A stretch of DNA of 53,475 nt from Ectocarpus siliculosus (Eukaryota > Sar > Phaeophyceae > Ectocarpales > Ectocarpaceae): assembly GCA_000310025.1 (NCBI GenBank), contig FN649746.1, forward strand, positions 3,098,486 through 3,151,960. Reading direction: 5' to 3'. Of the stretch, positions 1 to 53,475 are shown piece by piece. Every line of letters begins with the position of its first letter. Position 1 is the stretch's first letter. Made by a program: the position numbers and the translations under genes. Under the pieces are notes generated by a model, which saw only the letters and a list, made by a program, of their open reading frames with translations, did not search any database and was not told the DNA's origin.

Positions 1-36
1 TCAAACACAACACTCATTTTTTATTTGTTTACTCAC

Positions 37-3000
37 CGTGACATTCGTGTTCTTTATCGCCTCCACAAACTGCCACCACGTGGCGAGCTTGACCTTGTAG
101 TTCTCCCCAGCGTTGAGGCACCATATGTTGCCCCTGCCCAGCACCTTCGCCAAAGCCTCCACCTGGGTTAACGTACCGTGATTTCGTGCCCGATAGTCAG
201 ACCACCATTATGATGCCGTGCAACCATGCTTTCAAGGATTGCCAGGGTGCCGCGTTGCATCAAGCTATCAAGTTTCCATGTCATCATGGTTTCATACTGC
301 TGTCAAGTGATAACGCATTTCTGCCGTTATGTACTGCTACTACCATGTCCCCAAGCTGTCATGTTATCGTTGGAAAATGACACCCGCAGAAACGCAAAAT
401 AAGGGGGTCCCGTACAGCACACTACGCTACACCACCGGTGTACCAATACCGTAAGAGGCGGAGAGACGGCACCCCCCAAACCGACTTTCAAAGCTTGATT
501 GCTCCACAACCAAGATTGTCTGTACCGTAACGTGGTATTCCGTAAGAGGCGGATAGATGGCACCCCCCCAGACCGACTTTCAAAGCTTGATTGCTCCACA
601 ACCAAGATTGTCTGTACCGTACCGTGGTATTCGGTAAGAGGCGGATAGATGGCACCCCTCCAGACCGACTTTCAAAGCTCGATTCGATTGCTCCACAACT
701 AAGATTGTCTGTACCGTACCGTGGTATTCCGTAAGAGGCGGATAGATGGCACTCCCCCAGACCGACTTTCAAAGCTCGATTCGATTGCTCCACAACCAAG
801 CACTGTAGGTCCTGAACGAGCCCGTAATGTCTATGGAAAGCCGTCCACGAGATGCTTGCAAAACTGTCATTGTTGGTGGTGGCACAATCTTGGTTGTGAA
901 GTAATCGAGCTTTGAAAATCGGCCCAGGGGGGTGCCATCTCTCCGCCTACTACGGTAAAACAATCTTGAACCTCAGTGTGTAGATGTGTGCGTAGACAGG
1001 GGACTCAAAACAGACCGGTCAAATTAAGGTAAAGCAACCACAGCGGGAAAGGCGAAAAAAACAAAAACTCCAGTGCTGTATCTTGCTCTGCCGTGACCTC
1101 TCCTGGTTCGTCAAAAAATAAGCTAAACATATACACGAAGGTGTAGACTGGCGCCCAGAATCCACAAGACAGAAACAACGTAATGATATTGGTCCAACAC
1201 GTAGCATTTTCATTTTCTATTTCTTCGAGAAAATGCAAAAAACACAGATTAGCAAGAATGCTTGGGTTTCCTTGGGTTTCGGTTCGCCAGCAGCCGTTTC
1301 GCGGACCACAAGAACGCACCTGCTCATCTCGAAAGCCCTCGTTGAAGTTCTGTATGTAGAGGGCCTGGCAGTTGTCGTTCACCATCAACGCCTCCAGCAC
1401 GGCATCGATCACCGCCGTGTTCACGTCTGGGCCCAGGTAGTGGTGGAGCTTCAGCACCTCCACCTCTGGATCGTTCGCCCTGTGGAGATGAGCAGGGATA
1501 GCAGAATACGGCAGTGCGCATCATTACACCATCATGATCAACAGCACATCAACAACAGCAGCAGCCACTACGGCAATTTCTGTTAGAAACAGCACAGCAT
1601 CATATGCGTAGTCAACAGCAGCAACAGAGACAACGACAGCAGTAGCCACTACAGCAACTTCGACATCAACGCTAGAAGTAACAACACAGCATCATCAATA
1701 CCATCAACAAGAGATACAAAGGGAATGAAACAGCAGCCTGGCAGCAACATCGCCATAAACAAAGTAGAAACTACACCAGCGGTATCCAACGACATTTCAA
1801 CGAGAACAATAGCGGTCTTTTAGTGGTTGCTCCTGTAGCAGCAAAGAAGGCAACGGCAGCAGCAGCCCCCCAACAGCAACATCGTCATCAACAATAGCAG
1901 TACCAACATGAGCGACAACCAACAACGTTTCAATAGCAGCATTATAGCGGCCAAAGAGTTCCTCCATTGTGACCTCATGCTGGTGCGTCCAAACAACCTA
2001 CCTAAACGAGATGACTGGCGCCCAGAATAGATGAAGCGAAAACACAGTACAGGCATGTAGCCCCCCCCCGCCTTCATACCTCCTTGTGGCAATGGACAGA
2101 GAAACCAACAAAACTTGTTGCAAGGCAGTCTTGGACGAAAGCTTGAATTCGTGTGATTCACCATGGATACTCCAGCATTGCCGCTGATCTTACCGTATCT
2201 GTGCGAGCAGCTTTACCACGTGGGCGTTCATCCTTTTGACTACGACTGGAATTTATTTCACCATGGATATTTCCAGCATGGCTGCTAATCTTACCGTATT
2301 TGTTCGAGCAGCTTCACGACGTGAGCGGAATCCAGCGCCGATGAGCCCGCCGCCCTGACCGATCTCCGTACCCAGTGCTGATTGCCGTCCGCTTCCGCCT
2401 CAACCATCCCGCTGCCATTATTGTCGCCATCATCGTTTGCAACGGTGGTAACATTTGTAAAGAGGCGTGAGCGTGAGGAGAGCAGGGTCACGCGTGTGCA
2501 GCACAAACTAACCAAGAGCGCCCAAGGAGGAAAATTTTGTCAGTTTTACGTATGTACCGCTTCAAGAAGCTCGCCTGCACAAACTTAACGTCCACACAGC
2601 AGCAGCGTCAACAACCAAGAGGATTGGCACGGACCGCAAACAAGGGCCGCGAGCAACACACCGAGCCACATCCCCAACACCATGCCCTTGTAACCTTGCA
2701 TCACCGCTTGATGACTCCCACTGCTGCGCTTTCATTAGCTGCGAGCCCACTACGAGCGCCACCTGGGGGCGGATGCCGTTAACGAGCTCGTGCCGACGAC
2801 ACCAAACACCATCTCTGTTCCACACATCCACCAACACACGCAACGCTTGCTCTTTTCTCCCTCCTCTTGAAAAATAATCATCAACTCCCACGCCGACACC
2901 CACCCATTCCTACGCACAAGTCCTCCCGTATACAAACTACCCGTAACGCTCTTGCTCGTATTTCCCTCCCCCTACACAGTCATCATAACCCTCACCGACG

Positions 3001-5574
3001 CATCCTTGGCTTTCATCCTCCTCCCCCCAATCATCAAAACTCACGCCCACACAGTCTTGCCCTATCCCCCTCCCCCTTAACCCACACCAACGCACTCTTT
3101 GCTCTCATCCCCCTCCCCCTGAAAGCACACCGACATATACCAACTCCTCCCATTGCCCATTCTCACCTCTTCTTGTAGGACATGATCGCCTCCGCCTCCG
3201 CCTTGGCGGCAGCCTCCAGCCCCGCCCACACCGAGGTCGTCGTCGTCACCCCTTCCTCGTCGCTCTCGCTCACCAGCACGTGCGTCTCCCTCTTCCGCCT
3301 GGGTCTCCTCTTGGCTCTCGGCCTCGGCTGCGCGGCAGCGGCAGCAGCAGCGGCAGCAGCAGCGGCGGCGCTACCGCCGTCGTAGTAGCCGTCGTACCCC
3401 CACATCACCGGCCCGGTACCATTGGCGGCGGCTTCGTAAGCCTCCCTGTCTGCTATCGCCGCCGCTCGCTCCTGCTCCGCCCTCGCCGCCGCCGCTCGCT
3501 CCTGCTCCGCCCTAGCCGCCGCCGCCTCTGCCACCGCCCCCGCGGCGTCCAACGAGGCGCGGTCCATGCCGCATGCCGCCCCCGCCGCCTGAAGCGCGGC
3601 CAGCCCCTCCGCCGGCAGCCACCTCAACGAGTACATACCCTGACCCCAATCTGCGGGCCCCCCTGCGGGTGGCTCCAACCCTGCGGCGGCGCCGGCTCCT
3701 GTTACGGACGCCCTTTGAGAAGCTCCGGCGAAGGCTGTCGTGGAAGAAGAAGAAGAAGATCCGGGGCCACGCCCCCCCTCCTCAACACCAACGCACGAGC
3801 CCGCGAGCGCACTGCTCGCGCTGCTGCTATCCCGGGTGGTGCGAGCCGCCGCATCAGAGGAAGCGGCCGGCGAGGCCGACCCTTCCCCGCTGCCATCGCC
3901 GCCGCCGCCGCCGGTCTGCCTTGCGGGGAACCCGGGCATTTTCGGCAGCTCCTGCCACCACGCCTCGGTTGCCATCATCCCGCCGGGTCTCTTCTCCTGC
4001 CGCCGCTGCTGCATCTGCATCTGCTGCTGCTGCTGCTGCAGGTCGGCCGGTTCTCCGTGCTGAGACGCGCCGCTACCCGCACCGTCGGCTTGCCGCTCGC
4101 TCTTAGCGGTAACGATGAACCGGAGGTTGTGGGGCCTCCACGGCAACGGGGATACCCGCTCGCTGGCGCCGGTGATGAGACCCTCTGCTCGCGCGACCGG
4201 CGGCTCACGTGCAGCAACAGCACGAGCACTAGCACGAGCACTAGCGGCAGTTATCCCTGCAAGCATCAGCGTAACAGCGGAGAGAGAGAGGAAAAGCGAC
4301 GGGAGAGAGGCAGGTACAAGGAGGGGGGGGGGGGGGGGCAACAAGATCAAACTACTTGTAGATCAACAACCCAGCCTCTTGGTTTGGGAGCGCTCCGGCT
4401 GACCCAGATAAACAAAACACACGCGTTGTCCCCATGTCTCCCAGCAGGAACCCCCTCATGCCTCCTCTCACCGTCCACAAGCGATGGCGCCAGGCTGGAT
4501 CGGACTTGTCCCCCCGCTCCCAACGATCCATCCCCGCCGTGTGGACGAGGAGAGGAAGACGGGGACTTTACCTTCTCGAGCTGAGGGTGCTGCTGCTGTG
4601 TCTGGTGCTTCCGGGCCTCCTCCAGCGCCCGGCCGACGGCCGCCGCGGCGAGCAAGGACATACCCGTCTGGTCTGCCGGCCGCGGGGCCCCTCCCACCGC
4701 GGAGACGGCTGTTGTCTTCAGGTCTTTCGTCGTGGCACCGCCATTCCCCGTCTCTTCTCTCCGCTGCCGCTGCTGCTGCGGCTGCAGGTGCTGCTGCTGC
4801 TGCTGCTGTTGGTTCTTCTTCGCGCTGGGCGACGACTGCGGCAAGGTGGCCGGATCGATCGTCGACAAGGCCGGCCGCCCTGTCTTCCCTCTACCGCCCC
4901 CGCCGTTCAGCCGGGGTTGCGAGGCAAGAGTCTGGAAAATACCCACCACCTCCATCGGTGTTGGGGGCCCCGTGGCATCTGTCGCCACGGGAGGGAGCAC
5001 CACCGTCGCCACCGGCTCCCTCGTCGTAGGCTCTGATGACCTCGCCCCGCGGTCCTCGTCTTGCTGGCGGGGGGGTGCCGGTGTCGCAGTCGGCGGGGCC
5101 CTTGCTGCGGGTGCTCGTGCAGGCACAGCAGCCGCTGCTGTTGCGGGTGGGGTGGTGTACGGCAGCGGGATGGTTGCGGGAGGGAAAATCGCCACGGGCT
5201 CCAGCCCTGAGGGCGGGTGTTGGGTAGTCTCCGCTACTGGTGCTGTTGGTGTTGTGGCTGCTGCTGCTGCTGCCGCTGCTGCTGCCGCTGTCTGCGCCGC
5301 TGCTGCTGCTGCCGCCGCGGCCGCTGCTAGTGTTGCTGCCGATAGCCCTGCTAGTGGTGACTTGCTCGCCGCCGCTCTTCGCGCCGCCGTTCCATGGACA
5401 ACACTTCTTGGTACAGGCGGGTTGACTTGTCGAGAGGTTACGGCCGGCGGCGTCTCCGATCTCCTCGAAGATTCAGACGATGGAACGGCCTTGACATCGT
5501 GCATCGCCTGATCGCTCATGGTAGCCTCGTTCTTCTGTTGTTGCTGCTGCTGTTGCAGCTGTCGTTGATGCTGC

Positions 5575-5623
<49 letters not shown>

Positions 5624-5921
5624 CCAGTTGCTGCTGCTGCTGCGGCTGCTGCTGTTGTTCCAGCTGTTGTTGCTGCTGCTGCTGTTGTTGTCCCAGCTGC
5701 TGCTGCTGCTGCTGCTGCTGTTGTTCCAGCTGTTGTTGTTGCTGCTGCTGCTGCTGCTGTTCCAGCTGTTGCTGCTGCGGCTGCTCGTTCTTGCTAGGTT
5801 CGACGGCGGTGGTGGTAGTGGTAGCGGTTGTGGTAGTGGGTGTGCTTGTGCTCGTGGTTTGGACGGCGGTAGGGGTGTCATCCCTGGAGTACGATTTTCT
5901 TCGCCTTTTCTTAGGAGGCAT
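37..5921 (-). CDS. PolyQ/polyAla nuclear-type protein with leucine-rich C-terminus (3' end outside window)
   Basis: Exons read on the minus strand: 5921-4472, about 4187 (or 4184)-3167, 2411-2295, 1479-1320 and 162-37. All have GT-AG borders and all phases agree, giving about 957 aa before the gene leaves the window. I chose the ATG at 5921 because it opens with a basic, NLS-like stretch (PPKKRRRK); the open frame extends further upstream without looking coding. Exon 1 encodes threonine-rich sequence, a polyglutamine region of about 110 residues interrupted by Leu and Glu, then two polyalanine runs and proline-rich sequence. Exon 2 has further Gln and Ala runs, a twice-repeated Ala/Glu/Arg coil (RAEQERAAA) and a basic patch (RPRAKRRPRRKR). 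The last three exons join into well-ordered sequence with regularly spaced leucines (HVVKLLEQIRANDPEVEVLK, then ALYIQNFNEGFRDEQVEALA and NIWCLNAGENYKV), which resembles leucine-rich or ribonuclease-inhibitor-like repeats. The function is not recognised. Nuclear location is inferred from the basic motifs. Confidence 0.7.
447..955. mobile_element. MITE with TA target duplication and amplified left end
   Basis: The left terminal inverted repeat (CCGTAAGAGGCGGA, then GGCACCCCCC and the AAAGCTTGATTGCTCCACAA segment) occurs four times in tandem, starting near 451, 542, 634 and 731, with units of 91-97 bp. One inverted right end lies at about 885-955 (TCGAGCTTTGAAAATCGG, then GGTGCCATCTCTCCGCC). Both outer ends are CCGTA-type and flanked by TA, as for Tc1/mariner-derived MITEs. 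It sits in the intron between exons 1320-1479 and 37-162. No transposase is present, so it is non-autonomous. Confidence 0.8.
1500..1930 (+). repeat. Degenerate CAG/CAA-rich intronic tract
   Basis: An imperfect run of CAG, CAA, ACA and AGC triplets lies in the intron between 1480 and 2294 of the minus-strand gene. No reading frame through it joins the flanking exons. It looks like an old trinucleotide repeat, not an exon. Confidence 0.6.
2160..2330 (-). repeat. Tandem duplication of an exon end with its splice donor
   Basis: The sequence around the donor of the third exon of the first gene (2295) occurs again just downstream on the minus strand, at about 2235-2165. Both copies read as HVVKLL(E/A)QIR followed by GGTAAGAT, then a similar intron start ending in ATCCATGGTGAA. 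The copies are offset by about 103 bp. The second is a decoy or alternative donor. Confidence 0.75.
5520..5790 (-). repeat. CAG/CAA tract coding polyglutamine
   Basis: On the minus strand this is a near-continuous CAG/CAA run that encodes blocks of 5-17 glutamines separated by single Leu, Glu, Gly or Pro codons, inside exon 1 of the first gene. A second set of GCA/GCC runs at about 5240-5340 encodes two polyalanine blocks of about 11 residues each. Interruptions by CAA and Leu codons would be expected to stabilise the tract. Confidence 0.9.
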
Positions 5922-8312
5922 CTCGTGCGTAGGAAGCGTCGCCGTTTGTGCCGCCTGACAAGACAAGAAAAAAAAAACGCGGAAGGGACGCGTAGTGGTT
6001 TCGGGGAGAGCTTGTGGCTGAGAGGGAGAGAGGCTGGGTTCAACGATGTGCGCCTGTATGAATACGATTCTACACCCTACCGCTGCTGGCACTACTATTA
6101 CCGCACACGTCGAAGGACAGCGGTAGAGCGTCAGCTGCCATTTTTTGGATTCGGCACCGTGGATTCCGAAACAGGCCAAGAGTGCAGCGGCTGTACAACG
6201 AAACTTGACGGCAGCCAGCCGGCGGGATAGACGTGGGGGGGGGTTGCGGAACTCTGTGAAAACATGAGGCGCAGAAAAGGAGGCACACGCGATCACGGAA
6301 CTCCCTGCTTCCGAGCACGCGGGCGAAGTTCACACCCACGTGGAACGAGCCATCTTGGCTATAATAGCGCTGCACAATCCGAGGTTCTTCGGTTGGCTCT
6401 GAAACACGACTGCACTGATTCGGCAGCACACGCTATTGAGATTGAGACCGGCAGGCTCGTCATAGTTCATGCCCTTCCGTTGCCTCATGCTCACCAGCGT
6501 CCAAAACATGACACTCTGTAGGGTTTAATGAAGCGCTACCAGCACCGCACCACCGCAGTAAAAGAACCAGGACCTACAGCAGTACGTGTACACGTTGGTT
6601 CCAAAAACTCAAACAGCACCTTCAACGCTTGCCAAGCTTGCTGCGGTTGTGTCGGGCAAAAAAAAAAAAAAAACTCAACAGCAGGCACACCTCAAGGCAC
6701 TTCTATCATTATTACCACGTCTTCAGGGACTGCAGCACCAAAATCGTCGGTGAAAAAGGCGGTGGCTATCCGTACCGCCGCCAAACCAAGCCTACCTCGG
6801 CGAAACCGGGGTTATTGCTTGTGTACGCATGACGTGCGGGTTTGGCAATTTGGCGGGCCGTTGCCATCACGGCGGTCGAGGCCAACGGAGGAGAACAGCG
6901 CAATCGGCCGAGAAATAAGAAATAACGGTCAAAAAGAGGCCTTCGTCTGTACACTAAAGAGCTGTGCGTCTTGAACTGGATAAAAGTGATGGCCGCGTTT
7001 TGCAAACGTTCGCAGGCTGCACTCTTTGAGCAGTAACTGGGTGCTGCTGCTGCTGCCAGCTGTGCATTTGGTCGAGTCTGATGCCTGATTCACCCGACGG
7101 CGACGCGATTCGATTGATTGTGCGAGGCAACAAAAATAACTGCTGTTGTTGGAGACACCCATGGGGGCGGAACTTTCAAAAAAGGAACGAAAAGAGCCAA
7201 GGAGGACGCGCACGGAACTAACATCAACAGCAGACACGTGTGCATATCACCTGCTGCTTCCTCCACTCGAGCAGCCACATCGCCTCCCGCTTCGCCTTTG
7301 CCTCTACATCTCTCCAGTCCACCTTCGCTTTCTCCTGAGGGTGGTGATGGCGCAGACAAACAACGGTTCCTCGGATACATGTATGTACCCGAACACAATC
7401 TACATGTCAAGTGTTCGCGTTATACATGACACGGTCCTTGGCCGAACCCAAAGCGCTGCGGGATCAACCTCGACTGCCCCCTTATCCGCCCAAGCTCTCC
7501 CTCCAGCTCTGCCCTCACCTTTCTGCCCCCCGCCAGAAGACCCTCATCATCCTCACGCTTGGTGGGAGACGGAGTGCCCGAGCCGATTGACGCCTTCCTT
7601 GAGACCAACGCCGCGGCCGCCTTCGCAGCGGCGCGCCTCGGCGTCGCCATCCAAGCCCACGCCGACTCCTCCTACGCTCCTCCCGGAGACCTTCACCCAA
7701 GCTCTGCCCTCCGCGCTACTCCTCTCCCTTGTCTTTGGCCGTGTGATGCCCGGTGTTGTCCGTTGTGTGTGTCGCTCGCAAAAATGTCTTGTATAGGTAA
7801 CCTGTTCCGCAGGGCAGCAGTTTCCTCTAAAGGCAAAATAAATGAATCAGTACCGTTGGCTTCGAGGTCCCGAGAGAGAGAGAGGGGAGCACAAGGCGTG
7901 GCGTGATTGTCGCTCTCCTTTTCTCTCCTTGGGCACAAGCGCACACGCTCTTTGCGCCCGCTGCGCGCGAAATCGGCTCAAAGGCCTCAAAAACTCAAAT
8001 ATAAAAAAATCGGGGTTTCATAGAGAGCTTTTTGTAGAGGAGGCCTGCGCGCGTCTCTCTCAAGTCAACACGCGAATTGCGCGAATCCGCAAAACATACG
8101 CGCGCACCAGACAGCCCACACTAGTGGAGGAATAGAGGAGGAAGAGATAACCACGGGAGGAAAACAGAGGAGGGGGATGGAGTACAGGTGGAACCACTGT
8201 GTTCCTGTGGGACACTGCTAGTTGGACTTGTCGGCGTGTTGGTGAAGGTTTGTGTGCTCGGTCGAACGCCCTTAGGAGCGGAGCGGTCTGCGCGTGTCTT
8301 GTGTATCTAGTC
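5922..8312. other. Divergent intergenic region between the polyQ gene and XPG
   Basis: About 2.4 kb lie between the two start codons, which point away from each other. It must hold both promoters and the 5' UTRs. I see an A-run near 6658-6672, purine-rich sequence before the XPG start, and only short frames with no family pattern. No confident gene or RNA was found. Confidence 0.6.
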
Positions 8313-9840
8313 ATGGGGATCAAGAATCTATGGCAGCTGCTGAGTCCCGTGGGACGGAGCGTGAGCATCGAGACTCTGGCGGGAAAGGTGAGCCAAGGTC
8401 CGCTGTCCTGCCTGACCTGTGGTAACGAACGTCGTATTGATCAGGGTGTATTGATGCTGTACCATCAATGGTATCCGTATCGATCATGCCGCAATTCCCC
8501 CCCCCCTCATGATACGAGTCCCAGAGGAGCAGAGGAGGCCAATGCGGCCTTGCTCCCTTTTCCATGGCCAGTGTGGGACCAACACACTCATGAGATGGGC
8601 TATGTCTTGGCCCAAGGGTCGGTGTGTGTCCTTTGCCGTAGAAATAAATACGCGGATATTTGCAACTTTGAACACACCAATAATGCTGCAATCCGCTCTC
8701 GTTGCTCTCGTGCTGTTTCATGTATGCATACAGCAGTACAGCAAGGGATCGCCTGGTGTTCCTTGCTCATTACGGCGGTAATTAGTGTGATGCGACCTGT
8801 GAGCCCGTGCTATCTATCTTTATGATGTTGTGTGGCGCCAATCCCCATGTCTCGCACATGGCACGGCAAAGTGTTACCGGTGACGAAATCACGAGCTTTC
8901 ACCACCGCTCCTTGCGCACCGGCCACCGCAAGAGGCCGAGTGATGGAGGCCGACAATCAAAGCTTGATTGCTTGATTGCTGCATAACACAGAGTGTGTGG
9001 AAAGCGCCCGATACGTTCCACGTAAAGATCTCGCACGAGATGCTTCCAAAATCCAAAACCACCATTCTTGGTGTTCACGTGCTTGGTTGTGGAACAATCG
9101 AGCTTTGAGGATCGGTCTATATACGGGGGTGCCATCTCTCCGCCGCTTACGGTACAAGCACTACTGCGTATGTAGACTCCCTTCTTCCGGTTGCCGTCGA
9201 CCGGAGGCGAGGCTCCACCTATGCATAGAAGCCAACACCTTGCGGGACCGTCACCCTCCACCCTCCACTGCTGCTGCAGTAGCCGGGGCCCATGGATACG
9301 AATACTGCACAAATCCTGTCCAAGTCCGTGCCCTTCTGTGTATCCTCATCACAATCACGCTCACCGCTTACCTTCCGTCCTCGGCATCCGATGTTGATCC
9401 CTACCGCTGTACAATGCCTCTCATGTTTCGGCCCACTGCTGTCCTCCATGTGCGCGTGTGCATGCTCGCCATCCAATCTTTATTTTTCCCCTTGCCAACA
9501 CCGACCATGTTCCATCACACACGAACCATTAAAATAGCACCCCCTCCTTCTCGCAGTCGTGATCGGTCCTGTAAGAACAATGCTCGGTCCTCTCGAGGAC
9601 GTGGTCAGTGGTGTAGCTGCTGTGGCATGCAAAACATGAGAGTTCGCCCCCCCCCCTCCCGCCTTCACACAGACACTGGCGGTGGACGTGTCGATCTGGC
9701 TGACCCAGTTCATCAAGGCCATGCGCGACGATGACGGCAAGGTCGTCAAGAACGCCCACATCATCGGAACTCTGCGCCGTGTGGTGAGTCCCAGCTACCA
9801 GCTACCTGCTTGTTGGTTGGTTTAGCTCTCTCTGTCTGTC

Positions 9841-9893
<53 letters not shown>

Positions 9894-12800
9894 CTCTGTC
9901 CCTCTCTGTCTCGCTTCGTGCCAGAATGATCGTCCACAGGCTGAAACCACCCAGAACGCATGTGTGCGGTTACATCTGCATCCATGGACCATCAGCTCAA
10001 CAACACCGGCTGGCCTATGACGAAGAAGCACTCGTTGAACAGGCAAACATTCATAAGTTATCACATGCCGCCTCATTGTGTGTCCGGCTCTTGAAACGTC
10101 CACCGTTTCGTTTCGTGCCGGTCCAGGTGAAACTGTTGTTCCACCGCATCCGCCCAGTCTTCGTGTTCGACGGCGGCGCCCCGGCCCTGAAGGCGAGGAC
10201 CCTGGCCGCCCGGCGGAAGCTGCGCTCGGAGGGCACGGACTCCTCCGTCCGCAAGACCGCACAAAGGATCCTTGCGTCCCAGCTCAAGAAGCACAAGGTG
10301 TCTGGCTAGGCTCTGGGAGAGGCGTTCATGTAGCGGGTTGGTTCCACGTGCTCTTGGGGCTTGCTTGCCGAAGATCAGAGCATGACGACGTGTTGTGCTG
10401 GTTGGCTGTTCGCATTGGGGTTCACACCTTCACCAACGTCTTTGCTACACAGTGTTAGCGGTTTAGAAGTCGGACCGCGGTTGCAAATGGCTTGAAGCGC
10501 GTGTAGAGTGTTTGTCTGATTGCGCGACTCTCCTCGAAGATTTGTTGTTCCTCAGCCGCTACCCTTGCCACACCCCTCCGGCGATTCGCAAACGCCCAGG
10601 CTGCGATCAGCGCCGCCAAGCGAGCTTCTTCCCAAGCAGCGGTACCCGCTTTCAACCCGGTGTACCAGGGGGGCGACATGAGCTCCGCCCCCGCCACCGC
10701 TCCCGCCACCACCGCAGGGACGGGGTCCGGCGGTACTGCCACCTCTCGAGCAACAAGGGGTGGGAAGAAGCAAGGGGAAGAGGGCGGTGTAGTCCAACCC
10801 TTGGTTTCCCCGGAAGAAGCGGCGGGTGCCGCGGGCGACAGCGATGACGACGACGATGACGACGACGTGGACTGGGTGGATCAAGAAGTGGAGCAAGGAG
10901 GCGAAGGAGGGGACGGGTTGGGTGTGCTGGGCGCGGGTCGGCACGCCGTCGTGGATAGCGACGGGGATGAGGGTGCGTGTCATTATGTCCATTGCTGATT
11001 GACAAAGGCGATGGGGATGGTTTGCCATGGGGTTTTCAGCGTCCACACACGTGTCGTGGAGGTGGCGGGTGGTTCTGTTTCAATTCTCGCCTTTGCCGCG
11101 TTTGTTCGCCGTCAGAATTCGTGCTGTGACGCCGTTTGTTTTTCGTTCGTACTGTCATGCCGGTCAGAGTTTGTACTGCTGTGACGCTGCTCGTTTTCGA
11201 AACGAATTAGGTGCCGAAATACGTCGTCAGGCTCTCCTTCCCTCCCCAGCATCTGTCCTATACGGACCCGTTCATACACCGCGGGCGCGTAACGAGGGCT
11301 AAAGCCGACCCCGCCGCCGCCCGACTCGCCATGCTTGATCCACCAGTCTACGAGGGGACCAACAGACCGGGAGAGGAGAGGGGTGGGGGCGCCGCAGGAG
11401 TTGTTGGTGGCGGGAGATCAGGGGCGGCGGGTGATGTGGAGGCGGCTGCGTGGGCAGTAGACACGGATGAGGAGGAAGAGGAGGAAGGGGGCGTGGCGTG
11501 GGAGGAGGTGGAGCTCCCGGAGAGGAACGAGGACATCGACCCTGAGGTGGGTTGCCCTCTCTTGCCTCTGCACAACACGCAGGAGAATACAACAGCAGTA
11601 GCAGATTTGTATCGTGAGTCATGGATGCTTATGCAGGTGTAACGTTATACCTTGTAGCGTCAGTGGTAGTCGGTTTCCATTGTACTTTGCACACGCAGGA
11701 AGAATGCAGCGCCAGACTTGTATCGTGGTAGCAGGGTTGCTTAGCAGGTGTAAACTTGTACTTCGAAGTTTTTTTTTAGCGTCAGTGGCAGTTGGTTTCT
11801 CATGATACTGCGCTACTCGGAGTACATACATTGCTCAACCAGAATATACGGACCCTTTGGGGCCTTGTTTTGTCTTTCACCGTGCGGCAGGTCATTGCTT
11901 CCTTACCAGACCACGTGAAGAAGCAGGTCATCGAGGCCGCCAAGCGGAGACAACGCATGCGAAGCCGTGCCCAGTACATGCCCGTGGCGGGGAACCCGGC
12001 CATGTACAGCCAGACCCAGCTCTCCAACTTCCTTCGCTCCAATAAGCTGAACGCACAGGTGCCACTGGCGGCGGTGACGCCCGAACTACCGTATATGACA
12101 CAAGATAACACGCCCCCTGGACCGATTTTGAAAGCTCGATTACTCCACGACGAAGAGGATGCATAAATGAAACAATACGTTTTCGAACAGCTCTCGACGA
12201 GACGGTTCCAACGCCGCCGTTTTCGGCGCTGTGACTCTTCCTGCTGTTGAGAAATCGAGCTTTGAAAATCGGCCAAGGGGGTGTGTTATCTTGTGTCATA
12301 TACGGTACGCACGTGCGCGGGCGTGCTGCTTTGTAGACTGTGGTCCGGGCAGGTGGACGATTCGTTGTGTTGGGTGCTGGCGGTAAGCACCCACTACCCA
12401 ACATGTTGTACTCTTGAGACCGAAACATGATCGATGAGAGAGCGTCGTCATTGCGAGTAGGTTCTTCCGACGTTTCAGACCCCCTTGAGGGAGCGAAGGA
12501 AGACGAAGGGGGCTCCGCGGATTACTCCCTACCGCTGCGAAGAGACCATAACATCCCGGCGATGAGGGCCTTTCTGTATAACGCCGGCATCAGCACGTCG
12601 GCCAATTTTCGTAGAATCGTGCGTTCGGAAACGAAAGACTTTGGGATCAATACGGGGTTCGTGCTCGCGCATCCCCACCGCCTTGTACGAACCCCCTTGC
12701 AACTTTAACGCCTTGTACTTGCTACCAAAACACGCTGCAACTCCAGATTCTGAAAGCCCAGAAGCAGGATGACAGCGATCGGACTGGCAAACGCATAGCC

Positions 12801-15800
12801 TCAGAGGCGGGACGCCGGTACATCATGACTCCGGCAGGAGCAAGCGGACGTAGCGGGGCGGTTTCGGGTGCCGGCGGGGCAGCTGGGGGTACTCGCAACG
12901 GGGCATCGTCCGTAGGTCAGAGGGTTGTTGTGCGGGCTTAAGGGGAGCTCTGTTGCCACTGTTTGACCTACAGTTAGTAGCGCCCGCGATAAAGAAACAT
13001 ACCATTAGTAAGACACTAAGGCTAAGGTTTTGGCGATAAATAAGGAAAAGCGACGAAGACAAAGACACACACCTCAGCCGTAGACCCTACACTAACCTCT
13101 ACTTCTATATAGTGACCTATGCTCGACAGTAGCGATCACGAAGTATGACACTGAACCTCGACCCGAGGTTGACGTCTCTTAAACGCGGGCGCCACCTGTA
13201 CTGTTTGGTTCTTCCTCGTTGTCGAAGCCGCTTTTTACACCTCGGAACATGATGGGCCGTAGCTTCAGCAGGTGGCCTTGTTCATCACCTGTGCTCTTGG
13301 TAAACCGATCAGCATGCTGTGATTCCGTCCATCTAGCGCCGGACGTTGTCCCGTGTGTGCTTTCGGTGTGATTGCGTTGTTTTGACACGTGCATTTCACC
13401 AGGTTGCAACTACGCTTGAACTGCTGTGGTTGAAATATTCCGCCCGTCTATAGCGCCCGGCGTGTCCCGCGTCCTATCGTTAAGTGTGGCTGCGTTGTTC
13501 TTTTACGCATCCGCTTGCTACGGTGGGCCCTGTCCAATCAGGCTCCAGCCGGCGACGGCGAATCACGGACGACGGTGACGACTTCAAGGCGTGGTCGTAC
13601 GCGGGGTCGGCGGGGGCAGAAGGGAACGGTGGCGGCGGTGTGACGGCGAGACCAACGTCGTTGCCGACCAATGCAGACACGGACGATGATGACGACGAAG
13701 AAGAAGAAGCGGGGGGGTTTCTTCCCGAGAGCGAGGATGCACCCGTCGCAAGGACAACAGACGGAGGCACGGGGGCCCCGCGTGATGAGGAACCCTCGGG
13801 GCAGCCCCCGTCCGGGGGTTCCGTGAGTGAGGAGGAAGGCGGGGGGTTCCTACCGCCGCCTTCCGAAGAAGAGGATTCCTCGGGACCAGAGGTGCCGGCC
13901 GTCGATGGAGGGAAGGGGAGGACGAGGCGCCGAGTCCAGCTCCCCGTGCACAGGCCCAAGCCCATCGGGCATGACCTTGCTAGCGGCGGGAAGGGTAAGC
14001 GGCGGCGCTTGCAGCGGCTGGCCGACGCCGATGAAGGGAAGGAGGACGAGGAGGAGGACGAAGAGGAGGAGGAAGAGGAGGAGCAGGAGGAAGATGTTGA
14101 GCGGCCAGCAGCAAGAAGAGCGCAGCCGGGACCAGACTCCGGGGCTGCCGACGCCATCGCTAGGGTGCTCCAAGAAGAGGAGGACCGGCGCGCCGCCATG
14201 ACCCTCCAGGATGAGATCGATCCCTCCGTATCTACCGTTGGTGTCTTCGCCGACAACGACGACGGCAGCGGCGGCGGCGGCGGCGCTACTGGAAAGGGCG
14301 ACTTGTTGCCCGAAACCGGTGCCAACGATCTCGATCCGCTCGGCTTGCTGGGGGCCCGGAAGGCAAGGTCGGGGTCGCCCGCAGCGACTGAAAGCATCGC
14401 GGACGGCACGGCGGCGGCTACAAAAAACGCAGCGCAGGCGCCGCCACCGTCCAAAGCGCTTGGTGGAAGGAGCGGTGTAGGAGGTCCACTGGAGGGAGGA
14501 GGCGGCTCGTCGGGAGGCGATGCGGAGATCGAACTGGACATCGACCTCAAACACCTTGAGGCCGGCGGCGGGCGGCCGGACCTCATGGAGCTGTTTTCTT
14601 CTTCCGGTGCTGCTACCGGTGATGTGGGGTCCGGGGCGAGGGCAGGGAGCGGGGCGGTCGAGGAGGACAGCGATGAGGACTTCGACGGCTTCGTGGACGA
14701 TGATGATGATGATGCCGACGAAGAGGAGAGGGATAGAGCTTCATCTCAGGTAAAGTATTATATAGTGAAGTTGTGGCACGTCGTGGCGTTCTGGGCAATT
14801 GTTGTTTGGTGCTTCCTTCTCTGTTCTATCGATGCTGGTATTGTTGCTTTGTGCTACTGCTTTGACTGAGACACCGACGCGGGGATTTTGTAGTGTGTCT
14901 CTCGTCGCTGTATCTATCTTGTTGCGTGAGGTCACGTGGATCACGTCAGCACCTCATTGGGGCACCTCGACGGCCGTCCAGAGCTTCCAGTTTGCGACAC
15001 AGCAGTTTCGTCTGCCGGTGGCTTGAGTAGCTCGAAGATCTAGCACATCATATTCTTTGTTTTCTATTCTTCGGTTGGCGTGGGGTTAGACGCACCTATG
15101 TTTAGCCCCCCCAATCCTCCGATTGCTGCCAGGTTTCCGCGCAGGGAGCAACGGCGAGCTACACTAATGAGGCAGCCTTGCAGCGGTCGGTGGACATGGC
15201 TTCGAGGATGGCCGGTTGGGCGGGGAGGGTCGTCGAGAGGGTTCTCAAGGAGCACCGGAAGGCAAGCAAGCGTTCGCGGCTAGTTACCGTTGTTTTCAGC
15301 AGTTGCAGGGAAGCGTTCGGCGCAAGGTACAGTTGTTTTTGGCCGCAGTCTTATTGTGAATTGGGCAGATTATTTTCGTGACTGGAGATCAGCATTGCTC
15401 TATGCATCAATACGTTGAAGGATTTCTCTACTCACAATTTGCCGGCTTTCAGTTCATACATAATTTGCTGTGGTCCCTTACCCACGTCCTCTTTCCTCTC
15501 GCCTTGTCACACGGCCACACGACCTTTTTCAGCCTCCTGGATCAGCGGCAGGGTCATCATCCTTGCACCGCGCGGCGCGGACCACCAGCGCCAGCGTCCC
15601 CGGGACCGGTCCGAGGAACGGCGAGAGCTCAACCATCCGCACCGGGCCCGCTGCGTCTGGGGTAGGCAGCCATGCGGCCGCCCAATCGGCCAGCGACGAG
15701 CGACGTCGTTTGGAAATAACCGGCGGCAACGCCGGTGCCACGACCACCAGCATTGACATCGGACGTCAGACCTCCGGCAGCGCATCTACTGCTGCGCCAA

Positions 15801-18800
15801 CGACCGCGACCACCAGCAGCAGCAACGATAACGGGCGTCAGGCGTCCGGCGACGCTGCGCGGCCTCCTTCTCCCGGGGCGGGGCGGGGGCGGCAGCAGCG
15901 GGGCGCGGCCGTCGACGCCCCCGCTGACCCCAAGGGTACCGCACACCCTCACTCAGAGTCTCGTTCTCGGCCCGAGATCGGCGGCGAGTTAACGGCACCC
16001 GCCGATACAGCGGCGGTGACAGCACCGGCGGTTGCAAGGGGGTCGGAGGGGAAGAACGACGAGGGGAGGGGAGCCGTGGGAACGGGGAACATGGCGGAAG
16101 ACGGGTATCGGGACGTCGAGAGCGTTTTTTCCGAGTCCGACGGTGAGCGGGGGCCGCCGGGCCCGCTAGGTCAACGCACACCTGCTGGGGTTTCCAGAGA
16201 GGCGGCGGGGGCCAGGGGAACGGCAACAGGCGAGGGTTTTCCGCCTCGCACGGAGGCCGAAGAACCAGAGGGGGCAGAGGAGGCATCGGGGGAAGCAGTA
16301 GCGGCGCCTGGGCCTGGCGCTACGAGCGCATCATCGTCAGCAAGTCCACCAGACCCGGCCGAAGGCGTAACGGCCTCCAAGGAGAAAGGCGGTGAATCCG
16401 CCCGCGTCGGCGTTCTGCCGCAAGCGATTCCGCCGCGAGCGGCAGCGGCGGAATCTCTGGGGCAAGGGCAGCGCGGCGGTCACGACGCGACCGAGGTTGA
16501 TGAAAACGCCTGCGCAAAGGGAGAGCCCGTCGCGGAAGGGCCGACCTCGGCTACCCGTAAGTATTCTCCCCCCCGTGGGAACGATGGCGATGAAGTCGGC
16601 GGCGGTGGGACGGACTCGCTCTTTGCTCCATCGGTGCGGGGAGACACCCGCCCGGGACCCTCTCGAGTCGGAACAGCGGCGGGTGGCGGGGGGATAGAGG
16701 CGAACGGGGACGGGGAAGGGGTGATGGGCACGTCATACCTTGAGGGCATGGACGAGGACGAGCTGGAGGAGGAGTCTGAGAAGCTGAAGCGGGAGGGCAA
16801 CAAGGCGCAGCGTGACGCGGAGACTGTCACGGAGGAGATGAAGGAGGAGGTGAGGTGCAACGGCGGCGGCGGCGGCGGCGTTTTGCCTGCGAAAGATGTC
16901 GTTCATCTCCATCAGGCTTGTCAATAGAACAAACATCTGTTTTTGCTGAACCCTTCTTGCGATGGAATCGAAGTCAAGCATTGCAGAGGAATGTGTTTGC
17001 GTACGTATCCCGGATCGTGGCTCCTCAGCAGAGAAGGTGCTACTGCTGTGGAAGCTGCGACGGGCAGTAGTAGTGGGATGGTATGCATGTACGCATTGAT
17101 AGAACGCACATGACAGTAGTGGCTGTTTTTGTTAGAACTGAGCTATCCTGGAGTGCTACTTGGAATCCTGAAACGCGACACTTGAAAATAATCTTCCCTG
17201 AAGTGATGCGGGTTGTAACTGACTCGTGAATCAATCCGTTCATAACTGATTTGCTGCTTTGGACTAGGTACGTTGTTGCTGACGCTCATTTTTTTGGGTC
17301 GACTTTGCCGCCGTCTGTTAAACGCTGTCGACGTAAACGTTTGTGCGTTTTTGTGATGCTCGCCTCCCTAGGTGATGGACCTCTTGAAGCTGTTCGGTGT
17401 GCCGTACGTGGTGGCACCAATGGAGGCCGAGGTATGCCGTTCCCGTTCCCGTTGCGGTAGCAAGATGTGCGCTTGTTGCTGTTTTTTGTGTTGCTGGCAA
17501 GGATAACTTGTAGTGGTAGTCTCTTTCTGTGCGTGTAGAGAATCTGTTTTCATCTCACCCGACGTCAACGTGCAGTGTGCGAGTGTTGGTGATGTTGGGA
17601 TAGTTGCCTCTCTATGCTTGTATTTGCAATCTCTCTATGCTTGTATTTGCATTTCCCTTCTTTTCTGGTCGTCTAGGTCAACACCTTCCAGCACACTCGG
17701 GCTTTTACCATCAACCGGGGGTCACGCGAATGATATTCGATTTGTTTTTGTGCCGTTGTTTGCGTTATGGAGAAGGCGCCGACTGGCATGCTACAGCTAC
17801 ATCTGTCCCTAGTCGGCCGTTCTTGCATCAACCATGGATACTTTCGTTTCCCTCCGTCTTCGTTTATACGCGGGCTCTACCCCTCTACCCCTCTTGTCTC
17901 CGCTCTGCCGACCGCGTCGTCATCATCATCATGGTGTAATTTTCGTCCCTCTATCTCCGCTGTGTACACCCCCCCTGCAACGGCGTTCTGCTTGGTGTAC
18001 CCACTTTACACTCGCACCGCCTCATCATTGTTGTGTCTTTTTTTTCTTTTTTTTCGTCTCCGCTGTGCGCACCCTCCGAATGGCGTTTTTCCCGTCCATC
18101 TGTGTTGTCATGCGTTCTTCACGTACCGGCTCAAAAATTCGCAGGCGCAGTGCTGCGTGCTGGAGCAGCTGCGGCTGGTGGACGGGACGGTGACGGACGA
18201 CAGCGACGCCTTCGCCTTCGGTGGAAGGGCCGTCTACAAGAACATCTTCAGCGACAGGAAGTTCGTCGAAGCCTACCTCCTGCCCGACGCGGAAAAGGTC
18301 AGTCTACTATAAATTTAGTACAGCAGATAAAATGAGGCGTTTTTTGGCGTGGCGTTAGTCTTACAGCACATGAAATGAGGCGTTTTTGGCGTGGCGTTTG
18401 TCGTAGAGCACATGAAAAGGAGGCGGTTTTGGACTTGGTTGCTTGGGTACACGACGGAGCTCTGTGTAACCGTCGTTGTAGGCTGTAGAGATTTTTTTGG
18501 TTGTGCGATGGTCTATTATAGCTCGCCGTTTCGTCGTTGCAGCTGTAGAGGCTGTTCGGGTCACACGATGGCCTAGTTACCTGCTTTGTTGTTAAGATGG
18601 TAGCGCGTATGTTTTCCTGGAACGGGGATAAGACTGTATACAGATATGTATTATTTTCTTTTTGGTTCGTTGAGTCCGCCGGGCTCGTCGAGTCAAGAAC
18701 ACGCCACCTGCGTGAGCCTGTTGAGCTTGGGAAACGTCCTCGCTGTCAGCTGGCAGCCTCCTGTGGGTTGCTGTCCTGCTTCCTGCTTTTGTTTTCATCT

Positions 18801-21800
18801 TTCATCGCACCCCTTGATGACACTGTGCTCTTATGAGCCCACTCCGGAGGGATGACTGCTGCTGTTGTTGTATTCTTGTCCCTTACCCAGGTCATTCAAT
18901 GTAAGTATTGGATTTGGTTGGGCGAGGCCTCCTGCACCGGCCTGTGGTCCCGCCCAGTACTTTCTTTTGACTGTCTCATCTACCATATATAAACTTTGAC
19001 CATACACCGCTCAGGCCTGTGGTCCCACCCGGTACTTTCTTGTTGATTGTCTGATCCACCATATTTTAATCTTTGACTCCACCGCTCAACGCTACAGGTG
19101 TCGCCCACCCAAACTTTCTTATTTTCCGCGGCGGGCACACACCCAGAAAAGTCGCGTGTGAAGTCGGCCGACAACGGCAATGCGTTTGAGTCAGCGTAGT
19201 AGTGCTCGCTACGGCTCCTCTTGGAACCCACAGTCCCTACACTGGTAGTGGCACCAATGTAGCGTTTTGCGACGCTCTCGGTAGGCCACCCGGCAATTTT
19301 CATGATATCGTCCATTGCGGTTCCGTCCAACGACTGTGCAACAGAACCCTCGACCCGAAAGTATAGCACAGTGTAGCAGTGTGGCAGTCCCGCCGCTCGC
19401 GAATGCCCGTGCAGGGCGGCCGTCATCTGAGCCGCCGTGAGGGGAGCGCAGCCTCGAGTTCCGTTCGGCTGCACGACTGGGAATAGGTGCCCTTGGTACC
19501 GGCCCCAGCCAACACGCTCCCCCGCACCGATGTTATGCCGTAACATTGCGCACCGCGCAAATAGAGACGTCCGGGCCCACTTACGACGGCGTCGACGGAG
19601 TCACGGGAGGGTGTTACCAAACTGGATGTTGGAAGATGAGAACCTCCCTCGCTGGCAACCCGCAGAACCTGTCATCCCATCGCGAAGGAGAGATCGTGGC
19701 CCCGTCGCATTGAGGTGGACGCCAAGAACGGCTGCCTCTCGGCCCCGGCGGCTGCGAGCATCACCGGTTGGCCCGCTTTGACCACCTCCACCCGGGTCGC
19801 CTCCCCAGCCTGACCGCCAGACGGCCACGTTCGCGGATTCGACCACCGCGACTTACGCTGTGCCGTGCTACACCGCGCTGGTGCCGCGCGCGGGGGCTAC
19901 GTTGGACCTTGGGCGGGTCCTCGACCGCAACCGCGTGGGTTGCGATCGGAGGTGGTGACCTTTCGATTGAGGGGAGTGGCCACCCGACTGCCGCCTCTTC
20001 CGGAGGCAGAAGTGTACACGAAGATTCTAGCGCGGGCTACGAAGGTGGCCGCCTCGCGTGCAGGCGACAAGTCGGTAGCATAGTCGTCAGGCGGATGCGA
20101 GGATAGCAGTATATTCTCGCCTCCTCCTGACGGCATGCTACCGACTTGTCGCCTGCACGCGAGGCGGCCACCTTCGTAGCCCGCGCTAGAATCTTCGTGT
20201 AGATTTCCTCCCCCGGAAGAGGCGGCCACCTTCGTAGCCCGCGCTAGAATCTTCGTGTAGATTTCCTCCCCCGGAAGAGGCGGCAGCCGAGTGGCCGCCT
20301 CTCCCAAGCTGAGAACCACCTCCTCGACGGTGCCCTGATCACAACCCACACGGTTGCGGTTGAAGGCCCAAGGCCCAGCGCAGCCCCCGCGCACGGCACC
20401 AGCGCGGTGTAGCACGGCACAGCATAGGCCGCGGTGGTCGCATCCGCGAACGTGGCCGTCTGGTGGTCAGGCTGGGGAGGCGGCCCTGGTGGAGGTGGTC
20501 AAAGCGGGCCCACCGGTGAGCTCGCAGCCGCCGGGGTCGAGAGGCAGCCGCCGCCGGGGCAGCAGCCGCTCAGGAAGCAGTCGCCGGTTCCGCCGCGGCG
20601 GAACGCCGCGTGCTGCGAAGCGGCATGTTATTCTCAAACACGTTTTTTGCTCCTCGATAGCTCCGGCGTGTTTCGAGAGAGAGGAAGGGGACTGAACAAG
20701 GTAGGGTCATTCTTCAACGTGCTTCATGGGATATCTGGCTCTTCCCCAATTCCGTTCCGAAATCTGGATCCGTTTCAAATCCGAGATGACTTGTGTATTT
20801 GTTGTGAACGATGGTGCATCGTGGGGCGTTCGTTACGCCCTCAGGATCTCGGAGTGGGCACGGATGAAGTGGTCGCTCTCGCGCTGCTTTTGGGCAGCGA
20901 CTACACGGAGGGAGTGAGGGGTGTGGGCATCGTCAACGCAATGGAGGTGAAAGGCGGGGGGTCGGCGGATGTGTTGAGGGGGGGGGGTCGTACCTGTACG
21001 CCTACCAAATTTCCGCGCAGAATACATACGGTGAAACTCGTTTGTGGCCTTCTTGCTGTGTGCCCCCCCGGCTGGTGCGTCTAGCAACAACCAAAGGTTG
21101 TAAATGGTTCGCCGCGTTCGCCGCTTCAAGCTGTCTGTGATGTGCGTTCATGTTGCCGTCGATTGCGAACACTCAAGTCCTCCCTCGAGAACAAACTGCT
21201 GTTGCGCGGTGCGGTCGCAAGACAGCGCATTCGCACCCCCGCCTCGACCTGTCTGATGCGATGAAACTCGTTCTGTGTAGTGAACGGAAAATAAATTCAC
21301 CAGGATTTCCCTTGACTTCAACACCTCACCGAAGAGGTAATTGTTTTTCGGCACGATGCGACGTGATACGTAGGTGATCAACGCTTTTCCTTTGGAAGGG
21401 AAGGGTGCTCACCACGGCCTCAGCAAGTTTAAGAAGTGGATCGATGGCTTCGATCCCCTCCTCGACCAGGTGCGAAGGAAAGAAGACAGCGACAAAATAT
21501 TCTGTGTTGGTGTTGCCTAGTGTCATGTCGCGTTGTTGTTGTTGTTGTTGTTTTTGTTGTTGTTTTTGTTGCTTTTTTGGTTGTTATTGTTTAGCATGTA
21601 TAGCCGTTGCGTTCTCTGCTCATTATCTCTTAACGTCCGTAGGTCCAACTGACGCGGACGCCCTCAGTCACAGGCCGGCCATACCCCAACATGGTACGCA
21701 GTACGAGAAGTTCTGCCTGGTACAGCTTAAGTATTGTGGACGGTTTACGCCGCTCGAAGAGCGGAGGGACCGCGCCTTCGGCTGCGCCAACCAACCACGC

Positions 21801-22279
21801 CGTTTGCTCTGAAGCCGAAGGCGCTTCTCTGTCGTATGCTGTTCTCCTTAGCAGAGCTCTTGGTTCTTTATGTAGTATTTCTCGGGTGTTTGTTTTTACG
21901 GTCGGTCGCCCAGAAACAGATGTTTACCATGACGTGGACGACTTCGCAATTTCTACGGAATGTGTCGCTTATTTTTCTGTTCAAACGCGAACCCCCAGCC
22001 TCTCATGCTTCATCTCCATCCACCTCCACCTCCGTTACGCGGGTGTTTTTTTTTTTTTCCCTCGTCCTGATTCCGCACGTATTTATTTTTATTTTTTTTA
22101 CCAGGAGCTTGAAGGCTTGACGAAACGCGGTTCTCAGAAGGAGATCGACGGGCTGTCGCTGGAGATGAAATTTCACCTCAAGCACAGGACCGCGCGAAAC
22201 AGGTGCCGGGTGTTGTTGCTGTTGATGTCGCTGCTGCTGTTGTCGCTGCTGTTGCTGTTGCTGCTGTTGCTGCTGCTAA

Positions 22280-22324
<45 letters not shown>

Positions 22325-25300
22325 GGTGTGTGTCGCACGGACGGCTGGCTCGCCGACGCGATGCACTTCTTGAGGCGGCAATTGTTTCCCGAAGGGGTAC
22401 CTTGAATCATGGCGGCTTTCTCTACGGGAGGACCAGGCTGTTTAGTCCCGAGTTTGCTCCGAAAGGCAGCAGCTGTTTCTTAAGGGATGCAGGGAATGAA
22501 AATCAGGCGTCTTTGATGGGTAGTACGTCATGGAGCATATATCGAATCGGCTCGTTGTATCCGCATTGTTATGGTAGTACGGAAGAGGGAAATGGACTGC
22601 CACCTACACATCTCGCGTTGACGATTGATACCAAGCACCCCGGGAAGACGGGTAGGGCAGAAGAAAACTCCTGCCTTTACCTACCTCTTGTGACCCCAGC
22701 TGACACGCCAAACACATACCGGAAGGTGTAGACGGGAACCTCTACGTAGATGGGACAATATCAGCACGAGCAAGACGACCTGTTTACTCGGCTTGAGTCT
22801 AAGCGCCTGAGAGGTCTCGCAGGTACGGGGTGCGTCCGGTGGTCTCAGCCGCACGAGACAATCGTCACTCTCGACGGCTGGACGTGCACGAGACCAGGCT
22901 TGCCGAACCAGGACACGGTTCTCTCCCACCTAATACCTCTTCTGATGGAGTGTCCACAAACACGTCCTCTTATCTCTTGTTGTAGTCATTCCAAACGGCT
23001 GCCTTGCTGACGAGACTCTCGTTGCCCGCGGTTGCGGTTGCTTTCGGGTGATGTGATGCTGGTGTTGCTATAATAAGGTGGACCGTCCCTGATGGTTTCC
23101 CGAGCGAGGAGGTCATCAACGCCTACAACAATCCTCAGGTCAGGAAAGACGATAGTATATACGGCGCCATCTCGCGCACGGTCTATTTTTTTAATCAACC
23201 TTTGCCCCCCCCTACCCCCGACACTACTGAGCACACACCCCCAAGGAAGGTTAGGGGATTGACGGAGTCCGCAGCACTTGACGCGCATGGACGTGCCATT
23301 GTCAATCTAGCCCACGCGCTTCGCGCTTGGTGATATGCGAGCCAGGTCTGGTGATAACCCGGCGTGCTCCGTCCCGGCTTTGTAGGGATGCGAGGTCAAT
23401 GGTGCAACCACCACGGCACCCCCAATAAATCTAGGACTCATGGCCGTAGGCGCCGGTAAGCACCCAGCCCCTTATTATGCTGGTGATTTTCAATACCATT
23501 GGCCGCGGCGCTCGGGGCCTGCTTGAATATACCCTGCTGTCCAACTTGAGGTTTTGGAGAATATCGACGGCTTGTATTGAAAGAGATTCACATTTTTTTC
23601 GCCGTACCGGTGTCGTTGGTTCAACAGGATACAGGCTTAACCATAAACATGGGTTGGACACGTGGGATACACATCCCTCCTCCCGCCACACCGCTGCCAC
23701 GCCGTTATTTTTCAGGTGGACAGATCGGAAGAGCCTTTCAGCTGGGCGGCACCGGACGTTGACGGGTTGATGGCTCTATGCCAGAGGGTGCTAGGGTGGG
23801 ACAGGGACCAGTCTGATGGGCTGCTCATGCCCATGGTCAAGGTAAGAAACACTTGCGGTCATGCGGCAGTTCACCTTACGTTCCAAAGCGTGGAGGTTGT
23901 AGAAGCCGGTGGTATCGGCTCATCACACAGAGAGCGTCGAGCAAACGGAGGCATGGCGACGTGTATCAGCCTCCAACGTACAGCAAACGTACTTTTTGGC
24001 CATCTGATTGCGTGATACGACCCGTTCTTTTGTTGACCCGATTTCCCTCGCCAACGCAGGAGTTGGACCGGGGGAGTTTCGCGCAGTCGCGCATCGACCG
24101 CTACTTCATGGCCTACCACGACAACAAGAGGGTGGCCGCCATCAAGAGCAAGCGCCTTCGCACGGCGGTCGAGGACCTAGCGCAGGGGTCTTCCGAGGTG
24201 CTCACTTTGTACTCCTTCGAAGTATATTTTTGTTTGTCTATTTTTGTTTACTTACTGAATAATCGTATCATCAACATTGTGATGGACGGTCGATTGCCGC
24301 TATTGCTGATGATGTGTGCGCTTCTTTTTTCGAGTCTCGGCCGGGTGGAATTGGGCGGTGGTAGTGTATTTTCGCGCGATTTCGCGGGGTCCCCGCGACA
24401 AGACCGGAAGAAAAAATATGGACGGGAAGGATGTTTCCTAAGAGTTGAAGTGTTGGGTGCTGCGAAGAAGTTGCATGTCTGCTTCACGTAGAGCCTTCCT
24501 TCTTTGGTCGGTGTCTTTGGAGAGGATTGGCCAGTTTCTCGACCGCATCTATTCTGTGGGCTACTCGTGGTTGTAAGTGTGTTGGTATGTTGAGTGCGTT
24601 CGGCAAGCGTACCATGCCTGAAGTAGAGCGGGTGCCTCTACAAGTTTGACTCATGGCGCAGTTGACGTTTCCCGGCATGTGACCATGCTTCCACCCAATG
24701 GTCGTTCTATGCCGTGCGCAGCCGCTTTCGCTCTGTCTGCTTCAACCAACGTGTGCGGGCTTTCGTTCTCTTCGCTCTGCCGTTTCACGCAGGTGATCAC
24801 GGTAGACGGCTCGGCGGTAGGCAAGGTCAATGCAAAGAGCGCGAAGAAGAAAAGGAAGAGGGGCGACAAGTCGCAGAAGGAGCAAGAGAATAATGATAGT
24901 GATGATGCCCCAAGCGGGAAGACGAAAAGACGGCAGCGAGGAGCTGCCGGCACATCTCCCGAATCTACGGTCAGGGACGGCGACGACGAGGACGAGGACG
25001 AGGACGACGACGACACGCAGATTGACCAGCCGACGGTTTCGTCTCAACCGTCACCATCGCCCAGGACGGGCACAAGGGGCGCAACAGCCCGCGCGAAGCG
25101 ATCGCGGCCTCCTCCGACACCGGCGAAGAATACCGACGCTAGCGGCGGCGGCAACGGCGGTCGCCGTTCCGCGAGGAGCAACAGAAACGCCTCCGCTGGT
25201 TCTGCCGCAACGCCGGCGAACGGCGGGCAGGGGCAGAGCAAGAGAAACACCCGTGCCACGCTGAGTGGGGGCGAGGTAGGCACTCCCGCCCCCCCCCCCG

Positions 25301-25545
25301 GCAAACGCCGTAACCCACGTAGAGTGGTGGCGTCAAGCGGCGGCGCGGGTGCAGGAGGGGGTAGCGAACCCGGGAGTGATGTCGAGGGAGAGGATGGGAT
25401 TGACGAGGAGGATGACGCGGACTATGTCGGCTCTGACAGCGACAACGACAGCAGCAGTGGAAGCGGTGACGGCAACGGCGACGATGGTAGTGTTGGGAGG
25501 ATGTCTGGGGAAAGCCAAACCAAGCCCAGGAGACAAAATAAATAG
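8313..25545 (+). CDS. ERCC5: XPG/Rad2/ERCC5-type structure-specific DNA repair endonuclease
   Basis: Flap/bubble endonuclease of nucleotide excision repair, expected to make the incision 3' to the lesion in the nucleus. Exons: 8313-8387, 9673-9783, 10127-10297, 10540-10972, 11211-11546, 11891-12058, 12747-12915, 13542-14749, 15133-15261, 15533-16849, 17372-17431, 18145-18297, 20845-20946, 21374-21469, 22105-22202, 23078-23138, 23716-23841, 24060-24197, 24793-25545; about 1,900 aa. The XPG-N domain starts [10 protein letters not shown]; the metal-binding Asp residues fall at 30 (LAVDVSIW) and 77 (FVFDGGAP), as in human XPG. The spacer holds the family motif around [11 protein letters not shown], then a long acidic low-complexity region. 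The XPG-I domain starts near residue 1373, with [16 protein letters not shown] and, in exon 13, [10 protein letters not shown]. The C-terminus is basic (KKKRKRG), like an NLS. The exon 4/5 junction is unresolved (phase 1 donor, phase 0 acceptor frame). The ninth intron appears to be GC-AG. Family assignment is certain; some spacer borders are not. Confidence 0.93.
8926..9152. mobile_element. MITE of the CCGTA family in XPG intron 1
   Basis: A left end with CCGCAAGAGGCCGAG and AATCAAAGCTTGATTGC faces an inverted right end with ATCGAGCTTTGAGGATCGG, GGTGCCATCTCTCCGCC and CTTACGG followed by TA. The layout matches the element at 447-955, with a single copy of the left end. It has no coding capacity. 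Confidence 0.75.
9561..9660 (+). repeat. Dispersed repeat just before XPG exon 2
   Basis: About 100 bp here (TCGGTCCTGT, GTCCTCTCGAGGACG, GTGGTCA, then a C-run) matches 53082-53180 in the RNase H1 intron. In both places the repeat ends in a poly-C run directly before a splice acceptor. Confidence 0.7.
9830..9912 (+). repeat. TCTG/TC microsatellite in XPG intron 2
   Basis: A run of TCTG units followed by TC dinucleotides starts about 45 bp after exon 2. It is the reverse complement type of the GACA/GA repeat at 52930-53018. Confidence 0.9.
12087..12307. mobile_element. MITE with long inverted repeats in XPG intron 6
   Basis: Ends are CCGTATATGACACAAGATAA and its inverted match, flanked by TA on both sides. 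The inverted repeats extend about 55 bp, through the GGACCGATTTTGAAAGCTCGATT part. The element is about 217 bp without the TA, and starts only about 30 bp after the exon 6 donor (12059). It has no open frame of its own. The inner CCCCCTGGACCGA..AAAGCTCGATT segment is shared with the 447-955 family. Confidence 0.88.
13035..13210 (+). repeat. Dispersed repeat in XPG intron 7
   Basis: This stretch, containing CAAAGACACACACCTCAG and then GACCCTACACTAA and CGACCCGAGGTTGACGT, aligns with 52425-52600 in the RNase H1 intron with many substitutions. It is probably a fragment of one repeat family, perhaps an LTR or a non-autonomous element. No ends could be defined. Confidence 0.65.
18939..19089 (+). 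repeat. Two tandem 75-bp units in XPG intron 12
   Basis: Units 18939-19013 and 19014-19089 both start GGCCTGTGGTCCC and end ACCGCTCA, differing at scattered sites. They flank the 3' end of the recombinase-like frame and may be the short direct repeats of that element. Confidence 0.75.
18980..19546 (-). pseudogene. Tyrosine recombinase (Crypton/DIRS-like) C-terminal remnant
   Basis: The 188-codon frame ends in sequence typical of the C-terminal half of a tyrosine recombinase: a [12 protein letters not shown] segment at the position of the HxxR motif, then [20 protein letters not shown], which carries the presumed nucleophile Tyr. The conserved first His of HxxR appears to be Leu here (LYFR), and the N-terminal half was not found, so I call it a remnant. 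It lies antisense in XPG intron 12, beside a long inverted repeat. Crypton and DIRS-type elements carry such enzymes; which class this is cannot be decided by eye. Confidence 0.65.
19727..20555. repeat. Long imperfect inverted repeat (foldback) in XPG intron 12
   Basis: The left arm, about 19727-20083, is matched in reverse complement by about 20128-20555. Examples are GGCTGCGAGC...CCCGCTTTGACCACC against GGTGGTCAAAGCGGG...GCTCGCAGCC, and near the centre GCAGGCGACAAGTCGGTAGCAT against its complement at 20130. The spacer at the centre is about 45 bp. The right arm also holds a 59-60-bp tandem duplication at about 20162-20280 (CCACCTTCGTAGCCCGCGCT twice). An RNA copy would form a hairpin of over 300 bp. 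Confidence 0.88.
21532..21585 (+). repeat. GTT/TTG microsatellite in XPG intron 14
   Basis: An imperfect run of GTT triplets with longer T stretches lies between exon 14 and exon 15. It has no coding role. Confidence 0.85.
22205..22323 (+). repeat. CTG/TTG repeat next to the XPG exon 15 donor
   Basis: A run of CTG and TTG triplets begins about 10 bp after the exon 15 donor (22203) and continues for about 115 bp, with a nearly pure CTG block at about 22278-22323. Confidence 0.9.
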
Positions 25546-27239
25546 TAGCGTTTGAAACCGTCTACCCCAGAATTGTTGATACTGTAAAATTTCTCCCTGT
25601 AACTATCCGGGGGCTGTTGTTCCCCAGTTGAAAATTGGTGTCTAAGGCGCGGCTGTCCAGAACCGACTAAACGGTTTCGATAGAAATTATGAAACCGTTT
25701 TTTTAGGGAAGCAGCCGCGGCACACGGCACTCTACAAATGTTGACTAGTCTAGGAACAGACAGCTGGTACCAATGTGAATCCCACGCTATACGAACGAGT
25801 TAAGGCTAAGGTAGGAACAGGTATCTGGGCTTGTTTTATCGCGATCAGGGAAATTCTTCAGCAACTCAGGCATGAAGGCACCAAAAGTTGACATTCGACT
25901 AACGCCACAAGTTCCGGTGAACTGTAGAGCTGCCAGATGTTGGCCAACCTTATGGCTAGGCCAGGAGAACATCATCCTCACAGCCTTGACCCCGCGTACG
26001 GCGACACCGCTTACGGGTCCGTTTTTTTTTTCGAATTTAATGCAGTAGAACCACTGGAAACGTCAAATCCCTTTACATCACACCTCTCCCAAAACTACAC
26101 CTCGCTTCATTGCCTCGCCAAAACAAGGCGGCGCTGGGTCCAACACGTTGCCTGGTGATCTTGAAGTCCTTGTCAAAATTTTCGTGGTCGGGGACCACCA
26201 TACTGCTGTAGGTTGTCCGATACCTTACTCCTCTCGACGCTGCGTCTTCGTGAGACAACAAAATATAACAGAAAGAAAAACGCGCGTGCCATCTCTATGC
26301 CGGACGCGCGTGGCTCTACTATGGCACAAATGGCGTGGCACTTCAAATTTCACCGCTCACACTGCACAATTCCACCTGCACAACATTTAACACCCTCCGT
26401 GAATTTCAGTACCTCCAAGTATGTCGACAATTTCTTGTCGTCGAACTCCCGTCCCGCTCTCATCCCCCGCCTTTTTCCTCGCCAGTCTAGTCCTGCTACA
26501 GCATATTTTCCGCGTGATCGCCCCCCCTCGCCCCTTCCCCGGTCCGGGTATCCACAACGCGTCGAAAACTTGGAAAATAACCAAAAGCGTGTCTATCGCA
26601 CTCTATACACTCCCACCGATAAGGGTAAGCGAAACATCGATCGGCATCCTGTGCCGCTTACCACTTGCGTCTAGCAAAATCTAACGGTGTATATCTCTAC
26701 CAGCCGTTCCACCACAGGTTTATCAACAGACAGGGCGGGCAAAGCTCATCTTTGACACAAACATGCAATGCCTAGGCGACACGTCCCGCCACGACGCAAG
26801 CAAGAACGCGGCCTGGAAACACCCCCCCCCCCCCCCTGTGCCACCCTTGTCCAATTGTCGAGTGCCGAATGTTGTTCCCGGTGTCTGGCTTCCTCACAAA
26901 AGACGCACAACGAACAGAGTTCGACAAACAAAGAGGCCAGTCGAGACCATTCGCATGCGCAGAGGCGGTCTCCTCTCGTAGGTAACGCAAGATACCACAC
27001 CCCCTGGACCGTTTCCAAAGCTACATTCTTCCACAGTAGAAAGAGCGGCGGTGCCGAGAATGGCCGCGATGGAACCGCCTCGTCGAGATCTTTCCGAAAA
27101 CATGTTCATTTGATTTTTGCCGTGGAGTAGTCGAGCGTTGAGAAAATGTCCAGGGGGTGTGTTATCTTGTGTCACCTACGGTGGGTGTACGCTCTTTCCT
27201 CCTGTGGCCTCTCGCTGACCCTTACTGAGGCCACATAAC
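25546..27239. other. Convergent intergenic region (3' ends of XPG and the plastid protein gene)
   Basis: Both flanking genes end here. About 125 bp after the XPG stop there is a 9-bp stem (25670-25678 AACGGTTTC with 25691-25699 GAAACCGTT, 12-base loop) followed by a T-run, which could belong to the 3' end region. A degraded MITE lies at 26976-27181. The remaining frames are short and look non-coding. Confidence 0.6.
26976..27181. mobile_element. Degraded MITE, same family as 12087-12307
   Basis: The left end CGTAGGTAACGCAAGATACCACACCCCC faces an inverted right end with AGGGGGTGTGTTATCTTGTG and CACCTACG. The TA flanks are no longer intact. The size, about 206 bp, is close to that of the intron 6 copy, and the inner part shares the inverted AAAGCT/CGAGCG segments. 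Confidence 0.75.
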
Positions 27240-30200
27240 CTACAAGGTCTTGTCGGGGCCGGAGAATTCGCGCACGGGCGGCCCCTCCATGACGAAAGGA
27301 GCCGAGTTGTACTTGCCACCGAAGGCCTGTATGTAGCCCAAACCTATGAAAAGCTTGTCGTTCACTTTCCGGACCTGGGAAAATGCGGAGCACGGGAAAT
27401 CAGCAAGCCACAGGTGAGAAACCTGATGTTGAGTTGATCTTCGTTCGGATTTTTTTTTTTGTTCCGTCACTTTCAATCAGCGGTCACAGCGTTTCTGCCG
27501 GATAGGAGGTAGGTTCAATCCGTGGTCACACAGAAGGGTTCCTCTCCCTGAGGCTACCTGTTATACACACCCCTCCTGCGGTGCTTGCCCTCGATTTAGT
27601 AGCGCGCTTGGAGGTTTCTTCGAGGTATTGGTCCGGACGAGATGTCCACAGAAGCCCAAGAGCAACATTGGCGGCTCGCCTTCGATTTAGCCATTTGACA
27701 AGGGCTGTACGAATTTAGCACTGCTATATGCATTGTTTGTTAAAAAAAAAAGAGCATGTACCGTGGTTTCAAGCTTTGTAAGCAGAAACACGCCGCATTC
27801 CGGGGGGAACCTCACCCGAATGAGTGGCGGTTCCGGTGGTAGATCTTCCGCCAATGAAACGAAGGCGAGACCAACTAACATCACTCGCTTCAGTTGGTGA
27901 CATGTTCCGCATACTCGTCTTGGGTAAAGCGAACGCACGACTCGATGTCAGCATCGCTCTTTGCTGACTGCCCCAGACGCCCCCCCCCCCCCCCCTTCTC
28001 TCGTGTACATACACCATGGATTTCTTCCTAGTGTCGGACGCACCAAAAAACGGAATCGACCGCTTTCGAACACCAAAAAAACAAAATCGACCACTTTCCG
28101 GCACCAAAAAACAAAATCGACCGCTCTCCAGCACCAAAAACAGATATCGACCGCTTTCGAACACCAAAAAACAAAATCGACCGCTCTCCAGCACCAAAAA
28201 ACGGATATCGACCGCTTTCGAGCACCAAACAACAAAATCGACCGCTTCCACCACCAAAAAATAGAATCGACCGCTTTCGAGCAAAAAAAAAAAAAACTGA
28301 CAACTTCAACACATCCCCTTCGACTGCTGTGGTAATACAGTACCTCGAAAGGGCAGTCTCTCTTCGATTGTATGTGAACCTTCTACAAACGACCACTTTT
28401 TTCGAGCCAATCGCTCTGTCTGCCAAGGCCTTACCTCGTCCCGCATGCCGCCGAACAGCGGCCCGTTCTTGCCCGCTCTGGCGTAGTCGAGCCCCGAAGA
28501 CACTCCCCGGTCAAACACGCTGTCGGAGAACTGGGAGAACCGGAAGGATCGCTCTCGCTGCGTGTCGCTTGGAAGGCCGATACCCTTCGCCTCGGAACCA
28601 GTGAAGAGGTTGTAACCCTCCCGGCTGCCGGTGCGGATGCCCTTCCCGAGCCACCTCCCTGGCCTGATGGCGGGGGTACAACACGCCGTGGGGGCGCGTT
28701 ATGGGTTGCCATGAAACCAATATCCCGAATGGTACGACAGTAGCAGGAGAACACCAAGCAGTACGCAAAGAGGGAAAGCTTCCGTGTTGGTGGTGGCGGT
28801 GGAATTCGCTAGGGCAAAAAACATTAATGCTAATCTATCTTGGACTATTTTCTTCGATAGAGATGGATTCGTTGGGTCATACTGATGAAAAAAAAAACAC
28901 TGCAAAAAAAACGTAGCGCTTGTCATTACCGTACAATGGGATGTGTCGTAATCTGCCCACTCGGTACGTTGCTACATTTACGCTCCCGTCTTGTACCAGG
29001 ATCTGCGCACTTCGTCGATGTTTACGAGCTCTGTATCGCTCCTACTTTCTTCTCTCTACAGGGAGAAGTTACAACCAAAGTCGATCCGACCGAAAGTTAG
29101 TTTCTCACCCTCTCTGCTCCGACCTGGTTAACTTCTAATTGAGCGACCCAGTTCGGCCTCGGGAACATGCAAGTGAACAACGCTCGCTGTCAGAATGCAA
29201 CTCTGAACATGTGGTGTCCGCCCTTGAGAGCACGAGATCACAGGTGATGCAGAGACGGCGAGACCACCAGAACAAAACAGCAAGCAGACCACACTCGCTG
29301 ACAACACCCTCCGAGGTTTTACACGGCAGCAGCGGGTGCCTGGGGCTCACCCCCATATCCGGTGCGTGATGATAGCGGTGATCGGGTGCAAGACGCCCAT
29401 GTTGAGCGTGCGGGCTCGGTACTCGCCGTCCAGGTCTCCGGTAGCAGGGCATTGGCTGGCGTAGAAGAGCTGCATGAACCCTGCCTTGCCTACGAAGGTC
29501 GAAGCACACGTTGCGGGACAAGTATGAAGGATGACAAATAACAGCTGAGGGCGGGGCTTTGTGGTAGGTGTGCGTCGAGAGTTGGGTTGGGCAGGCCGGT
29601 GGTTTCTTCACCACCAGTAAGTAGCAGCCCAGGGTTTCGTGTATCTTTTGTGTGAGGGGTGGGGCGAAGGACAGGATATTTGGCTACCTTTCTGTGTGCG
29701 AGGGATCGTGAAGGACATCAGGGTACGAGGGTATCTTTGTTCTTGGGGAGCATGCACCCCCCATAACACATGCTCCCCAACACCTGCCGAGTGCGGAACG
29801 TGGGCAGCGGACGTTTTTATTTTATTTTCTTTAAAACACGACAGTTCATCTCCCTCCATCCACAGAAAAGAGTCCGGGATAAATTAGCAACAACTCTACA
29901 GCTTTAGCGGGCACCTTACCTGTGTTTCTACGGTTCCCCGAGCAGCATGCATTGATAAAAACTTCTCCCCCCCCTTTTTTTCGAGTGTAGTCTGAAGACG
30001 TGGTGCGGGGTATTTTCGAATTTCAAAAACATGCGGGGACACATGCGTAACCCCCATCTTGGTCCTCTCCCGTGTCATGTACGAGAGGATATGCGGACGT
30101 CGGAATGCCCTCCGCGTCAAGCCTGTCACATAGTGAAAACGCTGTAGCGATTCCTGATTCTCGCGTGGAGTGCGCAACGGGGATACCAACAGCAACAAAC

Positions 30201-30827
30201 CGCCGCAACAGCGGCGGGGAGAACCATGTACAGCACACAGCACTTCAACCGTTCGCTGAAGTTCGGGTGAAGCAGCGTTGAACTTCATAATCAGGAGAGA
30301 GAGAGAGAGAGAGCATCCTGAGGACAGAATCCCTACGTACGCAGAGCGACGGCAAAGCTGCGGCCACTGCACAACACCGGAAGCCACGCACCTAACCTGG
30401 CCACATGATCGGCGGTGGCCTCCTCAGCGGGAACGCCCAGGATCTTGTCTGGCGTTAGCCCCAGATCGCGGTACGGTCTTCCCTGCAGGAAGTTCGCGAT
30501 TGAAGCTGCGACGAGGGCACCGACGAGCCAGGACACAACAGACGAGGTCGATGAGACCACGACGGCCGCGACTTCTGGGACGCCTCCGCCCAGGGAGGCG
30601 ACGAGATGTCTCCCGCGTTGCCGTTGCTGGCGGTGTTGGTCGCGAGCAGGACGAAGCGGCGCAATAGCAGCGGCGGCAGATGATGCTGATGTGTCACCTG
30701 CTAATCTTGGTCTGTTCGGGGTGAAGGCGGCAGATGTTGCTGTTGCGGGCGCAGGGCAGACGAACGCTGCTGCCAGGGAGGCGCTGGACACCAGTGGCAG
30801 AACGGTGAGCACGAAGGCGCGCTTCAT
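27240..30827 (-). CDS. Plastid-targeted protein of unknown function
   Basis: Four exons on the minus strand: 30827-30392, 29489-29351, 28663-28435 and 27374-27240. All junctions are GT-AG and all phases agree (1, 2, 0), giving 312 aa with a stop at 27240. The N-terminus (MKRAFVLTVLPLVSSASLAA, then AFVCP) is a signal peptide ending in an AAF-type motif, as in plastid proteins of algae with secondary plastids. A hydrophobic segment at residues about 86-114 may anchor the protein in a membrane. The rest is a compact soluble region with GDLDGEYRARTLNMGVLHPI, GSREGYNLFTGSEAKG, FDRGVSSGLDYARAG and KLFIGLGYIQAFGG. The alternation of short strands, the GEY start and the GLGY-type end suggest a lipocalin-like barrel, but this is only an impression. 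It starts 336 bp from the divergent cupin gene. Confidence 0.82.
28041..28283. repeat. About 30-bp minisatellite in intron 3 of the plastid protein gene
   Basis: About eight units of the form CACCAAAAAACAAAATCGACCGCTTTCGAA repeat head to tail, with small variants (CTTTCGAG, CTCTCCAG, ACGGATATCG). A C-run lies shortly before it (27975-27991). The frames across it are only by-products of the 30-bp period, a multiple of three. Confidence 0.92.
29743..29780. other. Perfect 12-bp hairpin in intron 1 of the plastid protein gene
   Basis: TTGGGGAGCATG at 29743-29754 pairs with CATGCTCCCCAA at 29769-29780 across a 14-base loop. Its role is unknown; it may be chance or the trace of a small insertion. 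Confidence 0.6.
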
Positions 30828-31163
30828 GCTCCCTTGCTTGAGTCGAGGTTGAAAGTTGTGGGAGAGAATGTGGGGTAGCGTGAGAAGTGGTCGTGGTGGG
30901 TGTGGCTTTGTAGCATATGGCGGGGGGTCCGCGAATACATGTGCAACCCTGCCAGGGTGTCACTGCACTGCTGCGGACGGATTAGACTCACCTGTAACAT
31001 CACACATAATTGAGATACATCCTCTGCAGGTCCCACAGCGTAGTGCTTTCCGATCTCACACTCGTGTAAAAGTTGATAGGCAGGGTTGCTGGTAGAAAGT
31101 CGCTCTGCAGCCTTTTCACGTGGGCGGAGGGAGAGAGCCAGTCTCTCAGCATAAGACTACAAT
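30828..31163. promoter_or_regulatory. 336-bp divergent promoter region
   Basis: The start codons of the plastid protein gene (minus, 30827) and the bicupin gene (plus, 31164) lie 336 bp apart and point away from each other. Both promoters and 5' UTRs must fit here unless there are upstream non-coding exons. I could not assign specific elements. Confidence 0.6.
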
Positions 31164-33858
31164 ATGCCCAAGATCGCCGTCTTCGACGGGAGGGAGGTAG
31201 AGTACGTCGAGGTCCACGACGAGCCGATCCACCGACGGCAGTTCAGCAACGACTATGTCTACATTTACATCGCGGGCTTCAGGCGAGTGTGACATCCGTA
31301 ACGAGCGGGGTCAAGAGGCTTGACATGCATCACGCACCAGGTCTGCTGTGCATGTCAGTATTGCTGGAGTTGCAGTTGAAGTTCTCTGTCTTATGTATTC
31401 CGAGGAGAGTGTTCTTGTTCCGCAACGCGAGTCCGGGAGGCTGTTATGTCGAAAGGTTACCCCCCCCTTGCTCGCCCGTGTTGCCTTCGCCCGACAGGCC
31501 CGGCGAAACCTCGCTTTGGCATCGCCATTCCGAGAACACCCTGTACGTGTGCGTGGGACATGGAGCGGCAGCCCTCAACCGGCCAACGGACAAGGTAAGC
31601 TTGCCCGTTGGCACCTTTATTCCCTTCGTGTCAAGCTTGCTCACCATGTGCATGCATGTTGCTGGAAAATGGATTTTCACCGACCGTGTGGTGTCAATGA
31701 TGCTTGCCTCCGAATAGGGGATGAGTTTCTGTTGTGCTGAAGTGAGGACTTGCTCTCTTGGCAGTGTTGAGCATCAGATCCACATTGTTGGCACGGATAG
31801 TATCAGCAAACATGTGCAGTTGTAGAATCTAGAAGACGTGCCTGTTGGATTGCCGCAGCAAGAGCAGTCCTACATGTCCCTCTTTGCCCGGAGTATTGCG
31901 TGAGAAGCGAGCAGTGGCATACCAACCAGAGCGTTTTAACAGCCTGTTGTGTACAGATTGACGTCCAGAATGTACGGGGCGACACACACTCCACCAAGAG
32001 AGAAGTTGTACAGTACCGCACACCGAAGGCATAGCAGTCTGCTGCTGACGGGCAGGGTCTTGCAGCTTGAAGACGCGGGATGGATGAAATCGCAAGGTTG
32101 TTTGACACGCGCGGAGGGGAGTGGCACTCAAAGGCGAGCCGTCGTCCTTCCCCTCCAAGCGTATCCTGTGTACAACGGTCATTTGGGAAGCCCTTCGGTT
32201 CTTAATGGAGACCGTTCCTCCGATCCTTGCGAACCTCCTTACTTCGTACTCCATGTCTTACTACTGGTTGACAGCTCCGCTTTTGACCTGAATCCTCAAT
32301 GCGCATCTCGTCAGTCGGTGATTCGTGTTGCCTAGTCTCTGCACATGTACTCAATATGACCACCATTGCCATGCCATTCTCACAAAACAAGTTTCCTCCG
32401 CTAGTACAGCAGTAACGCATGTCAGGGAAACCAGCTGGCTGTCAAATGCGTGTAGTGTGTCGGAGACGACGACGTACGGAACAAACTGTGAAAGCCCCTA
32501 TCCACACGAGGAAGGAATTTCACAGCCGGTTTTCTTCGCAGTGACCTATTGCAATGCCAAGCGACAGAGTCGAAAGGAATCCTCCCGTCTGCTTCTTTTT
32601 GTGGGGCTCTTCCGTTGATATTCTTACCATCGTTTTATCCAATTTGAGCAGGGGGGGTGGAAGGGAGTTGTGGTGTTGAAGGCATTCCGTTTTTAGTTGG
32701 TGTAGTTCTAAATAGGCGGAAAACCTATGTGTAGCATTCATCTACCTCATTTGTCTAGTCTATACAGAACGCCACCTGGCATCAAACTTCGACGTCGTCA
32801 GGGCGGCTCTCTCGAGGCCCATCGCCAAACGAACGTTGTCACGCTTTTTCTTTGCCGCATGCCATCATTTTTTTCGTATTCCCTCAAATACCACAACCGG
32901 CACTTTGTTTGCTAACGGACCCTATCCCGCTGGTTGCTGCCCCGACTTTTCTTGGCCTCTGCCTGAACCGTATCCATATCACAACCGTCACTTTGTTTGC
33001 CAACGGACCGTATCCCGCTGGTTGTCGCCCCGACTTTTCTTGGCCTCTGCCTGAACCCTATCCAGACCGCAACCGTCACCTTTGTTTGCCGGCGGACCCT
33101 ATCCCACTGGATGCCACCCCGACTCGTAACCTCTGACCAATCCTTTTCCATGCCACAACCGTCACTTTTGTGTGCTGCCGAACCCTTGTCCAACTGGTTA
33201 TTGCCACGCCGACTCTTGGCCTCTGCCTGAATCCTATCCCGCTGGTTGTCGCCCCGACATTTCTTGGCCTCTGCCTTAACCCTATCTGTACCACAATCGT
33301 CGCTTTTGTGTGCCAACGATCCCTTGTCCCGTTGGTCGTCGCCCCGACTCTGCCGCCCGTCCGAAGGAACCTTTCGTGCACCACGCTTCGCCGGGGGACC
33401 TCTGGTGGGCCATGAGCAAGAGCGCCCCCTACGTACACCAGGTCTGCCTCCTCCCGGAGAACACTCACAACTCGCACTTCTTCGCCATGGAAATCCTCAG
33501 ACCACCGCCCACTTGCTCGAGCCGCGCCCTCGACCACCGCTGCTACAGCCTCCGAGGGGAAGACAGCCGCCCGGGGCTCGCTCGCGTCTACGACTTCAGG
33601 CTTAAGCCCGGAGAATCTACGGGGCCCCACACGCTGGGATTCAGCGGGGTGGTGCTCTGCCTTTCCGATGGCGGAGGGAGCCTGGAGGCTGATGGCGGCG
33701 TGTTTGCGGGCGGAGAGCTGTCGAAGGTCGGGGGGTGGAAGTGGATCGACGGCCCCGTCAGCGCCAACGCGCGAAACGCGGGCGGCAGTGTCTACCAGGC
33801 TTTCGTGGTAGAGTGGCTGGGGGGAGGCCACTCGGTGGAAGGCGTGTCCAGGCTTTGA
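31164..33858 (+). CDS. RmlC-like bicupin protein
   Basis: Three exons: 31164-31282, 31498-31594 and 33367-33858; 235 aa, starting MPKIAVFDG. Only a GC donor (AG|GCGAGT at 31283) gives the phase that joins exon 1 to exon 2 as AGFRPGETSLWHRHSENTLY; the nearby GT would shift the frame. The first cupin motif is clear: GETSLWHRHSENTLYVCV has the HxH metal ligands. A second cupin follows at about residues 137-175 (RVYDFRLKPGESTGPHT), but the second ligand is changed (GPHTLGF where GPHTHPF is usual), so this half may not bind metal. Cupins of this layout bind small molecules or act as oxygenases or isomerases; the substrate cannot be read from sequence. The acceptor of exon 3 (CCGAAG) is weak and lies at the end of a minisatellite. 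Confidence 0.82.
32888..33350 (+). repeat. About 88-bp minisatellite ending at the bicupin exon 3 acceptor
   Basis: About five units start with CACAACCGTCACTTTGTTTGC and include ACGGACCCTATCCCGCTGGTT and CCCCGACTTTTCTTGGCCTC. The last units are more divergent and run to within about 20 bp of the acceptor at 33366. Confidence 0.88.
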
Positions 33859-35290
33859 TGGGAGCAGCACATTTGTACCCACTAAATTTACGCACGATTC
33901 TGAGGCGATATTTTGTTCGCGTGTGGGTGTGCGTTTTCCCAGCGTCATATAGTGACGCTATGTGCGGATGTCGCTGTTTGTGTCTAGAGGTGTGTTACTT
34001 GTGATGCATTTCTGTGCCATCGGTTCCCGTGGTGAGGGCTGCAATTTGTCGAGGTGCGGTAGTTGTCTTTTGATCGCTAGGTGATCGTTGCAATGTGTGT
34101 ATGGTGTCCTATCTACTGAAACGTATTGTGTGTAACAAAAGACGTGGACATAAAATTGTCCTGCGGCGGCTGGACCTTCCAGCTCATATGGTACTCTTAC
34201 CACCATTGTATGGTAGGCACGTTCAGTATCACAGATGCAAGAGCTGTTCAAGAATTAGTTAGCTGGCCAACCACAAAACACTGCTTCCATACATGCTTTG
34301 CAAGCGAGGGAAAAATATAATTAGGGACAGGTAGGAACGAATTTGAACAAGAGGGCATATCACCACCAACAACAACGACGGCAGGGGGGTGAAGGTCGCA
34401 CTCAATGCATCGACACTCTCGATGTTCGCAAGGTGCTTTGTCTCCTTTCGTTATTGGATGCTTTGGGGTGAGAACATCTTTCTTAAGACGTGTGTTGTTC
34501 TGCTAAGTCGACTCGTGTTCCAATCCGCCTTCTTCGGGCCGAAGCTGACTGGCGCCGCCATGGCCAAACACGGACTGGTATCACGCAGCCAGATTCTAAG
34601 ATTGCCATAGATGGCAACGTGATAGTTATTTTGGGTTAGTCTTCTTCTGATCCGGCTTCAAGCCTTGCTTCTAACCTTTCACAGCGATGGGGCAGAAGCA
34701 AGACCCGATTGCCGGTAGAGGTCTAGGTGACGTAGGATGAATGCATCAGTCCACACGTTGCACACATGGGAACAGTCGTGACTCTTGGCGTGAATTTCTC
34801 ACTGAGCAAAATCGCGGAAATTTAGGGGGATTGGTACTGCAATGCACACTTTTTTATCCATCGATTCCCGAGGGCAGCCAGAGGCTCTTTCCCTCGTAAA
34901 GCGGTAGTTGATCTGTCTAAAGCGAAGTGTCATCTATCTGAAGCGAAGTGCCATCTATTTATGGTAAGTGAAGTGCGAAGCGGGTTCGCTACCTTCGCCT
35001 GCACGGTACAAGCATGGAAATCGGCACCTAAGATTGCGATCCCGGTACCGTCGTACCTGCTGTAGGCGGTGTGCTCAAGGACCTGTTCGTCACCCGGTGC
35101 AACAATGTTGAAAATGCGCGAAAGACCATCCCGCCTTCAAGGAAGCCGACGCACAGGCGCCATTCAAAGGGACCATCGTATCCAGACATATTTACCTTGC
35201 CTTGGTGCAGAACTACAACGGCGCTCAACCAAAGTTGGTGCAATGTAAAAATACGATCTCAGCGCACATGCCTCTGCGAAAACTACTACA
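33859..35290. other. Convergent intergenic region between bicupin and receptor gene
   Basis: About 1.4 kb lie between two gene ends. Short direct repeats of AAGCGAAGTG(T/C)CATCTAT occur near 34920-34960. No coding pattern was recognised. Confidence 0.6.
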
Positions 35291-38200
35291 TTACTCCGTA
35301 AGGCATGTGCCTGACAAATCCTCTGCCTCCGCCACTCGTGTTGCCTCCTGGTCGCATAGATCGAGCTCTTGAAGCGTGCAGGCTTTCGTAACATGATCAT
35401 GCCTCGACCATCGTTTAGCTCGCTGCTGTACCTCCAGACAATGCCGGAACAACTCCGTCGCTTCCTCCAGCCGCCCTTCCCCACGCACGCAAACACCAAG
35501 CCAGTGCAGTGTGTCGGCGACCTCCATATTCTCTGGACCAGGCCTGGCCTCCTCGATCTCCAAACATCGCCTCAAGATATCTTCCGCCTCTCCCAGCCGG
35601 CCTGCTTCTTGAACGCATTGGCCCAGTCGGTACAGCGTGTAGGTTACTTTCGAGCCCCTTGGGTCGGTGTTCGCTTCCGCGATCCCCAAAGAGCGCCTCA
35701 GCAACCCCTCCGCCTCCATCAGCTGCCCCGCCCGTCGAAGGCAATCACCCAACTCCAGCAGCGTGCTTGCCACCTCGAGATGCTTTGGACCCAGTTGAGC
35801 TTCGTCGATCTCCACACAGTGCCTCAATAACTCCTCCGCCTCCCGCACTCGTCCTGCGTCTCGCACGCACGCGCCTAGCCACCTTAGCGTGTTGGTCACC
35901 AACCAATGTTCTGGGCCAAATCTGGCCTCATGGATCTTGAGGCAACGCCTTAGCAAACCCTCTGCCTTGTCCATACGCCCTGCCTGTCGCATGCACCTCC
36001 CCAGATCGAACAGCACGTCGGCCACATGTTCATGCTCTGGGCCCGTGCTGGCCTCCACAATCTCCAAACGGCGCGCCAACAACTCCTGCGTCTCCTCCAG
36101 CCTCCCTTCCTCCTGGAGCCAACTGCTCAGCTGCTTCACTGTGCTGGCCGTCCGAAAATTACAAGGACCTAGCTTTGCCTCCCTCGTTGCCAAACAGCGT
36201 CTCAACAACCCCTCGGCCTCCTCGAAATGCCCTGCTTGTCGAACGCATCCACTTAGATAGTCCAACGTTCTAGCCACGGTCACATGCGTTAAGCCAAGCA
36301 AGGTCTCCCCGATCACCAGGCATCCTCTCAATACCTCCTCCGCTTCTTCAAGACGCCCAGCGTGCTTGTAGCCTAGACCGAGCTCGTGCAGTGAGCGGAT
36401 CACCGACAGAGAGTATGGGCCCACCTTGGTCACCGGCATATCGAGTAGCCTGCGGCACGTGGCAATTGCTTCCTCCCAATCTTCCTCGTGACGTTGAAAT
36501 TTTGCCACGGCCACCACGGACGTTGGGAGGAGGGGATCCGAATCTTCCATCCCGGCCAGAGCCGCCTCGTACGGACGGGTGCTTTTCCACCCGTCGCCAC
36601 CCACCTGCTCCACGCCCAACCACAGATCTCTTACATCATGCCAGCGCACAGACCGGAGAGTATCCAGAGACGAGATATTCCTTGTCCACCTCACCAATGC
36701 AGGTCGGCGCACGTCCCCACGGTCCATGAGTTTCTCCCTCGCGAAGTCCGAGTGGGCGTCGTGCAAAACATAGTGGCCCCCTCTCCAAGCCATTCGGTAA
36801 CATCCCCTTATAGAGCGCAGGACGGACCAGCGTTCCAGAATCTCCACCACCCCTGCAGCAGATGCCTCGTCCTCGGCGCTAGGCTTTCGATCGTAGAGCA
36901 ACACGGCCGCGTCCTTCACCGTAAACCCACGGCCGTCCGGCAATACTGCAAGAGATAGGTACAGCCGCTGCACGCGCTCGTCGTCTGATCCACTGGCGAG
37001 ATCCTCAAACCCAGCCTGGAGAACGGCCTTCCGCCGTGCATCGCGAGTCTCCACCACCGTACCGCTCACGCGCTCGCCCTCAATCTTGCCCATCTCTGCC
37101 CTCACCTTGCCGGCAGCATCCGACCAAGCCGTCCGGTCTGACCTGCCTCGAACGGTGCTCCAACGACCAACGAATGCCAGGTCCATCGCCACGCGCCCAC
37201 ACAGCTCGATCAGGTCAACGGCGTCATCGGGCAAGCGCGTCTCGGGAGGAAGTTCCGATGCCTTCCTCAGCACCGACTCCGCTTCTACCTCGGACATCTC
37301 GTCCACTCCGACAACCTCCCCCTCCGAGCCTACCACCAGCTCTTCGTCGCGGGTCGATAGAAGAACCCACATGCCCGTCTCCAACAGCTTCCAGACTACC
37401 TCCTTCTCCCACACGTTGTCTGCCACTACGAGGCATTTCAATCCTTTGCCCCCGTGGCCGCGCTGCATTTTCTCCTTGATGTAGGCCGCACCATCATCCG
37501 ATGTGGCTGGACGACGACCGCCGACTTCTTCACACATCATATGGGCCAGCTGCAGCATCAAGGACGGGAGACGATCCTTTGCACCATGATTTACCGTCAA
37601 CCACACGACACCATCGGAGAAAGCCTGCCGCACCTCGTTACTCCTGACGATCTCGGACGCGGCCGTGGTCTTGCCCGACCCGCTGTCGCCGACTAGCCCC
37701 ACCAAGTGCGGTCCCCCAACGGCAGTGAGCGCCTCGAACACCCTTTCCATGACATAGAGGCGTTCAACATGCCAACTCTTGCGAATCGGCGTCGCCTTGG
37801 GAATTTTGGCCAGCTTGGCCGGTGTCTTGGATAGCCGGTCAATAATGCTTTCCGTATTTGCCAGGATCATTTCTTGAGTTGCTGCTTGATTCGTGCCCAT
37901 GCGCTCCTGGAAATGCATAGTGCCGCATACACAGTTCACTTGAGACACGCACTTGTTGATTTTCTGCAGCATTAAATATCAAATACATTGATACACAAGC
38001 GCACCGGACGAGGCGGGTGAAGATAGGGCTAGACACACGATTGGTCCTTTCGATGTCACCGTTTCCACTCTCCTCAATCAACGGTACTGCGGTGGGCAAG
38101 GGAGAACCATGCTCGAGACATGATGTTTAGCTGTTGTGGAGAATCGAGTTGCACACGGTGCCGAAATCTCGTTTGGTTTCTGCCTTGAAAAACAAGATAT

Positions 38201-39045
38201 CGGTGAAATTGAACCCTGTCCCGGGGAGAAAGTTATATACGTAGAGAGGGAGGATTTATTTGTGTAATTGTTTTGCCGTTTTCTCGGGGACAAACCAAAG
38301 AATTGACAAATGTTCGGTCGAAAGTGGGGAGATTACACCACAGGGAGGCGGGGGCACTGCTTCGTGGAAGTGCGAGATGAACACGGCGCGTTCGATCCGA
38401 ACAACGAGGATATCTTCTTCATAGTGATGCTACAGAGTCGCGATTAATGGTGATAAAAATATCATCCGGGGGAGAAACATTGTAAAATCGGTGGTAACCA
38501 GGGAGATAGACATCCCGCGAGTCAACACAACCAAACCTCACCACCATCGCCGTCAAATCGCTGGTCTTCCCCTCCAGGATGGCGACACCCGCCAGGCTCA
38601 AGTCGGCCTCCAGATCTCTGATGTTTGCCTTCATGCGGGCGATCTCCTCCTTGTCGCTGGAGGCATTTAGCACCCTTGTCATCTTGCCTCGCCCACCACA
38701 CCGCTCCACCAGTTCCCCCGCTGCTTCCAGGCACTCCTCGACAGGGGTCAGATCCATCTCCGAGCAAGAGCTCTGTCTACTTTTCACGACCACGCATGCG
38801 GTCAAGTACACGCACCTCCGATACAAAGTCTGGAGCTCCTCCTGATTGTTCTGCACGTTCTCCACCGTCTCACGGATAGCCGTGAGCGTCTTCAACACGG
38901 GTCTGAGATGAGGAAGCACGGGTTCACCAAAAGGAAGGTCCTCGCCCAATTCCGCCATGAATGTGATCGAATCCACCGTGGCCGATCCCATCTTCAGGCC
39001 GAGCTTGGTCACCTCCGCCGCGGCACCACTTGATTTGGCCGCCAT
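35291..39045 (-). CDS. NLR-like receptor: helical-bundle (HeLo/MLKL-like) + NB-ARC + TPR
   Basis: Two exons on the minus strand, 39045-38542 and 37906-35291, phase 0, GT-AG; 1,039 aa. The ATG is conserved with the paralogue at 44315. Residues 1-168 form a helical domain (ETVENVQNNQEELQTLYRRC; SSDKEEIARMKANIRDLEAD) that resembles the four-helix bundles of MLKL and HeLo-like cell-death domains. The NB-ARC has a P-loop GDSGSGKTT (about 241), Walker B CLVVADNVW (about 326), LLSTRDEEL (about 350), LCGRVAMDLAFVG in GLPL position (about 403) and an LHDAHSDFA motif in MHD position (about 549). Nine 42-residue TPRs of the kinesin-light-chain type follow (about 629-1006; pattern LGxCxRxAGRxxEAExLLRRCLxI). 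In plants and fungi such proteins sense pathogens or non-self; NB-ARC-TPR proteins are proposed immune receptors in brown algae. The ligand is unknown, and the N-terminal fold is inferred by pattern only. Confidence 0.9.
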
Positions 39046-42000
39046 GGTCGCGCTATCGCATTCGCCAGTTGAGCTCTCGACTTGCACTAGCTGTTTTCTG
39101 GTACCCTGACAACGGGGAGAGGGCGAACGCTAGCGTTGAGACAACAACTAACGGGTGACTTGCCTCGGAATACAGAATACCGACAAATTGGGTGCTGTTC
39201 GCAACCAAAACAAGACGTTCGGCTGCCGAGATCAGCAGAGCGTGCTCAAGTCTAATAGACGCCGAGGGGAACGTGCACGGAAGAGCGATTCTGATTCCGA
39301 TCCCAAAACACGCCACAATCTTGCCATCGAAATGCGATACTTGCTGTGTCCGAACACTCACCACCCGTCTAGGAGAAAATTGGTCATCATTTTTCAAAAG
39401 GGAAAGTGCCTGTGTAGAAGCTGCTAATTTGCAAAGCGGGGGGAGTTTGTCGCAAACCCCGGTCGGTACAAGTTGTCGTTCATCCTTAGAAGAACCATGG
39501 TTTGAGAGCACAATGCCCGGTGCAAAGACGACCGTTCATCAGCTCAGTGGAGAAAGATTGACCGACCAACGCACCGAGAGTGATGGCCGAAAGCTAGGGC
39601 GCTTGCAACCTGGAAGCAAAACGGACCACCCTGCCCTGCTCTCATCTATGTTCAGCGGCATGGACTCCAAAAATGTTTTTAGGGTAGTACCCCACGACAG
39701 GTTCTCTCTTGTAGCGATCCAGGCGCTGATTGTGCCAAAGGTCAACACGGGGGTGCACTGCACTACTGCTGCGTACGAGCGCTGCGTTTGTCATTTTTTT
39801 ATCTACTCCAACGTAAGAAGGGCACCTACAAAGGCAACTCTCCTACAAACCCTGAAGAAGGTCGGGTGCCAGAGCGTGGAAGCCACTTTCCGGCAACGGC
39901 GCCTATTGTTCACGGGAGCATTGGCAAGGCAGCCGGACGGGTGACTCCCAAAACGGCTGATGTTTGGCGAACAGGAGGGGGGGGGGGAGAGAACCCAGAC
40001 AGGGGGAAACCGGAGCAGAACTGGCTTAGGGTAGGTCTTAACGAAGAAATCAAATCTCGATTCACATTTCGATATAAGAATACAAGAGTTGGATCTACCC
40101 AAATCCGAACTGAAATGGCCTGTGTGTCTTGACGGCAGATCTGCCAAATAGAAACGAATCTCTGCAGTCCACCGCGAACAACCCGAGAGATCCGCCGCTT
40201 GCCAACTGCCAGATTGCTGTTGTGACGTGGCCACACCACATGGGGAGCTATCGCTCCCGAGAAGCACACACCAAACGCGTACATGGCCTGTGTGCGGTAC
40301 TGACACGATGTCTAGCCCATGCATGTGAGATTTTGAATCGAGCCTCGTCCGACGGAAAGCCACCAATTCATCTGTGCATTTGAGGTTCGACAACCCACGG
40401 GAGATTGCCCCATAGACCAACACACCCCACACACGTTTTTTTCGGCGCCAGTCACGTGCAACAACGATGTACAGTCACCCTCCCTTTGGTGTGGCTTTTT
40501 GTGTTCTCTCTCTCCTCTGTGCTCGGCGGTGGATGGAGTTCGTGTGGATGGGGGTAGATGGGCACGCGCCGTGCATGCGAGTAGACCGTGGTCCCGCAAC
40601 TATGGTTGCGGTTCACCCAAATCCCGATTTGGCTTTGGGTCGTCCTGTTTTAAGTCCTAAAGAGGAGACCGGCGGAAGAACTTTTTGCCCAATCAAAACA
40701 GAGTTCTTTGGATCTTCCGGTCTTATAACCAAATCTGAATATGAATTCGAGATCTGATTCCTGCGTTAAGACCGGCCCTTACGTGCCTGAAGGACTACAC
40801 ACGGATCCACGAACGACGAGTCATGTGTACTCGGAGTCCCGAAATAAGTCTGGACGGAAGCAGCGAAGGTGGAGCGGGGTGCACCATGGCACACGGGGGT
40901 ACGGCAGGGAGCTGAGAGGTTTATGACCGCCTGGCACAAGGACAAAGAGGAGGATAGCCGACGACGAGCGCTGAAACGAAACAAGGAAACCAGCAACAGT
41001 ACATATATGGCAACGGCCAAGGGAACAAGAGGGGGGCAGCAGATGGACGAGACGGAGAGGAAAGAATGTAGACGAGAAGAGGCAGATCGCGTGAACTCCT
41101 TTTTCGCTGACCCCCCCCCTCCCCGTAATTGCACCATTGTATCAACCCCCCACGAGTGATGACATGCCGAGGCTGTTGCTGGTGGCCCTGATTGTGTTTG
41201 TTCGCTTGTGATTGTGGCGTGTGGCGTATATTTGTCTGTGTGTCTTGTCTATGTTATTATTTCCTGCCTCGTTTTTTCTTTTTTCTTCTTTTTCGTTTTC
41301 TTTTTCGTTTTCGTTTCTTCCCCGGATGGCCTTCTCTCTTTCTCTGTGCAGTACCAAGATTGTGATGAATTCCAGTTCTTTCTGCCCCACATACATAGCG
41401 TGTGTGTAGAGGGGAGCGGAGGGCCCCAGACTATCTGTCGGTCGTTGATTTAAAGTTGCTTGTGGGCCGTTCGGGTCAATGTGTTGACAAGTAGACTACA
41501 TACTATGTTTTTTAGGTACGTTAGTTAGCCTGAGACCACGGGGATCGCTCGGTCAAGTGTTTGATCAGTACCTACAGATGAAGGTACTGTGGGCAGATAA
41601 ATCGGAACCGTTTTTTATTGTGAAGACAACAATGACAACAACAACGACGACAACAGAATCCTCCGTCCTTTTCTGGTCGAGACGACAACGACCCGTCCGA
41701 GAGTGAGTGAGCATATGCAAACAATACATCTCTGTCACGTGTTCATCGGTGATTCCCGTATAGAGTGCTGTCCGGGTGACGATGCTGCCGAACCCTGCAT
41801 GCATTCTAGCTTTCGCTCCAGAGGTGTGTTAGGTAGAGCTAGCCGGTCAGGGGCGAATTTCAAGGTTTCATTGTTGTATGCATAGAAAAGGCTCTGCGGG
41901 ATGGGGCAGGTGCTGTTCCGGACGGCCGCGTACACCGGTTTTAAATAGTGCGATGATGGACACTTGTGACGCAAGGCACAAGTGCCCGGAGCGCTCGTCC

Positions 42001-44314
42001 CTGTGATGGGCACTGCATAAGTGCTCGGAGGGGGGTTCTCCGAGAAGATGTAACCGTCTCTCGGGCTAATAATGGAAATCAATGGAAAAATTCCGATTGG
42101 TTACCATTCCCCGCGCGATGATGAAACGGTTCCTCCGCATGACAGCTTGCAGCGATCTCGCCCCCCAAGCTGTCAGTGACCTTTGTGTCCGGAAACTGAA
42201 AACTATTGACCTGATATCACAACTGTGAGTGATGACCACGCCTGCATGCATGCATGCCTGACCGGATGATGGAGTATCGCTGCTTGCTCGCTTGTGTTGA
42301 TGATGGAACGCTTGGTACGTGTCTACAATCGAACTCGCGAGACTATTATAGCTATGAGCTGCGCAGGTGAGAGTGTCTTTGCCTGGAATATCGTAGATTA
42401 GCCTTGTCTCTGTAAGAGTGCATCTTTATCACAAATTACAAACAACCCCGGGAGAGCGCAGATTCACTCACCACCTGATACGTGACTCAAGGCCCAACGC
42501 GGACCAATTGAGGCATTCAGGTCGCGCGTTGTTCAGAGCCACCTCCGATGGAACAACGCACTCAATCCCCGTGGCTTGGACCGACTGCTGTGAACACGTG
42601 AACACCCTCCAGCAGTTTGTGTTTGTGATTCCGATGCATAATATAAAAGTTATGCACGCTACACCCGTGGGACGCAGCGCAGTCATTCAACCCGTTACCT
42701 TCTACCCGCCGTCTTTAGCGGTCGACCCTCTGCGCTGTTGGTGAGCTCTTTGTTTCCAACTGGTCGTGCGTGCAGTTGAACAGTGAGTGTAGATGCAGAT
42801 ACATACCTCGTTCCACCGGAACCATCAGTAGCGTACTCCTGGTATTTCTCCTCGGGGCGCAGAAGAGGCTGATGCTGCCACGCTGCTGTTGTGGCTAAAG
42901 CTGCCACGCTGTGTTGAGCGAAAAAATCGAGAAAAAAAAAAAGAGGGAATAGGTTTCGCCGCAATTTTTGAAACGGCCGTGTTGTATGCTTTTATTATTC
43001 ACACACACACACAGAAAGACTACCTGTTCGAGATATGCCCACAGTCGAACGGGATGTGTACAGTAGGGGATTGCCCCCCCGCTCCCTAATGGGGCGGGCC
43101 GTGTACGTGGGCCGTGAGTTCATCTATCTACTGTAGCAACAGGGTGCAATCCTGCGGTTGAGCTTCTTGCAGAACGAAAGTTGGGGAAGAGAACAAAACG
43201 AGGGCCAGCGTATGTGCTGGCGTGGTACTGTACCTGCGTTTCGTTGGACCGGATCGGTTGTCATCACCGTTTAAAAAAACTGCGGCGCAACTTTTGCCCC
43301 CCTTGCAGTGCCCCCTTGCCCCCTTGCGCCCTTCGTTCCGTTCTTCAACACAGCACATTGGCAACACCTCAGCCTCCTCCTGCATCTCCGCGGAGAAATA
43401 CGCCAGGAATCCCGCTGCTGGTGCTTCGGGCGAAGGGTGTGGTGTTTTGAATCTACATTCCCGATTCTGTAGAGAACACACAGGTCGCCAACGGAGAGAG
43501 CGGAGGGGTCGGATCGATCGCACGTGCGGGAGAAGCAGGCGAGCTATTATAGTTGCGATGCAGAGTTCCTATATACAGTATCTGCCATGTACATGACGGA
43601 AACATGGACGAGGGAGTAATAGGCTCTTCGACAATCGCTGCGCACTCAAATCACTTTCGTAGCCCGCACTCCTTTTCTGTAAAGGAGGGCACCGTTGGTG
43701 CCCCCCCTGGATGCCCCCCTTAGCTTGCTGCATCCAATGTGGTGGCGAAATAACCCCCAAGACGATGTATCTCCCTTCATTGACTGTAAATTTGCTCATT
43801 TGAAGGGCATTCCGGTTGTACATGTACGTAGTGCGCACCCCCAGTGCAGCCGGCGAGGCACTAACAAACAAAACCAATCAATCCGGGGGGGGGGGTGCAA
43901 TCAAGCAATTCAGGGTTTTTCTAGCAGGAGCGAATATGGTACTTGAGAACGCCATCGGAGGTGTCTGGAACGACCCGCTTTTATGGTGAACTCCCCACAT
44001 TCTTTTAGGCAAGCGAAGTTATGACCAAATACTCCGTTAGACGTGTGACTGTTCGGGAATGCAAACGCCGCTGTACGATGGCATGATAGTGGGGTCGTTG
44101 TTTTGGGATTTGAATCGGGATCGTGCTTTTGGTGCATGTTCCCGGGATGACGCGCATGTTGCTGTTCTCATTGTCGGCACCACCCAATGTGACCTTGGCA
44201 CTTCACCCGTCGTGTCAACGCTAACGTTTGCTCCCTCTCTCTCTCTCCGTTGTCAGGGTACGACAATACAGCTGTTGCAAGCTGACCTCAACTGGCGACG
44301 GCGATAGCACGACC
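39046..44314. other. Intergenic region between the head-to-head receptor genes
   Basis: The outer ends are homologous in inverted orientation: both carry CGTTGTCAGGGTAC, CTCAACTGGCGA and GCGATAGC(G/A)CGACC just before the ATG, and weaker similarity runs about 300 bp further (TTTTGGGAT, GTGCA.GTTCCC). These are the likely promoters. The middle holds frames up to 250 codons with no family pattern, an AC run near 43003 and several C- or G-runs. No confident gene was seen. Confidence 0.6.
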
Positions 44315-47300
44315 ATGGTGGCCGACTCAGGAGATGCCACTGCGGCGACGGCTAGGCTCGCCCTCAAGATGGGGTCGGCGGCGGCGGATACGATCGCGCT
44401 CATGGCAGACTTGGGCGAGGAGTTTCCCTATCTTGGACCCGTGCTGAAAACGCTCACGGCTATTCGTGAGACAGTGAAGGACGTGAAGAGCAACAAGGAG
44501 GAGCCCCAGGCTTTGCATCGGAGGTGCGTGTACTTAACGGCATGCGTGGTCGTGAAAAGTAGACAGAGCTCTTGCTCGGAGATGGACGTGACTCCGCTCG
44601 AGCAGTGCCTGGAAGCAGCGGGGGAAATTGTGAAGCGTTGTGGTGGGCGAGGCAAGATGAAGGGGGTGCTGAAGGCCTCCAGCGACAAGGAGGAGATCGC
44701 CCGAATGAAGGCAGACATCAGGGATCTGGAGGCCGACTTCAGCTCGGCGGGTGTCGCCATCCTGGAGGGGAAGACCAGCGATTTGACGGCGATGGTGGTG
44801 AGGTTTGGTTGTGTTGTCTCGCGGGGTGCCCCTGTCCCCGGTTACCACCGAGTTCACAATGTGTCTCCCCCGGGTAACGTTTTATCATCAGCAATCGCGA
44901 TGTTAGCATCGCTGGGAAGCAGGACTACTTCGAGCTCTTGGGGATCGAACACGCCTTTTTGTCGGGCATTTGCGTGAGATTCTGAGTCTCCCGCCTCCGC
45001 GTGGTGTCCCTCCCTCCCACCTACCCTGATCCGACCCACCAGTTGTTAGAACTTGATTTGTGCCCGGAAACAGGCGAACCGATTCCTCCCATCAACTTCT
45101 CCCAGAGGAAAGGTTTCGATTTCACAACAACAATTCCTCTCTTGAAGAAGAAAGAAAGTGGATTTCGGTACCTGTGCAACTCAGTTCTCCTCCACATTGT
45201 TGTTGCTCCTTAGCGCCACGCTTTGAGCATGGTTCTGTCTTGACCACCATATGTAGCACCGTGCCTTGAGGAGAGTGGAAACAGTGACATTGTGAGGTAT
45301 TCGAGTGTCAGTATTTTCATGCACCCCCCTTGAAAATGTTTTTGCTGCACTATGCATTTCCAGGAGAGCACGGGATCAAATCAAGCAGCAGCTCAAGAAA
45401 TGATCCTGGCAAATACGGAAAGCATTATTGACCGGCTATCCAAGACACCGGTCAAGCTGGCCAAAATTCCCAAGGCGACGCCGATTCGCAAGAGTTGGCA
45501 TGTTGAACGCCTCTATGTCATGGAAAGGGTGTTCGAGGCGCTCACTGCCGATGGTGGACCGCGCTTGGTGGGGCTGGTCGGCGACAGCGGGTCGGGCAAG
45601 ACCACGGCCGCGTCCGAGATCGTCAGGAGTAACGAGGTGCGGCAGGCTTTCTCCGACGGGGTCGTGTGGTTGAAGGTAAATCATGGTGCAAAGGATCGTC
45701 TCCCGTCCTTGATGCTGCAGCTGGCCCATATGATGTGTGAAGAAGTCGGCGGTCGTCGTCCAGCCACATCGGATGATGGTGCGGCCTACATCAAGGAGCA
45801 AATGCAGCGCGGTCACGGGGGCAAAGGACTCACGTGCCTCGTAGTGGCAGACAACGTGTGGGAGAAGGAGGTAGTCTGGAAGCTGTTGGAGACGGGCATG
45901 TGGGTTCTTCTGTCGACCCGCGACGAAGAGCTGGTGACAGGCTCGGAGGGGGAGGTTGTCGGAGTGGACGAGATGTCCGAGGTAGAAGCGGAGTCGGTGC
46001 TGAGGAAGGCATCGGAACTTCCTCCCGAGACGCGCTTGCCCGATCATGCCGTTGACCTGATCGAGCTGTGTGGGCGCGTGGCGATGGACCTGGCATTCGT
46101 TGGTCGTTGGAGCACCGTTCGAGGCAGGTCAGACCGGACGGCTTGGTCGGATGCTGCCGGCAAGGTGAGGACAGAGATGGGCAAGATTGAGGGTGGGTGC
46201 ATCAGCGGTACGGTGGTGGAGACTCGCGATGCACGGCGCAAAGTCATTCTCCAGGCTGGGTTTGAGGATCTCGCCATTGGATCAGACGACGCGTGCAGCG
46301 GCTGTACCCATCTCTTGCAGTATTGCCGGACGGCCGTGAGTTTACGGTGAGGGACGCGGCCGTGTTGCTCTTCGATCGAAAGCCCAGCCCTGAGGACGAG
46401 GCGTCTGCTGCAGGGGTAGTGGAGATTCTGGAACGCTGGTCCGTCCTGCGTTCTATAAAAGATTGGTCTGCGCCGGTTCCGAGAAACACCTACGTCATGC
46501 ACGACGCCCACTCGGGCTTCGCGAGGGACAATCTCATGGACCGTGGAGACGTGCGCCGGCTTGCATTGGTGCGATGGACGAGGTATATCTCGTCTCTGGA
46601 TACTCTCCGGTCGGTGTGCTGGTATGATCTAAGAGGAATATGGTTGGGCGTGGAGCAGGTGGGTGGCGACGGGTGGAAAAGCACCCGCCCGTACGAGGCG
46701 GCGCTGGCCGGGATGGAAGATTCTGACCCCCTCCTCCCGAAGTCCGTGGTGGCCGTGGCAGATTTTCAGCGTCAGAAGGAAGATTGGGACAGAGCGGCTG
46801 TCACGTGCCGCAGGCTCCGCGATATGGAGGTGACCAAGTTGGGCCCAATCTCTGAGGAGGTGGTCAGCTCGCTGCACGAGGTGGGTCTAGGCTACGAGAA
46901 CGCTGGGCGGCTTGAAGAAGCGGAGGAGGTACTTAGAGGATGCCTGGTGATCGGGGAGGCCTTGCTGGGCTCAACGCATATAACGGTGACTCAAACGCTG
47001 GAACATCTAAGTGGATGCGTTCGACAAGCAGGGCATTTCGAGGAGGCCGAGGGGTTGCTGAGGCGCTGTCTGGCGGTGAGGGAGGCCGAACTTGGACATG
47101 GTCATTCCCACACGGGCATGGCAGTGTACAAGCTGGGTAGCTTGCTTGAAGAAACGGGGAGGCTGATGGAAGCGGAGGAGTTGTTTAGGCGCCGTTTCGA
47201 GTTCCTGGAGGCCAGCGTGAGCCCCGAGGAAGATAGTGCGGACAATGCGCTTTTCGCCCTGGGTATTTGCGTGCAAAAGGGAGGTCGTTTCGAGGAGGCA

Positions 47301-47984
47301 GAGGGTTTACTACGGCGCTGTCTCAAGTATCGGGAAGCCACGCTTGGCCCAGAATCTTCAATGGTGGCGTGCGCGCTGCGTATACTAGGTATCTGCGTTC
47401 GTTCCTCTGGCCGAGTAAATGAGGCAGAGGAGATGTTGAGGCGGTGTCTGGCGATCCAAGAAGCTATGGGCCCCGGGGATGACGTGGCGTATACGCTGTA
47501 TCATCTGGGTATGTGCGTTCGACAGGCGGGGCGACAGACGGAAGCGGAGGGGTTACTGCGCCGCTCGTTGGGGATCCTGGAAGCGAAGGACGACCCAAGG
47601 GATAAGGACGACGCAAGGGATACAAGGGCGGCCTACACGCTGTACAGACTGGGCGAATGGGCTCGAGAAGCAGGCCGGCTGGAGGAGGCGGAGGAGATGT
47701 TGAGGCAGTGTCTAGAGATCCAAGAGAGCGCACTTGGCCCGACGAACATGGAGGTGGCCGACACGCTGCATTGGCTCGGTGTTTGCGTTCGTTGGAGCGG
47801 GCGGCTGCAAGAAGCAGCAGAATTGTGAAGACGGTGCCTGCAGGTGCAGCAGCGAGCTACGCATGGTTTCAACCTTGGCAATGTGACAAAATCCTGCACG
47901 CTTCAAGAGCTTGATCTATGCGTCCAGGAGGCAACACGACCGGCAGATGCAGGGGATATGTCAGATGCACACGGTACGCAGTAG
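44315..47984 (+). pseudogene. Broken paralogue of the NLR-like receptor gene
   Basis: Exon 1 is 44315-44797 (161 codons, seven fewer than the other copy) and exon 2 starts at 45364 with the same CATTTCCAG acceptor. The helical-bundle and NB-ARC parts are nearly identical to the copy at 35291-39045, including GDSGSGKTT and CLVVADNVW. At about 46290 a 4-bp deletion (GACGACGAGCGCGTG in the intact copy, GACGACGCGTG here) shifts the frame. The correct frame continues at once from 46293 with an MHDAHSGFA motif and nine TPRs. A TGA at 47826-47828 then cuts the last TPR, where the intact copy has Phe, and recognisable homology runs on to about 47984. The middle TPRs differ strongly from the intact copy. 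Two lesions make a pseudogene most likely. Sequencing error at the 4-bp site, or use as a truncated helical-bundle-NB-ARC protein ending at 46350, are alternatives. Confidence 0.85.
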
Positions 47985-48689
47985 AGGATGCTCCTTTTCT
48001 TTAGTCTCACTAGCAACGGCTTTTGGTGCCTTGGAAGCTCTCACGATGGCACGGTTTGTCTGTCGGAACATGACGGTATCTGTGAACGATGCCTGTGCGT
48101 CGGCTTCGCCAAAACCGGGTGCTTTCCTCGTTTCTTGGGGGTGAGTATGATGTGTTGGGGGTGAGCATGATGTCAGTATGAATGCGTGTGATGTTTGAAC
48201 CAATCGATTGGCGACAAGCTTATGTCTCTAGCCCGAGCTCCATTGCCAGAAAGGTTTAGGGTTGCATAATCGAAGCCCCGCCTCCCTTAGTAGGGCGTTT
48301 GACTTCACTGGTTAGCAGCGAGGGCGACACAACGAGCAGCAATAGAGAAACATGCGTGCCCGCGTGCCAAGCGCCGACGAATGCTCCTCCCCCCCAGTGT
48401 CCTCATAGCAGCGGGTGCAGGTGTACCCGAAAGCCCCAGTCGCTAGTTAGTGTGGACCTATGTCGGCGGTTATCTTGCTTTACGTTGACTGTATCCGTTT
48501 ATTTTCAGGTGGAAATCAACTTCGCTGCGCAGGCGGTGATAGGTAAAAGAGAATAGTCCAGCCGGTCGACGCTGACCTACATAACTCACACCCTTGCAAC
48601 CTTCATCGCCCACTTGTATTGTCACCAGACATGAATCTATTCTTGTCGACGTGTTTGAAATTCTTTGAGGTAGCGTCGCAATCCTATGT

Positions 48690-48879
48690 GGGCCGAACAA
48701 GGGGTGCGGTGTTTGCGGGGGGAGAGGTGTCGAAGGTTGGCGAATGGAAGGAAGTTGATCGAAGGTCCATCCCTTCCGCGGTCAAGCGCGCAACGCTGGG
48801 TGGTGGTTTCTACGGGGCTTGCTTGGTGGTACAGAGGCTTGGAGAAGTCAAGGTGGTAGAGTGCGGGTCCAGGCATTGA
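48690..48879 (+). pseudogene. 3' remnant of a bicupin gene copy
   Basis: The frame reads GAVFAGGEVSKVGEWKEVDR and then VVECGSRH before a stop, matching the last about 60 residues of the bicupin at 31164-33858 (GGVFAGGELSKVGGWKWIDG ... SVEGVSRL). Similarity continues a little past the stop (TTGTACCC). No upstream cupin exons or HxH motif were found, so this is a truncated copy. Confidence 0.72.
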
Positions 48880-50597
48880 TGTGTGTGGGTGGCTAGCGGG
48901 GGGCAGCGTGTTGTACCCGTCAAGCACGATTTGAAGATTACGTTCGTTGTTTTGTTTGATTCCCGGCTTCGTACCGTGGCGCTCTGTGGGGATTCGCTGG
49001 CTATAAACGACAACCGTCGATCACTTACAACATAGAAGCAGCACCAGGATTTCAATGTCGTTGGTGCCCGTCGTGAAGGTTGAATTTGTCAAGTTGCGTT
49101 TTACACGCGTGTTCGACAACGGCTTTCTAAATTGTCCTACCCGCTGTAGTGTTTGGGACAGGAGTGTGGGCCTAGATTCCCCACCGGACGCTTTCTCTCA
49201 AGTCTATTATTAGTACTGTAGCTTGCGCTTCTCACGGACCGATACAGTACATGTATCGTTGAAAAACAACTTGTCGATTTGAGTAGATCTCTCTTCAGTT
49301 TCGATTGTGCACTCTGCAAACCTCCCCTTCTTGGTGCTTGTGGGATAGATAACATAGACTTGTCGCCATCCTCAATGTAGCCTCTTTTCTATCCCGACGC
49401 TCCGTCCGGCCCCGCAGAACCTGCCTGCTCCAACTATCATCCGATCGGCCAGTATGGAGCCGTGCAGAGCTATCTCCGAATATTGTATAGCTGGTCATGG
49501 CCTAAGTCCCCCCTCCCCCTTCTTGAGTTTCCCGAATAACGGCGTTGTCCGCGGAGCCTCTTGTCTCCATGTCTGGCCATAACCCCCCTGCGAACAAGAG
49601 TCATGATCTGTGGTCGTACCCGACACAACATGATGTGCGTGTTGGTGAAACGTTAAAGTATACCTCTGTTTCGGATGTGTGTTTTTTTTATTACTATTAT
49701 TAGCATCGACCGCGCTAACCGGCTGACCAATGAAAATACGTCGTCAGAACATAAAACACTTCTAAATGCTGCATGGGGGAGACTAACGGTTATTAACCTA
49801 TATTCTCCGGATCAAAGACAGAAACGGTAGCAACAGAAGCGGAGATTTATCAACGCAAACTAACGGCACCGGTGGTGATCGTCTGGCCAGTTGCCAACAC
49901 ACAACAAACTAGAACGTGCACACGTATGCATATATATATGCGTTTGTATCCGAATTAGCCGGCGGTCGGTGGGGTGTTGGTTCTCTCTCCTCTGCGGATC
50001 GTCTCAACGTCGATAGAAAATAAAAATGTGCAGGAGGAGGACTGGCTGAGGCGACGCACGCAAGCTAACCTTCTTGCGCATCGAAATTCTGTGTACAGCT
50101 CGTATGGAGGCCAGCCGCATTCGCCTTCACCATTTGTTCGCCCCGTCTGTGATGATTCCATGATGGTCGCATGACGCTGGTGTCTGGTGTCTGTCTTCTG
50201 AAGGAAGGAGGAGATGATGATGTCAAACAATCGACGTGTGTGTGCGTAAAATAGTGTGGTCTCATACAACCAAGCCCAGAGTCGCTATGCCTACCCACCA
50301 ACTCCCACGTTACGCCATCTAGGTCGGCTGATATCTCTGACTACTGCTGTAGCGTTGAGAGATGTGCGTCGACAGATAGATCCCGTGAAGGGTTGGGCCT
50401 AGGGGATAAAAAAATGCGGTGAAATTTCGACATCGTACCACGGAACCCCCACCCCCCCTACTTCCACAAAATTGGCATATGATGGGGAGAGGGGTGTTAG
50501 CTCTCAACCAAATGCAAGCACAGAGCCGGCGAGCAGAGCACACGTCTCTCTCGTCCCTAGCTATCCACATATTAGTGCGCGGCTTTGGCTAAGGACC
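48880..50597. other. Intergenic region before RNase H1
   Basis: No coding pattern was recognised in about 1.7 kb. It contains an AT-rich section at about 49680-49960, with a TATATATATG stretch near 49931. Confidence 0.55.
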
Positions 50598-51340
50598 ATG
50601 GTGAAGAAGGTGCCGGCGTGCTACGGCATTCGGAAGGGGCGAGGTGCCCCTGTCGTGGTGCACTCATGGGCGGAGGTGGTTGCCAAAGTGAGCGAGCGCG
50701 CGCGTTTGATTTTTTCGGTAGGGTCCTCCCCCCCACGAGACTCGTGTTTTGTTTTCGCGGGGCAGGAGGAGGGGGGGGAGGTGGTACAGGAGCTAGAGAG
50801 TCCGGGGGGGGGGGCGCCCCGGCGCAAAGGATTCGTGCACGTTTGAACTCTGCCTTGATAGCGCTCTCTCTTGCAGGCAACGCGTGTGTCTACCTCTCGT
50901 TTATGCCCGCATGTGCTCACGGGGCGTTCGTCTGTCGCTGATGATGATGCGAAATGGACGTTTTTAATGCCGAGAAGAGCCATATGCATAGCAGATTGCC
51001 CATACCACGATGCCTGTTGCCGGTTTGGCGAGCGTGACGACAGGCTTATGTAGCAATCATCCGCAGGACTGCTGTACGTCCAGCTCGCTGTACAGCAGTG
51101 CATCGAGACGGTGTGGTTTCGACCATTTTCCCACGGTTCACCCTTTCACGGCGCCGGCCATTACGAAGATGGAAACAAAACAATCTGCAGATGGATGACT
51201 TTTCTCTTTGCAAACAACATAACATATGGAAACCAACACCGCTTTTTTTAATTTCCTTTGGGGGCAGTTGGCGTCCGCGTCAGTTGGACCAGCACGGACA
51301 CGAGGTTGGCGCGGAGACCAGGACGGTTTTTCATATGAAG

Positions 51341-51396
<56 letters not shown>

Positions 51397-52958
51397 ACCA
51401 ACATTACCATCCACTGCTGTCGTCTGGTATTTCGAACGTATTTTCTCAAGGTTGTTGTGACGGCGATGTAAACTGACCGCCGTCGGCGAGTCCGAAATGT
51501 TTGTTCGCCGCACAGCTGTGTATTGTATGAGAGCGACGATAACTTTTTTTTGCTTTTGCAACAGCTGGCTGCAGTCGTACCTGCTGGTGTAGCTAAATGT
51601 GTGGCACGGCAACCTGTCGTATCACGGGTTGGCAGCAGCCGTAGTCTACATAGGTGTGTGAAGGCAAGCTGCTACACTGGGGTATCGACCAGGCAGGTAG
51701 TCGGTAGCACAGCACGCAAGACCGGATATTGTACCAGCATGGTGTCGTGTCGAGGACAGGTCGTGTATGGGACAAGACTGGAAAGTTGTTACATTCATTT
51801 TGGTGAAGTGCGGGACAAGGGGGGCGATGCCGCCTGCTGTAGTCGAATTGTAGTGTGTGGGCATGTAGGTCAGTTGTGAGCACGCAAACGTGCTGCAGGG
51901 ATTGATTGTAGGTGTACCTCCTTGGGCTTGTGTACCCTTTTCTTGCTAATAGTGTGCGTGTTCTTTAGATCTTCTGATGGCTTTAGCATTTTTGTGACCA
52001 CGGGCCGAGTCTTTGCTAGATTTTGGGATTAGCAACTGACACGAGTTTAATGTGAAGAAAAACAACAACAACAACAACACCGCCATCCAATACCCCCGTT
52101 GCTCAGACTCGCGCTCGTGTGGATGCACTACATACGAACCCTCAACTATTTTCGACTGCAAACCCTCTTCTCTCATCATTTTCGTACCCCTGAAAGGCAT
52201 CACATGCCTTCGGTAGGGGGTTTGACCAACGCCAAAGGATTGCTGTACGCGGAATCACTACTGTGTCATAGGTTCCGGATAATGCATCTTTTATTTACAT
52301 CCCGGCCTCTGGCGGCAGTTCGCGAAGGGGGCCCGGTCTCTCTGGTACAGCAGCAGTAGTTGCGGCCCGCCAATAAGAAAAATCTATTATAGTGGAGAAG
52401 AAAAAAAAAACTTAAATGTTCACGAAAAACAATAAAAGTGACCAAGACAAAGACACACACCTCAGCGTTGGGTCCTACGCTTAAATCTATATACAATGTA
52501 TTGGCCTACATTCGACGGTGGTGATAACGAAATATGAAATCGACCCTCGACCCCAAATGGACGTTTCTTATTCGCGGGCGGCAGCTGCTGTATCTAGAAT
52601 GGATACCCTCGCCGTCACGACTTTTTCCCACCGTTGTTTCCCATGGGGGGCACAAGCCAAGGCCCCCGGCTGCCCGAGCTGGAACACAGCAAAGACTTCG
52701 AGTCAGTTCCGTGCTGCACACGATGTCTTACCTTGTTCGCTTGGCAACATTGATCTACATCATTTCCTTGGCTTTTGTTTACAGTAATACGAAAGCTCCT
52801 TGTGTGGAATTCTTCGTGTGTGACCCTGGGTGACCCGTCGAAGAATATGCCGAACGTTTTGGAGGCTGACGGTTCACAATAAGCGAGACGGCACACACAT
52901 ACTCCTTGAAGCACCCCAACCACAAACACGGACAGAGAGAGACAGAGAAAAGAGAGAC

Positions 52959-53011
<53 letters not shown>

Positions 53012-53408
53012 GAGAGAGGGCCCTCCGCGTGCCGAACGATTGACCGCCCCTTCCAGTAGCAAGGAACGAGTGACCATCGGTAATCGGTCCTGTGGGAACA
53101 ATACTCCGTCCTCTCGAAGACGCGTGGTCAATGGTCTAACCGCTTACGAGCAAAACCTAAGAGTACGCCCCCCCCCCCCCCCCCCCCCCTCGAAAATAGA
53201 CGAACGGCTTCCCGGGCGCCGACTTCAGGAAATTCAAGACACCGGAGGAAGCCACGGACTACGCCAACCTGGTCGATGAAGGCGGGGGGCTTAACCCCGC
53301 TCCGGCGGGATGGTCGACCTTGTGGTTCGATGGCGGCTGTCGAGGCAATCCCGGCCCGTCTGGGGCGGGCGCGGTTATCTTCAACGACAGCGAAAAGGAG
53401 CTCTACAG
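50598..53408 (+). CDS. RNASEH1: Ribonuclease H1, first two exons (3' end outside window)
   Basis: Exon 1 is 50598-50687 and exon 2 is 53200-53408, GT-AG, joined in phase 0; exon 2 ends in phase 2, so more exons follow outside the window. Exon 1 encodes MVKKVPACYGIRKGRGAPVV and then HSWAEVVAK. With TNGFPGADFRKFKTPEEATD from exon 2 this makes the N-terminal hybrid-binding (viroplasmin-like) domain. After a short linker the RNase H fold begins with TLWFDGGCRGNPGPSGAGAV, which carries the first catalytic Asp and the conserved GG.RGNPG loop. The enzyme cuts RNA in RNA-DNA hybrids. No clear organelle presequence precedes the ATG, though an upstream start cannot be excluded. The 2.5-kb intron is made largely of repeats. 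Confidence 0.88.
51340..51395 (+). repeat. ACA/AAC microsatellite in the RNase H1 intron
   Basis: A pure run of about 18 ACA triplets lies in intron 1 of the RNase H1 gene. Confidence 0.93.
52425..52600 (+). repeat. Dispersed repeat matching XPG intron 7
   Basis: Contains CAAAGACACACACCTCAG, then GGTCCTACGCTTAAATCTAT and TCGACCCCAAATGGACGT. It aligns with 13035-13210 in the same orientation with many substitutions. Confidence 0.65.
52930..53018 (+). repeat. GACA/GA microsatellite in the RNase H1 intron
   Basis: Short GA-rich sequence leads into about 12 pure ACAG units at about 52961-53010 and then a GA run. It is the complement type of the repeat at 9830-9912. Confidence 0.92.
53082..53180 (+). 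repeat. Dispersed repeat just before RNase H1 exon 2
   Basis: Matches 9561-9660 (TCGGTCCTGT, GAACAAT, GTCCTCTCGAAGACG, GTGGTCAATGG, then GCAAAACC). It ends in a C-run of about 20 bases (53168-53189), ten bases before the exon 2 acceptor. Confidence 0.7.
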
Positions 53409-53475
53409 GTGAAGTTGGTGGGGTTATGTTGCTGTGTTTTTTTTTGGGGGGGGGGGCGAGCTGCGGGGGGAGGGA

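Follow-up and report, generated by a model that had tools for sequence, protein, structure and literature searches.

Head-to-head NB-ARC-TPR genes of Ectocarpus siliculosus with a homogenised NB-ARC block and a disrupted partner

Organisation of the gene pair

We analysed a 53,475-bp stretch of Ectocarpus siliculosus contig FN649746.1 (the window; G000:C21:3098486-3151960, C21 being the contig handle used below), with genome searches run over 189.5 Mb in 492 contigs. The window holds two paralogous genes, LEFT (minus strand) and RIGHT (plus strand), whose start codons at 39045 (-) and 44315 (+) lie ~5.3 kb apart; the head-to-head arrangement proposed in the first-pass annotation of this DNA is thus correct. 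Both genes follow one plan, with exon 1, an intron of ~0.6 kb and a long exon 2 (exon ends were placed by eye from the sequence, without RNA), and one domain order, a helical N-terminus with a weak MLKL_N match followed by NB-ARC and nine kinesin-light-chain-type TPRs.

In LEFT, exon 1 (38542..39045, minus strand, 168 codons) encodes a predicted helical, MLKL_N-like N-terminal domain (Pfam MLKL_N, 28.6 bits against a cut-off of 27). It is followed by an intron (37907..38541, minus strand) that is 71% identical to that of RIGHT over 532 aligned sites with 137 gap columns. Exon 2 (35291..37906, minus strand) encodes, as judged from its open reading frame, Pfam matches and a structure model, the NB-ARC, a winged-helix part and nine TPRs, and stays open to a stop codon ending at 35291. 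TPR1 to TPR9 occupy 35396..36517 on the minus strand, as delimited by per-repeat alignment and by helix pairs in the structure model. NB-ARC (PF00931, cut-off 23.5) scores 55.7 bits in LEFT and 57.0 bits in the first RIGHT frame, and TPR_12 scores 181.1 bits in LEFT and 169.2 bits in the second RIGHT frame. The P-loop GDSGSGKTT is present in both genes; the MHD motif takes the form LHD in LEFT and MHD in RIGHT, in four C21 relatives and in the relative on contig C476. The model of LEFT exon 2 has a mean pLDDT of 59 and is confident in the TPR part only; there it shows a superhelix of nine helix pairs, which among solved structures best matches O-GlcNAc transferase and kinesin light chain in their TPR domains. 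Elsewhere in the window, Pfam returned two sub-threshold matches and nothing else from nine other long frames, and Rfam returned no match over the whole window. Judged by its sequence, LEFT is an intact member of the NB-ARC-TPR genes known from brown algae.

Exon 1 of RIGHT (44315..44797, plus strand, 161 codons) is 76% identical to that of LEFT, and its MLKL_N score of 20.5 bits falls below the cut-off of 27. A genome search with LEFT exon 1 found nine places including LEFT and RIGHT, seven of them on C21, one on C476 and one on C180, and once these homologues were aligned, six of them gave an MLKL_N match at E up to 1. When the MLKL_N model was instead run against the genome, five places were found at E up to 0.001, LEFT being the sole member of the nine exon-1 places among them. 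A profile built from the nine homologues reaches solved MLKL chains no better than E 1.4-1.6, with unrelated helical proteins ranking ahead of them from E 0.02, and the exon-1 fold model is helical but, being built from two sequences with a mean pLDDT of 42, too poor for a structure search. We therefore treat the identification of exon 1 as an MLKL_N/HeLo-type domain as a lead and not as proof. Fungal NLRs with N-terminal domains related to HeLo/HELL and MLKL are described in excerpts of PMC10197012. LEFT would resemble these, and the MLKL domains of necroptosis, in an exon 1 that lies just over the MLKL_N cut-off; it differs in that Pfam finds no kinase-like domain in LEFT, and any likeness of exon 1 is one of sequence. 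On the model of NLRs and of HeLo/MLKL proteins, LEFT would work as an NLR: it would bind and sense a ligand with its concave TPR face, exchange nucleotide and oligomerise through the NB-ARC as a STAND switch, and use its helical N-terminus as executor, perhaps at a membrane.

A homogenised NB-ARC block in a diverged pair

The two genes diverge unevenly along exon 2. Residue differences number 18 in the first 300 residues, 27 in residues 301-460 and 126 after residue 460; the low divergence noted in the first-pass annotation for the start of exon 2 is therefore real, although its count of ~15 of ~300 was slightly low. Identity per repeat is 25/38 for TPR1, 34/42 for TPR2, 32/43 for TPR3, 19/41 for TPR4, 22/42 for TPR5, 23/40 for TPR6, 27/42 for TPR7, 27/42 for TPR8 and 20/24 for TPR9 up to the RIGHT stop. 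The unevenness among repeats that had been described thus stands, but TPR8, which had been counted among the conserved repeats, is no more alike between the genes than TPR7 or TPR1.

Silent divergence steps together with the amino acids. Bootstrapped by segment, pair dS rises from 0.075 (95% interval 0.044-0.114) for the NB-ARC through 0.29 (0.16-0.46) for the winged-helix region to 0.435 (0.33-0.56) for the TPRs. The NB-ARC value is thus ~six-fold below that of the TPRs, and the uniform divergence that would have counted against the earlier reading is not seen. Within the TPR part, dS is 0.12 in TPR1, 0.23 in TPR2 and 0.46-0.81 in TPR3-9. The introns differ by 0.36 per site, and exon 1 has a pair dS of 0.27 with its 3' half closer. 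Silent sites of the NB-ARC part are not slow to change, because dS there between LEFT or RIGHT and four C21 paralogues is 0.94-1.16. The low value within the pair, set against these paralogues and against the TPR part and the intron, therefore indicates a block that has been homogenised.

A low-divergence scan and a genome search place this block, ~1.04 kb long and shared with RIGHT, at 36884..37923 on the LEFT side (minus strand). Counted over third positions and intron sites, silent differences amount to 0.042 per site inside the block and 0.277 outside it, with a log-likelihood ratio (LLR) of 56.1 compared with at most 9.1 in 30 permutations. Its 5' end is sharp and coincides with the intron-exon 2 border; its 3' side is graded. 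A repeat finder sees the same region as an inverted arm of 963 nt at 96% that continues for 169 nt at 94%, alongside six other arms at 73-88%, and the genome contains a single other copy of the block at 96%, the next being at 75%. When synonymous differences along exon 2 were fitted with a one-breakpoint model (LLR 36.4; at most 9.3 in 1000 permutations), the best breakpoint fell at alignment column 659, near TPR3, which is inside the TPR part and away from the NB-ARC end, and silent divergence must therefore climb in at least two steps. LEFT and RIGHT are sisters: trees of the NB-ARC, winged-helix and TPR parts from six genes (the C476 gene and a disrupted gene at C21:1139k being left out) each join them with 100% ultrafast bootstrap, with joint LEFT/RIGHT branch lengths of 0.04, 0.16 and 0.35, respectively.

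These observations probably reflect an older inverted duplication, which would have given rise to two head-to-head NB-ARC-TPR genes, followed later by gene conversion, in which an NB-ARC coding block of ~1 kb would have been copied between LEFT and RIGHT, and then by a frameshift in RIGHT inside the converted block; RIGHT also carries a premature stop. The NB-ARC part would thereby have become ~96% identical, with exon 1, the intron and the TPR parts retaining the older divergence. We infer conversion, in either direction, rather than another kind of exchange as the maker of the block. One event alone is insufficient to explain silent divergence that is stepped and graded through the winged-helix part, the TPRs and exon 1, and several exchange events may have occurred. 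Recombination had been suggested before for the TPR part; it is supported here, but sits in the homogenised NB-ARC part. The constant NB-ARC part of this pair is consequently young rather than specially constrained, and a constant signalling part joined to a variable sensor part should not be read as selection before silent sites have been checked.

Lesions in the RIGHT gene

The picture of LEFT and RIGHT as two working receptors does not sit well with two disabling changes in RIGHT that the first-pass annotation overlooked. Exon 2 of RIGHT (45364..47984, plus strand), delimited by open reading frames and by alignment to LEFT, with homology to LEFT up to 47984, is split into a 338-aa frame and a 520-aa frame by a frameshift at 46286..46294 (plus strand), where the alignment places a 4-nt deletion relative to LEFT (~46290). 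The second frame stops at a premature TGA at 47826..47828 (plus strand), within TPR9. Variation had been described as lying inside one long exon, which holds for the TPRs of LEFT but not for the split exon 2 of RIGHT. An Asp/Lys-rich insertion reported in RIGHT is real, and reflects an 18-bp tandem duplication after TPR7 (47586..47622, plus strand; 2.1 copies, 94% matches) that stands opposite an 18-nt gap in LEFT. The frameshift postdates the conversion, since it falls within the homogenised block at a point where LEFT remains intact.

If RIGHT had long been without function, an excess of amino-acid changes on its branch might be expected. When changes were assigned by the majority of the C21 outgroups, LEFT has 42 and RIGHT 50 (p = 0.47); where the outgroups agree, the counts are 10 and 20 (p = 0.10). 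The absence of a clear excess on RIGHT points either to a recent loss of function or to lesions introduced by the assembly. RIGHT is probably a recent pseudogene, or at most codes for a fragment that lacks the TPRs. The same counts, together with intact P-loop and MHD motifs, would also be in keeping with RIGHT as a working gene, its lesions stemming from the assembly or being avoided through splicing, and with LEFT and RIGHT acting as a pair. However, this would have to account for two separate lesions, and we consider it unlikely.

Selection, unit exchange and related receptors

A different account, favoured in the first-pass annotation, holds that the NB-ARC is kept constant by constraint while the TPR part is driven by diversifying selection. 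We examined this with NG86 windows, bootstrap by segment, per-repeat counts, position classes and GY codon models. Pair dN/dS in the TPR part is 0.61 (95% interval 0.45-0.84), below 1 over its whole interval, a result that had been named beforehand as speaking against such selection. It exceeds the pair value for the NB-ARC (0.43, with a wide interval of 0.25-0.77), as does the TPR omega over six genes (0.325 versus 0.204), which is in the direction that this account predicts. Omega of single repeats ranges from 0.15 to 2.20, and NG86 windows of the pair exceed 1 in two places, with small counts, at 1.18 over 50 codons starting from 36547 and at 2.40 over the final 15 codons. Among the pair windows and repeats above 1, significance was tested for TPR1, the repeat with the highest omega, and was not reached (20 versus 3 changes, Fisher p = 0.27).

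A further point in favour of diversifying selection is where the differences fall. TPR structures define concave, structural and other positions within the repeat, and in the seven unit pairs TPR2-8 (TPR1 and TPR9, the latter cut short in RIGHT, were left out) amino-acid differences are concentrated at concave helix-A positions (26/42, compared with 9/63 structural and 43/133 other positions). Pair omega is 0.69 at concave, 0.19 at structural and 0.56 at other positions, the concave value having no interval. A GY codon model over 39 units gives 0.78, 0.24 and 0.19, respectively, again with no interval on the concave value; these estimates are rough since the unit trees are nearly saturated (lengths 48-74). 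However, a control set of 71 TPR units from elsewhere in the genome is equally variable on the concave face, with an entropy of 2.72 (2.52-2.87, resampled to 39) compared with 2.82 in the family, and it has the higher concave-to-other entropy ratio, 1.86 (single control groups 0.94-2.25) compared with 1.61 in the family. The control units come from TPR loci in six groups near which no NB-ARC match is listed; they may include relatives of the same family, and their filter differed from that of the family (>20 bits for the control; >5 bits plus set residues at positions 8 and 21 for the family, 39 kept). Concave-face variation therefore appears to be general here and is no proof of diversifying selection in the pair. 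Diversifying selection on the TPRs of the pair is not supported, with the proviso that site-averaging tests would miss selection on a few sites. Because silent divergence is itself stepped, a contrast in selection is not needed, and we regard the account by constraint and selection as quite improbable.

NB-ARC-TPR genes of brown algae are attributed to Zambounis et al. 2012 and Teng et al. 2023, as cited in excerpts of PMC10197012, PMC11378527, PMC7317505 and PMC12879055, and an excerpt of PMC11378527 states that NB-ARC genes expanded through tandem duplication. The pair resembles these candidate immune receptors in combining NB-ARC with C-terminal TPRs in clustered genes, and differs in that its TPRs lie in one exon, RIGHT is disrupted and the NB-ARC has been homogenised with that of a neighbour. 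The architecture of LEFT has thus already been described; the locus belongs to a known kind of receptor and carries a clear conversion block. Our literature search, whose scope did not extend to the full texts of Zambounis 2012 and Teng 2023, returned no report of NB-ARC gene conversion in these genes. Should neighbouring genes in such clusters often undergo conversion, duplications would be misdated in family trees that use the NB-ARC only.

Gene conversion between neighbours is a feature of plant NB-LRR receptors. The parallel with the present locus is local exchange among clustered receptor genes; the differences are that the repeats here are TPRs, not LRRs, and that the lineage is another one. 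One could imagine that repeated conversion keeps the NB-ARC of neighbours alike for co-assembly despite different TPR sensors, and that disrupted RIGHT, with its N-terminus and NB-ARC, is kept as a sequence donor, a TPR-less partner or a decoy, a scenario that we put forward as a long shot. If it were true, conversion would take the place of exon shuffling in single-exon NB-ARC-TPR genes.

Genes of this kind are said, in the 2023 work of Teng, to carry a four-helix bundle at the N-terminus, and exon shuffling is reported there for one of the TPR groups. In LEFT no separate TPR-coding exons exist, all TPRs lying within a single 895-aa open frame, and exon shuffling therefore cannot act on them, which makes the locus a test case for whether one-exon TPR receptor genes change by conversion instead. 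A search with the family profile found no TPR units at seven NB-ARC loci (L001-L006 and L008; 3.5 kb each). Exchange between 126-bp units had also been proposed, and we compared LEFT and RIGHT units by DNA, leaving out TPR1 and TPR9. A recent duplication, with one gene then gaining TPR units of other origin in place of its own through unequal exchange or conversion, is very improbable, since reciprocal nearest neighbours are found in six of the seven unit pairs compared, the TPR tree unites the two genes, and the intron and in part exon 1 have diverged as well, leaving the NB-ARC block as the outlier. The exception is TPR6 (in the numbering of the first-pass annotation), whose two units are 66% identical to each other and 71% identical to another LEFT unit, and here the exchange of one 126-bp unit is possible from the sequence comparison.

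Related genes on the contig and MLKL_N matches elsewhere

Besides the LEFT/RIGHT pair, contig C21, which carries the window, holds five additional genes that share the pair's layout of exon 1, NB-ARC and TPRs (at 1139k, 2907k, 2955k, 3231k and 3237k); the copy at 1139k is split between frames and contains an in-frame TAG. MLKL_N has four other matches in the genome (contig:position C10:3221557, C29:552094, C485:50478 and C14:554023), none of which falls within the NB-ARC-TPR family of LEFT and RIGHT, and in the genome search three of the four exceeded the Pfam cut-off.

TPR arrays elsewhere in the genome

At loci L030/L033/L036 (contig C6) and L018/L031 and L021/L022 (contig C26), where no NB-ARC match is listed close by, the TPR arrays combine conserved framework positions with variable concave positions, the ratio of concave-position to other-position entropy being 2.05-2.25.

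Repeats and a tRNA candidate in the window

Tandem arrays occupy window positions 449-800 (unit ~92 bp), 28040-28296 (~30 bp) and 32888-33239 (~88 bp). Rfam gave no match above threshold across the whole window; ARAGORN indicated a 100-nt candidate tRNA-Ser (GCT) on the minus strand at 25083-25182.
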